Assembly (NCBI GenBank): GCA_001048675.1
Contig: CCKK01000002.1
Coordinates: 1-64,000, forward strand
Source of the DNA: Vibrio diabolicus
GTDB lineage: Bacteria > Pseudomonadota > Gammaproteobacteria > Enterobacterales > Vibrionaceae
Length of the DNA: 64,000 nt
Direction: 5' to 3'
Shown here in pieces: positions 1 to 64,000 of the stretch. Under the pieces are notes generated by a model. It was not told the DNA's origin. It saw nothing but the letters and a program-made list of their open reading frames with translations, and did no database searches. Every line of letters starts with the position of its first letter. Within the stretch, counting starts at the first letter, position 1. A program made the position numbers and the translations under genes.

Positions 1-69
1 AAGCACCGGTCTTGAAAACCGGCATACGTTAATAGCGTATCTAGGGTTCAAATCCCTATCTCTCCGCCA
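1..69 (+). tRNA. tRNA-Ser(UGA), 5' end outside the window
   Basis: The window opens inside a serine tRNA. The anticodon stem CCGGT/ACCGG encloses loop CTTGAAA, giving anticodon TGA at 13-15. A long variable arm follows, then the T arm (GGTTCAAATCC) and the acceptor strand ending CTCTCCGCCA at 69. About 22 nt of the 5' end lie upstream of the window. The first 45 bases are repeated exactly at 3596-3640, inside the broken ldhA gene. Confidence 0.93.
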
Positions 70-74
70 CCTTT

Positions 75-105
75 AAAAAACCGCTGTTCTTACAGCGGTT
101 TTTTT
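75..105 (+). terminator. Rho-independent terminator of tRNA-Ser
   Basis: Stem CCGCTGT/ACAGCGG with a 4-nt loop is flanked by A6 on one side and T7 on the other. It lies six bases after the tRNA CCA end. The rest of the gap to the next gene (106-346) shows no recognised element. Confidence 0.85.
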
Positions 106-346
106 GTATCTGCTGTTTTTTAACAGCTGTTATCGAAAACTTCTAATTGGCTTTTCTCCGGCCCTTTCTCTAAGTTCTTTAGCGTACTCACTTTGGGTTT
201 AGTTTACGCAGTAATATCTGCAATCGAAGACATTTTCATAGGTCATTTAGGCTTTAAGTAGAGCTTTGTTAAGTCTCAACGTGGGATGCTTAAAAGCATT
301 TTGATAGAGTTTCAGTCTAAATACTGCTGATGTACTTGGAGAAAAA

Positions 347-1108
347 ATGAGGCTACTTTACTGGTTAGATGAATGGCAAGCGCTTACTCAACAAGAACAA
401 GAGATGGCTTTACCTATCTCTGGCTACGATTTACTTGATGATGTATTTGTGAAGTATGAACTCGTCGATCTTAACAAGCCATTGTTGTTCACATTTTCTC
501 CTTCCGGTACTGATGCTCAGGTACAAGACTTAACTCCGGATTTTTCTCCTTGGGGCTACGACCTCGGAATACAACAACAAGTAAATATTATTGCCTTTCA
601 ACATTTAGGTAAAAGCAATTGGTTCCGTAGCCGGAATTTGATTTTCTTTCTGGAGCAGTTGTCTGAGTTGCTTAAGCCCTTCAAATGTCGTTTGGGTTAT
701 GGGCAGAGCCGAGGTGGTTTTGCTATTGGCGCATTCGCTGACTTACTGAAGTTGGATCATCTTTTGTTGTTTTATCCTGTTAGCACAAAAAATAAAGCGT
801 TAGTGCCATGGGATGATCGGTCGAGCACTGAGCTTGCTCAACAGTTCGATTGGGAAAGCGGCTACCATGATCGAGATTTGGGCAATGCCAAAGGTTACAT
901 TATTTATGACCCCACCAATCGTATTGATCGTCTTCATGCTGAACGTTACCCAGAGCTAACTCATTTAAAAGTCGTCGGTATGGGGCACGGCACTCAATCC
1001 ACACAATTAGATAAATTAGAATTTTTTAATCTGGTGGCGAAGGAGTTTGTTCGTCATCAAACCATAGATATTGACCAATTTAATAAGCAAATTCACGCTT
1101 TGTTTTAA
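347..1108 (+). CDS. Alpha/beta-hydrolase-like protein, first tandem copy
   Basis: A 253-residue cytoplasmic-looking protein without signal peptide or membrane segment. A nucleophile-elbow-like motif GYGQSRGG puts a candidate Ser at 121. GMGHGT near the C-terminus offers a candidate His at 214, and an Asp around 188-194 could complete a triad. I recognise the fold by these motifs only; substrate and pathway are unknown. The start is ATG after TGGAGAAAAA. The next gene is a clear paralogue that shares long identical blocks, for example LLDDVFVKYE and GKSNWFRSRNLIFFLEQL. It could also be a non-catalytic hydrolase-fold protein. Confidence 0.75.
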   Translation: MRLLYWLDEWQALTQQEQEMALPISGYDLLDDVFVKYELVDLNKPLLFTFSPSGTDAQVQDLTPDFSPWGYDLGIQQQVNIIAFQHLGKSNWFRSRNLIFFLEQLSELLKPFKCRLGYGQSRGGFAIGAFADLLKLDHLLLFYPVSTKNKALVPWDDRSSTELAQQFDWESGYHDRDLGNAKGYIIYDPTNRIDRLHAERYPELTHLKVVGMGHGTQSTQLDKLEFFNLVAKEFVRHQTIDIDQFNKQIHALF

Positions 1109-1211
1109 AAGAGGACTGATATCAGAGTCCCCTGTAACCAGGGGGAGATGATCACACACTAAAAACTAGATTTTTAACACAATTGCTAGGCGCAATTTAG
1201 ATGGAGGATTA

Positions 1212-2243
1212 ATGAAGTTACTGTACTGGTTGGATGAATGGCTGGCTCTTTCTCGTGAAGAACAGCAAACCAGGCTACCGATGTCCGGGGAGGACTTACT
1301 TGATGATGTGTTTGTTAAGTATGAGTTTGTCGACCGAAATAAACCACTGTTGTTCACCTTTTCCCCTGCTGGTACGAATCTACAAGTACAGGACTTACAC
1401 TCAGACTTTGCGCCTTGGGGCTATCGCTTAGCCCAGAAACAAAAAGTAAATATTATTTCTTTTCAGCACCTTGGGAAAAGTAACTGGTTTCGCAGCCGTA
1501 ATTTGATTTTCTTTCTAGAGCAGTTATCGACATTACTTGAGCCTTTTGAATGCCGTTTAGGTTATGGCCTTAGCCGCGGTGGTTTTGCTATTGGCGCTTT
1601 TTCCAATCTATTAAAGTTGGATCAAGTATTGATGTTTCACCCGGTCAGTACAAAAAACAAAGTGCTAGTGCCATGGGATGACAGGCCAAGTACTGAACTT
1701 GCCCAACAATTTGATTGGGAAGGAAAGTACCACGACCTCGACCTTGGAGATGCAAAAGGTTACATCATTTATGATCCAACCAATGAAATCGACCGCCTTC
1801 ACGCCAAACGCTACCCAGAGCTCACTCACTTGAGAGTCTTCGGTATGGGACATGGTACCCACGCGACGTATTTGAATAAATTCGGTTTTTATAAGCAAGT
1901 GGCTGTAGACTTTATACGTTATCAGAAGATAGATATAGCGCAGTTTCGTCATCAGACTAAAACGCTGCGATTAAAAGAAGATTACTATCAGTGCCTTAAC
2001 AAGGCGAATGCGAGTTCACAACATCGTTTGAGCCTACTGAGTACCGCTCATAATGTTCTAATTGAAGAAAAGAAAGAACATGTGAAGGAGCATCAAGCGC
2101 AAATCGATATTCAGCCACTTGTTGATATTGCGATTAAGCATGAGCATGACAATCCGCAAGATGCAGTACAACTTTTGGAAGTGGCTCAGCAGTTAGTTCC
2201 GAATGACCCCGTTGTGGAGCACAAGTTGCAGCAACTGTCGTAG
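1212..2243 (+). CDS. Alpha/beta-hydrolase-like protein, second tandem copy with C-terminal helical extension
   Basis: 343 residues. The first ~250 align end to end with the preceding gene, keeping the GYGLSRGG elbow and GMGHGT. The last ~90 residues are an extra, mostly helical, Lys/Glu/Gln-rich segment ending in a TPR-like stretch (PQDAVQLLEVAQQLVPNDP). The start is ATG after GGAGGATTA. A 103-bp gap separates the copies and contains a small GC hairpin (1129-1144) with no T-run, so both may be transcribed together. The pair looks like an old duplication followed by gain or loss of the extension. Function unknown. Confidence 0.75.
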   Translation: MKLLYWLDEWLALSREEQQTRLPMSGEDLLDDVFVKYEFVDRNKPLLFTFSPAGTNLQVQDLHSDFAPWGYRLAQKQKVNIISFQHLGKSNWFRSRNLIFFLEQLSTLLEPFECRLGYGLSRGGFAIGAFSNLLKLDQVLMFHPVSTKNKVLVPWDDRPSTELAQQFDWEGKYHDLDLGDAKGYIIYDPTNEIDRLHAKRYPELTHLRVFGMGHGTHATYLNKFGFYKQVAVDFIRYQKIDIAQFRHQTKTLRLKEDYYQCLNKANASSQHRLSLLSTAHNVLIEEKKEHVKEHQAQIDIQPLVDIAIKHEHDNPQDAVQLLEVAQQLVPNDPVVEHKLQQLS

Positions 2244-2355
2244 CGTTGAGATGTAATGCAGACGGTATTGGTTGAAAATAGGTCCGTGGCTTTTGTCGCT
2301 GGCCTTTTTAGGAGCTTATGGGTTGATATTTCGATGACATTTAATGAAGCAGTAC

Positions 2356-2386
2356 AAAATAAAAAGCCCAAGCAAATGCTTAGGCT
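2356..2386 (-). terminator. Terminator downstream of yibL
   Basis: On the minus strand AGCCTAAGCA and TGCTTGGGCT form a 10-bp stem with one mismatch, followed by TTTTTATTTT. It lies just past the yibL stop codon. Confidence 0.75.
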
Positions 2387-2406
2387 CAACGAGTATTAAT
2401 ATGAGT

Positions 2407-2763
2407 TTAAAACTCTTTTGGTGCAAAGCCTGTCATGACATCGAGGCGAAGCTCTTTACCAACTTTTGTTAGTGGGTGAACGATTACTAAGCCGCGTACG
2501 CGTTTTTTCAGTTTGCCGATGTCCGCTTGTTCTGCTTTGGTGATTTCACGAGAGAATGGCATATCAAGTAAGCTTTTACGTTCTTTGTTCAGCTCATAGT
2601 TTTGCTTATGCTTTAACTGGTTAAGCTTTTTGGTTAGCTGTTCTACTTCATCCGTGAACTTTGTAATCATTTCGTGATCACCACGAGAACGTGCCGCATC
2701 AAGTTTACGTTGGCATGTATCTAAACGGTTGTGCAGCTTTTGAATATCAGTTTTTATGCTCAT
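2407..2763 (-). CDS. yibL: YibL family ribosome-associated protein
   Basis: 118 residues from ATG at 2763. An in-frame TTG at 2778 would add five residues but gives a worse fit to family length. The N-terminal half is a charged coiled coil. The C-terminal half carries the conserved YibL core (FSREITKAEQADIGKLKKRV, then RGLVIVHPLTKVG and MTGFAPKEF), which parallels Escherichia coli YibL. The family (DUF2810) co-sediments with ribosomes; its precise role is unsettled. Its terminator lies downstream; ldhA lies upstream on the same strand, about 85 bp away. Confidence 0.88.
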   Translation of the reverse strand: MSIKTDIQKLHNRLDTCQRKLDAARSRGDHEMITKFTDEVEQLTKKLNQLKHKQNYELNKERKSLLDMPFSREITKAEQADIGKLKKRVRGLVIVHPLTKVGKELRLDVMTGFAPKEF

Positions 2764-3419
2764 GGTAATTTGGCTCAAATTTTAAATAGTCGAGAAGTAT
2801 AGCATAGCTGAGATCACACGCTCTACTATACTTCTCGATTGTCTGGCTTTAGTTAATCAGTTCATTGCCCGATACGTTACCAGAGAAAAAGGCTTCGACG
2901 TTATCGAGCGTAACTGAGGCAATATTATTAAGTGCTTCGTGAGTCAAGAATGCTTGGTGGCCAGTAAACAGCACGTTATGACAAGCCGATAAGCGACGGA
3001 AAACATCGTCTACGATGACATCGTTAGATTTATCTTGGAAGAACAAGTCTTTTTCATTGTCATACACGTCTAGACCAAGCGCGCCAATCTTACCTTGTTT
3101 CAAGGCTTCTATCGCCGCTAGTGAATCCAGCAACTCGCCTCGACTAGTGTTAATGATCATCACACCATCTTTCATTTGCGCGAAGGCTTTTTCGTTCAAT
3201 AGGTGATAGTTTTCTTCACTCATTGGACAATGGAGAGAGATAATATCCGCATTAGCGTAGATTTCTTCAAGCGAACAGTAACGCGCTCCCATTTCTAGTG
3301 CTAATGGATTTTCGTAAGGGTCATAGCAAAGCAGCTCCATGCCAAGCCCTTTGAAGATACGCATCGTCGCGATACCAATCTTACCTGTACCAATGACACC
3401 AACGGTTTCCCGTAAAAGT

Positions 3420-3457
3420 TAAAGCCAACTAGGCCTTCTAGCGAGAAGTTGGCGTCA
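3420..3457. repeat. 38-bp direct repeat, copy 1
   Basis: This 38-bp stretch of ldhA coding sequence (starting TAAAGCCAACTAGGCC) occurs again without mismatch at 3641-3678. The two copies bracket the foreign tRNA-Ser segment, as a very long target duplication or a template-switch event would. Confidence 0.95.
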
Positions 3458-3640
3458 TAGGACATCGCCAGGCTTTAAATATCGCTTTCAAGTTTTATCT
3501 TAATTGAGATAACTTAAGGCAAAACTAAAAATTAGCATCGATAGTATAAGACTAAGTTTTAGTGACAATTTGTGGAGAGATGGCTGAGTGGTTGAAAGCA
3601 CCGGTCTTGAAAACCGGCATACGTTAATAGCGTATCTAGG
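3458..3640 (+). other. Inserted tRNA-Ser 5' fragment with its upstream DNA
   Basis: 183 bp unrelated to ldhA. Bases 3574-3640 are the first 67 nt of a tRNA-Ser(UGA), beginning GGAGAGATGGCTGAGTGG and stopping just before the T arm. Bases 3596-3640 are identical to 1-45 of this window. The 116 bp before it (3458-3573) look like a tRNA promoter region (TAGTATAAG about 30 bp upstream) and probably copy DNA lying left of the window, which cannot be checked here. Without T arm and acceptor 3' strand it cannot yield a tRNA. Confidence 0.9.
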
Positions 3641-3678
3641 TAAAGCCAACTAGGCCTTCTAGCGAGAAGTTGGCGTCA
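3641..3678. repeat. 38-bp direct repeat, copy 2
   Basis: Identical to 3420-3457. After this copy the sequence continues in the ldhA N-terminal frame, while copy 1 continues toward the C-terminal frame, so one copy is the original site. Confidence 0.95.
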
Positions 3679-4353
3679 CGTGTACGTTGGTAGGCTTTGT
3701 GAAGGCGACGATTTAGGCACATCATCAAACCGACTGTGTGTTCAGCCACCGCTTCTGGTGAGTAAGCAGGAACTCGAACCACTTGTAAGCCAAGTTCTTT
3801 AGCGGCTTGTAGATCAACTTTATCAAAACCCGCGCAGCGCATGGCAATAAGCTTAGTTCCGCCTAGAGAAAGCTGTTTAAGAACGGGAGCTGAAAGGTCA
3901 TCATTGACGAAAGCACACACGACATCGCAACCATGTGCCATTTTGGCGGTTTTTTCGGTTAGCCGGAAGTCGTGATAGTGGAATTCAAAATTTCGGTTAT
4001 TTTTAATTTTATTAAAAGAGGCCTCGTCGTAGGATTTTGCACTAAAAAAAGCAATATTAATCATGGTTCCCTCTCAAAAAGTGCGGACTTTATAAATAAA
4101 TATACTTATAAAGTAATGCAACTTAGGCGGAATGAATAGAGAAATCTTCTCTTTAACTTTTGCCATATCAAACAACGATAACGATCACGCCTTTCAATGA
4201 GTATTATCTTACGATTCTGCACTTGTGCGTTCATCCCTTTAGCTCCTGGGGTAATACAGGTTTTACTCTAGATACTGTTTGCTTTACGGGCGCTAACTGA
4301 CTAGCATAATCGCTCTTTTCTTGTTCACTTTAGTTAGGTTAGGCGTTCCGGCA

Positions 4354-4836
4354 ATGTCAGTGAAATGGTGCTCTATGTTCTTGTGTTGTGTGTTGGCTTC
4401 TGGCGTCCATGCAGCTGTAGATTTTGTTAAAGTCGACAAGTCAAAGCGTCGAATGTATTTAATGGAACAAGGCACAATACTAAAAGAATACCGCATTGCT
4501 TTAGGAGCGAACCCTAAAGGGCATAAACAAGAAGAGGGAGACAATCGTACACCTGAGGGCGAATACACCTTAGATTACGTCATAGAAGACTCGGCTTTTT
4601 ATCGTTCTGTGCATATTAGCTACCCTGATGCGATTGATACGTTGGAAGCGAAGCGCCGAGGTGTGTCCCCAGGAGGGAACATCAAAATTCATGGTTTAAA
4701 AAACGGTGAGAGTCAGTTGCCGATTTATATCCAAAGCTTTGATTGGACCAATGGGTGTATTGCGATTACCAATGAAGAGATGGATGAATTTATCCAGCTT
4801 GTAGAGATGGGGACACCAATTCAGATTGAGTGGTAA
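4354..4836 (+). CDS. Periplasmic L,D-transpeptidase (YkuD fold)
   Basis: 160 residues from ATG at 4354; a TTG at 4321 would add 11 residues before the signal peptide. Residues 1-20 (WCSMFLCCVLASGVHA) are a Sec signal. The mature part is a single YkuD domain with IHG and the catalytic WTNGCIAIT motif, whose Cys is the acyl-transfer nucleophile. Such enzymes form 3-3 peptidoglycan cross-links or attach proteins to the murein; small versions of this kind are often uncharacterised. It is convergent with the next gene, 35 bp apart, and is probably monocistronic. Confidence 0.85.
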   Translation: MSVKWCSMFLCCVLASGVHAAVDFVKVDKSKRRMYLMEQGTILKEYRIALGANPKGHKQEEGDNRTPEGEYTLDYVIEDSAFYRSVHISYPDAIDTLEAKRRGVSPGGNIKIHGLKNGESQLPIYIQSFDWTNGCIAITNEEMDEFIQLVEMGTPIQIEW

Positions 4837-4871
4837 CGAAATGGTGCCTTTGAAGCTCAAGGTGGTATGTG

Positions 4872-5582
4872 CTATGGCATAAAGCGTTGTGGATGATCAC
4901 TGAATATACCGTCTAACTGAGGTAGGTACTTCAGTTTGTTTGGATTGTTCACTGTATAACACATCACTTTGTAACCCGCCTGCTGGAGTTTGTTTATTTG
5001 GCGCGAGCGAACCCAGTTAATGTTTAGGTTGCAGCTATAGGCGTTAACTTCTTCCAAAAGGCGTTTATCTTTTCTCGTTAAGAATTCACTCAATACACCT
5101 AATCGATACTCATTGCAGTATTTATGCAGCGCTCTAATGACATCATGACTAAAACTGGAGAGTAGTACCTTCTCTTGCGGCATGGGACTTTTTGCTAGTA
5201 CGTTGGCGAGAGCTTGTGCCACTTCTTCTGCTGGGTGGCGATCTACCTTAACTTCAATATTCAAGTTAAGCTTGTGCTCAGTAGCTAAAGTGAGCAGCTC
5301 ATCTAATGTCATGATTTTCTCACCTGAAAAATCTGCGCTGAACCAGCTACCAAAATCCAACGCCTTTAACTCTTCCAGCGTCAGTTCATCGACACGCCCT
5401 TGTCCATTACTGCATCGATTTATGGTGTGATCATGGCAAACCACTAAAACATTATCTTTGGTCGGTTGTACATCAACTTCAACCCAATTTAATCCGAGGT
5501 CAATGGCGGCCTGAACGCTCACTTTTGTATTTTCTGGGTATGAGCCAGCAACACCACGATGACCAATTACTAATGTTTCCAT
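4872..5582 (-). CDS. Cytoplasmic glycerophosphodiester phosphodiesterase (UgpQ-like)
   Basis: 236 residues from METLVIGHRG; an in-frame ATG three codons upstream (5591) is an equally plausible start. A GDPD domain fills the protein: HRGVAGSYPENT, VEVDVQPTKD, CHDHTINR and NIEVK carry the acid/base His residues and the metal-binding acidic residues. There is no signal peptide, so it should act inside the cell, cleaving glycerophosphodiesters to glycerol-3-phosphate and an alcohol. It stands alone with no ugp or glp transport genes nearby. Confidence 0.87.
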   Translation of the reverse strand: METLVIGHRGVAGSYPENTKVSVQAAIDLGLNWVEVDVQPTKDNVLVVCHDHTINRCSNGQGRVDELTLEELKALDFGSWFSADFSGEKIMTLDELLTLATEHKLNLNIEVKVDRHPAEEVAQALANVLAKSPMPQEKVLLSSFSHDVIRALHKYCNEYRLGVLSEFLTRKDKRLLEEVNAYSCNLNINWVRSRQINKLQQAGYKVMCYTVNNPNKLKYLPQLDGIFSDHPQRFMP

Positions 5583-5821
5583 GTTCTTCATCTTCTGCTT
5601 TGTGTTGAGCAGATTGTACTCGTTTTTTGCTTTGAAGATATACCTCAAGGTGCATGTTGTCAGATCGTCTTAATAAAAGCCAAATCGCCCATTCGTCAAG
5701 GTAGGTCGTTGGAAGCACTCCTGTCGAATCATGAACCAAAGTTGGACTTTTATTCTCCTGCCGCTCATTTTTAAAGAGCAAGGTAGTTGCGAATGCATCA
5801 TGGTTATCGGGAGAGAGAAAT

Positions 5822-6775
5822 ATGAAGATCGGTGTTATTGGTGCAGGTGCTGTTGGTGTGGGAGTATGTAATTACTTACTCACTCTAGGTGGTTTTAGTG
5901 AGCTTGTTCTACTTGATAAAAATTTAGAACGTGCCGAGGGTGAAGTGTTTGATTTTCGTCACACGATGGCACTGACTTTTTCAAAAAACACACGCATTAT
6001 GCCGTCGGATGATTACTTAGATTTACTCGAAGCCTCTCTTGTTGTTATCACCGCTGGTACGCAGATTAAACAAGGACAAACTCGTTTAGATATTGCTGAG
6101 GTTAATGCTCAAATTGGAGTTGATATTGCGCGTCAAATAGAACGCGTAGCGCCAAATGCGGTGTTGATTGTTGTGTCAAACCCATGCGATATCGTGGCGC
6201 ACTTTATTGTCACCAACACCGGTTTTGAGCCGAGTAAAGTTATTAGCAGTGGCTGTGTAGTTGATACCGCTCGTTTAATGAGTATTGTTGCTGGCCGTGT
6301 AGACCTAGACCCGAAGAACGTGTTTGGTTATGTATTAGGAGAGCATGGTAGCCATTGTTTTACTCCTAAGAGCTTAATTTCTATCGCTGGGCAACCGGCC
6401 GACTATTACTGCGATACCCATAACATTGAGAGAATTGATCCGCACGCACTTCTTGAGGCGGTGAAACAGGCGGGATACGAAATCTTTCGGCGTAAGCAGA
6501 ACACCGTTCATGGCATTGCCGCCAGTGTCTTTCGAATCATTCAAGCTGTGACGATTAACGAACGATCGGTGTTGCCCGTCGGTACGATGATGTCGGGGCA
6601 ATATGGTTTGCATGATGTTGTTCTCAGCCTACCTACGGTTATTGGAAAAAACGGAGCAAATTCAGTTCTGATGCATCCCTTCACTGAAGAGGAGCTTGTC
6701 ACATTAAAAACGATCAGCGCCCACTTAAAACACATCGTCGAAAATGTCGCTAAGCAGACGAAGCTAAAGCCCTAG
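5822..6775 (+). CDS. L-lactate/malate dehydrogenase family NAD-dependent enzyme
   Basis: 317 residues, the usual family length. The NAD-binding GAGAVG is at 7-12, the DTARL arginine near 170, and the catalytic His in GEHGSH near 190. The specificity loop reads AGTQIKQGQTR. At the position that is Gln in lactate and Arg in malate dehydrogenases it appears to carry Ile, as bulky-substrate 2-hydroxyacid dehydrogenases may. It probably reduces a 2-oxoacid, with lactate as only one option. The start is ATG after GGGAGAGAAAT. It is interesting beside a broken D-lactate dehydrogenase. Confidence 0.8.
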   Translation: MKIGVIGAGAVGVGVCNYLLTLGGFSELVLLDKNLERAEGEVFDFRHTMALTFSKNTRIMPSDDYLDLLEASLVVITAGTQIKQGQTRLDIAEVNAQIGVDIARQIERVAPNAVLIVVSNPCDIVAHFIVTNTGFEPSKVISSGCVVDTARLMSIVAGRVDLDPKNVFGYVLGEHGSHCFTPKSLISIAGQPADYYCDTHNIERIDPHALLEAVKQAGYEIFRRKQNTVHGIAASVFRIIQAVTINERSVLPVGTMMSGQYGLHDVVLSLPTVIGKNGANSVLMHPFTEEELVTLKTISAHLKHIVENVAKQTKLKP

Positions 6776-6845
6776 GATGTGTAGTTGTTTAATTTGTAAA
6801 TGAGTAATAGAATGCGAACCATTTTTATTTGAATGGTGAGTGGTA

Positions 6846-7511
6846 ATGTCTCGAGTTTTGATAGTGGATGATGACGTTCCTTTGTGTGAGCTATTAGAAG
6901 CAGTTTTGCAAGAGGAGGGCTATATTGTCTCTTCTGTACATTGCGGTGAAAGTGCTTTGCAATATATGGAAAAAACGCCGGTAGATCTTGTACTGCTTGA
7001 TGTCATGTTACCAAACCTTAACGGCATGCAAGTTGCCCGTAGAATCTGTCAACGCTTCGCGACACCTATTCTAATGCTTACTGCTCTTAATGATGAAAAC
7101 TCGATGCTTGATGGCTACCAAGCGGGAGCCGATCAGTACATAGGAAAGCCTTTTAATGTTGCTGAGCTTCTGATGCGCATCAAAGCGATTCTTCGTCGTG
7201 TTGGTTTAGAGCGCCAACGTCAGGCGATGTGCAGTACCGTTCAAACGATCAGTGCTCAGCTCAATAGCTTACCACTCACAAGCACGGAAGCCGAATTACT
7301 GAGCTATTTAGTCAAAAACCAAGGTGTGGTGATTTCAAAAGCGGAACTCCAAACCGAAGTATTAAAGAAAGAGCTAAGCCCTTTTGACCGCAATCTTGAT
7401 ATGCACATCAGTAATATACGTCGCAAGCTAGTAGAAGCAGGGCTCTCTAAGCAACATATCAAAACCTTCCGTGGCAAAGGTTACAGTTACCTAGAGGCTG
7501 TAAACAATTAA
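6846..7511 (+). CDS. peuR: OmpR-family response regulator controlling the siderophore receptor
   Basis: 221 residues from ATG at 6846; the longer GTG start at 6840 adds only two codons. The receiver domain has the acidic pocket VDDD and the phospho-acceptor D52 (LLDVMLP), with the conserved Lys in IGKPF. A winged-helix DNA-binding domain occupies about 135-218 (ISNIRRKL, RGKGYSY). Its stop overlaps the kinase ATG (TAATG), so the two are translationally coupled. Position before a TonB-dependent receptor gene matches the V. parahaemolyticus PeuRS pair that I recall as activating peuA; the symbol rests on that recall. Confidence 0.85.
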   Translation: MSRVLIVDDDVPLCELLEAVLQEEGYIVSSVHCGESALQYMEKTPVDLVLLDVMLPNLNGMQVARRICQRFATPILMLTALNDENSMLDGYQAGADQYIGKPFNVAELLMRIKAILRRVGLERQRQAMCSTVQTISAQLNSLPLTSTEAELLSYLVKNQGVVISKAELQTEVLKKELSPFDRNLDMHISNIRRKLVEAGLSKQHIKTFRGKGYSYLEAVNN

Positions 7512-8884
7512 TGAAGCTCACGTGCCCACCTTTTATAGCGAAACGTAAAGACAGCTTAGCGTTTAAGTTGTTTAGTTATATGACTGCAATTGTGATAAGT
7601 ATTTTGGTCGTACAAGCAATGGCGGAGCAAGCTCTCGTGAAAGCCATGCTAAAAGTGCCGGACAGTGTGCGAGAAGAAATGCTCGATCTTGCACATCAAG
7701 CCAATGTGATGATTGAGCACGGAGATATGGACGAACTTGCGGATTGGGCGAACGCGCAAAACTTTTATCTGTTTGTGCTGAATGAGCACCAGCAACCCGT
7801 CACTCACCGTTTAATGCATCCACACTTCGAGTTCAAACTTCAATTTAAAAGAAGTATTGATGATCAACTTGAGGGAAAGGTAAATCGCCCGATTATCAAT
7901 ATCCCTTTGGTTAAAGATAATAGCTTGGTGATTCAACTGCCACATCGACTGCATCCCGCGCATGACTTCATTTTATATTTCTCTATTCTCAAAGTGGTGA
8001 TTGCGGTAGTTATTTTGGCGTTGTTCTCATTGCTAATGGCACGCAACTTACAACAGCCGCTTGATCGCTTAAGAGAAGCAAGCAAAAAGCTATCTAACGG
8101 CGACTTTAATGTCAGTGTGGTGAAAGAGTTAAAATCGAATACGCGCGAGTTTAACGAGCTGGCGCAAGACTTCGACCACATGACACAGCAAATTCATTCT
8201 CTTGCCGAAAAGCAGCGATTGCTTATAAGAGATGTCTCCCACGAGCTCCGAACGCCGTTAGCAAGACAGAATTTAGTTCTACACCTTTTGCGGAAGCGAG
8301 TTGGGGAGAACGAGCAAAGCTTGGTGACCAGGCTAGAAGACGAAGCTAAAGAGCTAAACCATTTGATAAGCGATATCTTGGAGTTCAGTCGCTTGGAAAA
8401 TGCGCGTTTCGACAAAGGTGCGAAACGCCGTGATTTAGAGGTGTTGCTCGCACCGCAAGTAGAGCGGTGCAAAATCGATTTAAAACCAGAACAAACATTG
8501 TCATTCCGTTCAGAAGCAACATGCGCCAAAGCTTTTTGCGAAGAAACGCTCATCATTCGTTGTTTGAATAATCTTGTTGGAAATGCCATCAAATATTCAG
8601 GGCAAGCATCTCAGATAGAAGTTTCTCTGGCTAATCATGTCAAAGATGGGCAGCAATTGATTTCCATGTCTGTATCCGACAATGGGCCTGGTATTCCAGA
8701 GAACAAGTTGGTCGATATTTTTGACCCGTTTACTCGCTTAGATGCATCAAGAGATAAGAAGCTTGGCGGCTACGGCTTAGGTCTCGCGATTGTCAAAGAA
8801 TCCATGCGCATTATGGGTGGATCCGTTACGGCGAAAAATCGTGAACAAGGAGGTCTGAGTGTTACTTTGGTGTTCAAGCAGTAA
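7511..8884 (+). CDS. peuS: Sensor histidine kinase partner of the response regulator
   Basis: 457 residues. Transmembrane helices lie near 18-40 and 155-180 and bracket a periplasmic sensor of about 110 residues. HAMP (LQQPLDRLREASKKLSNGD) follows, then HisKA with the phospho-acceptor His in RDVSHELRTPLAR. The HATPase domain shows N box (NNLVGNAIKYS), DNGPGIPE, and the GGYGLGLAIV lid. The layout is CpxA-like. It overlaps peuR by one base. The likely signal is envelope or iron status at the membrane; the sequence does not reveal the ligand. Confidence 0.86.
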   Translation: MKLTCPPFIAKRKDSLAFKLFSYMTAIVISILVVQAMAEQALVKAMLKVPDSVREEMLDLAHQANVMIEHGDMDELADWANAQNFYLFVLNEHQQPVTHRLMHPHFEFKLQFKRSIDDQLEGKVNRPIINIPLVKDNSLVIQLPHRLHPAHDFILYFSILKVVIAVVILALFSLLMARNLQQPLDRLREASKKLSNGDFNVSVVKELKSNTREFNELAQDFDHMTQQIHSLAEKQRLLIRDVSHELRTPLARQNLVLHLLRKRVGENEQSLVTRLEDEAKELNHLISDILEFSRLENARFDKGAKRRDLEVLLAPQVERCKIDLKPEQTLSFRSEATCAKAFCEETLIIRCLNNLVGNAIKYSGQASQIEVSLANHVKDGQQLISMSVSDNGPGIPENKLVDIFDPFTRLDASRDKKLGGYGLGLAIVKESMRIMGGSVTAKNREQGGLSVTLVFKQ

Positions 8885-8905
8885 GTATGGTTAAGTCTTA
8901 TTAAC

Positions 8906-8921
8906 CGTGATTTTGATCACG
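8906..8921. promoter_or_regulatory. CRP-like palindrome upstream of the receptor gene
   Basis: CGTGATTTTGATCACG has perfect GTGA-N6-TCAC half-sites, as in CRP operators. It lies 22 bp after the kinase stop and 170 bp before the receptor start. A PeuR site is an alternative reading. Confidence 0.5.
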
Positions 8922-8987
8922 TTATCGTGGCTCGTCATCAGAGAGTACTTTACAAAAGTTTGCAAATGCAAAGAATGTAAATTTAAT

Positions 8988-9006
8988 GCAAATGGTAATA
9001 CTTATC
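8988..9006. promoter_or_regulatory. Fur box of the siderophore receptor gene
   Basis: GCAAATGGTAATACTTATC matches the 19-bp Fur consensus GATAATGATAATCATTATC at 14 positions. It lies 85 bp before the receptor ATG, which implies iron repression. Confidence 0.75.
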
Positions 9007-9091
9007 ACTTATATTCACCCGCGAAATAATTAAGAGGGAATCGCATTCAACAAGCATGTGACCCGAAAAATAATAATCGGAGTGAAAGGAT

Positions 9092-11191
9092 ATGTTTACT
9101 AAGAGCCATTTGGCGCTAGTGATCGGTGCGGTGTTAGCAACACCTGCAGTGGCGGACGTTCAAACAGACGAACATGTAGTTGTAGAAGGTCGAGAGTTCG
9201 GCTACAAGGCGGATACAAACAGTACAGCAATGCGCATGGAAATGACGCAGCTGGAAACGCCAGGACAAGTAGCGGTTATCGATGAAACGGTAATTGATGA
9301 GCAGCGTGCAAGTACACTTGGTGAAGTGCTACGTAACGATGCAAGTGTTAGCGCGGGTGGTACAAGCCGTAACCGCGAACGTTTCTCTCTACGTGGTTTT
9401 GAACTTAGCAGTTCAGACGGTTTTCTTCGTGATGGCCGTCAACACTGGTCACACTACCGCCAGCCAATTGAGCTTTTAGAGCGTGTTGAAGTACTTAAAG
9501 GTCCATCAGGCCTGCTATACGGTAAATCTGAGCCGGGTGGCTTGGTAAACATGGTTTCGAAAAAACCAACAACTCAAACACAAGCTAGTTTGAGTCAAGA
9601 TCTAGGTTCGAATGATCACTCACGCACTGTGCTTGATGTGAGTGGTGCGCTAAATGATGCAGAGACACTGCGCGCGCGCGCAATTTTTGCCAAAGAAAGC
9701 TACGGCTCTTGGCGCAGCTACGGCGATGGTACCGAGCCAGAAACGGATCGTACGGTTGCGGGCCTAGTGGTTGAGTACGACATCACCGACAACTTTATGG
9801 TGTCAGCGCATTACGATCGCACGAAAGACGATGGTAGTGTGGATTCTGGTGCTTACATTGTGGATGGTAAAGCGGTTCGCGGTGACAAGCACATCTGGGA
9901 TGCCCAGTGGTCAAAGATTGACAACGAAGTAGAAAACTACGGTATCGATATTAATGCTCAAGTGACTGACAATGTAAACGTAAAAGCGGGTTACAACCGT
10001 CAAGACTTTAAGCGTTTTGATGTGGAGTCTTACCCTAAATTTGATCAGTATGAAGAGCTCAATACGATTAAGCATCGAGGCAACGATCGCACCGATAATT
10101 GGGTGTTTGATACTGCATATATAGATGTGACGACGGACTTTACTTTGTTCGGTACGGAAAACACGTTGTTAGTGGGCGCTAACTACTTAGATTACAGTTA
10201 TGATCGCTTTATGGCATTTCATAATGAGGCGAGTATTGCGCCAGGAGAAACGGTGCCTAAGCCTGGCTATCGTAGTTCGAAGAAATCACCAACAACTGAG
10301 TACGATACTTGGGGTATCTACGCGCAAAACATGATGACCATTAACGAGTCTTGGCAAGTACTTGCAGGGGTTCGTTATGATGAAAAGCGTGATGATGACC
10401 TGACAGAGAATCAAGTTTCTCCTAAGTTTGGTGTGATTTTCCACCCAGCGACAAATGGCTCGGTTTACGTTCAGTACTCTGAAAGCTTTATGCCGCAAGG
10501 TGAAGTCAGCAGTGGTCGTGGCAAAACTTACGTGAACGATGGCGAGAAGCTAGACGCAGAGCGTGGTATCTCTTACGAGATCGGAACTAAGTGGGAACTG
10601 TTTGATCAGCGCTTATTTGTATCCGGTGCAGTGTTTGATATCACATTAGAGAACATCTCGCTGGATGTTGAAAGCGGCAAAGACGCGGGCGGTAATCTCC
10701 TACACAAGAAAACGCAAGGTGGTGAGCAAGTTCACAAAGGTGCTGAGTTAATGGCTCAAGGTTTTGTGACCCCAGAGTTGTCGCTAACCGCTTCTGCAAT
10801 GTATTTGGATGCAGAGTTGACGAAAGCGGATAAAAAATTCGAGGGTAACCGCCCTGTAGATGTGCCAGAGTTCTCGGCAAGTCTATGGTCTAGCTACAAG
10901 GTTCAAGACAACACTAACTTAAACCTCGGTTTGATTTATGAAGGTGATCGCTACGGTGATGCAAAGAACACCTTCAAGAAAGATGGCTACGCTCGCGTTG
11001 ATATGGGCGTGTCATACAAACATAAGTACGATGAAAACTTGGATATCATTGCTCGATTCAATGTCGAGAACTTATTCGATACCGACTACTTCGCAGGTGG
11101 CGGTAGCACGAATAGCGAGCAAAAAGGTGCGAGTGGGGTAGTGGTTGGAGAAGACCGCAACTACATGGCAACAATCCAGTTCAAGTACTGA
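9092..11191 (+). CDS. peuA: TonB-dependent ferric siderophore receptor
   Basis: 699 residues with a signal peptide (residues 1-21, ending AVA). A TonB box-like EHVVVEG follows immediately. The plug domain (about 50-160) contains VLKGPSGLLYGKSEPGGLVN, which is typical of the FhuA/FpvA-type siderophore subfamily. A 22-strand barrel follows and ends in a C-terminal aromatic residue (QFKY). It should import a ferric siderophore across the outer membrane with energy from TonB-ExbB-ExbD encoded just downstream. Gene context suggests PeuA, the enterobactin receptor of V. parahaemolyticus; ligand assignment is inference. A Fur box and CRP-like site precede it. Confidence 0.85.
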   Translation: MFTKSHLALVIGAVLATPAVADVQTDEHVVVEGREFGYKADTNSTAMRMEMTQLETPGQVAVIDETVIDEQRASTLGEVLRNDASVSAGGTSRNRERFSLRGFELSSSDGFLRDGRQHWSHYRQPIELLERVEVLKGPSGLLYGKSEPGGLVNMVSKKPTTQTQASLSQDLGSNDHSRTVLDVSGALNDAETLRARAIFAKESYGSWRSYGDGTEPETDRTVAGLVVEYDITDNFMVSAHYDRTKDDGSVDSGAYIVDGKAVRGDKHIWDAQWSKIDNEVENYGIDINAQVTDNVNVKAGYNRQDFKRFDVESYPKFDQYEELNTIKHRGNDRTDNWVFDTAYIDVTTDFTLFGTENTLLVGANYLDYSYDRFMAFHNEASIAPGETVPKPGYRSSKKSPTTEYDTWGIYAQNMMTINESWQVLAGVRYDEKRDDDLTENQVSPKFGVIFHPATNGSVYVQYSESFMPQGEVSSGRGKTYVNDGEKLDAERGISYEIGTKWELFDQRLFVSGAVFDITLENISLDVESGKDAGGNLLHKKTQGGEQVHKGAELMAQGFVTPELSLTASAMYLDAELTKADKKFEGNRPVDVPEFSASLWSSYKVQDNTNLNLGLIYEGDRYGDAKNTFKKDGYARVDMGVSYKHKYDENLDIIARFNVENLFDTDYFAGGGSTNSEQKGASGVVVGEDRNYMATIQFKY

Positions 11192-11207
11192 TAACAATTT
11201 GATTATT

Positions 11208-11240
11208 AAAGGGGAAGGGTAGTCTTCCCCTTTGGTCGTT
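11208..11240 (+). terminator. Hairpin after the receptor gene
   Basis: AAAGGGGAAG and CTTCCCCTTT form a 10-bp stem with a 6-nt loop, followed by GGTCGTTTTT. It lies 17 bp after the receptor stop and just before the DUF3450 gene, so it could terminate or attenuate read-through into the TonB operon. Confidence 0.65.
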
Positions 11241-11265
11241 TTTGGAACACAGAAATATAACTCGT

Positions 11266-12033
11266 ATGAATCTAATGAAATCAAGTATCGCTCTGTTGAT
11301 ATCATCGGTTTTGATTCCCGCTCACGCGGCGAACTTAAACGATGCACAAGCTGTGCAGAGTAAAACAAACCAGTCGTCGGCGGTAAGCCAAAAACGTATT
11401 GATGCAAGCGCAGAAAAATCACTTACTCTAGAAGCTGAAATTGAGCAGCTGCAAGAGGAAGTCGGTAACTTGAAGATTTATCGCGATCATCTTGCAAGCC
11501 TTGTTGAGAGCCAAAATCAAGAAGTTGATAGCTTGAACGAGCAAATTGAGCAGATTGCTCAAACTCGTCAAGGTGTCGTGCCTTTGATGTATCACATGCT
11601 TGAGGGCTTAAAAGTGCTCGTCGCTAACGACAAGCCTATACGCAAAGCGCAACGTGAGGAGCGAATAGCAAAGCTGGATTCCATGATGACGCGTGCAGAC
11701 GTTGCGGATGCAGAGAAGTTTCGTCGTATTTTAGAAGCGTACCAAATTGAAATGGATTACGGCACCAAGCTTGGCGTTTACCAAGGCAAGATTAACCTGG
11801 GTGACAATGAAGCTTTGGAGGCGGACATTCTCTATTTAGGGCGTTTGTCTTTGGTAGCACGTAGCTTATCTGGTGACACATTCTGGAACTGGTCACAGCA
11901 ACAACAAGCATGGCAACAAGTGGGTTCTGAGCAAAAATCAGAGCTAGATAAAGCGTTCGCTATGGCGAATAAACAGATCGCGCCGAGTATGTTAACTCTG
12001 CCAGTGTCGTTAACCGCTGCGGAGGGCAAATAA
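11266..12033 (+). CDS. DUF3450 periplasmic coiled-coil protein of the TonB2 operon
   Basis: 255 residues from ATG at 11266; other in-frame starts are TTG 11242 and ATG 11275. A signal peptide ends at PAHA. Residues ~40-110 are a long coiled coil (LEAEIEQLQEEVGNLKIYRDH), then a helical C-terminal domain with LYLGRLSLVARS. The family is DUF3450, which regularly precedes ttpC in TtpC-containing TonB clusters. It ends directly before the next ATG. Its role in energy transduction is unknown; a periplasmic scaffold is plausible. Confidence 0.8.
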   Translation: MNLMKSSIALLISSVLIPAHAANLNDAQAVQSKTNQSSAVSQKRIDASAEKSLTLEAEIEQLQEEVGNLKIYRDHLASLVESQNQEVDSLNEQIEQIAQTRQGVVPLMYHMLEGLKVLVANDKPIRKAQREERIAKLDSMMTRADVADAEKFRRILEAYQIEMDYGTKLGVYQGKINLGDNEALEADILYLGRLSLVARSLSGDTFWNWSQQQQAWQQVGSEQKSELDKAFAMANKQIAPSMLTLPVSLTAAEGK

Positions 12034-13401
12034 ATGATGAAAAAATGGTTATCGGTTGCATTAATCTCGACAGCCGCATTAATGCCTCATACAACTTTTG
12101 CTAGTGATGCGTTGTTACAAAAGGCGCAGCAAGAAAATCGTCAACAGCAATCGCACAATGTCGCGCGCGAATCAGGTTTTAAGAAAACAGAGCAAGAGCT
12201 ACAGGCTATAAAGAATAAATTGGCCGCAGAGCGAGCGGCTCTTCAAGAAGAAGCGGACTCATTAAGTGTTACTTTCGGTGAAAACGAAGCGGAACTGGCG
12301 CAGCTAGAAGAAAAGCTACGTCTAGAAACCGGGAGCTTAGGTGAGCTATTTGGCGTCGTTCGCCAGAACGCAAAAGAGCTAGAGTCAGAGCTCAAGAGCT
12401 CAGTAACGGGTGTTGATGCAAACTCATATCAGAAAGATATCGATGCAATTGTTGCAGCTAAATCACTGCCAACGTTGACCCAACTTCAGGCGATGTGGCG
12501 CAGCATGGAAGAACAAATCAAAGCAAGTGGTGAGATGGCAAACGTCTCTTTCACACTGCTAAATGGCGAAGGTCGTGAACAAACGGTTAATGGTGTTCGT
12601 CTTGGTTCTATGGCGCTGCTGGATGACACTGGCTACGTTAAGTGGAATGGTCAACGCGGAGATGCGGTAAACTATCTTCGTCAGCCTGAAAGCGGTCCAA
12701 CAGCGAATACTATTTCCTCTGGTGACATTGATGCGCTTGTCATTGACCCGTCACGCGGCATTCTTCTTGAGCAGCTCGCAAACTCACCGACTTTGGCTGA
12801 TCGCCTAAATGCAGGCGGCGTTGTCGGTAAAATCATCCTTGGTTTATTAGCTATCGGCCTATTGATTGCTCTCGTACGTGGTGCATCTCTGATGATTTCG
12901 CGCCAGAAAATCATGAAGCAACTGAAAACTCCAGCACAGCCAGGAGACAACCCTTTGGGTCGTGTGCTTGCGGTGTATCAGAAAGACAAGCATCGCAGCG
13001 TAGAAGCGTTAGAGCTACGTCTTTTGGAAGCCGTTGTTGATGAGCAAACCCACCTAGAAAAAGGGTTATCGATGCTGAAGCTTCTTGCTGCGCTGGCCCC
13101 TATGCTTGGTCTACTGGGCACCGTAACGGGTATGATCGAAACCTTCCAAGTCATCACTCAATTTGGTAATGGTGATCCGAAAGTAATGGCGGGTGGTATT
13201 TCGATGGCGCTTGTAACTACTGTACTTGGCCTTGTTTCAGCCATGCCATTGTTATTGGCGCACAACGTATTGAGCTCTCAAGCAGAAAATATTCGCAGTA
13301 TCTTAGAAAAGCAAGGTATCGGTTTAGTTGCAGAACAAGCTGAGCGAGATATGCCGAGCAACAAAAGTCACTCTAACACCTTAGCGGAGAACGCAGCGTA
13401 A
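12034..13401 (+). CDS. ttpC: TtpC, MotA/TolQ/ExbB-family proton channel protein with periplasmic extension
   Basis: 455 residues. The start codon abuts the previous stop. A signal peptide (to TFA) is followed by a ~230-residue periplasmic region rich in coiled coil. A membrane helix near 265-285 comes next, then a MotA/TolQ/ExbB domain whose two helices include LAPMLGLLGTVTGMIETFQ and GISMALVTTVLGLVSA. Such long ExbB relatives are the fourth essential component of Vibrio TonB2 systems. It overlaps exbB by one base (TAATG). Confidence 0.88.
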   Translation: MMKKWLSVALISTAALMPHTTFASDALLQKAQQENRQQQSHNVARESGFKKTEQELQAIKNKLAAERAALQEEADSLSVTFGENEAELAQLEEKLRLETGSLGELFGVVRQNAKELESELKSSVTGVDANSYQKDIDAIVAAKSLPTLTQLQAMWRSMEEQIKASGEMANVSFTLLNGEGREQTVNGVRLGSMALLDDTGYVKWNGQRGDAVNYLRQPESGPTANTISSGDIDALVIDPSRGILLEQLANSPTLADRLNAGGVVGKIILGLLAIGLLIALVRGASLMISRQKIMKQLKTPAQPGDNPLGRVLAVYQKDKHRSVEALELRLLEAVVDEQTHLEKGLSMLKLLAALAPMLGLLGTVTGMIETFQVITQFGNGDPKVMAGGISMALVTTVLGLVSAMPLLLAHNVLSSQAENIRSILEKQGIGLVAEQAERDMPSNKSHSNTLAENAA

Positions 13402-13955
13402 TGGAGCAGATCCTACTCAACACATTGGGTTTGATCAGTGAGGATTGGGCCACAACCTTGATGAGCTTTATGCAGCAAGGTGGTCAAATCCTATGGTGGC
13501 TGGCTGCCGTCGTGGCGGTGTGCTGGCTGTTGGTTATGGAGCGAGTTATTTATCTCACAACGGTTTTCCCTGGGGTAAAGAAACAGCTTTGTGAGCAGTG
13601 GCAAGCAAGATCAGAGCACCACTCTTGGTACGCGCATCAAATCCGTGAAGGATGGATTGCAAAAGCGCAAATCGAACTGCGCCAAAACCTATCGACTATT
13701 AAACTACTTGTGGCGGTTTGCCCAATGTTAGGGTTGTTAGGGACGGTGACGGGCATGATTACGGTGTTTGACGTAATGGCATCGCAAGGCAGCAGCAATC
13801 CGAAATTGATGGCTTCTGGTATCTCACTTGCTACGCTGCCAACCATGGCGGGTATGGTAGCAGCGCTGGCGGGCATGTTTATTCATGCTCGCCTTAGCAA
13901 AGTGTGTGAACGAAAAGCTATCCAGTTAGAACAATCTTTAAGGAGTCAAAAGTGA
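13401..13955 (+). CDS. exbB: ExbB inner-membrane proton channel subunit
   Basis: 184 residues with three membrane helices (about 25-47, 100-125 and 140-165). The conserved VCPMLGLLGTVTGMI and SGISLATLPTMAGM segments line the channel. With ExbD it converts proton flow into TonB movement. Its stop overlaps the exbD start (GTGA). Confidence 0.9.
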   Translation: MEQILLNTLGLISEDWATTLMSFMQQGGQILWWLAAVVAVCWLLVMERVIYLTTVFPGVKKQLCEQWQARSEHHSWYAHQIREGWIAKAQIELRQNLSTIKLLVAVCPMLGLLGTVTGMITVFDVMASQGSSNPKLMASGISLATLPTMAGMVAALAGMFIHARLSKVCERKAIQLEQSLRSQK

Positions 13956-14356
13956 GACTCGGACGCAGACCTAACCAACAAGATGAAGCTCAAGTCGATT
14001 TAACGTCGATGCTTGATATCGTCTTCATCATGTTGATCTTCTTCATTGTGACTAGTTCGTTTGTACGTGAATCCGGTGTAGAAGTGAACCGCCCTCAGGC
14101 TTCTAATGTGGTAAGCCAAAAAGATGCGGGCATTTTTATCGCGGTAACGGCAGCAAATGACGTGTACATCGACAAACGAGTGGTTGATATTGAGCGTGTT
14201 GAGGCCTCTATTGAGCACCTGTTACTTGATCAGCCTGATGCTTCGTTAGTTATCCAAGCTGACGAGCATGCTTACAATGGCACTGTCGTGAAAGTGATGG
14301 ACGCTGCAAAAGCGGCGGGCGTGAAAAACATCGCATTGGCGGCGGAGAAACCTTAA
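13952..14356 (+). CDS. exbD: ExbD inner-membrane energy-transduction subunit
   Basis: 134 residues. GTG start preceded by AAGGAG, overlapping the exbB stop by four bases. One N-terminal membrane helix carries the essential Asp in LTSMLDIVFIMLIFF, followed by a periplasmic domain that contacts TonB. Last base overlaps tonB. Confidence 0.9.
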   Translation: MRLGRRPNQQDEAQVDLTSMLDIVFIMLIFFIVTSSFVRESGVEVNRPQASNVVSQKDAGIFIAVTAANDVYIDKRVVDIERVEASIEHLLLDQPDASLVIQADEHAYNGTVVKVMDAAKAAGVKNIALAAEKP

Positions 14357-14976
14357 TGGGCAGGCTGTTACTTGCACTACCAGCATCATTGTTAATTTCT
14401 GTGAGCCTGTTTAGCTTTATGGCGTGGATGGTTGATAAAGGCAACCAGCGTGCGCCAGAAGCTTCGGAAGCGGTTCGTTTTGATATGGTGATGGTAGAGA
14501 ATGAAGCAGACGTGCAGCGTCGTCAACGTTCAGTGCCGGAGCAACCAGAACCACCCCAAGCGCCGGAGCCAATGGATCTGTCTCAAGCTGACACTCAAAT
14601 GGAGCCAATGAGCCAGATGACGCCAGTCAGTGCTTTAGGTTTGAACACTGCCCTTGAAGGTATCGCGATCAGTGCGCCAAACTTGAAGGGAACAATGGGC
14701 AACCAACAAGCACTGCCGTTGTATCGTGTTGATCCTCGCTATCCTAGTAAGGCGCTGAAACGTAGAGTTGAAGGCTATGTCATTATGCGTTTCACGATCG
14801 ATGCAACTGGACGACCAAAAGATATTGAAGTGATCGAGGCTGAGCCACAGCGTATGTTCGAAAGGGAAGCAATCCGTGCGCTTAAAAAATGGAAGTATCA
14901 GCCAAAAGTTGAGGATGGTGTGTCAATTGAGCAGTTCGGACAAACCGCTAAAGTGGAGTTCAAGTTAGCCAAATGA
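14356..14976 (+). CDS. tonB: TonB energy-transducing protein (TonB2 type)
   Basis: 206 residues: a membrane helix (about 3-24), a short Pro/Glu-rich periplasmic linker (EQPEPPQAPEP), and a C-terminal TonB domain with YPSKALKRRVEGYVIMRFTI and ALKKWKYQPK. The linker is much shorter than in TonB1 proteins, as is usual for TonB2. It should energise the receptor upstream and other TonB-dependent transporters. It overlaps the next gene (ATGA). Confidence 0.9.
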   Translation: MGRLLLALPASLLISVSLFSFMAWMVDKGNQRAPEASEAVRFDMVMVENEADVQRRQRSVPEQPEPPQAPEPMDLSQADTQMEPMSQMTPVSALGLNTALEGIAISAPNLKGTMGNQQALPLYRVDPRYPSKALKRRVEGYVIMRFTIDATGRPKDIEVIEAEPQRMFEREAIRALKKWKYQPKVEDGVSIEQFGQTAKVEFKLAK

Positions 14977-16145
14977 TGAAAAAATTCTTAATCGGTACGG
15001 TATTAAGCCTGAGTGCACTTTCAACCATTGCCAGTGAGTTAAGCCAATACACTGCCGCGAGAGTTCAACGAGCACACAACTTGGCTCAAGAGGAGAAACT
15101 AAAAGAAGCGATTTCATCTCTTGAAGCTATGGAGCTTTCTCGTGGATATGACCAAGCTTATGTCGCTCGAATGTTGGGTATTTTTTACTGGCAGAATGAA
15201 CAAACTCAAGCAGCAATTAAGCAACTTGAGTTGGCAGTCAATAGTGGTTTGCTACAAGATGAGCAAGCATGGCAAACCCGAAAAATGTTGGCAGATATAC
15301 TGCTGAACGAGCAACGCTTTTCTAAGGCGTTACCTCATTACTATGCCTTGAGCAAAAACATTCCTAAAGGTCAAAAAGCGCATGAGCTATGGCTGCGTAT
15401 TTCCCAATCTCATTATCAACTGAGTCAGTGGCAAAAAGTGCTTTCAGCAATGGCTCGTTATGAGAAGTTTGGTCAGCCAGACAAGCTTGGCGCATTGTCG
15501 ATAAAGCTTTCTGCTGAGCTAGAACTGAAAAAGTGGAAGCCGGCAATCTCGACCATCAATCGCTTGATCGCGATTGAACCTGAGCGAATTGAATGGTGGC
15601 GTCAGCTTGTTGCTCTTTACCTGCGTGTTGATGACAACAAACGTGCTCTGGACTCTTTGGCGTTGGCAAAACTGAAAGGATTACAACTTAGCCAAGATGA
15701 CTTAAAGCTGCTGGCACAATTGTACGCGAAACGAGGTATTCCAGAGAGAGCTGCGTTGGTAATGAACGAGCTAGAGGATGTAAACTCGAATAGTAAACTG
15801 AAAGCTCAGCAAGCGACGTATTGGCAAATGGCAAAAGAGTGGGAAGAGTCTATCGATAGTTGGCGTGTTGCTGCTCAGTTAGACCGACAGTATTACTGGA
15901 ACTATTCTCAATTATTGGTGCAAGAAGGCCACTATAAAGATGCCCTTGCCGCGCTCGATAAGGTCAGTGGTCGTAAGGCGGATGTCGCACTTATCAAAAC
16001 TCGCGCTTACTACAAGCTTAAGCGGTTTGACGATGCACTCGCTAATGCCAAAAGAGCGAATGAGATTACACCGTCGAATCAGGCAAAAAGTTGGGTTAAG
16101 TATCTATCACAGCTACGCAAAGTAGAATCGACGCAGAACTCATAG
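14973..16145 (+). CDS. Periplasmic TPR-repeat protein of the TonB2 operon
   Basis: 390 residues with a signal peptide ending in ASE/L. Almost the whole mature protein is tetratricopeptide-like helical pairs (for example AISTINRLIAIEPERIEWWR and DALANAKRANEITPSNQAK). The four-base overlap with tonB makes it the last gene of the operon. TPR proteins terminate many TtpC-type clusters; it probably binds operon partners, but this is inference. Confidence 0.82.
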   Translation: MMKKFLIGTVLSLSALSTIASELSQYTAARVQRAHNLAQEEKLKEAISSLEAMELSRGYDQAYVARMLGIFYWQNEQTQAAIKQLELAVNSGLLQDEQAWQTRKMLADILLNEQRFSKALPHYYALSKNIPKGQKAHELWLRISQSHYQLSQWQKVLSAMARYEKFGQPDKLGALSIKLSAELELKKWKPAISTINRLIAIEPERIEWWRQLVALYLRVDDNKRALDSLALAKLKGLQLSQDDLKLLAQLYAKRGIPERAALVMNELEDVNSNSKLKAQQATYWQMAKEWEESIDSWRVAAQLDRQYYWNYSQLLVQEGHYKDALAALDKVSGRKADVALIKTRAYYKLKRFDDALANAKRANEITPSNQAKSWVKYLSQLRKVESTQNS

Positions 16146-16163
16146 CGAACATTTTTATTAAAT

Positions 16164-16192
16164 ACCCGAGCTCAGTCTCGGGTTATTTTTTT
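16164..16192 (+). terminator. Terminator of the TonB2 operon
   Basis: ACCCGAG/CTCGGGT stem with CTCAGT loop and a following TATTTTTTT run, 18 bp after the TPR gene stop. Confidence 0.88.
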
Positions 16193-16213
16193 GTCTAAAG
16201 TCATAAAGGCTAT

Positions 16214-16702
16214 TTATTGTATGAGCTTTTCATAAAAGGCTAATGCATCAAATGGTCGGGAGAAAAAAGGGCTTTTCTCTATATATTCTTGATGTACCTT
16301 GCTCAGTGTTTCAAACTTTTCTCTCGATGTAGGTTCTATATGAAAAGTTAGGCTTTCAGTCGATTCTACAAGCTTTAATGTTGAGGTTCTTGAAGAGTTA
16401 TTTTTTGCTATTAATAGATAATATGCTAGCTCTTGCTTCTCTTTTAATACACAAGCCTCAAAAGCTTTTTCGCTTAAAAACGGCAGAACAGGAGTTAATG
16501 CTTCTATATGCTTCTTTGAATACTCTAGGGTTTGTTTGTCAGGTGTATTCTGGTCTGCCATAGATTCGCACAGCTTTATCTTAGCACCATAATTATCGAT
16601 AGATTGGCTTACGTTGTTAAACAAACTGGCTTCAAACTTTTCACTTGCGAAAGTGACACTTGAGAAAAGTGATAAGAGAATTATTCCAACATTCTTGTTC
16701 AT
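16214..16702 (-). CDS. Small periplasmic protein of unknown function
   Basis: 162 residues from ATG at 16702, preceded by AAGGAAAAAT; the longer ORF start is less likely. A clear signal peptide (NKNVGIILLSLFSSVTFA) is followed by a mainly helical mature domain with two Cys residues that could pair. I recognise no family. The gene is noticeably more AT-rich than its neighbours and sits alone between two iron-linked operons, opposite to both. It may be a recent arrival. Confidence 0.65.
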   Translation of the reverse strand: MNKNVGIILLSLFSSVTFASEKFEASLFNNVSQSIDNYGAKIKLCESMADQNTPDKQTLEYSKKHIEALTPVLPFLSEKAFEACVLKEKQELAYYLLIAKNNSSRTSTLKLVESTESLTFHIEPTSREKFETLSKVHQEYIEKSPFFSRPFDALAFYEKLIQ

Positions 16703-17069
16703 ATTTTTCCTTCTGAACTGCACCATAACGTTTGGCTAGCATCAGAAAATCTTCTCTATCTAACCCTACACTAACTTCTTAGCTTACCTTTTTAATCTAG
16801 CTTATCGATAGCTTTTAAGCTTTTCATTAAATATACATAAAGGCGCATTTTGGTGGAGTCTATCCCACTTTTTAGTATTGGAAATATCATTAAATTTTGA
16901 GTCATTAAAATCAATAGGGTTATTCTCTAGAGGGTAGGCAATTGGTCACTCATATTGGCGCAAATAGTTACAACATGCGCCAGCCAAGCTGAATTGAAAA
17001 AGTAAACAATGTAAATTAAATGCCAATACGAATGATTATCACCTAAATTATGCCCCACATTTATTGGTG
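16703..17069. other. Intergenic promoter region of the metal operon
   Basis: An AT-rich 367-bp gap with no gene. It holds the divergent start signals of the flanking genes, a short GGCGCA/TGCGCC inverted repeat (16957-16981) and the Fur box at 17022-17040. Confidence 0.6.
17022..17040. promoter_or_regulatory. Fur box of the PepSY-to-ABC metal operon
   Basis: GCCAATACGAATGATTATC matches the Fur consensus at 13 of 19 positions, with the AATNATTATC half very strong. It lies about 30 bp before the first gene. A Zur site would look different (long GTTATAATATAAC-type dyad) and none is seen. Confidence 0.65.
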
Positions 17070-17711
17070 ATGATTGTTTCTATGTTGCTTAAAAGCAAAG
17101 GTGTTCAAACTTGGGCTCGCCGCCTACATATCTATATTTCGATGGCTCTTCTCTTAGTTACGCTGTTTTTTGCAATAACTGGTATTACCCTCAATCGCCC
17201 CGAATTATTTGAACGCCGTGAACCTATCATTCAACAACATACTCTTACGGTTCCACACTCAGTCCTATTCTCACATTCAGATACTTTTCAACCTAGCCGT
17301 GAAGAACTGCTTGCTTTCCTGACTAAAGAAACCGAGCTTCGCGGCACTCCCTCTGCGTTAGATGTGTATACCGAAGTTGAGCAAGGTGAGTTGTTACTCG
17401 GAGAGTTGTCTATGGATTTTAAAGGCCCGGGTTATAACGCTACGGTCTTTATTGATATGACTACTGGTGCGGCAGAGGTTGAAACGACGCACTACGGTAT
17501 TGTTGCGTTGTTGAACGATCTACATAAAGGCCGCAACAGTGGTGGGATTTGGAAGTGGTTTATCGACGTCACTGCGCTTTTGATGGTGTTTTTTGTTCTA
17601 ACAGGTGTGTGCTTATTACTGCCTAAGAAGAAGACGCTTAGAACGTCAATGCAATGGATGAGCTTTGGTACGTTACTGTCGCTCGTGATTTATTTTGTTG
17701 CTGTTCCATAA
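17070..17711 (+). CDS. PepSY-associated transmembrane protein
   Basis: About 213 residues from ATG at 17070; ATG at 17082 is also possible. Membrane helices lie near 22-45, 165-185 and 195-213. Between the first two is a periplasmic PepSY-like region (YNATVFIDMTTGAAEVETTH). HIYISM, LHKGR and WKWFID are typical PepSY_TM motifs; relatives include membrane ferric reductase-type proteins. First gene of a nine-gene operon behind a Fur box. A role in moving electrons or metal at the inner membrane is inference. Confidence 0.8.
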   Translation: MIVSMLLKSKGVQTWARRLHIYISMALLLVTLFFAITGITLNRPELFERREPIIQQHTLTVPHSVLFSHSDTFQPSREELLAFLTKETELRGTPSALDVYTEVEQGELLLGELSMDFKGPGYNATVFIDMTTGAAEVETTHYGIVALLNDLHKGRNSGGIWKWFIDVTALLMVFFVLTGVCLLLPKKKTLRTSMQWMSFGTLLSLVIYFVAVP

Positions 17712-17732
17712 CAGCTTTTTTAGAGAACACTT

Positions 17733-18272
17733 ATGTTGAACACAGGAAGATTTTTCCACCGTAATCACTTTTGTAAAGCCGCTTTGATCGCGGCTTTTGC
17801 TCCTTTCTCTCTTTCTGCTGCTCCTCTACCAGATAACGCGAAGATCGATTTCGAATTCGAACTTCCAAAGATAGACACTTCAATGTACGCACGCCCTTAT
17901 GTGGCGGTGTGGGTTGAAAATGACCAGCGTAAACCGGTTAAAACCATTCAGCTGTGGGTAGGAAAAGACGAATGGCTAAAAGACCTGCGCAGCTGGTGGA
18001 GAAAAGCGGGTCGTTATGATCGTGAACTTGTTGATGCGGTGACGTCTGCAACGCGCCCTGCTGGACAGTACCGTTTTGTCTGGGACGGAACCAATGATGC
18101 AGGAAAGCGTTTGGAGCAAGGAAATTACACGTTGTACGTCGAAGTTGTTCGTGAACATGGTGGGCGAAACTACTTACGTCAAAAAATAACGCTAGCGGAC
18201 AGTGAAGTGCGCTATGAGCTTAAACCAACTCAAGAGACGGGTGTCATCACCGTCAATTATCAAGTTAAGTGA
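17733..18272 (+). CDS. DUF2271 periplasmic protein
   Basis: 179 residues with an N-terminal signal (AAFAPFSLSAAP). The mature domain is a beta-sandwich with RPYVAVWVEN, DLRSWWRKAGR and YRFVWDGTNDAGKRLEQGNY, which resembles FlgD-Ig/DUF2271 proteins. Members commonly sit between PepSY and DUF4198 genes. Function unknown. Confidence 0.8.
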   Translation: MLNTGRFFHRNHFCKAALIAAFAPFSLSAAPLPDNAKIDFEFELPKIDTSMYARPYVAVWVENDQRKPVKTIQLWVGKDEWLKDLRSWWRKAGRYDRELVDAVTSATRPAGQYRFVWDGTNDAGKRLEQGNYTLYVEVVREHGGRNYLRQKITLADSEVRYELKPTQETGVITVNYQVK

Positions 18273-18287
18273 TTAAAGGACACAACA

Positions 18288-19118
18288 ATGAAAACCAAAA
18301 TGAAAGCAGTGGCATTGGCGAGTGTAATGGCAATGGGATTGGCTGCAACAACCACCGCACAAGCGCATCCACGTTGGGTTCTGCCTTCTCACTTTACGGT
18401 TTCAAAAGAAGGAGGTGACTGGCTGACATTTGATGTTACTGCTTCTCACGGGACGTTTGTTTTTGATAAGCCTGCGGGTAGTGACCAAGCGTTCGTGGTG
18501 ATGCCGGATGGCCGTTCTGAGCGTCCTAACTTTGTTGTTCGTGGTAAACGTCGTTCTATGTTTGATTTCTTTTTTACGGAAGAAGGCACGCACAAAGTCG
18601 CGATCAATAATCAGCCGAGCTACTACACCCAATACAAAGCGGGTCGTCGTGATACGGTGAAATGGGCGCGAGCAAACAAAGCTGAGCGTCATGATGTTCT
18701 TCCAGAACAGGCGCGTGATGTGGTTACTCAACTAAGCTACACCCGAGCAGAAAGCTACATTACGGTTGGTATGCCAACGGACAAAGCGTTGGAGATTGAA
18801 GGCAAAATGCTGGAGATGAAGCCGGTCACGCATCCATCGGACATCATTGAAGGTGAACCAGTCACTTTCCAGTTTTTCTTCAATGGTGAGCCACAAGAGG
18901 GCGTCACAGCGGAGATTACACGAGAAGGCACCATGTACCGAAATCATCAAGAACAAATCGATGTGGTGAGTGATAAAGATGGCAAAGTGATCTTCACGCC
19001 AGAGGTCGCAGGGCGCTACTTAATGAAAGCGAACTACAAAGGTGAATTAAAAGATAATCCATTGGCGGATAAAGCGAGTGCCAATGTTCACCTTACGTTT
19101 GAAACTCAACTTAACTAA
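18288..19118 (+). CDS. DUF4198 periplasmic protein
   Basis: 276 residues. A signal peptide ends TAQA, so the mature protein starts HPRWVLPSHF, exposing two early His residues that could bind metal. A middle region follows, then a C-terminal transthyretin-like beta domain (TAEITREGTMY, VISDKDGKVIFTPEVAGRYLM-type motif). DUF4198 proteins are repeatedly linked to transition-metal uptake operons. RBS AAAGGA precedes ATG. Likely a periplasmic metal-handling partner of the ABC importer downstream. Confidence 0.82.
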   Translation: MKTKMKAVALASVMAMGLAATTTAQAHPRWVLPSHFTVSKEGGDWLTFDVTASHGTFVFDKPAGSDQAFVVMPDGRSERPNFVVRGKRRSMFDFFFTEEGTHKVAINNQPSYYTQYKAGRRDTVKWARANKAERHDVLPEQARDVVTQLSYTRAESYITVGMPTDKALEIEGKMLEMKPVTHPSDIIEGEPVTFQFFFNGEPQEGVTAEITREGTMYRNHQEQIDVVSDKDGKVIFTPEVAGRYLMKANYKGELKDNPLADKASANVHLTFETQLN

Positions 19119-19160
19119 TCGAATTAGGCTCAGCAATCGCTGGGCCATTTTGGAATCATC

Positions 19161-19481
19161 ATGAATAACACTTCTCTTCTAAAAGCTGCTTTGCTTTTTT
19201 CTGGATTTGCTTCTTTTCACGCTGCTGCACACTTCCCTCTGATGAGTTGTCACTTGGCGCAAGATAAAGTGATTTGTGAAGCGGGCTACTCGGATGGATC
19301 GACAGCGGTCGACTACGATGTCGAAATGTACGATTACGACGACAATCTGATCGCCAAAGAAAAAACAGATAAGCGTTCCATCGCAGAATTTACTCACCCT
19401 GAAACAGATTTCTATTTGGTATTTGATGCCGGACATGAAAGCCCGGTGGAAGTGGATATCGTTGAGCTGAAAGAGAAATGA
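19161..19481 (+). CDS. Small acidic periplasmic protein
   Basis: 106 residues: signal peptide to HAAAH, then an acidic mature domain (DYDVEMYDYDDN) with two Cys (SCHLAQDKVICEAGYSDG) and a His. It resembles the C-terminal carboxypeptidase-regulatory-like domain of DUF4198 partners, but I recognise no family. Its last four bases overlap the next start (ATGA). Confidence 0.72.
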   Translation: MNNTSLLKAALLFSGFASFHAAAHFPLMSCHLAQDKVICEAGYSDGSTAVDYDVEMYDYDDNLIAKEKTDKRSIAEFTHPETDFYLVFDAGHESPVEVDIVELKEK

Positions 19482-20032
19482 GTGTACAGAAAGTTCGTCC
19501 CGATGATGGTAACCGAGAAGGAAAGTGGGTCGCACTGACTATCGCAGCGATTCTCGGTTTTGCAGCCATACTTATGCCCTACCATCAGGTTGCGACTGAA
19601 AAGTCAGACATACAGGCTCATCAAGTTTTAATCACGGACTTACATCAAAACGAGTTGGGTTTGATCGCTGAACTTAAGCTTGCTCATGAAGAGATTCGTG
19701 ATTTGCAGCTAGAAACTGGAACTTGGCCTGAGGTCTCTGACATGGAGGCGCTTTGGATTGCTCCATTCGTAAAAGACCAAAATTGGAAGCGCAAAGGGTC
19801 TCATCAGTGGAAACGAATCGATGACGGAGTCTACATTGGCATGAAGAAAAATGCCCAAGGTTCTGCCTCTATGCTTCTGGATAGCCGTGGCTCTCAAGCT
19901 GATATTTGGTTTAGTGATTCTAGCCGATCGTTAAATGCGGAGGTACTAAGCGATCTAGCAAAACGCCGCCAGCATGGCTGGCAACAAATCGTTCTGTCAG
20001 ATTCCTCTTCTTCCCATTCTCACGCCCATTAA
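19478..20032 (+). CDS. DUF6162 membrane-anchored protein with His-rich tail
   Basis: 184 residues. One membrane helix near 17-35 (WVALTIAAILGFAAILMPY), then a coiled-coil segment and a compact periplasmic domain. The tail SSSSHSHAH is a candidate metal-binding terminus. DUF6162 genes sit directly before ZnuA/B/C-like genes in several Gammaproteobacteria. It overlaps the preceding gene and stands 22 bp before the binding protein. Confidence 0.75.
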   Translation: MSVQKVRPDDGNREGKWVALTIAAILGFAAILMPYHQVATEKSDIQAHQVLITDLHQNELGLIAELKLAHEEIRDLQLETGTWPEVSDMEALWIAPFVKDQNWKRKGSHQWKRIDDGVYIGMKKNAQGSASMLLDSRGSQADIWFSDSSRSLNAEVLSDLAKRRQHGWQQIVLSDSSSSHSHAH

Positions 20033-20054
20033 GACAACATAATTGATAAGTACT

Positions 20055-20981
20055 ATGATCAAACGCTCTCTTTTACGTCGTATTCTTACAGCCACCGTGT
20101 TATTGACGGTGTCTTCTACTGGCTTTGCTGCCGATAAACTCAGTATTGGTATTACGCTTCAACCTTATTACAGCTATGTCAAAGCTGTTGTTGATGACAA
20201 GGCGAACATCATTCCTCTGGTCGATGCTGGTTTTAACCCTCATAACTATTTACCGCAACCCAATGATCTTAAGCGTTTGAATGAAATGGATGCGATAGTG
20301 ATCAATGGTATTGGCCATGACGATTTTGCACTGAAAGTGATCAAAGCCTCTCAGCGTGATGATCTCTTGGTTATCGAAGCGAACAAAGAAGTGCCTCTGT
20401 TACCGGCGATGGGGCAGTCAGTTGGTCAAGGTGCAGTGAACCCTCACACCTTTGTTGGTCTATCGACCACTATTCAAAAGGTTTACACCATCGCGAGTGA
20501 GCTAAGTAAACTGGACCCAGACAACGCTACTTTTTATCGCCAAAATGCTCGTAAATACGCAAAAACATTTCGCCTGATGAAGCGTGATGCAATGTTGTCT
20601 CTTGGTGAGTTGGACACGGCTGGTATGAAGGTGGCGACAACCCATAATGCTTACGGCTATATCCTTCAGGAGTTTGGTGTTGACGTCGCAGCTGTCATTG
20701 AGCCTGCTCATGGCGTTGAACCAAGTGCCAGTCAGTTGCAGGAAACGATTGAGAAAATTCGTGAATCCGGCATTGATGTGCTGTTTTATGAGCTCAATAT
20801 GCCGAACCGTTTTGTTGATACCATCGAAGAGGCGACAGGGGTGCAGCTTTATCGCTTTTCTCACATGACTCACGGTGAGTATGAGGCTGATAAAGTCGAG
20901 GTTGAGATGCGAGATAACGTGGAAACGCTCATTGAAGCAATGAAGTTTGTTGCGAGCAAGCGAGCAGGGGAAAAGGCGTAA
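20055..20981 (+). CDS. Metal ABC transporter substrate-binding protein (ZnuA/cluster A-I type)
   Basis: 308 residues from ATG at 20055 with a signal peptide to FAA. Two lobes are joined by a long helix. Candidate ligands stand at family positions: His in FNPHNYLPQP, His in NPHTF, His in THNAYGY and Glu in FYELNMP. There is no ZnuA-type His-rich loop. The ligand set fits Zn, Mn or Fe(II). It overlaps the ATPase gene (TAATG). The Fur box upstream favours an iron-responsive importer, which is inference. Confidence 0.85.
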   Translation: MIKRSLLRRILTATVLLTVSSTGFAADKLSIGITLQPYYSYVKAVVDDKANIIPLVDAGFNPHNYLPQPNDLKRLNEMDAIVINGIGHDDFALKVIKASQRDDLLVIEANKEVPLLPAMGQSVGQGAVNPHTFVGLSTTIQKVYTIASELSKLDPDNATFYRQNARKYAKTFRLMKRDAMLSLGELDTAGMKVATTHNAYGYILQEFGVDVAAVIEPAHGVEPSASQLQETIEKIRESGIDVLFYELNMPNRFVDTIEEATGVQLYRFSHMTHGEYEADKVEVEMRDNVETLIEAMKFVASKRAGEKA

Positions 20982-21709
20982 TGACAGGTCCTTCCGTTTC
21001 CTTAAATAACGTGGGCCTGAAATACGCCGACAATATTATTTTGCAGAACATCAACGTTGAATTCGAGAGCGCGAAATGCCACGTGATTATGGGGCCGAAT
21101 GGTGGTGGGAAAACCTCTTTGCTTCGTTCGATACTTGGGCTAACACCATTTTCGGGAAACATTGCACTCAATTGGCCAGAGCAATCAGCTGCATCGGGTA
21201 AGATAGGATATGTACCACAAAAGGCGATGTTCGAGGCAAGCCTCCCGTTAACCGTGATGGATTTTGTGCTGCTTAATCAAACCCGTATCCCTCTATTTTG
21301 GCGACGTAAAACAAAGCAAACTCAACATGCTCTGGCCCAGCTGGATCGTGTGGGCATGGCAACGCGTTGCGATCGTCGTATGGGGCAACTCTCTGGCGGA
21401 GAGCAACAGCGTGTTTTGTTTGCGCAAGCTTTACTGGATGAGCCCAATTTATTGGTTTTAGATGAACCTACAACTGGTATGGACGAGCAAGGTGTTCGGT
21501 ATCTTGAAGGTTTGATTCATGAAGTCGTTGGAGAAGGCAAAACGGTACTGGCAGTACACCATGACGTGACCGCAGTGCGCCGTTTAGATGCTCAGGTCCA
21601 TGTCGTAAATCGTCAAATTGTGGCGTCAGGTCACCATTCAGATGTGCTAAGCCCTGATCGTATAGAAACATTATTTAAGCACTACACAGCAAAAGTGGAG
21701 GCTGCATAA
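20981..21709 (+). CDS. Metal ABC transporter ATP-binding protein (ZnuC-like)
   Basis: 242 residues with the full ABC set: Walker A GPNGGGKTS, Q-loop VPQKAMF, signature LSGGEQQR, Walker B LLVLDEPTTGMD and switch VHHDVT. It energises the permease that follows, whose ATG overlaps the stop (TAATG). Confidence 0.9.
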   Translation: MTGPSVSLNNVGLKYADNIILQNINVEFESAKCHVIMGPNGGGKTSLLRSILGLTPFSGNIALNWPEQSAASGKIGYVPQKAMFEASLPLTVMDFVLLNQTRIPLFWRRKTKQTQHALAQLDRVGMATRCDRRMGQLSGGEQQRVLFAQALLDEPNLLVLDEPTTGMDEQGVRYLEGLIHEVVGEGKTVLAVHHDVTAVRRLDAQVHVVNRQIVASGHHSDVLSPDRIETLFKHYTAKVEAA

Positions 21710-22584
21710 TGGATTGGTTACGAGAGTTAGCGGTTAGCGGCGTTGAAGCTGGATGGTTAAGCGATAGCTTTTCTTATGCCTTCATGGTGAACGCAATTGT
21801 GGCAGCGCTGATATTAGGACCATTACTTGGTGGTCTTGGGACATTAGTCATCGCCAAGCGACTGGCTTTTTTCTCTGAAGCGGTTGGGCACGCTGCGCTT
21901 ACCGGAATCGCGATTGGTGTGTTGCTCGGTGAGCCGCCAGAGAATCCGATCATCGGCTTGTTTAGCTTTTGTATGATTTTTGCGCTGTTGCTTCACTTTG
22001 TTCGTAATCGTACCAATGTACCTTACGATACACTGGTTGGGGTTTTTCTTGCACTAGCGTTAGCGGTTGGTGCTGCGCTGTTAATGTACGTCGCTCGTAA
22101 GATCAACATTCACATGTTGGAGAACGTGTTGTTCGGATCGATCTTGACTGTGACGGACAACGATATCCTTATTTTAGCGATCAGTTGTTTGATCATATTA
22201 CTGCTTCTTATTCCTACGTTTAACCGCATTTTGCTGACTTGTATCAGCCCGGATATTGCACGTGTACGCGGCTTTAATACCAGCTTTTATGATTACTTAT
22301 TTGTCATGATGATCACCTTGGTCACCATCGCCGCGGTAAAGGTTATTGGCGCGGTATTGGTTGGTGCATTGCTACTGATTCCTGGTGCAACGGCTAGGTT
22401 ATTGACTAAACGCATGGGCAGTTTCGTTCTCCTTTCTTCTTTATTGGCAACCATTGCGTGTTTAGTCGGAACCATACTGCCGATGGAGCTTGAGCTACCA
22501 GTGCCATCAGGCGCATCCATCATCATTGTTTCTGCGGCATTTTTCCTAACAGCAACGGTTTACCGAATTATCAAAAAAGCGTAA
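21709..22584 (+). CDS. Metal ABC transporter permease (ZnuB-like, ABC-3 family)
   Basis: 291 residues with about eight membrane helices. GPLLGGLGTLVIAKRLAFFSEAVGHAALTGIAIG is the family signature (split over 40 residues), and GAVLVGALLLIPGATARLL the second. Forms the inner-membrane channel of the importer. Confidence 0.9.
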   Translation: MDWLRELAVSGVEAGWLSDSFSYAFMVNAIVAALILGPLLGGLGTLVIAKRLAFFSEAVGHAALTGIAIGVLLGEPPENPIIGLFSFCMIFALLLHFVRNRTNVPYDTLVGVFLALALAVGAALLMYVARKINIHMLENVLFGSILTVTDNDILILAISCLIILLLLIPTFNRILLTCISPDIARVRGFNTSFYDYLFVMMITLVTIAAVKVIGAVLVGALLLIPGATARLLTKRMGSFVLLSSLLATIACLVGTILPMELELPVPSGASIIIVSAAFFLTATVYRIIKKA

Positions 22585-22600
22585 CCCTTTTTATAAAGTA

Positions 22601-23476
22601 ATGAACATGAAGATAAAAAAATTAGCGATAACTTTTGGTTTGGTTATAGCGACGACACTTCCATCGTTGGCAAGCGCCAAAGACATTTTAACCAGCACTC
22701 CCGTCACATACATGTTGTCTGAGCAACTCATGAAAGGTACAGGGATAGAGACTCAGTATCTGCCTCCAAAGCGTTACGGCGTCGAGCGTCTTGAGAACTG
22801 GTTCGCAAATAAAGGTACAGAGCAAGTTAAGCAAGCGGGTCAAGCCGCGACGGTTGCTATTACTCTTGGTGCGATTTGGAAACAAGACCCGACTTATGTT
22901 TACGCTCGACAGGGCAACATTCACTTGATTGAAATCGATGCATCGCAGGCCATTTCTCCGAGAGCTCAAGGAGTTGCAGTACTGACATTGGAAAACGGGT
23001 CAACATCGAAGTACGCATGGCTGAACCCTACAAACTTAATCCGAATGGCGGGCATTGTTGGAGAGGATCTACAACGTGTATATCCTGAACACCAAAAGGC
23101 GATTCAAACGAATCAACAGGCTTTTATGCTCAATGTGCGTGAACTGATCAACCAACAACAGGCAGAGATCTTCGATAAAGGCATCGATTCAGTGGTACTG
23201 ATGAGTGAGTCACTAGAGGACTTTGCCTCTGGCAACCAATTGTTTGTGGTTGGGCGCGAATTTAAGCCAGAACTCGAGTGGACAGAAGAAGACAAATTAT
23301 CTTTAAAAGCTCAGTTTGAACAAGATAAAACGCTATGGTTAGTGACGGATAAACGACCGTCGAAAACCTTGACATCGCTTATTAAACCGAGTCGTATACT
23401 GCAAATCGATGTTATTGACCGCTGGGGCAGTAAGGGTATCAAAACTGAGAAGCCACTCGCACGTTGGGAGATGTGA
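22601..23476 (+). CDS. Second ZnuA-like periplasmic protein lacking the His ligands
   Basis: 291 residues with a signal peptide (to LASA). The fold resembles metal-binding ABC proteins (ILTSTPVTYMLSEQL, NPTNLIRMAGIVGEDL, SVVLMSESLEDFASG). The positions that carry metal-binding His in the partner protein are instead Tyr, Asn or Ser here. It may bind a different ligand, or act as an adaptor between the first binding protein and the permease. Last gene of the operon, 16 bp after the permease. Confidence 0.7.
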   Translation: MNMKIKKLAITFGLVIATTLPSLASAKDILTSTPVTYMLSEQLMKGTGIETQYLPPKRYGVERLENWFANKGTEQVKQAGQAATVAITLGAIWKQDPTYVYARQGNIHLIEIDASQAISPRAQGVAVLTLENGSTSKYAWLNPTNLIRMAGIVGEDLQRVYPEHQKAIQTNQQAFMLNVRELINQQQAEIFDKGIDSVVLMSESLEDFASGNQLFVVGREFKPELEWTEEDKLSLKAQFEQDKTLWLVTDKRPSKTLTSLIKPSRILQIDVIDRWGSKGIKTEKPLARWEM

Positions 23477-23692
23477 CACGTAAAAAGCCACAGATTTTAT
23501 GATGGGGAATGAAAAGTTCCCTATTTTTTTGTTGACTTGGTTCAAAACGTGAGCATTAATACCACTGGTTGCATAAGAAAGTGTTTGTTTCATTTCTATT
23601 TCATTACTACTTTGTTATGTGTTCGTTGCGATTGATTCGGATTTAATCTGTCTCTAAGCGAACCGGTACAAACAACTATACGGATGTTAACA

Positions 23693-24688
23693 ATGAAAAT
23701 GAAAACTCTAGCCGTTGCAGTGGCGGCACTAGCATGTGGTTCACAGGCCTTCGCAGCAGAAGTTTATAACAGCGATGGTACATCTTTATCGATCGGCGGT
23801 CACGTTTCAGTTGGCGTGGGTGAGTACTACGAGGAAGATGTGAAAGTTCATCAAGTGTCTCCACGTATTAACGTCGCGGGTAAGAAAGACATTGGCAACG
23901 GTATCACTATCGACGCTAAAGGCGAATGGGCGCTTAACTACCTAAATGGTGGTGAACAGTCATTCAAAACTCGTCTAGGTTACATCGGTGCAACTCACGA
24001 ACAGTACGGTCGCCTTGTTGCAGGTACTCAATGGTCACCTTACTATGATGTAGCTGGTGTTGCGGATCTACCAATCGCGTTTGCGAACGACTTTTTGTAC
24101 GACAACCACGGCAACCTAGGCTCAGCTCGTGCTGATAAAATGCTTAGCTACCGCAAAGGTTTTGAATTTGGTGAAGGCTTTGCTTTCAACCTAGGTCTAG
24201 GTTGGCAAGGTGAGCAAACTTCAGATGCAACAACATACGAGCAACGTGGTCAAATTGCACTGAGCGGTTCTGTAGCTGGCTTTGGTCTAGGTTACGTATA
24301 CAGCGGCGGTGATGTTAAAAACGCGAATCTAGGTACTAAGAACGCTGAATCACACCTATTCTCTGTAAACTACGGTCAGTACGGTTCAGGTCTATACGCA
24401 GCAGTAGTATACGGTATGAACGATTACTTCTACGACATGCGTAAAGAGACTTCTCAACTTGAAGCTCTTTTGGCATACGGCGTGAACGATTGGACATTCA
24501 GCGTTAACTACGAAGGCGTAGAAGACGAAGAAGACAACAAGACAGTTTCAAGCGAAACTGCGCTACAAGCAGAGTACGCTGTAACTCCTGCTTTCGTAAC
24601 GTTTGCAGCTTACCAGTTTGATCTAGGTAACGACTACAACAGTGAAGAGAACGACTACTGGACTCTAGGTGCTCGTTACTACTTCTAA
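23693..24688 (+). CDS. General outer-membrane porin (OmpU/Porin_4 type)
   Basis: 331 residues from ATG at 23693 (MKMKTLAVAV), with signal peptide to AFAA. Alternating beta strands run throughout and the chain ends in ARYYF, with the terminal Phe used in outer-membrane assembly. Codon use is strongly biased (GGT, CTA, AAC, CGT), which suggests high expression. It has its own promoter region and terminator. The substrate is not readable. Confidence 0.87.
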   Translation: MKMKTLAVAVAALACGSQAFAAEVYNSDGTSLSIGGHVSVGVGEYYEEDVKVHQVSPRINVAGKKDIGNGITIDAKGEWALNYLNGGEQSFKTRLGYIGATHEQYGRLVAGTQWSPYYDVAGVADLPIAFANDFLYDNHGNLGSARADKMLSYRKGFEFGEGFAFNLGLGWQGEQTSDATTYEQRGQIALSGSVAGFGLGYVYSGGDVKNANLGTKNAESHLFSVNYGQYGSGLYAAVVYGMNDYFYDMRKETSQLEALLAYGVNDWTFSVNYEGVEDEEDNKTVSSETALQAEYAVTPAFVTFAAYQFDLGNDYNSEENDYWTLGARYYF

Positions 24689-24730
24689 TAAATAGGCCAG
24701 TTTCTACTGCCTAAACACATTTATTGTGTT

Positions 24731-24765
24731 AACGCCTACTCGTTGTGAGTAGGCGTTTTTCTTTC
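24731..24765 (+). terminator. Porin terminator
   Basis: ACGCCTACTC/GAGTAGGCGT stem, GTTGT loop, then TTTTCTTTC. Confidence 0.9.
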
Positions 24766-24843
24766 TGCTTTCCGTTGGCCATAATAGACACTGGTAATGC
24801 TGTGCTTATGTAACCCAAGCTCTGTTTAGAGAGTGCGTCTAAT

Positions 24844-24873
24844 AAAAAATGCCCGCAAGTTGCGGGCATTTTT
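24844..24873 (-). terminator. Terminator of the oligopeptidase gene, possibly bidirectional
   Basis: AAAAATGCCCGCA/TGCGGGCATTTTT is a near-perfect dyad with T-runs on both strands, 30 bp past the oligopeptidase stop. Confidence 0.85.
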
Positions 24874-24903
24874 GTTGTTAGAGATGCAGTTCTATTAATA
24901 CGC

Positions 24904-27069
24904 TTATTTTTTATCGAGTAAATCGAGGAAGAACGCATACTCTAGCGCATCTTCTTTTAAGCGTTTAAATCGACCAGATGCGCCGCCGTGTCCGGCTTCC
25001 ATATCGGTTTTGAACAACAAGACGTTATCGTCTGTCTTCATTTCACGAAGTTTGGCGACCCACTTCATTGGTTCAAAGTACTGTACTTGAGAGTCGTGCA
25101 AGCCAGTCGTTACCAACATGTTCGGGTATTTTTGCGCCTTGATGTTGTCGTAAGGCGAGTAACTCAACATATAGTCATAGTATGTTTTGTTGTTTGGGTT
25201 ACCCCATTCATCATATTCATTGGTGGTCAATGGAATTGATTCATCGAGCATGGTGGTTACCACGTCCACAAACGGAACATGAGCGCCGATACCGCGATAC
25301 AGTTCTGGTGCTTGGTTGATGATAGCCCCCATTAAGAGACCACCTGCAGAGCCACCAACAGCGAAGACTTTATCTTTCGCGCCGTAGCCTTGTTCAACCA
25401 AACCTTTAGTCACATCAATAAAGTCGTTGAATGTGTTTTGCTTGGTGAGTTTTTTACCATCCTCATACCAAGGACGGCCAAGCATTTCAGATCCACGAAT
25501 ATGAGCGATGGCGTAAACAAAGCCGCGATCCAATAGACTTAAACGTGCCGAGCGGAAAGTTGGCTCAATGGTTGCTCCATAAGAGCCATAACCATATTGG
25601 TAGACTGGATTCGTACCATCCTTCTTAAATAAGTCTTTACGATACACCAAAGAAACGGGTACTTCTTTACCGTCACGGGCTGTGATCATAATGCGTTCTG
25701 ATTGGTAATTGTCAGGATTAAAATCACCAAGTACAGGTGTTTGCTTCATGATTTCTGACTCGCCCGTTTTTAGATCGAAATCGTAGTAGGTTCCTGGAGT
25801 GGTTAAACTGCTGTAATAAATACGAACTTTCTCGTTATCCAGCTCTAGGTTACCTGTCAAATAGGCTGCAAACGCATCATCATTAAATGTGAGGGGGAAT
25901 TCTTTTCCTGTTGAGAGCTGACGTACAGTGACGCTTGCTAGGCCGTTAGAGCGCTGCTCATAGACGAGGTGATCATCGAATAGCTCGAAGTCGACAAGTT
26001 GAGTGTTGTCGTCTGCGGCAATCACGTCTTGCCACTTAGAGCGATCGTGCATCTCTTCTTGCTTAACTTTCATCAAACGGAAGTTCACGGCTTGATAGTT
26101 GGTATAAATGTAATACCAATCGCCTAGCTTAGAAATGCTGTATTCAATGCCATTTTCACGAGGATAAAAAGGCTTCGCCTTTGCTTTAGGGTTGTTCGCA
26201 TCGATGATGGAGACGCCGCTGGTTTCTGTACTGGAATGCCAGATATAAATATCTTCGCCATCTTTGCTTTTGCTTAGTGAGGTGTAATAGGCGCTGTCGG
26301 TTTCTTCAAAAATCAACTCATCACTGCTTTGTGGCGTGCCTAAAACATGACGATACACTTGGTAGCCCAGCAAGGTCTGTGGATCTTTTTTGATGTAGTA
26401 AAAGGCGTTGTTATCGTTCTGCCATGCAATCGCGCTTGAGGCGCCTTCGATTTCATCTTGTAGGTAATTGCCTGTTTTCAGGTCTTTGATCTTAAGAGTG
26501 TAAACACGGCGGCTTAATGTATCTTCGCCATACGCTAGTAAGTTTTCATTCGGACTAACGTACAAGCCGCCAATACTGAAGAACTCATGTTCTTTTGCAA
26601 GTTCATTGACATCTAAAATGACTTGCTTGTCTTTGCCTGCAAAGTCTTTAGCTCGAAGGTGAACTTCGTATTCGTTATCTCCGGTCACTTCACTTGAGTA
26701 GAAGTAGTTGCCTTTACGCACAGGAACGGAGTTGTCGTCTTTTGCTATGCGACCTTTAATTTCTTCAAATAGTTCATTTTGAAGAGCTTCAGTGTGCTTG
26801 AGAACGGTTTCCGCATACTGATTTTCTTGCTCTAGGTGCTGCAAAATTTCCGGATCCTTACGTTCGTCGTCACGCATCCAGTAGTAGTTATCAACGCGAG
26901 TATCACCATGAATAGTCATCGCGTGAGGGACTTTTTTCGCAACCGGAGCTTGAGTTTGTTGAGCAACGATCTGTGATTGGGAGTATTGAGTCATGCTGGG
27001 AGTTCCTTGATTGCTGCATCCGGCGACAAGCGCGACCGAGACGGCCAACGTAGTTAAAGTGAAACGCAT
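24904..27069 (-). CDS. ptrB: Oligopeptidase B-like S9 peptidase, predicted lipoprotein
   Basis: 721 residues. The N-terminus has a lipobox (VALVAGC, Cys 18), so this copy is probably exported and lipid-anchored, unlike cytosolic E. coli PtrB. A seven-bladed propeller spans about 50-450. The alpha/beta-hydrolase domain has Ser574 in GGSAGG, Asp659 in HDSQVQYFEP and His694 in AGHGG. Family members cleave after Arg/Lys in short peptides. Single-gene unit between two terminators. Confidence 0.9.
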   Translation of the reverse strand: MRFTLTTLAVSVALVAGCSNQGTPSMTQYSQSQIVAQQTQAPVAKKVPHAMTIHGDTRVDNYYWMRDDERKDPEILQHLEQENQYAETVLKHTEALQNELFEEIKGRIAKDDNSVPVRKGNYFYSSEVTGDNEYEVHLRAKDFAGKDKQVILDVNELAKEHEFFSIGGLYVSPNENLLAYGEDTLSRRVYTLKIKDLKTGNYLQDEIEGASSAIAWQNDNNAFYYIKKDPQTLLGYQVYRHVLGTPQSSDELIFEETDSAYYTSLSKSKDGEDIYIWHSSTETSGVSIIDANNPKAKAKPFYPRENGIEYSISKLGDWYYIYTNYQAVNFRLMKVKQEEMHDRSKWQDVIAADDNTQLVDFELFDDHLVYEQRSNGLASVTVRQLSTGKEFPLTFNDDAFAAYLTGNLELDNEKVRIYYSSLTTPGTYYDFDLKTGESEIMKQTPVLGDFNPDNYQSERIMITARDGKEVPVSLVYRKDLFKKDGTNPVYQYGYGSYGATIEPTFRSARLSLLDRGFVYAIAHIRGSEMLGRPWYEDGKKLTKQNTFNDFIDVTKGLVEQGYGAKDKVFAVGGSAGGLLMGAIINQAPELYRGIGAHVPFVDVVTTMLDESIPLTTNEYDEWGNPNNKTYYDYMLSYSPYDNIKAQKYPNMLVTTGLHDSQVQYFEPMKWVAKLREMKTDDNVLLFKTDMEAGHGGASGRFKRLKEDALEYAFFLDLLDKK

Positions 27070-27379
27070 CTGTTTTTGTCCTTATTATACACCCAAGTGG
27101 CCTCATCCTGAGGGCTGGGCTTTCATTTCGTTAGTGGTTTTCAGTTGTCCATTCTTTGTTATGAGGTATGCCAAAAAGTGAGAATCCTCAATATTTCCGA
27201 GTTGGCTACTCAATTTGAAGGGAGCTGAAAACACATTGTGTAAGCAGCTGTTATTTTTAACAAATATCAATTCGAAAGTTAAATCATTCTCATCGGGAAA
27301 TCGATATAGTGTGATATGAAAAAAGGGACACACTTGTTGAGTGTGTCCCTTTTGGATTTTGAAAGTAAGCTGATAATGA
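27070..27379. other. Intergenic region between emrD and ptrB
   Basis: 310 bp holding the ptrB promoter side and the emrD terminator (27318-27355). A 76-codon minus-strand reading frame here has no ribosome site and starts inside the terminator, so I do not count it as a gene. Confidence 0.6.
27318..27355 (-). terminator. Terminator of emrD
   Basis: AAAGGGACACACT/AGTGTGTCCCTTT 13-bp stem with TGTTG loop and T-rich tails on both strands, 25 bp past the emrD stop. Confidence 0.9.
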
Positions 27380-28585
27380 TCAGATAACTTGCGGCACTTC
27401 GTTTGAGTGGTTGTGCGCTCGATTTACCCACATGAGCCCAAGCATTGCAATTACCGACATTGCCATCATCAAAACACCCAGTGGCATCTGGTTGTGCGCT
27501 GGAAATAGTGATGCAAGCAAGGTCGCAATACCTGCGCCCAAGTTTTGCATGCCACCCAATGTCGCGCCTGCTGTTCCTGCATGGTATGGGAATGGCGCAA
27601 TTGCTCCGGTTGTTGCGGCTGGGAATAGGATACCCGCACCCAAAAAGTACACGGTTGCGCCACCAACCAGCGTTAACGCCGTGGTTAAACCAAACAAGCC
27701 AGGGATGAGCACAATAGCAGAGCCAACAAAAATCGATACCAAGCCCACATTTAAAGCACGACGCTCAGAGCGACGCTGCGCGATGTAGCTAGATAAGCCC
27801 GCACCCACCAAGTAACCAGGGATTGGCAAGATAAACAGCAAACTTACTGTGGTCGCTGGTAATGCCAATACACCACCTAGCAATACCCCAGCTGCTGCCT
27901 CGAACACACCTACGCCAGCAAACGTCGCAACTAGGCAGATCAAAAAGCCTTGGAAGCGGCGATCTGATAAAACGTGTTTGTAGCTTTTGGCTACTGGTTC
28001 GAACTTGCGTTTCTCTTTTGGTAGCGTCTCCATCATGCTGGTCATCATGGTAATCACCACTGCAATGCCAAACAGCGCTAAGAATAGGTAGCTAGAGCGC
28101 CAGCCAAACGCTTCGGTTAAGTAGCCGCCAAGCACGGGAGCCAACAATGGTGAGAAAATCACACACATGCTGATTAAGCTATTTGCTCTGTGTAGCTCAG
28201 AACCTTCAAAGCAGTCGCGAGTCAGAGTACGTGACATCGCACCACCGCAGCCAATACCTAAACCTTGGATGAAACTACCAATCAAGAACCATTCAAATTG
28301 GTGTGCAAAGAGCGCCACCAATGTACCTAGGATGTAGATAAGTAGGCCTGCTATGATGATTGGCTTGCGACCTAAGCGGTCCGATAACGTACCGTACACG
28401 AATTGCGATAAGCCATATGGAATTAGGTAACAAGCCATCACAGCTTGAAGTGATGACGCAGACACCAAAAACTCACCCGCCATATGACCGATTGAAGGCA
28501 CGTACATTGTTTGGGTCATTTGACCCACGGCAGTCAATATTGCGATTAAAAAGGTAAGTTTCGCTAATGGAAACGAAGCAGACAT
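27380..28585 (-). CDS. emrD: MFS drug efflux pump, EmrD type
   Basis: 401 residues with twelve membrane helices. The loop 2-3 signature GTLSDRLGRKP and motif C-like GGYLTEAFGWRSSYLF mark a drug:H+ antiporter of the Bcr/CflA/EmrD group. It exports small amphipathic compounds at the inner membrane. Monocistronic. Upstream (28586-28800) is AT-rich without a recognised operator. Confidence 0.87.
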   Translation of the reverse strand: MSASFPLAKLTFLIAILTAVGQMTQTMYVPSIGHMAGEFLVSASSLQAVMACYLIPYGLSQFVYGTLSDRLGRKPIIIAGLLIYILGTLVALFAHQFEWFLIGSFIQGLGIGCGGAMSRTLTRDCFEGSELHRANSLISMCVIFSPLLAPVLGGYLTEAFGWRSSYLFLALFGIAVVITMMTSMMETLPKEKRKFEPVAKSYKHVLSDRRFQGFLICLVATFAGVGVFEAAAGVLLGGVLALPATTVSLLFILPIPGYLVGAGLSSYIAQRRSERRALNVGLVSIFVGSAIVLIPGLFGLTTALTLVGGATVYFLGAGILFPAATTGAIAPFPYHAGTAGATLGGMQNLGAGIATLLASLFPAHNQMPLGVLMMAMSVIAMLGLMWVNRAHNHSNEVPQVI

Positions 28586-28956
28586 TTGCGTATCTCTCCA
28601 AAAAATTTAAGACGTAAAAACCCTTAGCGCTCTAATGCAGAGTGCCAACAGACTTTTGGTGTTACGGGGCTATTTGCGCGAGATATTAGTCTTTGCGTGT
28701 ACAATTAGCAATCGAAAAGTGTGAAGTTGAGCAAGATAAAAATCTATAATATGCATTAGAAAAACTAATCTTAATTTGCATTCGGAAATAGGCTGCTTTT
28801 CTTTGTTGAATTACGTTAAATCTCTTATTTGTTGTGAATGTAAACCTACTTATAGGTCATTGGTTTTTATGGTTAAAATCGAGGGGAGAAGAATTGTTTT
28901 GGTTAGCCAGAGCAAGACATGGTTCGAACGAAGAAAAGACTGGAGAAGGCACCATG
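28586..28956. other. Intergenic region upstream of emrD
   Basis: 371 bp, AT-rich in its middle, carrying the emrD promoter side. Two overlapping plus-strand reading frames (from 28776 and 28834) run on into the antisense of speB and look spurious. Nothing else recognised. Confidence 0.55.
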
Positions 28957-28984
28957 AACAAAAAGGGAGCCGAAGCTCCCTTAG
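28957..28984 (-). terminator. Terminator of speA-speB
   Basis: AAGGGAGC/GCTCCCTT with tetraloop; minus-strand tail TTTTTGTT. It lies 13 bp past the speB stop. Confidence 0.87.
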
Positions 28985-28996
28985 AAATGATTATGT

Positions 28997-29917
28997 TTAT
29001 TCGCGGCCAGATGCGTATGCGTAAAGCATTTCTAGCGCGATGGTTGCTCCCGCTAATGCGGTAACATCACTGTGGTCGTACGGAGGCGATACTTCTACAA
29101 CATCCATACCCACAATATTCATACCGGCTAAGCCACGAATGATCTTCAGTGCTTTGTCTGAGTTCAAGCCACCACAAACGGGTGTACCTGTTCCTGGTGC
29201 GAAGGCTGGATCCAAGCAGTCGATGTCAAAAGTAACATACACTGGCTTGTCTGCGACGGTGCGACGAATCTCTTCTAAGATCTCGTTCACCGACATGTCA
29301 TTCGCTTGCATCGCATTAATCACATTGAAGCCGTGATCTTGCTGTTTGTATTCAGTACGAATACCGATTTGTACTGAGTTCTTCGCAGAGATCAAGCCTT
29401 CTTTCGGCGCATGGTAGAACATTGTACCGTGGTCGTATGAACTGCCATTTGCGTAGGTATCCGTATGAGCATCAAAGTGAATCAGAGCCATTTGACCATG
29501 ATGCTTCGCGTAGGCACGCAGGATAGGCAGTGTGATGAAGTGGTCACCGCCCAATCCCAACATGGTTTTACCGCTTTTTAGAATTTCACTGGTTGCTGCC
29601 TCTAGACGGTAAGTGAAATCTTCCGCATCACCGCAATCGAACACGAGGTCACCCGCGTCGATCACTTTCAGCTTATCCAATACGTTGAAGTCCCACGGGA
29701 ACTTCTTACCTTCCCATGCCAAGTTGACTGAGGCACGGCGAATCGCATCTGGCCCCATGCGTGCGCCTGGACGACCAGATGTAGCCATGTCCAGAGGAAC
29801 CCCTAGCACCACAACGTCTGCGTCTGCCGATACCGGATTACGAATGTACGGTAGACGTAAAAACGACATAGAGTTGGAGTAAAGCGAATAATCGGTTTTA
29901 GTAAACAAATCATTCAT
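28997..29917 (-). CDS. speB: Agmatinase
   Basis: 306 residues of the ureohydrolase family. The binuclear Mn site is complete: GGDH (123-126), DAHTD (149-153) and DIDCLDP (from 231). It hydrolyses agmatine to putrescine and urea. It begins one base after the speA stop, so agmatine made by SpeA is used directly. Confidence 0.94.
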
Positions 29918-29918
29918 A

Positions 29919-31841
29919 TCAGAAGTCCTCTAAATAGGTGTATCCCGCTAGACCTTGTTCTAGTTCTGCTAGGATTTGTGCTTGTTCATTGGCTTCAACT
30001 CTTTGGGAAACCAATTGTTTGTAATTGTCACGAATCGCATCCACGTCGATATGAACGTAGCGCATCATGTCTTCTACACTATCACCTTCATTGATGTAAC
30101 TGATCTTAAATTGACCGTGTTCATCAACATTGACTACTGCACTGTGGGTGTCACCAAATAGGTTGTGCATGTCACCAAGGATTTCTTGGTATGCGCCTAC
30201 TAGGAAAAAGCCCATTAGGTATGGTTTGTCTTTGCTCCAAGCTGGTACAGGTAGCGTGCTCTCGATGCCTTGACCATCAACGTAGTGATCGATCGCGCCA
30301 TCAGAGTCACAGGTGATGTCCAACATTACCGCACGACGCTCTTCCGCATCGCCAAGACCAGAAAGTGGCAGAACAGGGAACACCTGATCAATACCCCAAG
30401 CATCTGGTAGAGATTGGAAGAGAGAAAAGTTCACGAAGAACTTATCTGCAAGACGTTCGCTCAACTCGTCCAGAATCGGACGGTGGAAGCGATTTTTAGT
30501 GCTCATCTTGCGGCTTAGTTCGAAGTAAATGCGCAGTGACAGTTGTTCTGCCCACGCACGTTGCTCCAAGTTAAGCACGCCAGTTGCGAATTGAGAGTGT
30601 ACCTCTGCCAAATCACTTTGGGTATCGTTGTAGATCTCAATTAACGCACGAGCGTCTGTACCATCTTGTAAGTTTTCCCAGTTTCGCCACATGTTTTGTA
30701 GTAAAAGTGGAGCATCTGCGCCAAGTTCATGCACTTCTTCCGGTTGGTATGTTTCTGTACCAATTACGTTAGAAATCAACACAGCGTGGTGCGCTGTCAG
30801 TGAACGACCGGATTCAGAAATGATCACTGGCATCGGTTGTTCGTATTGCTGACACACGTCGCCCACTGTGTTGACGATATTACGTGCGTACTCTGCAAGG
30901 CCGTAGTTCATCGAGTTCGATGATTGGCTGCGTGTGCCGTCGTAGTCGACTGCCAAACCGCCGCCTACATCGAAGTATTCGATGTTTGCACCCAGTGCGC
31001 GCAGTTCGCAGTAGAAACGTGCAGACTCATTCACACCATTACGTACATCACGGATGTTTGCCATCTGTGAACCAAGGTGGAAGTGAACCAGTTGCATCGC
31101 ATCTAGGCTGCCTTCGCGTTTCAGACGTTCAATAACGCTAAGCACTTGCGATGCAGACAAACCAAATTTCGATTTTTCACCGCCACTTGCTTGCCATTTC
31201 CCCGCACCTTGAGAGGCGAGGCGAATGCGCAAACCAAGGCGCGGTTTTACGCCCAAGCTTTTCGCTTCTTCTAGCACCAGATCCAGCTCAGAAAGCTTCT
31301 CTAGTACGATGAATACCTTGTGACCCAGCTTTTCACCGATCAGTGCAAGACGCACATACTCACGGTCTTTGTAGCCGTTACACACGATCACGGAGCTGCC
31401 TTGTTGAGCCAATGCAAGTACTGCCAACAATTCTGGCTTGCTACCCGCTTCAAGACCAAGCTGTTTGGTTTCTAGTTGAGCTTGGCTCGCTAGAATTTCA
31501 TCCACCACTTCACGTTGTTGGTTGACTTTAATTGGGTACACCAACAGGTATTTGTTTGGATATTGGTATTCTTCAATTGCTTGGTTGAAAGCGTGGCAAA
31601 TTCCATGCACACGTTGGTGCACGATTTGCGGGAAGCGCACTAATACAGGCAGATTTAACTGCTGCGCTTCTAGCTCATTTACAATGGCACTGAAAGGGAT
31701 TTGATGTGCACGATCACTACGAGGTGATACGTAAACCTCGCCTTGGTCATCAATACCGTAGAAACCTTGGCTCCAGTAGTGAACGTTGTAGTCCGCGCGG
31801 ATGCGGTCTAATTTAGTTGCTTTTTCCAACTCGATTCTCAC
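29919..31841 (-). CDS. speA: Biosynthetic arginine decarboxylase
   Basis: 640 residues, the typical SpeA length. PLP fold-III barrel with the lysine in [14 protein letters not shown], a glycine-rich [13 protein letters not shown] and GRSLTAHHA, and the C-terminal [16 protein letters not shown]. It decarboxylates arginine to agmatine for putrescine synthesis. The start is GTG at 31841 with a poorly spaced AAGGA, so translation may be weak or regulated. Upstream is the 276-bp gap shared with the MBL gene. Confidence 0.94.
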
Positions 31842-32117
31842 AAAAATGTACTTAAGTCCTTAATTAATTAGAAGGAAAAGTAACAAAAAAGCAAATCATG
31901 AGGCATTAACCTCATACCCTGACACGAACTCCGTGTGCGCGCATTAACGGATAAAAGTGCCGCTGAGTCTAATGATTAAAATCTATCATCTCGATTATGA
32001 TTTCTTGTCGTGCGCTGATGTGAACATTTGTTTACCAGTGCGTCCATTCAGCTGTTATAGTTGGTCTGACCAGCATGGAAGCGGTCATGAAAAATCTCAC
32101 TCAAATAAGGACATATT

Positions 32118-32879
32118 TTGCAGCTGCACAGAATTCAGGGATACATTCAGACCATGTATCTCGCCGAATATCCCGATAAATTAATGTTGCTTGATGGTGC
32201 AAGTCGAGCAGATATTCCTCACCTTAAAGATTTTATTGAACATCAACTCCATCGTCCTTTTTCTGACCTAAAGTTGGTCGTTGTAACTCACATGCATCCA
32301 GACCACGCTGGTGGCGCGCACAAACTGCGTGATTTAACTGGATGTAAACTATTGGCCGCAAAGCGAGAGAGCCAATGGTATAGCGGTGTAGATGGTTGGC
32401 TAATGCATTTGACCGATTTGATGTTAGCACGCTGGATGGCGAATCGGATGCGTAAACCAAAGCAAAACCTGTGGTATTCGCGCAAGTTAAAGCCAGATAT
32501 CGAACTCATCGATGGAGAGTGTATTCCGGGGTTTGATGATTGGCAGGTACTAGAAACGCAGGGACATACCGATAGAGATTTGTCGGTTTATCATTCTGAA
32601 CAAGATGTATTGTATGTGGCGGATTTGATGGTGCAAGTTAAGAAACACCTGATTGCGCCGTTTCCCATATTTCATCCAAACCAATATCGCCAATCATTAA
32701 AGCGTGTGTTTGAGATGGATCCGCAATGTTTGCTTTTGGCGCACGGGGGAGAGGTGACTTTTGATGAGAAAGCGTATCAGCACATTCTGCATACTGCGCC
32801 GACTAAGCCGATGACCCATTGGCGCGTCACAAAGGTTAAAGCGAAGGGATTGTTGTTTGCGCTATTTCGTAGGAAGTAG
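32118..32879 (+). CDS. Metallo-beta-lactamase-fold hydrolase
   Basis: 253 residues from a TTG start, supported by AAGGA six bases upstream and by the first beta strands (LHRIQGYIQTMYLAEYPDKL) being needed for the fold. Metal motif THMHPDH at 57-63, later GHTDRDLSVY and a His in LLAHGG. The substrate is unknown; glyoxalase II-like and lactonase-like activities occur in the superfamily. The C-terminal ~25 residues are basic. Monocistronic. Confidence 0.82.
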   Translation: MQLHRIQGYIQTMYLAEYPDKLMLLDGASRADIPHLKDFIEHQLHRPFSDLKLVVVTHMHPDHAGGAHKLRDLTGCKLLAAKRESQWYSGVDGWLMHLTDLMLARWMANRMRKPKQNLWYSRKLKPDIELIDGECIPGFDDWQVLETQGHTDRDLSVYHSEQDVLYVADLMVQVKKHLIAPFPIFHPNQYRQSLKRVFEMDPQCLLLAHGGEVTFDEKAYQHILHTAPTKPMTHWRVTKVKAKGLLFALFRRK

Positions 32880-32893
32880 GCGAAGATAAAGCC

Positions 32894-32933
32894 AGACGAG
32901 TGATGCTCAACAAAAACGTTCGATCACTCATCT
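32894..32933. terminator. Possible convergent terminator hairpin
   Basis: AGACGAGTGAT and ATCACTCATCT form an 11-bp stem (one G-T) between two convergent genes; there is no T-run. Confidence 0.4.
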
Positions 32934-32945
32934 GAAGCTACGGGG

Positions 32946-33374
32946 TTAAGATGCCAATAAATGAGATTGGCTAGGGTCTACCAGCACTTTGTCTGCCATG
33001 CCCTGACGACCTAACAGCATCATGTAAGTCATTTTTTCACGGTTGGTCAACGTAATGTCGATTGGCCATTGTTTGTCACCCATGCGCAGCATGGTGGTGA
33101 TAACGCAGCGATGCTCAAAGGTACCGTTTGAAGATTTCACTTTACGGTTTGCCTTTAGCTTCGCTGTGCAGCGAACCACTTGTTCTAAATGATAAACATC
33201 CGGGTGTAGATCGAATGCAACGTAAGACTGACCATCTTTTTCAAAGCAATCAATGTTATCTACATGCAATGAAGAGGTTTGTGCGCCCGTATCAATGCGC
33301 GCTTCAAGGTGAGTAATCCCTAACTCAGGTAAGCAAATAGCTTCGGCGTTCCCAATGATCATTTTCTGATTCAT
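32946..33374 (-). CDS. rimB: RimK-associated retropepsin-like protease
   Basis: 142 residues. ARIDTGAQTSSLH at 25-37 supplies the aspartic-protease-type DTG motif; LLGRQGM is the matching hydrophobic-Gly element. Family proteins are labelled ATP-dependent zinc proteases and pair with rimK (RimB of the Pseudomonas rimABK set). It lies 62 bp after rimK on the same strand, so both probably modify ribosomes together. Confidence 0.82.
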   Translation of the reverse strand: MNQKMIIGNAEAICLPELGITHLEARIDTGAQTSSLHVDNIDCFEKDGQSYVAFDLHPDVYHLEQVVRCTAKLKANRKVKSSNGTFEHRCVITTMLRMGDKQWPIDITLTNREKMTYMMLLGRQGMADKVLVDPSQSHLLAS

Positions 33375-33436
33375 AGTGTCATCCTAGCGATGAGTAATAC
33401 GAGAGCCTACTAAGCAGGCTCTCACTCAAACAATTA

Positions 33437-34342
33437 TCAACCTTTACCACGAGTACGGTTTGCGTGTGGTTTTGCGTTTTTCTCGATAAAGTCGAAAATC
33501 ATACCAGCAACGTCTTTTTCTGTAGCGAGCTCGATACCTTCAAGACCTGGTGAAGAATTCACTTCCATTACCACTGGGCCGTTTTTAGATTGAAGGATAT
33601 CTACACCGCATAGGTTTAACCCCATGACTTTTGCCGCGTTAATCGCAGTAGCGCGTTCTTCTTTGCTTAGTCGCACTAACTGTGCAGAGCCGCCGCGGTG
33701 AAGGTTCGAACGGAATTCGCCTTCTTTTGCTTGGCGCTTCATTGCTGCAATCACTTTATTACCGACAACAAAGCAACGTATGTCTGCGCCTTTAGCTTCT
33801 TCGATGAACTCTTGCACCATGATGTTTGCTTTCAACCCCATAAAAGCTTCGATCACGCTTTCTGCTGCTTTATTTGTTTCAGCAAGTACAACACCGATGC
33901 CTTGAGTACCTTCTAGCAATTTAATGACTAGAGGTGCGCCACCAACATTTTTGATCACGTCCTGAATGTTGTCAGGGTGGTGAGCAAAGCCAGTGCGCGG
34001 CAAGCCGATGCCTTTACGCGATAACAGTTGCAACGAGCGTAATTTGTCACGAGAGCGGCTGATCGCGACCGATTCGTTGACACAAAATGTGCCCATCATT
34101 TCAAACTGACGTACAACCGCGGTACCGTAGAATGTGATGGATGCACCGATGCGAGGAATCACAGCGTCGTATTGTGGCAATTCTTCACCCTTATAGCGGA
34201 TCTTAGGGTTGTTGCTCGTAATGTCCATATAACAGTGCAGAGTATCGATGACGTCTACTTGATGTCCACGCTCTTCACCTGCCTGTTTTAGGCGCATGGT
34301 TGAATATAAATTCTCATTACGAGAGAGAATAGCAATACGCAT
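33437..34342 (-). CDS. rimK: Ribosomal protein S6 glutamate ligase
   Basis: 301 residues, ATP-grasp enzyme: [22 protein letters not shown] covers the nucleotide loop, [18 protein letters not shown] and [14 protein letters not shown] the metal site. It adds glutamates to the C-terminus of S6. First gene of a rimK-rimB unit. Confidence 0.92.
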
Positions 34343-34643
34343 GGCAATTCCTTAGTAAGTCAGTACCAAATTAAAAATATAAGTATAGAGTATAGAATGC
34401 AGCAGGTATGTGATATTTAGGTGATATTACCTACTGACTTCAACGATTTAGATGTGTGGTTGGACAACCACTTCGTTAGAGGTGCGCACCTTAGGTTTTT
34501 TTCTCGCGAGAAGAAAACGAAAAAAACTCGTCGTTACGACAAAAATAATTTGTTGAATCATCGGGCATTCTCAGCGTCGTAAGCCGGAAGTAGTCTGTGG
34601 ACTTTTTTAAGCAAACGGATTACAACGAGTTTAAAACGCTAGG
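34343..34643. other. Intergenic region between the LysR gene and rimK
   Basis: 301 bp. It holds the rimK promoter side and, at 34501-34512, the perfect palindrome TTCTCGCGAGAA between T- and A-runs, which could be a weak terminator. Otherwise nothing recognised. Confidence 0.5.
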
Positions 34644-35552
34644 CTATTCTGTAGTTTGTTTTGAGTTTGTGATGACGTCCAATAACACATCTTTAATTGT
34701 TTGATAGCGCAGTGGCAGAACACGACTGCGTTTGCGAACTAAAAATAACTCTTCACACACGGTGTTTTTCAGTTGTGCGATGTGCAAGGTATCTTTTTGT
34801 GGGAAATTGTCGACAGCACTTTGAGGCAGCACGGTGAAGCCGAGTCCTTTACTCACAGGCAGTAAAATTTGGCTTAATTGATTCACGTAGCCGGATAATG
34901 GTAAATCGCTCATCTTAATTTCTTGGAGCTCTTGTTCCGCGCATTGGTCAAAAAATAGCGTCATGTAGTGCTTGGCATCAGGATGGGCAATGACACCACA
35001 GTCGTGCAAGAGTTGTGGTGTTATCTGCCTTTCGCGGTATTGATTAGGTAGGACTAAGCACAACTGCTCCTTACCAATTCTTTCACTGTGAAATAAACCT
35101 TTGTGAGGAACATCAGTTACGATTCCAATATCAATGCTTCCTTCCGTTATTGCATTGAGAATCGAGTGATTGGGTGCGGCTTCTAAATGCAGCGATAAGC
35201 CTGGGTGCTGTTTTTGCTTTTCTAAAAGAGGGCCATACAGCATCAATGCCATTGCGCCAGAACAGGCCAGTTTACAGTGACCTGAAAATGCATCATCAAA
35301 ACTGAGTTCTTCGAGCAACGCTTTCTCTCTTTCTTCTAACTCCAGCGCGTAGGCGTAAACAATCCGACCTTGCTCTGTTAATTCGAAGCTTTTGTTTTCA
35401 CGTTTGATCAGCGCATGCTGACAACTTTGCTCTAACTTTTTGATATGTTGGCTGACACCAGGTTGGGTCATAAAAAGTTTTTCTGCCGTTTGTGTGAAAT
35501 GACCGACTTCAATCAATGTCTTAAATGTATGTAACCAAACAGGATTAAGCAT
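34644..35552 (-). CDS. LysR-family transcriptional regulator
   Basis: 302 residues from MLNPVWLHTF at 35552; the longer frame start is spurious. N-terminal winged helix-turn-helix (GHFTQTAEKLFMTQPGVSQHIKKLE), then a periplasmic-binding-like sensor domain. It sits downstream of the CsrB-type RNA on the same strand and has no obvious divergent target gene, so its regulon cannot be guessed from context. Confidence 0.88.
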   Translation of the reverse strand: MLNPVWLHTFKTLIEVGHFTQTAEKLFMTQPGVSQHIKKLEQSCQHALIKRENKSFELTEQGRIVYAYALELEEREKALLEELSFDDAFSGHCKLACSGAMALMLYGPLLEKQKQHPGLSLHLEAAPNHSILNAITEGSIDIGIVTDVPHKGLFHSERIGKEQLCLVLPNQYRERQITPQLLHDCGVIAHPDAKHYMTLFFDQCAEQELQEIKMSDLPLSGYVNQLSQILLPVSKGLGFTVLPQSAVDNFPQKDTLHIAQLKNTVCEELFLVRKRSRVLPLRYQTIKDVLLDVITNSKQTTE

Positions 35553-35659
35553 AATGTGAGATTTGCTGTGAGCTTGCTGAAAGACGTAGAGAAAATGATA
35601 GCACGGCACGAAATAAATCGACGCAAGAGAATCGGGTGCCTCGTGAATAATAAATACCA

Positions 35660-35956
35660 GACAAAATAAAAACCCCGCCTGGTTTCCCAGACGGGGCTTA
35701 TTCTCTTTCGCAGCAATCCGGCTACTATAGGTGCTCCCTGCATCTATCCTTGATTGTGGCTAAGTCCTTTAACCGAGTTCCTTGTTCATCGCCTTCCTAG
35801 CGGTGTCCATTCTTGCCTATCATCCTGACGGGCGAACTCTATCCTAGAGCTTAACTACATCCTTGCTGATAACTCATCCTAAGCTACCAAATCTTCATCC
35901 TGAAGATACCTAGTCCATTAGGTTTTTTTCCTTGTTCCCGCCAACATCCTGTCGAC
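35660..35956 (-). ncRNA. csrB: CsrB-family regulatory sRNA
   Basis: About 297 nt. It begins GTCGACAGGATG, matching the known start of E. coli CsrB, and its 3' part (AGGGAGC, then AGTAGCCGGATTGCTGCGAA) parallels the CsrB 3' region. About sixteen GGA motifs occur, many as AGGA or AAGGA in hairpin loops such as CTTCAGGATGAAG and CTCTAGGATAGAG. It ends in a strong terminator (CCCCGTCTGG/CCAGGCGGGG then TTTTTATTTTG). Such RNAs sequester CsrA. On the minus strand -35 TTGAGA (35986-35991) and -10 AATACT (35963-35968) are 17 bp apart. Vibrio have several copies (B, C, D); I cannot say which one this is. Confidence 0.93.
35661..35697 (-). terminator. CsrB terminator
   Basis: GCCCCGTCTGG paired with CCAGGCGGGG, then TTTTTATTTTG on the minus strand. 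Confidence 0.9.
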
Positions 35957-36083
35957 ACAATCAGTATTGATGTTTTGCTGATTACTCTCAATTAGCTAGG
36001 TAAAAAAACTTTGGCAGCGAATATTGTTTGAAATGATATAACTGATAATTTTCAATGGCTTATGTTAATTTTTCGATTTTGTC

Positions 36084-36329
36084 TTAGTCAATGATGGTCG
36101 TTTTGCTTACATTGCTTGTAAGAGATCTCGCACAAGGTGTCGAGCAAATGTCCGAATTGGCGTCGTTTACATCCTGTTTAAGAATTTGCTCAAGATCACA
36201 ACTCGATTTGTAGCCATAAAATTTGGCGATAGTGTCAGGTGGAATTTCCATTTCTTTGATGGCGAATGTTGCCCATTCATCACGTGTTTTGTGCAGGGCT
36301 TGGCGTAGCTTGACAGTGAAGTGACTCAT
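36084..36329 (-). CDS. Small conserved-looking protein upstream of csrB
   Basis: 81 residues from ATG at 36329, chosen because AAGGAGG lies seven bases upstream. N-terminal half is helical and basic (FTVKLRQALHKTRDEWATFAIKEM), followed by PPDTIAKFYGYKSSCD; two or three Cys lie in the second half. No family recognised. It is transcribed toward csrB, and the GacA/VarA box of csrB lies inside its 3' coding part. Confidence 0.65.
   Translation of the reverse strand: MSHFTVKLRQALHKTRDEWATFAIKEMEIPPDTIAKFYGYKSSCDLEQILKQDVNDANSDICSTPCARSLTSNVSKTTIID
36117..36134. promoter_or_regulatory. GacA/UvrY/VarA activator box of csrB
   Basis: TGTAAGAGATCTCGCACA matches the UvrY/GacA box TGTAAGAGATCTCTTACA closely. 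Its centre is about 170 bp upstream of the csrB start, as in enteric csrB genes. It is embedded in the small gene 36084-36329. Confidence 0.85.
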
Positions 36330-36392
36330 GAAAGCCTCCTTAGTTATCTTGTCTTTCAAGGCAACAATAAGGAGCGTGACGACACAAAGTTG

Positions 36393-36483
36393 ATAGTATG
36401 CCGCTTAATATCAATACTATTTCGGCGTGATGAAGATTAAGCTGGCAATAATGATATTATTTGAGCGTGAAACAATACTATTT
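36393..36483. promoter_or_regulatory. Candidate operator repeats of the AraC-family regulator
   Basis: CAATACTATTT occurs twice (36412-36422 and 36473-36483). ATAGTAT at 36393-36399 is the inverted core, 21 bp centre to centre from the first copy. The last copy is 13 bp before the regulator ATG, so autoregulation is plausible. Confidence 0.45.
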
Positions 36484-36496
36484 TGTGGAGTAGCCA

Positions 36497-37363
36497 ATGG
36501 CACACATCGAAAAAGTACCACAAAGACCAGGTTTTTCTTGGCGCTATCGTCGCATTGATGAGCCAGAAAAAGAGTACGATCTCCATTTTCACGATGATGT
36601 GTTTGAATTAGTCATCCATCGCCACTTCACTGGCAGTTTGCATATTGGTCATCACGAATTAGAAGTGACTCACAACCAAATGCTATTGATCGCTCCAGGT
36701 GTGCCTCATTCAATTCACTCCACATTGGTCGAGAGCAAGTGCGAGACTCATGTGATCTGGTTTAAGCGTGAGTGGATTGCCAATTTGATGTTCTATTGCG
36801 CAGAGCTTAGAAAGCTTGATCCGCTTTTAAAGGCGGCCAACAAAGGTGTGGTGTTTTCTGAGCGGACAGCTCAGCACGTTGTGGATCTTCTGCATGAGCT
36901 CATGACGTTTCCTGCAATGGAGCAACTCTCGAGATTTCTCCATGTTTTGTCTCTGATTGCTCACGATGAAGGAGCGAAAACACTGATGACTCACTCTTAT
37001 TTATCGATGAGTGAACACGAATTACAGGAAAGAGAACGAGTGGCAAGTGTCAACGCGTATCTCGAGCGTCACTTTGCTAGCAAAGTGACGCTCGCAGACT
37101 TGGCGAACTACTTATCGCTGAGTGAAAGTGCGGTCACAAGATTGTTTCAAAAGCACTTTAAAGAGCCGTTTAGCCAACGCCTAATGAAATTGCGGATCAA
37201 TCATGCCGCAGATTTGCTGCAATCAACGCCTTTGCCGATTGGAATTGTGTTTGAGAGAGTAGGGTATCGAAACCAAGCCCTGTTTAATCGTCACTTCAAA
37301 ACGTATAAAGGGCTTACGCCACGCGAGTACCGTCAGCAATATCAGCAGCGAATCCAGCCTTAA
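36497..37363 (+). CDS. AraC-family transcriptional regulator with cupin-type sensor
   Basis: 288 residues. The N-terminal cupin region is His-rich (YDLHFHDDVFELVIHRHF and LIAPGVPHSIH), typical of sugar- or small-ligand-binding AraC proteins. C-terminal double helix-turn-helix about 190-285 (TLADLANYLSLSESAVTRLFQK; GYRNQALFNRHFKTYKGLTPREYR). Divergent from the small gene beside csrB. Target unknown. Confidence 0.87.
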   Translation: MAHIEKVPQRPGFSWRYRRIDEPEKEYDLHFHDDVFELVIHRHFTGSLHIGHHELEVTHNQMLLIAPGVPHSIHSTLVESKCETHVIWFKREWIANLMFYCAELRKLDPLLKAANKGVVFSERTAQHVVDLLHELMTFPAMEQLSRFLHVLSLIAHDEGAKTLMTHSYLSMSEHELQERERVASVNAYLERHFASKVTLADLANYLSLSESAVTRLFQKHFKEPFSQRLMKLRINHAADLLQSTPLPIGIVFERVGYRNQALFNRHFKTYKGLTPREYRQQYQQRIQP

Positions 37364-37718
37364 TTGGGTCGCACACAACTGCGATCACGAACGCGAAAAG
37401 AGTTACTCGGCTGAAAGTGATGGGCAATTGATATCTTACTTGCAAAATTTTTCAGGAATCATTATTAAGATTCAGTGACAGATAATATAGGGAACTTGAT
37501 TGCCATTTTTCTGTCATATCTGGTGAGTAAGTTAACCGTGTCAGAGAGATAATACGCCGTTTACTAGCCAAAGATGACTGCAAGAAATCGGTAATTATCA
37601 TTATGTTGTGAAATTGGTCACGGTTAAATAATTGGTTCCCTTATAGATTGAAGGGGATTCGACCTTAGACAATAAGCTCCATAAGGAGCGTTACTTATAT
37701 AAGATGAGGGATTTTACT

Positions 37719-37805
37719 ATGAAAAAGACTAGAAGAGCTCAGCTACATCGTGTGCGTATTCAATACTGGAAAGACACGAAAGACGCACCAGCTAAAAAAT
37801 CATAG
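37719..37805 (+). CDS. 28-residue basic small protein
   Basis: ATG preceded by GAGGG nine bases upstream encodes 28 residues starting MKKTRRAQLHRVRIQYW and ending APAKKS. About a third of the residues are Lys or Arg and there is no membrane segment. The ribosome site, the highly biased composition and the hairpin downstream make translation plausible. I recognise no family. Confidence 0.5.
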   Translation: MKKTRRAQLHRVRIQYWKDTKDAPAKKS

Positions 37806-37825
37806 TTAATGATACCTAAAGGCAC

Positions 37826-37866
37826 GAGCTGGCAGTGGAACGCCGTTTCCCGCTGATTGCCAGCTC
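37826..37866 (+). terminator. Long imperfect hairpin after the small ORF
   Basis: GAGCTGGCA/TGCCAGCTC is a perfect 9-bp stem, and AGTGG/CCGCT continues pairing inside it. There is no T-run, so termination is uncertain. Confidence 0.45.
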
Positions 37867-37940
37867 AAAAACGCCACAATCACATTCACTCCGCACAACC
37901 TCCCAGCACTCTACTTTTACTATCGCACACTTCCAAAAGT

Positions 37941-37970
37941 AAAAAAGCCAGTCCGGAGACCAGCTTTTTA
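37941..37970 (-). terminator. Terminator of yggL
   Basis: On the minus strand AAAAAGCTGGTC and GACTGGCTTTTTT pair through two G-T steps and end in a T-run, 25 bp after the yggL stop. Confidence 0.75.
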
Positions 37971-37994
37971 TTATTGTCAGTATGACTCTGTTAC

Positions 37995-38333
37995 TTACAG
38001 GTAGTTTGCGTCAACCAAGTCGCTAGCTTTTGCGCTTTTCACTTCTGGACGTGCTTCTAACCATGCAATAACTTGTGCTTTTTGCTCTTCAGTAGCACTG
38101 CCGTAACGGTCAGTAGAGCATAGGAAGCCTTCAAACAGTTCTAGACCACCGCCGCCGAAGCAAAGGCCAAGCCCATCAATGTAGTCGATAAAGTCATCAA
38201 CGAATGCATCGTAACGGTCGAAGTCGTTGATGTCTGTTTCACAGCTGATCTCGAAACCTAGGATTGCGAACTCACCTAAGAACAGCTTTTTACGGATACG
38301 ACGGCTCTTGTTATCGATCTTGTCTAATTTCAT
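37995..38333 (-). CDS. yggL: YggL family 50S ribosome-binding protein
   Basis: 112 residues from MKLDKIDNKSRRIRKKLFLGEF at 38333; the longer frame is not supported. DUF469/YggL signature: FLGEFAILGFEI, DDFIDYIDGLGLCFGGGG and ARPEVKSAKASDLVDANY. Family members bind the large ribosomal subunit; exact role unclear. Monocistronic. Confidence 0.9.
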   Translation of the reverse strand: MKLDKIDNKSRRIRKKLFLGEFAILGFEISCETDINDFDRYDAFVDDFIDYIDGLGLCFGGGGLELFEGFLCSTDRYGSATEEQKAQVIAWLEARPEVKSAKASDLVDANYL

Positions 38334-38599
38334 GATTATCTCTCGTAGATGATTTGAATTCGTACACCTTATACCTTCTATCACACTTTAGCCCAAGTAA
38401 AATCAGAATGAAGCGATACAGTTGGTGATTATGTGACCAAAACTTAAGTGCTCAATTGGTAACGCTGCTGAGTTTGCTGCACTGCTGAAACACAAGTTTC
38501 ATATGTTTTAAGCACTTTTGTCATTTTTCTTCTCCAAACTTCTTGCCGTTCAACTAATCACTTATTTATTAATTAAACTATAAGATCGGGAAAGTAAAA

Positions 38600-40636
38600 A
38601 TGAGCAAGGAAACCTTTGACGCGACGCGTTATAACCAAAGTGAAAACAAACCATTTGAAGAAGTATTAGAAGCGAGCCTATCTCGACGCAGCATTCTAAA
38701 AGGTGGTTTAGGTATCAGTGCGATGACAGCGTTTGGTGCTTTCGGATTGGCTGGTTGTAATTCGTCTGACTCAGGAAGTACAGTAAGCAGTGGCTCGGGC
38801 GTATCTAAAGCCGTTCTTAACTTTGAATCTATCCCTGGCTCACTCACTGACGCCGTTTCAATTCCACAAGGCTACACCGCACAAGTATTGGTACCTTGGG
38901 GAACACCACTTAATGCACAAGGCAGCGCATGGCAAAATGATGGTACCAACACCAGTACCGATCAGTTAAATGCGCTAGGCATGCACCATGACGGCATGCA
39001 TTTTTTCCCATTGAACGATAGCACCACAGATGGCTTGCTATGTATTAACCACGAGTACATTGATACATCAGCACTGCATCCAAACGGTCCGACGGTTGAA
39101 AATGGCGTACGTACCATCGTGGATGAAGTGCGCAAAGAGATTAACGCTCATGGCGTATCAGTGGTTCGTATTCAGCTTGAAGACAACATGTGGAAGCTAG
39201 TTGATACCGATCCACTAAACCGCCGTTACACTGGTGCGACAGCAATGGACTTATCTGGCCCGGTCGCGCACACGTCACTAACCGTCACTCGTTTCTCGCC
39301 AGATGGCAGCCAAGCACGTGGTACGTTAAACAACTGTGGCAACGGCTACACGCCATGGGGCACTTACTTAACTTGTGAAGAGAACTGGCCAGGTTACTTT
39401 GTTAACGCCGGGACTCGTACAGAAGAACAAGATCGCATTGGTGTTGATGACCAAAGCACACGCTACTTGTGGGAAACACTTGCAGGAAATGCAGAAGAGC
39501 GTCTCGATGAGTTTTCTCGCTTTAACGTGGCTCCAACAGGAGCAAGTGCAATGGATGATTACCGTAATGAAGCCAATGGTCACGGTTACATCGTCGAAAT
39601 TGACCCTTACACGCAAAACTCGCGTGCGAAGAAGCGTACTGCACTAGGTCGTTTCCGTCACGAAGGCTGTACTTTTGGTAAGCTTGAAGAAGGCAAACCA
39701 GTGGTATTCTACTCTGGTCACGACTCTCGCTTTGAGTACCTATACAAATTTGAATCTGCGGCAGCGTGGGATCCAGCAGATGCAAACTCGGAAAACCGCC
39801 TAGCGACAGGCGATAAGTATATGGACGAAGGCACACTGTATGTTGCGCGTTTCAATGAAGACAGTACAGGTACTTGGTTGCCGTTGACGCTTGATAGCGT
39901 AACAAAATCTGGTGGTACGTTAGCGGAGCACTTTAACTCATTGGCTGAAATTATCATTAATACGGCAGGCGCGGCTGACCTCGTTGGGGCAACCCCAATG
40001 GATCGCCCAGAGTGGTGTACGGTTGATCCATTTACAGGCTCGGTTTACTTAACATTGACGAATAATACGCGCCGTACTGATGAAACCAATCCTGCGAACC
40101 CACGTTTGAACAATAAGTTTGGTCACGTTATTCGTTGGGATGAAGGGGCTTCAGCTACAGACTTTACTTGGGATATTTTTGTCTTTGGTTCGCCAGCAAA
40201 TGGTGATGCAGATACCAACCGTTCTGGCCTGAATGAGCTAAACCAGTTTGCTAGCCCTGACGGATTAGCGTTTGATGGCCGTGGTATTTTGTGGATTCAG
40301 ACCGATAACGGTGCAGATGAAGTTACGTCTTACACTAATGATCAAATGTTGGCTGTTGTGCCATCTAAGCTAACAGATGAGAATGGTGACCAAGCAGTGA
40401 TTGGTGCGGATAACCAAGCGGAGCTTAAACGCTTCTTTGTTGGACCAAATGGTTGTGAAGTGACCGGCTTTACTATCAGCCCTGATTACAAATCATTGTT
40501 TGTGAATATTCAGCACCCAGGTAACTGGCCATACAGTGAAGATGCCGCCGAAGAAACGCCTGCTGGTGTTTCTGTGCGCCCACGAGCGGCGACGGTGGTT
40601 ATTCGACGTGAAGACGGTGGAGAGATAGCAGTTTAA
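38600..40636 (+). CDS. PhoX/DUF839-family phosphatase-like protein, Tat-exported lipoprotein
   Basis: 678 residues. SRRSILKGGLGISAM is a twin-arginine signal, and the h-region ends in a lipobox (GLAGC), so the protein should be folded before export and then lipid-anchored. The body is the PhoX-type propeller with HDGMHFFPL, LLCINHEYID, GTYLTCEENWPG and FDGRGILWIQTDNG. PhoX enzymes are Ca/Fe alkaline phosphatases; whether this member keeps the activity is unknown. There is no Pho box I can recognise in the 266-bp gap before it. Confidence 0.87.
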   Translation: MSKETFDATRYNQSENKPFEEVLEASLSRRSILKGGLGISAMTAFGAFGLAGCNSSDSGSTVSSGSGVSKAVLNFESIPGSLTDAVSIPQGYTAQVLVPWGTPLNAQGSAWQNDGTNTSTDQLNALGMHHDGMHFFPLNDSTTDGLLCINHEYIDTSALHPNGPTVENGVRTIVDEVRKEINAHGVSVVRIQLEDNMWKLVDTDPLNRRYTGATAMDLSGPVAHTSLTVTRFSPDGSQARGTLNNCGNGYTPWGTYLTCEENWPGYFVNAGTRTEEQDRIGVDDQSTRYLWETLAGNAEERLDEFSRFNVAPTGASAMDDYRNEANGHGYIVEIDPYTQNSRAKKRTALGRFRHEGCTFGKLEEGKPVVFYSGHDSRFEYLYKFESAAAWDPADANSENRLATGDKYMDEGTLYVARFNEDSTGTWLPLTLDSVTKSGGTLAEHFNSLAEIIINTAGAADLVGATPMDRPEWCTVDPFTGSVYLTLTNNTRRTDETNPANPRLNNKFGHVIRWDEGASATDFTWDIFVFGSPANGDADTNRSGLNELNQFASPDGLAFDGRGILWIQTDNGADEVTSYTNDQMLAVVPSKLTDENGDQAVIGADNQAELKRFFVGPNGCEVTGFTISPDYKSLFVNIQHPGNWPYSEDAAEETPAGVSVRPRAATVVIRREDGGEIAV

Positions 40637-40664
40637 TCTCTAAATGCATTAACACCTTAAAATT

Positions 40665-40688
40665 CAAGCCCTGCAAATGCAGGGCTTG
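40665..40688 (+). terminator. Hairpin after the PhoX-like gene
   Basis: CAAGCCCTGCA/TGCAGGGCTTG 11-bp stem, no clear T-run; lies 28 bp past the stop. Confidence 0.6.
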
Positions 40689-40735
40689 ATGGTTTAGGCG
40701 AATGCCTAGTCGCACTTTATATCCAGACAACAGGC

Positions 40736-42139
<1,404 letters not shown>

Positions 42140-42280
42140 TTATATTTAGGAAATGTTTGTGGATTTATTGCTTGAGAATAGTGTAGGAGACATCTCGATA
42201 CTTATAGCGAGATCGTTGTTTTTATCAGTTCATCACCAAACGTCAGTAATGATAAACATTGAGATATAGGATGGTTGTTA

Positions 42281-42315
42281 ACAATGCCAACCTAAGTGAA
42301 TTTAGGTTGGCATTC
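42281..42315 (-). terminator. Terminator-like hairpin after the TraF-like gene
   Basis: AATGCCAACCTAA/TTAGGTTGGCATT 13-bp dyad, five bases past the stop, with a poor T-run. Confidence 0.6.
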
Positions 42316-42319
42316 GTAT

Positions 42320-43447
42320 TCAAAACGTAAATGCTAAATTCGCCGCCGCGCCAAACTGGTTATCGCCAGCGTAAGACCCTGCTAGGTCTACACTGATCAC
42401 ATCAAAAGGACTGATGCCAATGCCACCTGTCACCGAGTTATCGAGGTTATTTTCTAGGTCAACTTCATAACCAGCGCGGAGTTGCGCCCATCCCCAAGCA
42501 TTCCCCTCGATACCAACGCGAATAAACTGGGTGTCATCGTCGAGCTCTTTAAAGCGCTTTTGTTTGGTGAGATCGGCGTCTAGGCTCAGAGCTACATAAT
42601 TCCCGACATAGCCGATACCAAGGGTCGCTTGTGGCGTGAGTTCGTAGGTATAGTTGCCTAGTTTTGTTTCTATATCTTGCTCGAAGACGTCTTTTAACGA
42701 GAGACCAGCTCTAAATGCGTTGTGATACCAAGCGACCCCAAGATCCATATTGAACGTGTTCTTTGATACTTCACTTTTGTCGTAATCCTCGATATCAAAG
42801 TCATCTAGTGTTGTACGCTGCGTATAGGTTTTAAGTTGTTGGTATTTGGGCGTAATACCAAATGCGAATTGCTGCCCACCTATCGTGTATGCGCGAGCTA
42901 AGGCAACGCCATATTCCGCACTACCGAAAGCCGCTAGGTCGACGGCAGAATTGAGGTATCGATCTGCGGTGTTTGTTGAATCTGAGATATCGGGTGCCGC
43001 AAGTATCTCCACATAACCAGCGCTAAAAAGGTTTACCGACATGTAGCGTGTCGGAATCGCAATCGCGAGGCTCAGACCTCCGTTAATGACGACTGGAGCA
43101 CTCTTATCTAATTGATCGAGTAGTCGATTAAGTTCGGCTTCGTTCGCAGGTGTGGGAATGCCCTGAATACTATCGTAAAGGTCTTGAACATCATCAACGG
43201 CTGATAAAGCTTCATCCTCATCGTGAATATTGACGCCGAGAGCAGGAATGAGTAGGCCGATATCGTCATTTTCTCGATAGAGAGCGCCTAGGGCTGGGTT
43301 GTGTAGAGGAGCGGTTAAATAGTCAGCGGAAACGACGCCTGTATTTCCCATTCCGTGACTTCGAGCGTCTGCTGCGTAAGGTGCTGCAAAAGCGTGAGGT
43401 GATAAAATAAAAAGCGCCCCTGTTGCTGCTAAAGTTAGTTTTCTCAT
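42320..43447 (-). CDS. TraF-like outer-membrane beta-barrel protein (TraF_2)
   Basis: 375 residues with signal peptide to AFAA. YAADARSHGMGNTGVVSADYLTAPLHNPA (split across ~30 residues) and the C-terminal GGIGISPFDVISVDLAGSY belong to the family often labelled conjugal transfer protein TraF. That label is misleading here: there is no conjugation gene, and the barrel resembles FadL/TraF_2 outer-membrane proteins. It ends in AFTF, with terminal Phe. Function unknown. Confidence 0.8.
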   Translation of the reverse strand: MRKLTLAATGALFILSPHAFAAPYAADARSHGMGNTGVVSADYLTAPLHNPALGALYRENDDIGLLIPALGVNIHDEDEALSAVDDVQDLYDSIQGIPTPANEAELNRLLDQLDKSAPVVINGGLSLAIAIPTRYMSVNLFSAGYVEILAAPDISDSTNTADRYLNSAVDLAAFGSAEYGVALARAYTIGGQQFAFGITPKYQQLKTYTQRTTLDDFDIEDYDKSEVSKNTFNMDLGVAWYHNAFRAGLSLKDVFEQDIETKLGNYTYELTPQATLGIGYVGNYVALSLDADLTKQKRFKELDDDTQFIRVGIEGNAWGWAQLRAGYEVDLENNLDNSVTGGIGISPFDVISVDLAGSYAGDNQFGAAANLAFTF

Positions 43448-43660
43448 AACGCATCCATTCTTACTTTAAATAATTACTTATCAATAAATTAGATGGTGGG
43501 AGCTAAAACTTGGTGTCAACCACCAAAAATTGTGCTGATGAATAGCATGTGGCGATTCATCAAGTTAAGCGTAGGTTAGGCAACTCGCTTTATAAAGTTG
43601 ATTAAGATTTATTGCTCTTTAATTGTGTGGAGAAAAGCTGGAGAGGTGGATGGCGTTGGA

Positions 43661-45733
43661 TTAGCTACGATGAGGAGCGAGCTCAAACATTAAGGTGAAG
43701 GACATGCCTTTATCAGCGTTGAGCTGTGCACTGATTTTCCCTTGCATATCTCGCATATTGTTGGCGGTGATGGAAAGTCCTAACCCCAGTCCTTCACCAA
43801 TTTTTTTACTGGTTTGGAAAGGCTCGAACATGGTATCGAGTTGGTCTGAAGGTACCCCACACCCATTATCACTTACCACGACCTCAATATTATCGGTAGT
43901 GGGTGTAACGGCAATCATTAACTGGGGATCTTGGGTCTCTTTCATCGCATCTAATGCGTTGGAAATTAGGTTGCCGAGCACTTGTTGTAGGCGTTGCTCT
44001 TCACCAATGATATTGGGTAAATCGTTGGGAATGCGTACCCGAACATCTACCTTCGCGAGTTGAGATTGATAGACGCGTAGCGTCTCTTCTAAAGCGTTTG
44101 TCAGCGATATCTCGTGCAGTGTTTCTGGTTTATTGTAGGCAAACGTTTTTAGCTGACTGGTCATGCTTGCCATGCGGTCAATCAACTTTTGAATTAACTT
44201 GTTATTGGCTTTCATCATGTCTGTTTGTCCACGTTCTGCTAGCAACTCGTTGGTGGTTAAAAGGGTACGCAGGCCAGTCAATGGTTGGTTTAACTCGTGG
44301 GTAATCGCGCTCGACATTCTGCCCAATGCTGCCATTTTGCTTGATTCAATCAATTGCTCTTGGGCTTGTTTTAAAGCTTGAGTTCGCTCTTCCACCCTTT
44401 GAGCGAGCTCTTGGTTAATCAGCTGCAGCGATTGTTCCGCTTTTTTACGTTTGCTAATGTCGATTACGGTAGCAAGAAAATACTGCTCACCGTGCCATGG
44501 GAAGCTAGTGAGTGAAAATAGTACAGGAAATACGCTGCCATCACTGCGTCGCGCCATGGTTTCTACAGCGCTAATCTCTGCCAGTTCCTTATGCTTTGGC
44601 AGATCTCTAAGCAAAGTGAGTGTGGTTGAATTTGAATTACCTGCATCAAATAATTCCCAGGCGAAGGTATGACGATTCACACTTTCAGGAAGACAAAAAA
44701 GGCGTTTTGCCATTGGGTTGAGGTCGAACAATAGACCTTGTTCATCAATCAACAACAAACCAACATGTGTTTTATTGATCATCTGTTTAAGTCGGCGTTG
44801 CGATTCTTCTAGTAAGGCTTGAATACGCTGCTGATTGAGATGCTTTTGTCGACGCTGTAAACCAATGATCACCAACAGGATAAGGAGCAGGAGGAGCGCT
44901 GCGATGCTCCATCCAATGACACTAATCGTTTGCTGAACAGGTTTGGTCGGAATAAGGTAACTGACAAACCAGTTTAAGTCGTCCAGCTTTACTGTGTGTG
45001 CAAAGTAGCGCTGCTGATTGAGAGTCCAGAAATGAATCACCGTATTGTCATACAGCGTTTGAGTTTCGACTTTGACTTGGTTATTCGGTTCATTAAACCA
45101 GTCGGCGTTATAGTTTGTGCTGCTGGAGAGGAAGAAGCGTTGATGGCGATTTTGTAGCGTGATGATGTCTTGGCTGGTGATGGTCTGCTCTGTTAGCAAA
45201 CTCAGGTTGATTTGAACAACAACGATGCCCGCTATCTCCAAACCATCAAAAATTGGTGCAGAGAGGTAGTAAAGCGGACTAGAACCTTTTGTTTTATTCA
45301 CCAGTGAGACGCCTTCTCCCTGACGTTGTATTTGTTCGACAATCGCACGGCGGTCAGAGCGGCTGAACCGTTCATCGATCAGACTCGATACCAACACTTC
45401 TCCCGAGGTTGAAAGTATCAACCAACCCTCTGTATTCGCGGCTTTATCGAGCTGTGTCAGTTGTGCTTGAAGTGGCTCGTAGTAGTTTAAATTGCCTTTC
45501 ACAAACGCAATTGTTTCTGGGTTATTCGTGACGAGATAGGGAAGGTGATAGAAACGTTTTAATGCTCGGCGGACTTCACCAATGTAGTCGAGGAGTTTCT
45601 GTTGTGCTTCTTGTTGAGTTTGGACGCTCAGCCATTGATGGGCCACCTCTCGGCTAGCACCGTAGAAAAAGATCACCAGCGCACTGATCAATACGGCGGT
45701 TAGCCACATTTTCCCATTCTTAGTGCGCTGCAT
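43661..45733 (-). CDS. DctB-like sensor histidine kinase with PAS domain
   Basis: 690 residues. Helices near 8-28 and 272-293 bracket a periplasmic double-Cache-like sensor (WLILSTSGEVLVSSLID, SPLYYLSAPIFDGLEIAGIVVVQI). Then PAS (about 315-435, KTHVGLLLIDEQGLLFDL), a coiled coil, HisKA with SSAITHELNQPLTGLR, and HATPase with NNLISNALDAM-type N box, DNGCGVP and GEGLGLGLSI. The architecture is that of DctB. It is divergent from a DctD-like regulator and lies near a TAXI-TRAP system, so it probably senses the transported carboxylate. Confidence 0.87.
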   Translation of the reverse strand: MQRTKNGKMWLTAVLISALVIFFYGASREVAHQWLSVQTQQEAQQKLLDYIGEVRRALKRFYHLPYLVTNNPETIAFVKGNLNYYEPLQAQLTQLDKAANTEGWLILSTSGEVLVSSLIDERFSRSDRRAIVEQIQRQGEGVSLVNKTKGSSPLYYLSAPIFDGLEIAGIVVVQINLSLLTEQTITSQDIITLQNRHQRFFLSSSTNYNADWFNEPNNQVKVETQTLYDNTVIHFWTLNQQRYFAHTVKLDDLNWFVSYLIPTKPVQQTISVIGWSIAALLLLLILLVIIGLQRRQKHLNQQRIQALLEESQRRLKQMINKTHVGLLLIDEQGLLFDLNPMAKRLFCLPESVNRHTFAWELFDAGNSNSTTLTLLRDLPKHKELAEISAVETMARRSDGSVFPVLFSLTSFPWHGEQYFLATVIDISKRKKAEQSLQLINQELAQRVEERTQALKQAQEQLIESSKMAALGRMSSAITHELNQPLTGLRTLLTTNELLAERGQTDMMKANNKLIQKLIDRMASMTSQLKTFAYNKPETLHEISLTNALEETLRVYQSQLAKVDVRVRIPNDLPNIIGEEQRLQQVLGNLISNALDAMKETQDPQLMIAVTPTTDNIEVVVSDNGCGVPSDQLDTMFEPFQTSKKIGEGLGLGLSITANNMRDMQGKISAQLNADKGMSFTLMFELAPHRS

Positions 45734-45902
45734 ACGAGCTCCGTTTGGCTGAATATAGTTATCGTAGTTGGTAGTGAAAGAGTGCGCTTAACTGATTGGA
45801 TGTTAAAGAATTGTGATTAAGAAGTGGGATCTAGCTCCTTTTCTATAGCATGGTTTTTGCTAACTTTAGCAAAGACTTCTATCACCGATCAGGCAGTAAC
45901 TC

Positions 45903-47252
45903 ATGACTTTTGACGACATTCCGCGTATCGCCCTAATTGAAGATGATGACATCGTTCGTCAAGCAACAAGCCAATGGCTGCAATTGGCGGGGTTTGACGT
46001 CATAGCTTTTAGCTCGGGGGAGGAAGGCAAAACCGCCATTCTGAACCAAGAGTTTGATGCGATAGTTAGTGATGTTCGTTTGCCAGATACTGATGGAATT
46101 TCGATTTTAGAGAGCCTTATTGCGAATCACATTCCAACACCAATGATACTAATTACTGGTCATGGTGATGTGGATATGGCGGTGAATGCGCTACAAAACG
46201 GCGCGTTTGATTTTATTGAAAAACCTTTCCAGCCGGAGCGTTTGTCTCAACGCGTCACAGATGCGGTCGAGAGCCATCGCGCGCAAACATCGACGCTTCA
46301 CCGCCAAGAGTATCTAGCTAGCGTGAGTGGTTTAGAAGAGGTGCTCATTGGTCAAAGTCGAGTGATGCAGCAATTACGCGAGCAAGTTGCGAAACTGGCG
46401 AAAATCGATACCAACGTGATCATCTACGGTGAAACGGGCTGTGGTAAAGAGCTGGTGGCGACCAGTTTACATAACGAAAGCCAAAGAAAACCTCATCACT
46501 TTGTGCCGATAAACTGTGGTGCGATTCCAGAACACCTTTTCGAGAGTGAGTTGTTTGGTCACGAAGCTGGGGCGTTCACTGGTGCAAACAAACGACGCAT
46601 CGGCAAATTGGAATACGCCGATAAAGGCACGTTGTTTTTTGACGAGATAGAAAGCATGCCGTTGTCCATGCAGGTGAAAGTGCTGCGTTCATTACAGGAA
46701 CATACAGTTGAGCGCGTTGGAGGCAATCAACAGATCTCGGTTGATTTACGAGTGATCGCGGCGGCGAAAGAAGATCTCAATGATCATGAAGAGTTTCGGC
46801 AAGATTTATACTATCGGCTCAACGTCGCGCAAATTTATTTGCCGCCACTCAGGGAGAGAGAAGAAGATTCACTGATTTTGTTTGAGCACTTCACCTTGCA
46901 AACTAACCCTGAAACCCGACCATTGAGTGATGCCGACAGAAACGCTGTGCTTTCCTACGCTTGGCCTGGAAATGTTCGAGAGCTGCGAAACGTGGCTATG
47001 CGTTTTGCTTTGGATGAAACGGTATCTGTGATGGAAATTCTCTCTAGCCGTCCTTCGTCAACCACGGAGGAGACGCAAGTGGGTGTTCCTCTGGTTATTC
47101 AATTACACAATTTTGAGCGCAAGGTGCTGCATGATTCATTGGTCAGGCATCACGGACGCATTAATGAGGTGATGCAGGAGTTGGATTTACCTCGTCGAAC
47201 TTTGAATCAAAAGATGCAAAAGTTTGGTTTAAATCGTTCTGATTATACTTAA
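45903..47252 (+). CDS. DctD-like sigma-54-dependent response regulator
   Basis: 449 residues. Receiver domain with EDDD and D57 (SDVRLPDTDG), Lys in EKPF. AAA+ domain about 145-370: Walker A GETGCGKE, the sigma-54 contact GAFTGA, Walker B GTLFFDEIE and the arginine fingers. C-terminal Fis-type helix-turn-helix (HHGRINEVMQELDLPRRTLNQKMQKFGL, across ~28 residues). Together with the divergent kinase it should activate the sigma-54 promoter at 50671. Confidence 0.9.
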   Translation: MTFDDIPRIALIEDDDIVRQATSQWLQLAGFDVIAFSSGEEGKTAILNQEFDAIVSDVRLPDTDGISILESLIANHIPTPMILITGHGDVDMAVNALQNGAFDFIEKPFQPERLSQRVTDAVESHRAQTSTLHRQEYLASVSGLEEVLIGQSRVMQQLREQVAKLAKIDTNVIIYGETGCGKELVATSLHNESQRKPHHFVPINCGAIPEHLFESELFGHEAGAFTGANKRRIGKLEYADKGTLFFDEIESMPLSMQVKVLRSLQEHTVERVGGNQQISVDLRVIAAAKEDLNDHEEFRQDLYYRLNVAQIYLPPLREREEDSLILFEHFTLQTNPETRPLSDADRNAVLSYAWPGNVRELRNVAMRFALDETVSVMEILSSRPSSTTEETQVGVPLVIQLHNFERKVLHDSLVRHHGRINEVMQELDLPRRTLNQKMQKFGLNRSDYT

Positions 47253-47297
47253 CGCAATTTTTAAGCTGACTTACCGCTATGGGCGTCACAAATATGA

Positions 47298-48507
47298 TTA
47301 TGCGCTCTTTGAGGGAGTTGGGACAAACTTATAAGTTAGGCCTTTCCCTTCTCCAAACAAGGTGACTTGGTTTCTGCCCGTATGTTTAGAGCTATACAGC
47401 GCTTCGTCTGCTTCAGCAACGACCTCGTGAAGCGATTGTCCCTCTGATAACTCACTGATTCCAAAGCTCATGGTGATCTCATTTTCGAATGACTGCAATG
47501 AGGCTTCAGTTTCCACCGCCAGGCGAATTTGCTCGGCAACAATTTTGGCGCGTTGTGCTTTTTCAAGTAAAACAATCATGAACTCATCACCACCAAATCG
47601 TACTGTGCAAGCTGACTCTGGGAGGTGTTTCTTAAAGATAGCGGCAATCGTAGCCATGACGGAATCGCCTACCGTATGGCCGTAGTGATCATTAATTACT
47701 TTGAACTCGTCCATGTCGGTCATGATGATGCTTATTGATTGGTTCCGTTTGTGAGCTTGATTAACAAGGTTTGGAACAATTTCTTCCATCGCGCGACGAT
47801 TATGAAGCCCTGTGAGAGCGTCTAAATGTGAGAGATCATTGATTGACTGTATCAAGCGGCCATTAATTAGCCACAACATGCTAAAGCTCATAGCGACAAT
47901 CAGACAGATGCTAAGTAAAAACGTCATCTGGTGGATAAAACCTGCGGTCATAAAATTTGGCACTTCATTGGCGAAAGCGCTCCAAAGTGCTCTGAAGCCC
48001 ATAAAAATACTGAAGCAAAAGAAGGAGCACGCCATCACTATGGTTGGGAGTTTTTGGTCTTGCTTGGTACCTTTCAGCATGGCGATCCCACTAAAAAACG
48101 TAACGATGCAGATATAAACACTTAAGTAAATGATACGGCTTTTAATTGAATGGTCATGGAAGGTGAAATAATAAAACGAACCGCTGAAAATGGGCGTTAA
48201 AAAAGCGAGTGAGTGGGCCAGTTTTAGAGGGAATTGACGAAAAATGCTCACGCTGTAAAGCGTAAGCAAGAAGCCGATTAATATGAGCGTATTAGCTATG
48301 ACGATGGTAAGCCAATCTGGTGCGGAGCCTCTAAATCCCAGTAAAAAAGGCCCAAAGCCAATAAATAACAGCGAGAGAGAAAAAGTCTTTAAGCCTTTGT
48401 ATTTTTTTCTGTGTGTATTGGTAACAAAGTAGACTGATTGAGTAAATGCAAGAGAACAGAATAACGATAAAGTTGAGCGTTCTGATGTCTAAATACTGAT
48501 TGTCCAT
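47298..48507 (-). pseudogene. Membrane GGDEF diguanylate cyclase with a homopolymer frameshift
   Basis: The best start is ATG at 48507 after TGGAGCG. The first ~34 codons read MDNQYLDIRTLNFIVILF onward and then leave frame at an A7 run (T7 on the plus strand, 48402-48408). Removing one base joins them to the frame GLKTFSLSLLFIGFGP and on through the gene, giving about 402 residues. Seven or so membrane helices precede a GGDEF domain (DALTGLHNRR, DMDEFKVINDHYGH, VRFGGDEFMIVL); there is no RxxD inhibitory site five residues before GGDEF. As written only a TTG-started 323-residue fragment is open. It could be real, phase-variable or a sequencing error. Confidence 0.8.
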
Positions 48508-48610
48508 AAGCGCTCCACATCAATCCATAGTTCAGGCAACTCCTTTGCCTGATATCAATAAGCGAACTACATATTAACTTACTTATTGAGTGATGTCTTA
48601 TGTTAAACGG

Positions 48611-49921
48611 CTATTCATTTATCAGCTCGAATTGTTCGGTTTGGTTGGTTTTCGTCGTAAACAGCAGACCAACAATCATCATAAATACGCTAGGCATAAT
48701 CCAGCTAGCAAAGTCATTGTACAGAGGCATGTAATTATCCATCCACTCATTGGTGGAATCTGGCATATAACCTAGGATGTGCAGCGCATCAACACAACCA
48801 AACGTTAGAGCAGTGAATGCGGTCGCGACCACCATGATTTGCGACATCTTGTTACGCACTGGTGCCATGATCATCAATGCAATCGCTACTGGGTGAAGCG
48901 CCACAACCGCTGGCAATGTGATAGCCAATAGTTGCTCCAGACCTACGTTGGCGATCAAACCAGCCAATACCATGGTCGTGATAACGCAGCCTTTGTAGTT
49001 CACTTTGCTGAAAGTGTTGTCGTAGAACTCACTGCCTGCGGTGGTTACGCCGATAGCAGTAGTCAAACACGCCAATACCATCACGGCACCTAGTAATAGT
49101 GAGCCAAATGCGCCGAAGTGGCTGAAGGTGAATGCCGTTAAGATGTCGCCACCATTGCTGAATTCAGAACCTAAGTATGAGCTTGTTGAGCCAATGTAAG
49201 CCAATGAGATGTAAACAAATGCCATGGCAACTGCATACATCAAAGCAGCAATTAGTGTGTATTTTGCAGTGGCTTTCGGACAATCCACACCCATGCTGCG
49301 AATCGCACGGAAGATGATCCAACCAAAACCGATAGAGCCTAGTGCATCCATGGTCATGTAGCCTTGGGTCAAGCCTTCAGAAAATGCGCCAGATACGTAT
49401 GGACCCGTTGCTGTGGTTAGTTCGCCGGCTGGGTAAACCAGAGCGGTTACAGACATGATCACTAAAATAGCCATCAATGCAGGGGTTAAGATCTTGCCTA
49501 GGTTGTCGACCAATTTGCCCGGGTACAGCGCAAACAAGATAGTGATAACGCAGAAAGCAATTGTGAAAGGCACCAAAGCGGCATCACCAAACATTGGTGC
49601 AAAGCTAAATTGGTAAGCCACGGTAATCGCACGTGGTATTACGAATGCAGGACCAATCACGATAAACACCATCACCCAAAAACTGGTCGCCAAAGGTTTA
49701 GGTAGGGCGGCGGTTAATTTGTCTGAACCGTTTACGATAGCCACCATCACCAGTGCCATCGCAGGCAGACCTACACCCGTCAAGAGGAAGCCAGACATCC
49801 CGCTCAGAAAGTTTTCACCTGCTTGGTAACCCAAAAATGGAGGGAAGATCAGGTTACCTGCGCCTAAGTACATGGCGAAAGTCATGAAGCCCAAAGCGGC
49901 GATATTGCGTGCGCTTAACAT
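48611..49921 (-). CDS. brnQ: Branched-chain amino acid carrier BrnQ (LIVCS family)
   Basis: 436 residues, twelve membrane helices. Family motifs FAMYLGAGNLIFPPFLGYQAG and QGYMTMDALGSIGFGWIIFRAI are intact. It imports Leu, Ile and Val with Na+. RBS AAGAGG. Upstream (on its strand) are a 31-codon Leu/Ile-rich leader and alternative hairpins, suggesting control by amino-acid supply. Confidence 0.92.
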   Translation of the reverse strand: MLSARNIAALGFMTFAMYLGAGNLIFPPFLGYQAGENFLSGMSGFLLTGVGLPAMALVMVAIVNGSDKLTAALPKPLATSFWVMVFIVIGPAFVIPRAITVAYQFSFAPMFGDAALVPFTIAFCVITILFALYPGKLVDNLGKILTPALMAILVIMSVTALVYPAGELTTATGPYVSGAFSEGLTQGYMTMDALGSIGFGWIIFRAIRSMGVDCPKATAKYTLIAALMYAVAMAFVYISLAYIGSTSSYLGSEFSNGGDILTAFTFSHFGAFGSLLLGAVMVLACLTTAIGVTTAGSEFYDNTFSKVNYKGCVITTMVLAGLIANVGLEQLLAITLPAVVALHPVAIALMIMAPVRNKMSQIMVVATAFTALTFGCVDALHILGYMPDSTNEWMDNYMPLYNDFASWIMPSVFMMIVGLLFTTKTNQTEQFELINE

Positions 49922-49986
49922 TGTTATTCCTCTTATGTTTCGCTTGGAAGAAACTGAAAGGAATGGGAGGAGTATGTGGTGTTCCC

Positions 49987-50035
49987 GTCAGCTTCTTCTC
50001 AAGCTGACAGAAAGTTTAGATATAGCCTGTCAGCT
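49987..50035 (-). promoter_or_regulatory. Alternative hairpins in the brnQ leader
   Basis: Three mutually exclusive segments. CTGTCAGCT (minus-strand reading of 50002-50010) can pair with AGCTGACAG of 50027-50035 (9 bp) or, through its CAGCTT end, with AAGCTGAC of 49987-49994 (8 bp). The stop codon of the leader peptide lies inside the first segment, so a ribosome there would block that pairing. There is no T-run, so the switch may act on Rho or translation. Confidence 0.6.
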
Positions 50036-50125
50036 CTGAATCAGTTTCAGAGAGAGCAGGAGGATCGCAGCAGCAACGCCAGATGGGCGTTTTAAAGCGA
50101 ATTGTAATTGCGCAGTTGCTGACAT
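50030..50125 (-). CDS. brnQ leader peptide, 31 residues
   Basis: ATG six bases after AAGGA. The peptide begins MSATAQLQFALKRPSG and ends AAAILLLSLKLIQS; seven of its last eleven residues are Ile or Leu. Such a cluster of the transported amino acids near the stop is the hallmark of attenuation leaders (compare ilv and leu). It lies about 108 bp upstream of brnQ on the same strand and its stop overlaps a hairpin segment. Confidence 0.72.
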   Translation of the reverse strand: MSATAQLQFALKRPSGVAAAILLLSLKLIQS

Positions 50126-50481
50126 GGGTGATCCTTAATGACGAAAAAATACCAAGGAATACGTTTGCCTTGGCGTGTTGTTACCCTAACGAACATCGGG
50201 CTATTGGCACAACCCCGAAGTAGAAAATAAGTTGATACGGTCAATGTTTGTTTCTGAACTGGTGGATCGCACTGCTTTTTAAATTAAAAAAAAAATTAGA
50301 ATAAATGACTTTTCATTTCTGTAACATGGCTTGTTTTGCTGTATTTTTGTTGCTATTTGTAGTCGTTTAGGCTATAAACCTCCGCTGATAAAGTGAGCAG
50401 TTTAGAATGATGCGCTTTTTCTTCTTATTGTTAAGACGCTCATTAGTTGCAGTTCAATCCAAAATTGCATCGGCAAAATAT
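50126..50481. other. Non-coding stretch between the brnQ leader and the TAXI control region
   Basis: About 356 bp, AT-rich from 50220 on, holding the brnQ promoter side near 50160-50230. No gene or other element recognised. Confidence 0.5.
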
Positions 50482-50622
50482 TGCTCATCAGTAAACTGAG
50501 CATTTTTTATTCCAGATCACATTTTATTAACCTTTTGCGATCTAGGCGTGCAAACTTCTTCTCTTCAATGAGCAAGATTTTGCTCATTACTTTGCTATCA
50601 AATCAGCATGATTTTGCTCATT
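50482..50622. promoter_or_regulatory. Upstream activator dyads of the TAXI-TRAP promoter
   Basis: Three related dyads. 50567-50588 has perfect 9-bp arms AATGAGCAA and TTGCTCATT. 50601-50622 is a degenerate copy (AATCAGCA and TTGCTCATT) with its centre 34 bp on. 50482-50502 has TGCTCA and TGAGCA with wider spacing. They end about 50 bp before the sigma-54 promoter, where an NtrC-family activator would bind; the DctD-like protein encoded nearby is the obvious candidate. Confidence 0.72.
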
Positions 50623-50670
50623 TTTGATGTCTTTCAGCACTTAGTTCAATAAATACAAAGGGTTAAAAGT

Positions 50671-50686
50671 TGGCATTTCAATTGCT
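50671..50686 (+). promoter_or_regulatory. Sigma-54 promoter of the TAXI-TRAP operon
   Basis: TGGCATTTCAATTGCT has GG and GC exactly 10 bp apart and matches TGGCAC-N5-TTGCW well. Transcription would start near 50697, 66 bp before the TAXI gene. Confidence 0.85.
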
Positions 50687-50762
50687 CTAGGGAATGTGTT
50701 GTTAATAAAGATTTAACATGATGTAAATCCCCAATCGTGAAACGACTACACGGAGAGTAATA

Positions 50763-51773
50763 ATGAAAATGAATAAGCTGGTAAAAGCTTTGGCTGTCGC
50801 TGTGACTTCTTTTGGTATTGCTGCTAACGCTGCGGCAGAGGATCGTAGCTACATTCTTGCAACGGCATCGACAGGTGGTACTTACTACCCTGTGGGCGTA
50901 GCGTTGGCGACGTTAAGCAAAGTGAAATTGGCACCAAAGCACCACTTCTCCCTTTCTGCAATCAGCTCTGCGGGCTCTGGTGAAAACGTCAAACTGCTGA
51001 ACGAAAACGAAGCACAGTTCGCAATTCTACAAGGTCTTTACGGTGCATGGGCTTGGTCTGGTGAAGGTCCTTATGAGAAGAGCGGTCGCCAAGAGCAGCT
51101 GCGTTCAGTCTCTATGCTGTGGCAAAACGTTGAGCACTTTATCGTTCGCTCTGACCTAGCAAAAACGGGCACAGTGACTGACCTGAACAATTTAGACGGT
51201 AAGAAGTTCTCTATCGGTAAGAAGAACTCAGGTACTGAGAACTCTGGTCGCCAAATCATGAAAGGTCTGAAGGTAGATCCTGATAAATTCAATCTTGCTT
51301 ACATGGGCTACGGCGGCAGTGCGAGCGCACTTCAAAACGGCACCATTGACGGCATGAACACGCCTGCGGGTGTACCTGTTGGTGCGGTTACTCAAGCTTT
51401 TGCTGCGCTGGGTAAAGACATTTCGATCCTTTCGTTTACTGACGAGCAAATCAAAGAGGCGAACGGCAACTACAACCTATGGACGAAGTACGAGATCCCA
51501 GCGAACACGTACCCGGGTCTAGATAAGCCGATCACCACCATTGCACAGCCAAACTTCTTGGCAGTTCGTGAAGATATCTCGGAAGAAGACGTTTACCAGC
51601 TAACCAAAGCGATCTACGAGAACCTGCCTTTCCTACAAGGCATCCACAAAGCAACAAAAGCAATGGCGATTGAGAAAGCGATCGCTGGTTTGCCAGTGCC
51701 TCTTCACCCAGGTGCGGCGCGTTACTACAAAGAAATGGGCATCGAAATCCCATCAGACCTAATGGCGAAATAA
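50763..51773 (+). CDS. TAXI-family TRAP transporter substrate-binding protein
   Basis: 336 residues with signal peptide to AAA. ATASTGGTYYPVGVALA is the TAXI ligand-loop signature; GKKFSIGKKNSGTENSGRQI and MNTPAGVPVGAVT are conserved later. It binds a small anion, probably a carboxylate, and passes it to the fused permease. The 2-hydroxyglutarate oxidase gene downstream suggests a 2-hydroxyglutarate- or 2-oxoglutarate-like ligand. RBS GGAGAG. Sigma-54 promoter upstream. Confidence 0.9.
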   Translation: MKMNKLVKALAVAVTSFGIAANAAAEDRSYILATASTGGTYYPVGVALATLSKVKLAPKHHFSLSAISSAGSGENVKLLNENEAQFAILQGLYGAWAWSGEGPYEKSGRQEQLRSVSMLWQNVEHFIVRSDLAKTGTVTDLNNLDGKKFSIGKKNSGTENSGRQIMKGLKVDPDKFNLAYMGYGGSASALQNGTIDGMNTPAGVPVGAVTQAFAALGKDISILSFTDEQIKEANGNYNLWTKYEIPANTYPGLDKPITTIAQPNFLAVREDISEEDVYQLTKAIYENLPFLQGIHKATKAMAIEKAIAGLPVPLHPGAARYYKEMGIEIPSDLMAK

Positions 51774-51783
51774 CGCTAACTTG

Positions 51784-51812
51784 GCCCCGAGTTTCGGCTC
51801 GGGGCATTTTAT
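51784..51812 (+). terminator. Hairpin between TAXI and permease genes
   Basis: GCCCCGAG/CTCGGGGC 8-bp stem with 6-nt loop followed by ATTTTAT. It lies ten bases past the TAXI stop and probably lowers expression of the permease relative to the binding protein. Confidence 0.65.
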
Positions 51813-51861
51813 CCCTACCGATTTCTAAGATGGAAAAAGCCGCCAGAGCTTGGAGTATGAG

Positions 51862-53985
51862 ATGAGCGACTCAATAGAAAAGGAATTGCAGAAGTTTGAG
51901 CTGCCCACGCGCACTGATTTTCCGTGGGTAACCACAACAATCACAGTGTTTGGCGTGGTGTTGTCTGCTTTGCACATTTGGTTTAATACCTTATCGACGT
52001 TACCAGAGTTATGGATTTCCGCGACCCACTTTGCTGGCTTTGCGGTGATTTGTGCACTTTGGTATCCGGCTCATATCTCTCTCAAGCAGAGTAAGATTGC
52101 ACTCGGTATCGATGTGTTAATTGCCATGGGCGCTGTCGCGTGTTTGCTCTACATTCCCTATGCCGAAGATGCGCTGTACGAACGCGGTGTGAAGTTCGTG
52201 ACCAGCGATTGGGTCTTCGCCATCATGGCAATTCTGATTGTTATCGAACTGATTCGACGCACCATGGGCTGGTTTATTCCAGTGCTGATTGTGGTGTGTC
52301 TGAGTTACGTTGTGCTTTGGGGTAAGTGGGCGACAGGTATTTTCCACTTCCCGGGTTTGAGCATGGAAACCTTGCTCTACCGTAGCTTCTATTCTTCTGA
52401 GGGCATGTTTGGTTCTATCTCGCGCATCAGTTGGACTTTCGTATTCATGTTCATTCTGTTTGGTGCATTTCTCGTTCGCTCCGGGGTTGGTGATTACATC
52501 ATCAATGTGGCACGTGCTGCGGCTGGCAAAATCATCGGTGGCCCGGGTTTTATTGCGGTGATAGGCTCCGGTTTGATGGGCTCAGTATCGGGCTCTAGCG
52601 TGGCAAATACGGTTTCAACCGGTGTTATCAGTATTCCTTTAATGCAAAAAGCAGGTTTCCCTTCGCGCTTCGCGGCGGGTGTGGAAGCTGCAGCGTCAAC
52701 AGGTGGTCAGTTGATGCCACCAGTGATGGGCGCGGGTGCTTTCATTATGGCGTCTTACACACAAATTCCTTATGTTGATATCATCGCGGTTTCTTTTATT
52801 CCTGCTCTTATCTATTTCTTGTCTGTTGCATTCTTTGTGCGTATTGAAGCCAAACGCAGCGGCGTTCAAAAAATCACGACCAGCGATGAATCTCTACTGA
52901 AAGTGTTGATCAGCGGTTGGCACAACCTTATCCCGCTGGCGGTATTGGTTACTTTGTTGGTTCAAGGCTTTACGCCAACTTACGCTGCTGGCTTATCGAT
53001 CATTTCTGTGGTGGTGGCTTCTTGGTTCTCGAAAGATCACAAGATGGGACCAAAAGCGATCATCGAAGCACTCTCGCAAGGCGCGAAAAACATGGCAACA
53101 ACAGCCGTATTGCTGGTGGGTATTGGTTTGGTGATCAACGTGATCAGCACAACGGGTATCGGCAACACGTTCTCACTGATGATCGACGGTTGGGCGAATG
53201 GCGACTTGTTCATCATGATCGTTCTGATTGCGCTCGCTTCTCTTGTTTTGGGTATGGGCTTACCCGTGACAGCGGCGTATATTGTATTGGGCACACTGTC
53301 TGCCCCAGCGCTTTACAAGTTGATTGCGGAAAACCAACTGCTTGAATTGATGGTGTCAGGTCAATTGCCTGAACAAGCAAAAGCGATCTTTATGTTGGCG
53401 GCGCCAGAAAAGCTGGAGCTGCTTAATGCACCAATGGCGTTGGAAACGGCGAAAGAAATGGTGGCGTTAGTACCTGCTGACTTTATGGAAACCCTACTAG
53501 AGCAAAGTTTGGGTATGGAAGCGGTAGGCTTGGCATTGCTGGCTGCTCACCTCATCATCTTCTGGCTATCGCAAGACAGTAACGTTACTCCTCCAGTGTG
53601 TTTGACCGCATTTGCTGCGGCAACCATCGCGAAAACACCGCCAATGCGCACTGGTTTGATGGCGTGGAAAATCGCCAAAGGTTTGTACCTTGTGCCGCTA
53701 CTTATTGCCTACACAGGCTTAGTAAGTTGGGATGTGACGTCAGTGATTACCGTGGGCTTCTTTGCCATCATCGGTACCTATGCATTGATTGGTGCGATTG
53801 AAGGTTACTTGGAAGGTCCTCTAAACATTCTGACGCGTCTCTTGTTGGTAGTGGTGGGTACATTGCTGGTTTGGCACGACATCCCAATGTTGGTTCGTGT
53901 GGCAAGCTGCGCGGTATTTGTCGCGGTGTTCATTTACAGTGGTCGCAAGTTCAAATTGCAACAATCTCAACTATCGGTTTTATAA
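51862..53985 (+). CDS. TRAP transporter fused 4TM/12TM permease
   Basis: 707 residues from ATG at 51862, with GGAG seven bases upstream. The N-terminal third is the small DctQ-like subunit, the rest the DctM-like subunit with GSGLMGSVSGSSVANTVSTG and AAASTGGQLMPPVMGAGAFIMA. Fused permeases are the usual partners of TAXI proteins. Na+-coupled uptake at the inner membrane. It ends eight bases before lhgO. Confidence 0.9.
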   Translation: MSDSIEKELQKFELPTRTDFPWVTTTITVFGVVLSALHIWFNTLSTLPELWISATHFAGFAVICALWYPAHISLKQSKIALGIDVLIAMGAVACLLYIPYAEDALYERGVKFVTSDWVFAIMAILIVIELIRRTMGWFIPVLIVVCLSYVVLWGKWATGIFHFPGLSMETLLYRSFYSSEGMFGSISRISWTFVFMFILFGAFLVRSGVGDYIINVARAAAGKIIGGPGFIAVIGSGLMGSVSGSSVANTVSTGVISIPLMQKAGFPSRFAAGVEAAASTGGQLMPPVMGAGAFIMASYTQIPYVDIIAVSFIPALIYFLSVAFFVRIEAKRSGVQKITTSDESLLKVLISGWHNLIPLAVLVTLLVQGFTPTYAAGLSIISVVVASWFSKDHKMGPKAIIEALSQGAKNMATTAVLLVGIGLVINVISTTGIGNTFSLMIDGWANGDLFIMIVLIALASLVLGMGLPVTAAYIVLGTLSAPALYKLIAENQLLELMVSGQLPEQAKAIFMLAAPEKLELLNAPMALETAKEMVALVPADFMETLLEQSLGMEAVGLALLAAHLIIFWLSQDSNVTPPVCLTAFAAATIAKTPPMRTGLMAWKIAKGLYLVPLLIAYTGLVSWDVTSVITVGFFAIIGTYALIGAIEGYLEGPLNILTRLLLVVVGTLLVWHDIPMLVRVASCAVFVAVFIYSGRKFKLQQSQLSVL

Positions 53986-53993
53986 GAGGTCGT

Positions 53994-55226
53994 ATGAAAT
54001 CAGTCTATGACTACATCATTGTTGGTGGCGGTATCGTTGGCGTGTCGACGGCATGGCAACTGCAGCAACGTCACCCAGACAAATCCATTTTATTGGTTGA
54101 GAAAGAGTCCGGTTTTGCCAGGCACCAAACCGGACACAATAGCGGCGTGATTCATGCTGGGGTGTACTACGCACCGGGCAGCTTAAAAGCCGATTTTTGT
54201 AAGCGTGGGGTAGAGCGAACCATTTCGTTCTGTGCTGAGCACGATATTCCGGTGGAGAACTGTGGCAAGTTGTTGGTTGCGACCAATGAGCAAGAAGTCG
54301 AACGTATGAATGCCCTTTATGAGCGCTGCCATGTCAACGGTATCGACGTAAAGCTACTCGATGAAGTTCAACTCAAACTGGCTGAACCAAACATCACAGG
54401 CTTGGGCGCGATTTATGTCAAAACCACCAGTATTGTCGATTATCGTTTGGTCACTGAGCAGATGGCGGAAGAGTTCCAAAAGCTCGGCGGGCAAATTAGC
54501 CTGAGAACCAAAGTGGTGGCTGCCGAAGAGAAGGACGAAGAAGTCCAACTGACCTGCATTTCAGACGGTCAAACCATGCAACTTAATACCAAGTTCTTGG
54601 TTACTTGCAGCGGCTTGATGGCGGATCGCATGACTAAGATGATGGGGATTCCAACTGACTTTCAGATCATCCCTTATCGTGGTGAATACTACCGCTTAGA
54701 TAGCAAACACGACCAAGTGGTGAATCATCTTATTTATCCAATTCCCGACCCTGATTTGCCATTCTTGGGCGTCCACCTGACTCGCATGATTGATGGCTGT
54801 GTGACCGTAGGTCCAAATGCGGTGCAAGGCTGGAAGCGAGAAGGGTACGACAAGGTTAACTTCAGCTTGCAAGATACCATGCAAATGCTCAGTTTCTCCG
54901 GTTTCTGGAAGGTGACACAAAAGCATCTAAAAACCGGACTGGATGAGTTTAAGAACTCGTGGTGGAAGCCGGGTTATCTCAAGCTGGTCAATAAATACTG
55001 CCCAAGCATCAAGGTGGAAGATCTCAAACCATATCCTGCGGGTATTCGTGCGCAAGCGGTGTTATCTGATGGCACTTTGGTTCATGACTTCTTGTTTGCC
55101 GAGAGTGCGAGAAGCCTGCATGTTTGCAACGCACCCTCTCCTGCAGCGACATCTGCAATGCCTATTGGGGAATACATTTGCGATAAAGTGAATGAGAAGA
55201 TAGAGGCGAAAGCCGAGTTGGTTTAA
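53994..55226 (+). CDS. lhgO: L-2-hydroxyglutarate oxidase/dehydrogenase (FAD)
   Basis: 410 residues from ATG at 53994 (the open frame extends upstream into the permease gene but has no better start). FAD-binding DYIIVGGGIVGVSTAWQL at 6-23, HNSGVIHAGVYY and CNAPSPAATSAMPIGEYI are LhgO/YgaF signatures. It oxidises L-2-hydroxyglutarate to 2-oxoglutarate at the membrane quinone pool. Tight coupling to the TRAP genes makes it the likely first catabolic step for the imported substrate. Confidence 0.9.
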   Translation: MKSVYDYIIVGGGIVGVSTAWQLQQRHPDKSILLVEKESGFARHQTGHNSGVIHAGVYYAPGSLKADFCKRGVERTISFCAEHDIPVENCGKLLVATNEQEVERMNALYERCHVNGIDVKLLDEVQLKLAEPNITGLGAIYVKTTSIVDYRLVTEQMAEEFQKLGGQISLRTKVVAAEEKDEEVQLTCISDGQTMQLNTKFLVTCSGLMADRMTKMMGIPTDFQIIPYRGEYYRLDSKHDQVVNHLIYPIPDPDLPFLGVHLTRMIDGCVTVGPNAVQGWKREGYDKVNFSLQDTMQMLSFSGFWKVTQKHLKTGLDEFKNSWWKPGYLKLVNKYCPSIKVEDLKPYPAGIRAQAVLSDGTLVHDFLFAESARSLHVCNAPSPAATSAMPIGEYICDKVNEKIEAKAELV

Positions 55227-55421
55227 CAGTAAAAAGCCATATTAAAATATATGAGCGAAAAGAATGCTTTTCTAGAATATTGACTGGTATGTCATTTGCC
55301 GCACAATAATGTAATTAGTATGTAAGAAATGGTTTTAAAGTGTCGTAATACAATGTCAACTTCAAATTTTATAGGTGTTTTTTTGTTCTTTCAGTTTTAA
55401 TCTTCATCAGATGGAGGGACT

Positions 55422-56117
55422 ATGATTACAAAACGGCACCTTAGAAAAGTATGGAAGAATGAAACTAAAGTTTCAGAAGACTATTTAGTGATTATAAGCA
55501 AAGAACTTTCTATGAAGATCTCTGAATGTAAGTTAGACAGTGAACTGAGACTGTCACACTTTGTCGCTCAATTAGTAAAAGAGGTTGGTCCTGGAATGAG
55601 AATGGAGGAAAACCTGAATTATTCAGTTCAAGGATTGAAAAGCACTTTCAGAGTCTATCGGAATAGGCCGGAGTTAGCTGAAAAGCACGGGAGAAAAAAT
55701 GCCATCAATCAAAAAGCAAACCAAGAAGCGATAGCAAATAATGCCTATGCCATGAAAATAGGCAATGGTGATGCAAGTACCGGAGATGGATGGAAATATC
55801 GCGGTAGAGGAATGATACAGTTAACAGGGAAAGGAAACTATTTAGCGACAGAAAGCATACACGCAAATATTTGGAACGAAAATACGAGTTTCTCTTCTTC
55901 GCCCCAGTTAGTTGCTCAACCTAAATATGCCATCAGGACTGCTATGATTTTTTGGCTGAAGAATAAACTATATTTAAAAGCCGATAAGGGAGCATCTAGA
56001 ACGGTAACTGATAGTATTACTAGGGTTATTAATAAAAATACAGATTCATATGGACAACGACATGAGATATTTACCGAACTGTATAAAAAAGGTATTTTCA
56101 AAGAAATTTTTAAGTAG
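55422..56117 (+). CDS. GH19-type lysozyme/chitinase domain protein
   Basis: 231 residues without signal peptide. The GH19 core is visible: FVAQLVKEVGPGMRMEENLNYS offers Glu54 and Glu63 as the catalytic pair, and GDGWKYRGRGMIQLTGKGNY is the substrate-cleft signature shared with phage endolysins. It probably cuts peptidoglycan (or chitin). The lack of a Sec signal, the low GC and the overlapping signal-bearing gene downstream suggest a secreted antibacterial toxin with immunity gene, for example a type VI effector; a prophage relic lysin is the alternative. RBS GGAGGGA. Confidence 0.8.
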   Translation: MITKRHLRKVWKNETKVSEDYLVIISKELSMKISECKLDSELRLSHFVAQLVKEVGPGMRMEENLNYSVQGLKSTFRVYRNRPELAEKHGRKNAINQKANQEAIANNAYAMKIGNGDASTGDGWKYRGRGMIQLTGKGNYLATESIHANIWNENTSFSSSPQLVAQPKYAIRTAMIFWLKNKLYLKADKGASRTVTDSITRVINKNTDSYGQRHEIFTELYKKGIFKEIFK

Positions 56118-56589
56118 GGCTTTTGGAGCTTGTTTGATAGTACATTACCCTGCATTTTCCTTTCAGTTAACTAGTGTCGACGATGGTTATTTGCTGACTG
56201 ATAATAAGTTTGAATCGGATTATATGGTATATACTCCGGGCGCGAAGGAAGCGGAAATTACTGATGCATATGACTTCGCTTGTGTTGGTAGCAAAATCGA
56301 AGTGGTTAAAATTAGAAGTGAAATTAACAATGCCGTGACTCATGGAGAGCAGCTCCAATATTACTTTTTTCTTGTTACTGAGAATAAAGCTTACTGGCCA
56401 CTTAGAATTGTTGAATCTTTCCAGACCGTGGACAAAGATTCCCAGGAATTAGTATCAGAACATTTACCTTTCACAAAGCATGATGACCTTGGGTTAGCTT
56501 GTGATTTGATTAGACCTCAGGTTAAAAGCTATTACTTTTACCAAGCTTTTGAAGCGATACCTAAACATACCAACAATAAAGGCGACTGA
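56050..56589 (+). CDS. Candidate periplasmic immunity protein for the GH19 enzyme
   Basis: 179 residues, overlapping the lysozyme gene by 68 bp. ATG at 56050 or, four codons on, 56062 may be used. A basic N-terminus and hydrophobic stretch (SRAFGACLIVHYPAFSFQ) look like a signal peptide. The mature part is beta-rich with two Cys and no recognised family. Overlap with a cell-wall hydrolase gene and export to the hydrolase's site of action fit an immunity role. AT-rich like its partner. Confidence 0.6.
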   Translation: MDNDMRYLPNCIKKVFSKKFLSRAFGACLIVHYPAFSFQLTSVDDGYLLTDNKFESDYMVYTPGAKEAEITDAYDFACVGSKIEVVKIRSEINNAVTHGEQLQYYFFLVTENKAYWPLRIVESFQTVDKDSQELVSEHLPFTKHDDLGLACDLIRPQVKSYYFYQAFEAIPKHTNNKGD

Positions 56590-56629
56590 ATTAGTCGACT
56601 TTATTGTGTCGGCTGTAGAGCTGTAGTGT

Positions 56630-57028
56630 TTATTGCTCTTTAGGGCAGAGTTCACCTTTCTTGGCGTGTCTTTCGATCATGTAATCGCCTCGGGCACTGT
56701 GCAGAACGATCGCATTCCAGACTTGGCCATCTTGCAACTCGAACTCAAACGCATAATGGGTGCCGCCGACCATTTTCGTTCTCACCTCATGAATTGCTTT
56801 CAATTTATCATCGGCATTCATTTGATAAAGCACCATGTTGAGTGAGCGTCTGGCGTCAGGAGTTGCTTCAGCAAGTTGCCAGTGGCCCTGCTCGTCTGTT
56901 GCGGAGCAAATAGACCGCATTTTACTTTTCATGGCGGATGACATCTGCTTGTCTACGGCCAATGCATTTGGTGAAAACAGTGGAACCGTCAAAGGAATCA
57001 AAGTTACCAGAAACCGCTTTAAGGTCAT
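56630..57028 (-). CDS. Cystatin-like periplasmic protein
   Basis: 132 residues: signal peptide to ALA, then a ~100-residue domain whose EVRTKMVGGTHYAFEFELQD stretch resembles the cystatin QxVxG loop and following strand. Two Cys remain. It may inhibit cysteine proteases in the periplasm, but the key loop is imperfect, so this is tentative. Independent of its neighbours. Confidence 0.6.
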   Translation of the reverse strand: MTLKRFLVTLIPLTVPLFSPNALAVDKQMSSAMKSKMRSICSATDEQGHWQLAEATPDARRSLNMVLYQMNADDKLKAIHEVRTKMVGGTHYAFEFELQDGQVWNAIVLHSARGDYMIERHAKKGELCPKEQ

Positions 57029-57104
57029 AAAAACACTCCGTTGTTTTACTCTTGCTTGAGTATAGACCTCAATGGCTTCAGATGTGGTGCAGTAGACTCT
57101 GGGC

Positions 57105-57203
57105 CTACAATATCGCAGTTCGTATCAACGAACTGATGATAAACAAGGCGACCACGCTTGCCAGCCAAATGCCAATGAACCACAAAATGGGTTTTAGTTT
57201 CAT
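57105..57203 (-). CDS. DUF2474 small membrane subunit of the bd-type oxidase
   Basis: 32 residues, MKLKPILWFIGIWLASVVAL then a second half ending IRTAIL. One membrane helix with the WLASVVAL core typical of DUF2474, which follows cioB genes as CydX follows cydB. Its ATG overlaps the cydB stop (TAATG), showing translational coupling. Probably stabilises the oxidase haem site. Confidence 0.82.
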   Translation of the reverse strand: MKLKPILWFIGIWLASVVALFIISSLIRTAIL

Positions 57204-58201
57204 TAGTGATATCCCTCTCCACGTTTCATCTTACCGCGGAAAACCCAATACGAATAAGCCGTGTAGGCTATGATCAGAGGAAGTAATACCACCGCACCGG
57301 CAAGTAAAAATGCCAAACTTTTATCTGGCGCGGCGACGTCTTGATAAGTGAGTGCGAATGGGACCAAGTAAGGAAATGTACTGACACCGAAACCCATCGC
57401 GGAAACAAGAAACAGGCCGATGGCAAGTACATAGGCACGAACAGCTTTGTGGTCGAGTAAGGCTTTGAATAGCTGCCAAATGAGTGCCGCTACAATAATT
57501 GGTAAGATGAAAAACAGCAGCGAGTTTGGTAATGAGAACCAACGTTCAAAGACGATATGTTGGCTCAATGGCAACCACAAACTGGCGATGAATATACAGG
57601 CTACCATTGCTAGCCCCCATCGTCGCGCGACCACGTAGTAACGCCCCATCAGCTCTTCTGGAAGCTTGATTAATAACCAGCATGAACCAAGCAGAATATA
57701 AGCACAAACAAGCGCCAAGCCACAAAATACGCTAAATGGCGAAAGCCAATCAAACCATCCACCTGCGTATGCTCGTTCACTAACTTCTATACCTTGGAGC
57801 AGGGTTCCAAGCATAATGCCTTGCATCAATGCCGCGGTGAGTGAACCAATGAAAAAAGCGCTATCCCATAAAAACTTTCCGCGTTGTGTTCGGAAGCGAT
57901 ACTCAAAAGAAACCCCGCGCAGAATTAACCCGAGCAGCATTAAAATCAGGGGAGCATAGAGTGCTGGCATAATGACCGCGTAGGCGAGGGGGAACACGGC
58001 AAAAAGCCCACCGCCGCCAAGAACTAGCCAAGTTTCATTCCCATCCCAAACAGGAGCGATGCTGTTCATCATCATGTCGCGCTCTTCATCGTCATTAGCG
58101 CTTAGGAATAGGATACCAATACCGAGATCAAAGCCATCTAACACGACATAAATCAGAACGGCGAGCCCAATCAAAGCGTACCAAATTAATGCGTAATCCA
58201 T
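57203..58201 (-). CDS. cydB: Cytochrome bd-type (cyanide-insensitive) quinol oxidase subunit II
   Basis: 332 residues, eight or nine membrane helices. YVVLDGFDLGIGILFL and WDGNETWLVLGGGGLFAVFPLAYA are CydB family signatures. RBS GGAGG. Eleven bp after subunit I. Length and the DUF2474 partner point to the CioB branch. Confidence 0.9.
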   Translation of the reverse strand: MDYALIWYALIGLAVLIYVVLDGFDLGIGILFLSANDDEERDMMMNSIAPVWDGNETWLVLGGGGLFAVFPLAYAVIMPALYAPLILMLLGLILRGVSFEYRFRTQRGKFLWDSAFFIGSLTAALMQGIMLGTLLQGIEVSERAYAGGWFDWLSPFSVFCGLALVCAYILLGSCWLLIKLPEELMGRYYVVARRWGLAMVACIFIASLWLPLSQHIVFERWFSLPNSLLFFILPIIVAALIWQLFKALLDHKAVRAYVLAIGLFLVSAMGFGVSTFPYLVPFALTYQDVAAPDKSLAFLLAGAVVLLPLIIAYTAYSYWVFRGKMKRGEGYH

Positions 58202-58212
58202 GAGCTAGCCTC

Positions 58213-59601
58213 CTAGGTTAGATGGTTAGAGTGTGTGATAGCATCGGTTTTCGTGCCATCAGGAAGTCGGCTGTCTAAGCCTTCTTCATAACGAGTTGGA
58301 GACTTGCGCATCAAACGTAGGAGATAGAAGAAGCCTGCTCCAAAAACCACAAAGTAAACCACGATGAACGCCGTCAGGGAGACGCTCACCGCGGCGGCAT
58401 CAATAGGCGATGCCGAATCGGCTGTGGTTAAAAGACCGTATACGGTGTAAGGCTGGCGACCGACTTCGGTGGTTATCCAGCCTGCTAAAACTGCAATGAA
58501 CCCAGCTGGGGCAAACAGCACACAAATACGTTGAAGTGCCCTTGAATCAAAAAGTTTGCGACGTTTTCTTAGCCATAGGCTCCACAAGCCAATAACAAGC
58601 ATGCCAAAACCAAGCGCGACCATTATTCGGAAAGACCAGAAAACGATGGATACAGGAGGGTGTTCTTCCTCTGGAAAAGCATCTAACCCCTTTACTTCGC
58701 CGTTTAGGTCATGAGTTAAAATCAAGCTACCGAGTTTGGGGATTTCCAGTGCGTATTCCATACGTTTTTCTTCATCGTTAGGGATACCGAAGAGAATCAA
58801 TGGCGCGCCTTGGTGAGACTCATAGTGCCCTTCCATCGCGGCAACTTTGGCGGGTTGATGTTCAAGGGTGTTTAATCCGTGCATGTCTCCAGCAACGATT
58901 TGAATTGGTGTCACGATGGCTGCCATCCACATTGCCATCGAGAACATAATTCTGGCTAGTGGATTATGGTTTGCTTTTAATAAGTGATAAGCGGCAATGC
59001 CCGCTACAACAAAGGCGGTAGTGAGGTAAGCGGCGAGCAACATATGGACGAGCCGATAAGGGAAGGAAGGGTTGAAGACAATCGCCCACCAGTCTTCTGG
59101 GATAAACTGTCCGGTTTCGTTGATACTATAGCCCGCTGGTGTTTGCATCCAACTATTAACCGAAAGTATCCAAAACGCAGACAAAAACGTCCCGAATGCA
59201 ACAATACAAGTCGCGGCGAAGTGAAGCTTCTTACCTACCTTATCCATACCGAAAAGCATCACGCCTAAAAACCCCGCTTCGAGGAAAAACGCAGTAAAAA
59301 CTTCATAGCCCATTAGCGGGCCTAGGATTGGGCCTGTTTTGTCGGCAAATACGCTCCAGTTGGTCCCGAATTGATAGCTCAACACGATGCCACTCACCAC
59401 ACCCATACCAAAACTGATGGCAAAGATTTTGAGCCAGTACTTATAGATTTGCATGTACTGTTTGTTGCCCGTTTTTAAGTACAAGCCCTCTAATACAGCG
59501 AGGTAACTTGCCAAACCAATCGTAAAAGCTGGAAAAATAATGTGGAAAGAGACAGTAAAGGCAAATTGGAATCTGGCTAAATCGATGGCGAGTGTGTCCA
59601 T
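58213..59601 (-). CDS. cydA: Cytochrome bd-type (cyanide-insensitive) quinol oxidase subunit I
   Basis: 462 residues from ATG at 59601, where AAGGGA has correct spacing; the ATG two codons upstream abuts that site. Haem ligand His in the first helix (FTVSFHIIFPAFTIG), GRQPYTVYGLL near the C-terminus. Shorter than canonical CydA because the Q-loop is short, the mark of CioA-type oxidases. It oxidises quinol and reduces oxygen without proton pumping, usually under low oxygen or respiratory inhibitors. Confidence 0.9.
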   Translation of the reverse strand: MDTLAIDLARFQFAFTVSFHIIFPAFTIGLASYLAVLEGLYLKTGNKQYMQIYKYWLKIFAISFGMGVVSGIVLSYQFGTNWSVFADKTGPILGPLMGYEVFTAFFLEAGFLGVMLFGMDKVGKKLHFAATCIVAFGTFLSAFWILSVNSWMQTPAGYSINETGQFIPEDWWAIVFNPSFPYRLVHMLLAAYLTTAFVVAGIAAYHLLKANHNPLARIMFSMAMWMAAIVTPIQIVAGDMHGLNTLEHQPAKVAAMEGHYESHQGAPLILFGIPNDEEKRMEYALEIPKLGSLILTHDLNGEVKGLDAFPEEEHPPVSIVFWSFRIMVALGFGMLVIGLWSLWLRKRRKLFDSRALQRICVLFAPAGFIAVLAGWITTEVGRQPYTVYGLLTTADSASPIDAAAVSVSLTAFIVVYFVVFGAGFFYLLRLMRKSPTRYEEGLDSRLPDGTKTDAITHSNHLT

Positions 59602-59764
59602 GGGCATTCCCTTTTTAGTTTCGAATTAACAGTTCGCCGAATTGGAAGAGATGAGGGAAGAGCGACGAACAAAATGGAATACGAAGAAGGAAGGCTAAGA
59701 GATTAAAAAAACGATCGCTTTTTACGGCAGTGCGTACCATCTTTTAGATAAAGGAGGAGTTGTT

Positions 59765-61009
59765 ATGAGCCTTAAACACTACTTTGAGAAAGCGACACCT
59801 AAGTTTGGCCCTGGTGGGAAGTATCACAAGTTCTATCCATTGTTCGAAGCTGTCGAAACCATTTTTTACACGCCTGGTAAGGTTAACCAGGGCATGACTC
59901 ACGTTCGAGATAGCATCGATTTAAAACGTATTATGATCATGGTGTGGCTGGCGGTCTTCCCTGCCATGTTCTGGGGTATGTACAACATAGGTCAGCAGTC
60001 CAGCGATGCTTTGTTGTATGGAATGGATCAAGCCTCAGCTCAGCAAGCGCTGGCTTCTTCGTGGCAACTGAGTTGGGTATGGGGCTCGTTAGATGCGGTT
60101 TCACAAGCGGGGTGGGCAAGTAAAATGTGGCTTGGTGCTACTTACTTTCTCCCGGTTTATGCGACGGTGTTTATCGTTGGTGGTTTCTGGGAAGTTCTGT
60201 TTGTTATTGTGCGAAAGCATGAGGTAAATGAAGGCTTTTTTGTCAGCTCTATACTCTTTGCGTTGATCCTTCCTCCGACAATTCCACTGTGGCAAGCGGC
60301 TTTAGGTATCACTTTCGGTATTGTTGTGGCGAAGGAGATTTTCGGTGGTACGGGGCGAAACTTCTTAAACCCAGCTCTGGCAGGGCGCGCGTTCTTATAC
60401 TTTGCTTATCCTGCCAACATGTCCGGTGGTGCCGTGTGGGTCGCGGCTGATGGTTACTCTGGCGCTACTCCACTTAGCCAATGGTATGAAGGTGGGCAAA
60501 GTGCCTTGATAAATAATATGACGGGACAACCAATTTCATGGGGAGATGCTTTTGTTGGTAATTTGCCAGGCTCGATGGGTGAAGTCTCCACTTTATTGAT
60601 TGCACTAACAGGCTTGGTTCTTATCTTTATGAAGATTGCGTCGTGGCGAATCGTTGCAGGCGTGTTGGTTGGTTTAGTGGCGGCTTCATTATTATTGAAT
60701 GCGATCGGTTCGGACTCTAACCCAATGTTCTCCATGCCGTTTTACTGGCACTTCGTGATTGGTGGGGTCGCGTTTGGTACCTTCTTTATGGCGACAGATC
60801 CCGTCTCGGCGGCTTTTACCAATGGCGGTAAATGGGCATACGGACTATTAATCGGTGTGATGACGATTTTTATCCGAGTGCTGAACCCAGCGTATCCAGA
60901 AGGCATCATGTTAGCGATTCTATTTGCTAACTTATTCGCGCCACTTTTCGATTATTTAGTCAAAGAAAGTAATATCAAACGCAGAATGAAAAGGGCGAGA
61001 CCTTCTTAA
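59765..61009 (+). CDS. nqrB: Stand-alone NqrB-like subunit of Na+-NADH:quinone reductase
   Basis: 414 residues, the full NqrB length, ten membrane helices. YSGATPLS carries Thr235 for covalent FMN, and [22 protein letters not shown] and the basic end NIKRRMKR are intact. Strong RBS AAGGAGGAG. No nqrA, C, D, E or F is adjacent, so it is a solitary paralogue. It is divergent from the bd-type oxidase. It may replace NqrB in the main complex or act alone; inference. Confidence 0.87.
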
Positions 61010-61060
61010 AATGAGGGTGACTTCACTGAAAGTTGATTGAAAACTGCACTATATTGAAAA

Positions 61061-61095
61061 GGTCAGAAACATGGGGTTTCTGGCTTTTTATTTTT
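61061..61095 (+). terminator. Terminator between nqrB and tnaC
   Basis: GTCAGAAAC/GTTTCTGGC stem (one G-T), then TTTTTATTTTTAT. It ends only four bases before the tnaC ribosome site, so the tna promoter must overlap it or lie inside it, or the hairpin is part of tna control. Confidence 0.7.
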
Positions 61096-61113
61096 ATCAG
61101 GAGGACGAAGACG

Positions 61114-61212
61114 ATGAGAATAAAGGATATTCTCGATAGCCGTTTGGTGCTGTCGTTCTGGTACAACCTAGACTACTGCTTGTCTCTTCTTAGTAAAATC
61201 TCTTCTCGTTGA
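61114..61212 (+). CDS. tnaC: Tryptophanase leader peptide TnaC
   Basis: 32 residues beginning MRIKDILDSRLVLSFWYNLD, with a good RBS (CAGGAGGA). Trp16 followed by YNLD corresponds to the essential WFNID of E. coli TnaC. Unlike E. coli, where Pro24 ends the peptide twelve residues after Trp, here sixteen residues follow Trp and the end is SSR without Pro. Tryptophan-induced stalling should let transcription reach tnaA. A ~96-bp spacer to tnaA follows. Confidence 0.85.
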   Translation: MRIKDILDSRLVLSFWYNLDYCLSLLSKISSR

Positions 61213-61308
61213 TTTCCTCAATGCAACCGCATTGAAAAGCATTTTATCTATTTGTTTTTTTAGTCTTACGTGATAGCGCGTAGGGCAATGCGTATAAGGA
61301 AATTAACA

Positions 61309-62709
61309 ATGAAACGTATTCCAGAACCTTTCCGTATCAAAATGGTTGAGCCAATCAAAATGACCACTTTGGCAGACCGTGAAGTCGCGTTAAAAGAAGC
61401 GGGTTATAACCCATTTCTTCTTCGTAGTGATGATGTTTATATCGATTTGCTGACTGACTCTGGCACTGGTGCCATGAGTGATAATCAGTGGGCTGGCATC
61501 ATGATGGGGGATGAATCCTATGCGGGTAGCCGAAATTACTACAACCTGTGTGATGCAGTAGAGCACTTCTTTGGTTACAAGCTCACCGTGCCTGCGCACC
61601 AAGGGCGTGGTGCCGAGCAAATTTTGTTCCCAGCTTTGATTGAGCGTATGCGTCAAGTGCGTGGTGGTGAAACGCCAGTATTTATATCGAACTACCATTT
61701 TGATACCACCGCGGGTCACATCGAGCTCAATGGCGGTAAAGCAATTAACGTGGTAACGGAAGAAGCATTCGACACCACTACGCCTTATGATTGGAAGGGC
61801 AACTTTGATATCGATAAGCTGGTGGCAACAATTGAAGCGCACGGTTCACATAACATTTGTGCGATTATCACCACGATTACTTGTAATAGCTCCGGTGGCC
61901 AGCCTGTGTCGATGGAAAACATGCGCAGCGTGTACGAGATTGCAACCAAGTACGATATTCCAGTGGTGATTGACTCGGCTCGTTACTGTGAGAACGCCTA
62001 CTTTATTAAGCAGCGTGAAGAAGGGTACGAAGATAAATCGATTCTGGAAATCATTCGCGAGATGTATCAATACGGCGATATGCTCACCATGTCGGCTAAG
62101 AAAGACCCGATGGTAAACATTGGTGGTATGTGTTGTATTCGTGATCATAAAGAGTTGTTCCAAGCAGTGCAGACACGTTGTGTACCCATGGAAGGGTTTG
62201 TGACATACGGTGGTATGGCTGGGCGTGATATGGAAGCGCTCGCTCGCGGTTTGTATGAAGCGGCGGATGAGGATTTTCTTCACTACCGAATTAGCCAAGT
62301 TCAATACTTAGGTGAGCGCTTACGTGAGGGCGGTATTCCAATTCAATACCCAACGGGTGGTCACGCGGTGTTTGTGGATGCCGCTAAGATTTTGCCACAT
62401 ATTCCAACGGATCAGTTCCCTGCGCAGGTATTGTGTAATGCCTTGTACTTGGAAGCGGGCATTCGAGCAGTAGAGATAGGATCGCTGCTGCTTGGTCGTG
62501 ACCCTGATACGGGTAAACAAAAAGCGTCAGAGTTAGAATTAATGCGTTTGACCATTCCACGTCGTGTCTACACAAACGATCATATGGATTACATTGCGGA
62601 TGCGATTATCGAGCTGAAAAATCGTGCACATGAGTTAAAAGGGCTCACTTTTGAGTATGAACCACCAGTGCTGCGCCACTTTACTGCTCGGTTTAAAGAA
62701 ATCGATTAA
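61309..62709 (+). CDS. tnaA: Tryptophanase
   Basis: 466 residues from ATG at 61309 (AAGGA upstream); earlier in-frame starts are not supported. [17 protein letters not shown] and AHQGRGAEQ are TnaA hallmarks; the PLP lysine is in [13 protein letters not shown]. It splits tryptophan to indole, pyruvate and ammonia. No tnaB permease follows; a terminator does. Confidence 0.95.
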
Positions 62710-62732
62710 TTAAGGTTTGAATATAGAAAAGC

Positions 62733-62762
62733 AAAAGGCCGCGAGTTTCGCGGCCTTTTTCG
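62733..62762 (+). terminator. Terminator of tnaA
   Basis: AAAGGCCGCGA/TCGCGGCCTTT stem with T5 tail, 25 bp after the stop; could also serve the convergent DUF2913 gene. Confidence 0.9.
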
Positions 62763-62783
62763 ATTTGTTTCTTAGCGTTACAG

Positions 62784-63395
62784 TTACGCCAACTCTAATG
62801 TAATGCGAACGAACTGATCGTCCTGGTACTGCACTTCATAATTGAAGGTACCACTGGCGTAAATGCTGCCAAGGAAAAGTGAGCGTTGACTCATTGGTCC
62901 ACGGAACAGCATCGAAATAGGAGCGATTAGGGCGTTATTATCATCGAAGTGCTGATTTAAGTTCTCAGAAAGCACACACAGCAAACAGCCGTGTTGGTCG
63001 TGAGATAAGTCGACGTCTTCCGGTCGAGATAATAATACGGTAGTCCCCAACTTCTTCTCAATCTCGTTAATCAACAGCAAGTAGCTATCTAGATCAGGTT
63101 GAGGGTTACTTGGTTTATCTGCACCCACGCAACGTTCGAGTAACGCTTCCAGATTTCCGTTCTCACCTTTTGCCTGTTGAGTCAAAGACTTTAACGGCTT
63201 TTTAATCAGCTTATAGCGATTACTCTTCAGTTTTGGCTTCAGCCATTTCTGCAGTAAGTCGTTACGCTCTTTAAGGGAGAGACCATCTGAGGACGCGTGA
63301 ATTTTAAAGTGCAGGTGCAATAAAGCGTGAACCGCAAGCTCACTCAGAAGTTGGTTAGCATCTGTAGACTGTCTTGCCTGCTTAGAACTTTGCAT
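62784..63395 (-). CDS. DUF2913-like protein
   Basis: 203 residues, soluble, no signal. ALLHLHFKIHASSDGLSLKERNDLLQKWLKPKLKSNRYK (over 38 residues) resembles the N-terminal core of DUF2913, a family largely confined to Vibrionaceae. A GTTVLLSRPEDVDLSHD segment and a beta-rich C-terminus follow. Function unknown. Monocistronic between the tna operon and tRNA-Leu. Confidence 0.7.
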   Translation of the reverse strand: MQSSKQARQSTDANQLLSELAVHALLHLHFKIHASSDGLSLKERNDLLQKWLKPKLKSNRYKLIKKPLKSLTQQAKGENGNLEALLERCVGADKPSNPQPDLDSYLLLINEIEKKLGTTVLLSRPEDVDLSHDQHGCLLCVLSENLNQHFDDNNALIAPISMLFRGPMSQRSLFLGSIYASGTFNYEVQYQDDQFVRITLELA

Positions 63396-63427
63396 TACAC
63401 TCGAACAAAATTAGGGAAGAAGGATAA

Positions 63428-63511
63428 TGGTGCCGAGAGAGGGACTCGAACCCTCACACCAAAGGCACTAGCACCTCATGCTAGCGTGTCTACCAATTTC
63501 ACCATCTCGGC
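63428..63511 (-). tRNA. tRNA-Leu(GAG)
   Basis: 84 nt including the encoded CCA. GCCGAGA/TCTCGGC acceptor pairs, D arm with GGTAGACACG, anticodon loop ATGAGGT (GAG), long variable arm and T arm GGGTTCGAGTCCC are all present. Confidence 0.95.
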
Positions 63512-63785
63512 ATCATGATGCTCTGAATACTCAGAGGCCTCGAAAAGAAGCACCGCGAATTGTATAACCAAAATCCATCTGTTGGCGAGAGCAAAATGAC
63601 GAATTTTGGATCTTTCGAGTTTGATTGCGTATTTATTGGTCACTTTTGCGTTTTTTACCATCAAAGTCTGTCCTTATGCCCTTACTTTTATTAACAGTAT
63701 GACGACAAAAGAACGTTTTTGCCTAAATTTTGAACGCTTGAACGTTTGCGTAAATAAATGTGATGAATATCTCTTTTTGTTGGCT

Positions 63786-63791
63786 ATACTT
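63786..63791 (+). promoter_or_regulatory. Probable -10 element of the terminal leader RNA
   Basis: TATACT, with transcription expected near 63797. No convincing -35 hexamer stands 17 bp upstream. Apart from this the gap 63512-63785 shows nothing recognised. Confidence 0.5.
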
Positions 63792-63796
63792 GCGTC

Positions 63797-63947
63797 CCGT
63801 TTAAGCGGGAATTAGGGTTTAGTTGTTCAGGACCCTTACCCATACAAGCCGTCACATGGAGCAGGCCAAGCAATACGCTCGCCAGCAGTGAATGACCCCA
63901 CGGACCGGACCAGCTACGTTCAATTGCTTGTATAAGGTAAAAATAAG
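63797..63947 (+). promoter_or_regulatory. Structured ~150-nt leader upstream of the last gene
   Basis: TCCCG/CGGGA (63795-63810) and AGGGT/ACCCT form early stems. ATTGCTTGTAT (63923-63933), next to the ribosome site, can pair with ATACAAGC (63842-63849, 8 bp) or with AAGCAAT (63868-63874, 7 bp), but not both. Such competition beside a start codon suggests a riboswitch or other translational control element. It matches no riboswitch consensus I can recall. Confidence 0.5.
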
Positions 63948-64000
63948 ATGTCGAACTATTCGTTCTGTCTACATTCTGGATCTGAAGGCGAGTTATCACT
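63948..64000 (+). CDS. Start of an unidentified gene, truncated by the window end
   Basis: ATG after TAAGG encodes MSNYSFCLHSGSEGELS before the window stops. Too short to assign. The long structured leader implies post-transcriptional control. Confidence 0.5.
   Translation, partial: MSNYSFCLHSGSEGELS

Follow-up and report, generated by a model that had tools for sequence, protein, structure and literature searches.

An interrupted putative ldhA gene in a Vibrio diabolicus draft genome: probable misplacement of a 5S rRNA/tRNA-Ser block during assembly

A putative ldhA gene on the minus strand of a Vibrio diabolicus draft genome (2849-4064) is split by 183 bp (3458-3640) that lie between perfect 38-bp copies of ldhA sequence. 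Judged from the letters and from related genomes, the interruption is very probably an assembly error, in which a block from a 5S rRNA/tRNA-Ser junction stands out of place and the overlap between its two neighboring blocks has been written twice. The draft genome consists of 29 contigs, and the window is the whole stretch that was analyzed, the first 64 kb (64,000 nt) of contig C2. An earlier, sequence-only reading had described the 183 bp, the perfect 38-bp repeats and the split gene, and the letters confirm this description. The two repeat copies have a spacing of 221 and a gap of 183; with low-complexity units excluded, they form the sole exact direct repeat of at least 20 bp within 700 bp in the window. 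No Ns are present at the two joins, which counts against an assembly error. The features are listed in Table 1, where the inserted 183 bp are termed block Z, the sequence before them block A and the sequence from 3641 onward block B.

Table 1. Features of the interrupted ldhA locus, given as positions in the window
Feature	Position	Strand	Remark
Contig C2 start within tRNA-Ser (about nt 23 to end)	1-70	+	Bases 1-45 recur at the end of block Z
Block A	1-3457		Overlaps of 45 bp (with Z) and 38 bp (with B); in the ES.051 order, after Z and before B
ldhA C-terminal part, ending in repeat copy 1	2849-3457	-	
Short T run, separate frameshift	3406-3408		Compared with ES.051
38-bp repeat copy 1, end of block A	3420-3457	-	
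Block Z, probably misplaced: 5S rRNA 3′ end, spacer, tRNA-Ser(UGA) first 67 nt	3458-3640	+	
38-bp repeat copy 2, start of block B	3641-3678	-	
ldhA N-terminal part, start codon at 4064, start of block B	3641-4064	-	

Both halves of the gene are well conserved, with 96% identity to Vibrio sp. ES.051 for the N-terminal half (residues 1-141, at 4064-3642) and likewise for the C-terminal half (residues 146-331, at 3409-2852). The protein matches D-2-hydroxyacid dehydrogenases in Pfam above the cut-off. The name ldhA is likely, though short of proven, since D-lactate dehydrogenase models are among the best NCBIfam matches yet score below their cut-offs. There is no close paralog in the same genome, the next match being at 32%. 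The T run at 3406-3408 is one base shorter than in relatives, ES.051 among them, and causes a separate frameshift in ldhA about 12 bp from the repeat. A run shortened in this way is as expected from poor consensus at the end of a piece and is also compatible with error-prone repair.

Block Z opens with the 3′-terminal 16 nt of a 5S rRNA (3458-3473), continues with a spacer (3474-3573) and closes with the 67 nt that begin tRNA-Ser (3574-3640). Its 5S portion was recognized from the first 23 bp of Z, which are also present at 5S ends in three other contigs of the genome (C1, C23 and C28). The sequence-only reading had seen a tRNA upstream region joined to the 5′ 67 nt of tRNA-Ser(UGA); the tRNA part stands, and what was overlooked is the 5S 3′ end at the start of that upstream region. 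It had also called this tRNA identical to the one at the window start. The identity is real for the 45 shared bases (window bases 1-45 and 3596-3640), but the window start is without the first 22 nt of the tRNA; the window begins inside tRNA-Ser because contig C2 ends there. The spacer has no second match in the genome, and Z is present as a single copy.

The native setting of Z can be seen in ES.051, where the whole block matches, with 88% identity, the junction of 5S and a tRNA-Ser whose UGA anticodon was confirmed. The order in ES.051 is 23S, 5S, spacer, tRNA-Ser(UGA), the counterpart of window positions 337-3457 and an uninterrupted ldhA. The suggested check, to compare 3458-3573 with what precedes the window, was carried out by way of ES.051: the sequence corresponding to Z is found immediately to the left of that corresponding to window base 1, overlaps it and runs on beyond. 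Spacer, tRNA-Ser and an intact ldhA are also found together on a Vibrio mytili contig (C61), and in Vibrio rotiferianus tRNA-Ser is near ldhA with a shorter stretch between them. Contig C28 of the V. diabolicus genome likewise starts in tRNA-Ser and, from its third base, shares 46 bp with the end of Z. Two V. mytili contigs, C33 and C61, have spacer and tRNA-Ser at their start; the identity to Z is 95% over 125 bases for the former and 89% over 148 bases for the latter. Since C28 starts in tRNA-Ser and V. mytili has two such contig starts, Z is possibly native to the left of C28; by sequence, its native place may be left of C2, left of C28 or both.

The ends of the blocks carry exact suffix-prefix overlaps: 23 bp from the end of C28 to Z, 45 bp from Z to A and 38 bp from A to B. 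No exact overlap of at least 10 bp is found at the joins that the contig contains, A to Z and Z to B. Thus the contig reads A-Z-B, the overlaps chain as C28-Z-A-B, and ES.051 has the order Z-A-B. It is proposed that the assembler, or a later joining step, held three pieces: Z, with the 5S end, the spacer and the tRNA-Ser start; A, running from the rest of tRNA-Ser to the middle of ldhA; and B, from mid-ldhA onward. The true order would most likely be Z-A-B with short end overlaps. Writing the pieces untrimmed as A-Z-B would have placed Z inside ldhA and doubled the A/B overlap so that it mimics a target duplication. The A-Z and Z-B joins would then be without read support, and the program step named here is the presumed source of the error. 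An untrimmed A-Z-B made from the chain C28-Z-A-B accounts for both repeats, the apparent 38-bp target duplication being the A/B overlap and the 45-bp tRNA identity the Z/A overlap. Misassembly had been one of three options in the sequence-only reading. It is strongly supported by the block identities, the exact overlaps, the native order in a relative and recurrence in the assembly, where a block swap of like form is found.

This block swap is at the end of contig C17 (C17:71323-72322), in a gene of the flagellin family. V. rotiferianus and ES.051 have three blocks of this region in the order A-N-M (blocks of C17), and C17 reads A-M-N. Leftover direct repeats correspond to the A/N overlap of 38 bp and the N/M overlap of 24 bp, and the joins used have none. 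The flagellin gene falls into two frames, of 276 and 157 residues, against a single frame of 392 in V. rotiferianus. Two further cases consist of tandem repeats. Near the end of contig C18 (383617-383712), a 48-bp exact tandem repeat is found in a transketolase gene; the unit is single in the four relative loci compared, two each from ES.051 and V. rotiferianus. On C28 (11317-11376), a 29-bp tandem repeat breaks the frame of xerC; the stretch is shorter in three of three relatives, by 29, 29 and 24 bp, and V. rotiferianus, the sole relative with frames listed, has xerC as a single open frame. Both repeats look like untrimmed overlaps, and on sequence grounds the one in xerC is probably another instance of this error. 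Flagellin and transketolase have paralogs, and these may have confused the assembler; they are also a reservation about the two cases as parallels. At the right end of C28, 5S comes about 100 bp after a 16S match, and 23S is missing from between the two; the 16S match covers 1238 bp for a 1533-nt model and overlaps a tRNA match. This end is most likely a collapsed rRNA operon.

A real templated insertion is the least improbable of the alternatives. During replication or break repair, a nascent strand would have jumped about 3.6 kb to the 5S/tRNA-Ser locus, taken a 183-bp copy and rejoined ldhA 38 bp behind the point it had left, with filler DNA between duplicated flanks as the result. Provided that Z is native to the C2 locus, source and target would indeed share a strand and be about 3.6 kb apart; the flanks are perfect copies, and a one-base deletion lies beside the junction; such a small deletion, in the T run, would also fit error-prone repair. 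As read from the sequence, however, no base is shared at either joint, although blunt joints are still possible, and a like architecture is found at other joins of the assembly, the block swap included. The inserted piece is also one that is lacking where contigs start within tRNA-Ser; its absence from the native place would, however, be expected as well if ldhA contains a real copy and the native copy was discarded as a repeat. The parallel case in C17 makes template switching unlikely, and this option of the sequence-only reading found no support. There is only a slight chance that a real and very recent 5S/tRNA-Ser insertion, with a 38-bp flank duplication and no homology at the joints, knocked out the only close ldhA copy.

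Integration commonly takes place at tRNA-Ser genes, and the sequence-only reading had considered a tRNA-targeted integrant remnant; an element inserting at tRNA-Ser would have brought part of that gene into ldhA. Integrases usually rebuild the 3′ end of the tRNA; Z has instead the 5′ part of the tRNA and the DNA upstream of it. At 183 bp it is also too short for element genes, and none are present. A remnant of this kind is thus highly improbable, and the idea found no support.

Transposon insertions consist of a foreign block between direct target repeats, but 38 bp is far above the usual transposase duplication. The ldhA locus resembles such an insertion in having a foreign-looking block between repeats of the target, and differs in that Z has neither terminal repeats nor transposase and is the neighbor of a contig end. 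A small SINE-like or RNA-mediated mobile unit that combines a 5S end with tRNA-Ser and produces long target duplications would account for a discrete 183-bp block flanked by long direct repeats. The single copy of Z in its own genome argues against this, as does the ES.051 match, which is a native 5S-tRNA-Ser junction. Other genomes also gave matches over all 183 bp, so that the block had the look of a mobile element, a reading that was rejected in view of the native junction in ES.051; the matches in other genomes have not all been placed, and they end at the insert edges because the query insert ends there. A truncated tRNA-Ser pattern was matched by 3 of 227 genomes of the genus: the V. diabolicus genome itself, G045 and G171. 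The latter two were rejected as truncations, as their genes run to the 3′ end with one G fewer, located before TTCAAATCC when compared with the V. diabolicus copies. Truncation of tRNA-Ser at this point is thus confined to 1 of the 227 genomes, which speaks against an integrant remnant as well, and it would be most surprising if Z were a mobile unit.

Alignment of ldhA from relatives shows the gene to be contiguous across the site. One protein match spans the site (residues 110-170) in 80 of 80 named ldhA loci, these being the best 80 of 342 from one search and including ES.051, the source of the query. The protein comparison replaced nucleotide matches, which resolved 67 of the 80 loci. A count of intact ldhA genes from an open reading frame script was dropped, as it scored 51 loci only and mixed in other proteins. 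Stops are present in two of the 80 loci, in one (L156) at residue 330 of 331 and in the other, from Vibrio sp. AND4, at residue 167. Since the AND4 stop (near 5499-5537 of the locus) is followed by the end of the match at residue 179, this gene may be broken downstream of the site, by a frameshift or as a pseudogene. As to the loss of D-lactate formation that had been suggested for V. diabolicus, there is no evidence for it.

False "homotype" duplications near contig boundaries are described for vertebrate assemblies by Rhie et al. (2021; PMC8081667). Going by that description, both phenomena double the sequence at a piece boundary by an error of assembly. The vertebrate duplications, as presented there, are about as long as a read and come from other data, whereas the Vibrio repeats are 24-48 bp, in a bacterial draft, and accompany a misplaced piece. 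With the misassembly reading, a false ldhA knockout is removed from a Vibrio genome, and the breaks in other genes of the assembly (xerC, flagellin and transketolase) may likewise be false. A simple flag for such errors is an exact direct repeat, about 25-50 bp long, whose sequence is also the end overlap between blocks in the wrong order.

Repeats were also surveyed at contig ends and in the genome at large. Four of the 29 contigs read as N, and 50 contig ends were readable. An exact repeat of at least 12 bp begins within 13 bases of the end in 11 of the 50. Seven ends (C1e, C7s, C8s, C19s, C23s, C24e and C25s) have a terminal copy of 14-26 bp, with the first copy at base 1 and the second at base 44-50, or 43-49 bp inward. 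In a control of 3000 random window positions, repeats of at least 12 bp were found at five and of at least 14 bp at none, a control that is unmatched in that contig ends naturally fall at true repeats. The terminal copies are a regular end artefact. One of the seven, C8s, looks integron-like, and in three (C1e, C19s and C23s) the middle part is common to the end of another contig. For C19, the main alignment begins only at base 20-22 in four ES.051 and V. rotiferianus loci, and two V. mytili matches stop short of that part. The start of C23 was matched in none of the three relatives compared.

Clusters of exact repeats (at least 28 bp, within 700 bp) number 16 in an 864-kb sample of the V. diabolicus genome and 7 in 400 kb of a relative in two contigs (G018), so that the rate is the same and there is no excess in this assembly. 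Sorted by eye into tRNA arrays, integron-like, repeat proteins, short-period and assembly-like, the kinds of repeat, unlike their rate, appear to differ between the two genomes. Four of the 16 clusters were called assembly-like, those of the window, C17, C18 and C28. Each of the four is no more than 12 kb from a contig end, the zone that supplied 464 of the 864 kb sampled, and none was found in 20 interior stretches; neither the rate of repeats nor this placement favors the misassembly reading.

Two minor features of the window may be added. Adjacent paralogous genes at 347-1108 and 1212-2243 show 75-78% identity over long stretches, and a small RNA of the CsrB/RsmB family is present on the minus strand at 35662-35974.
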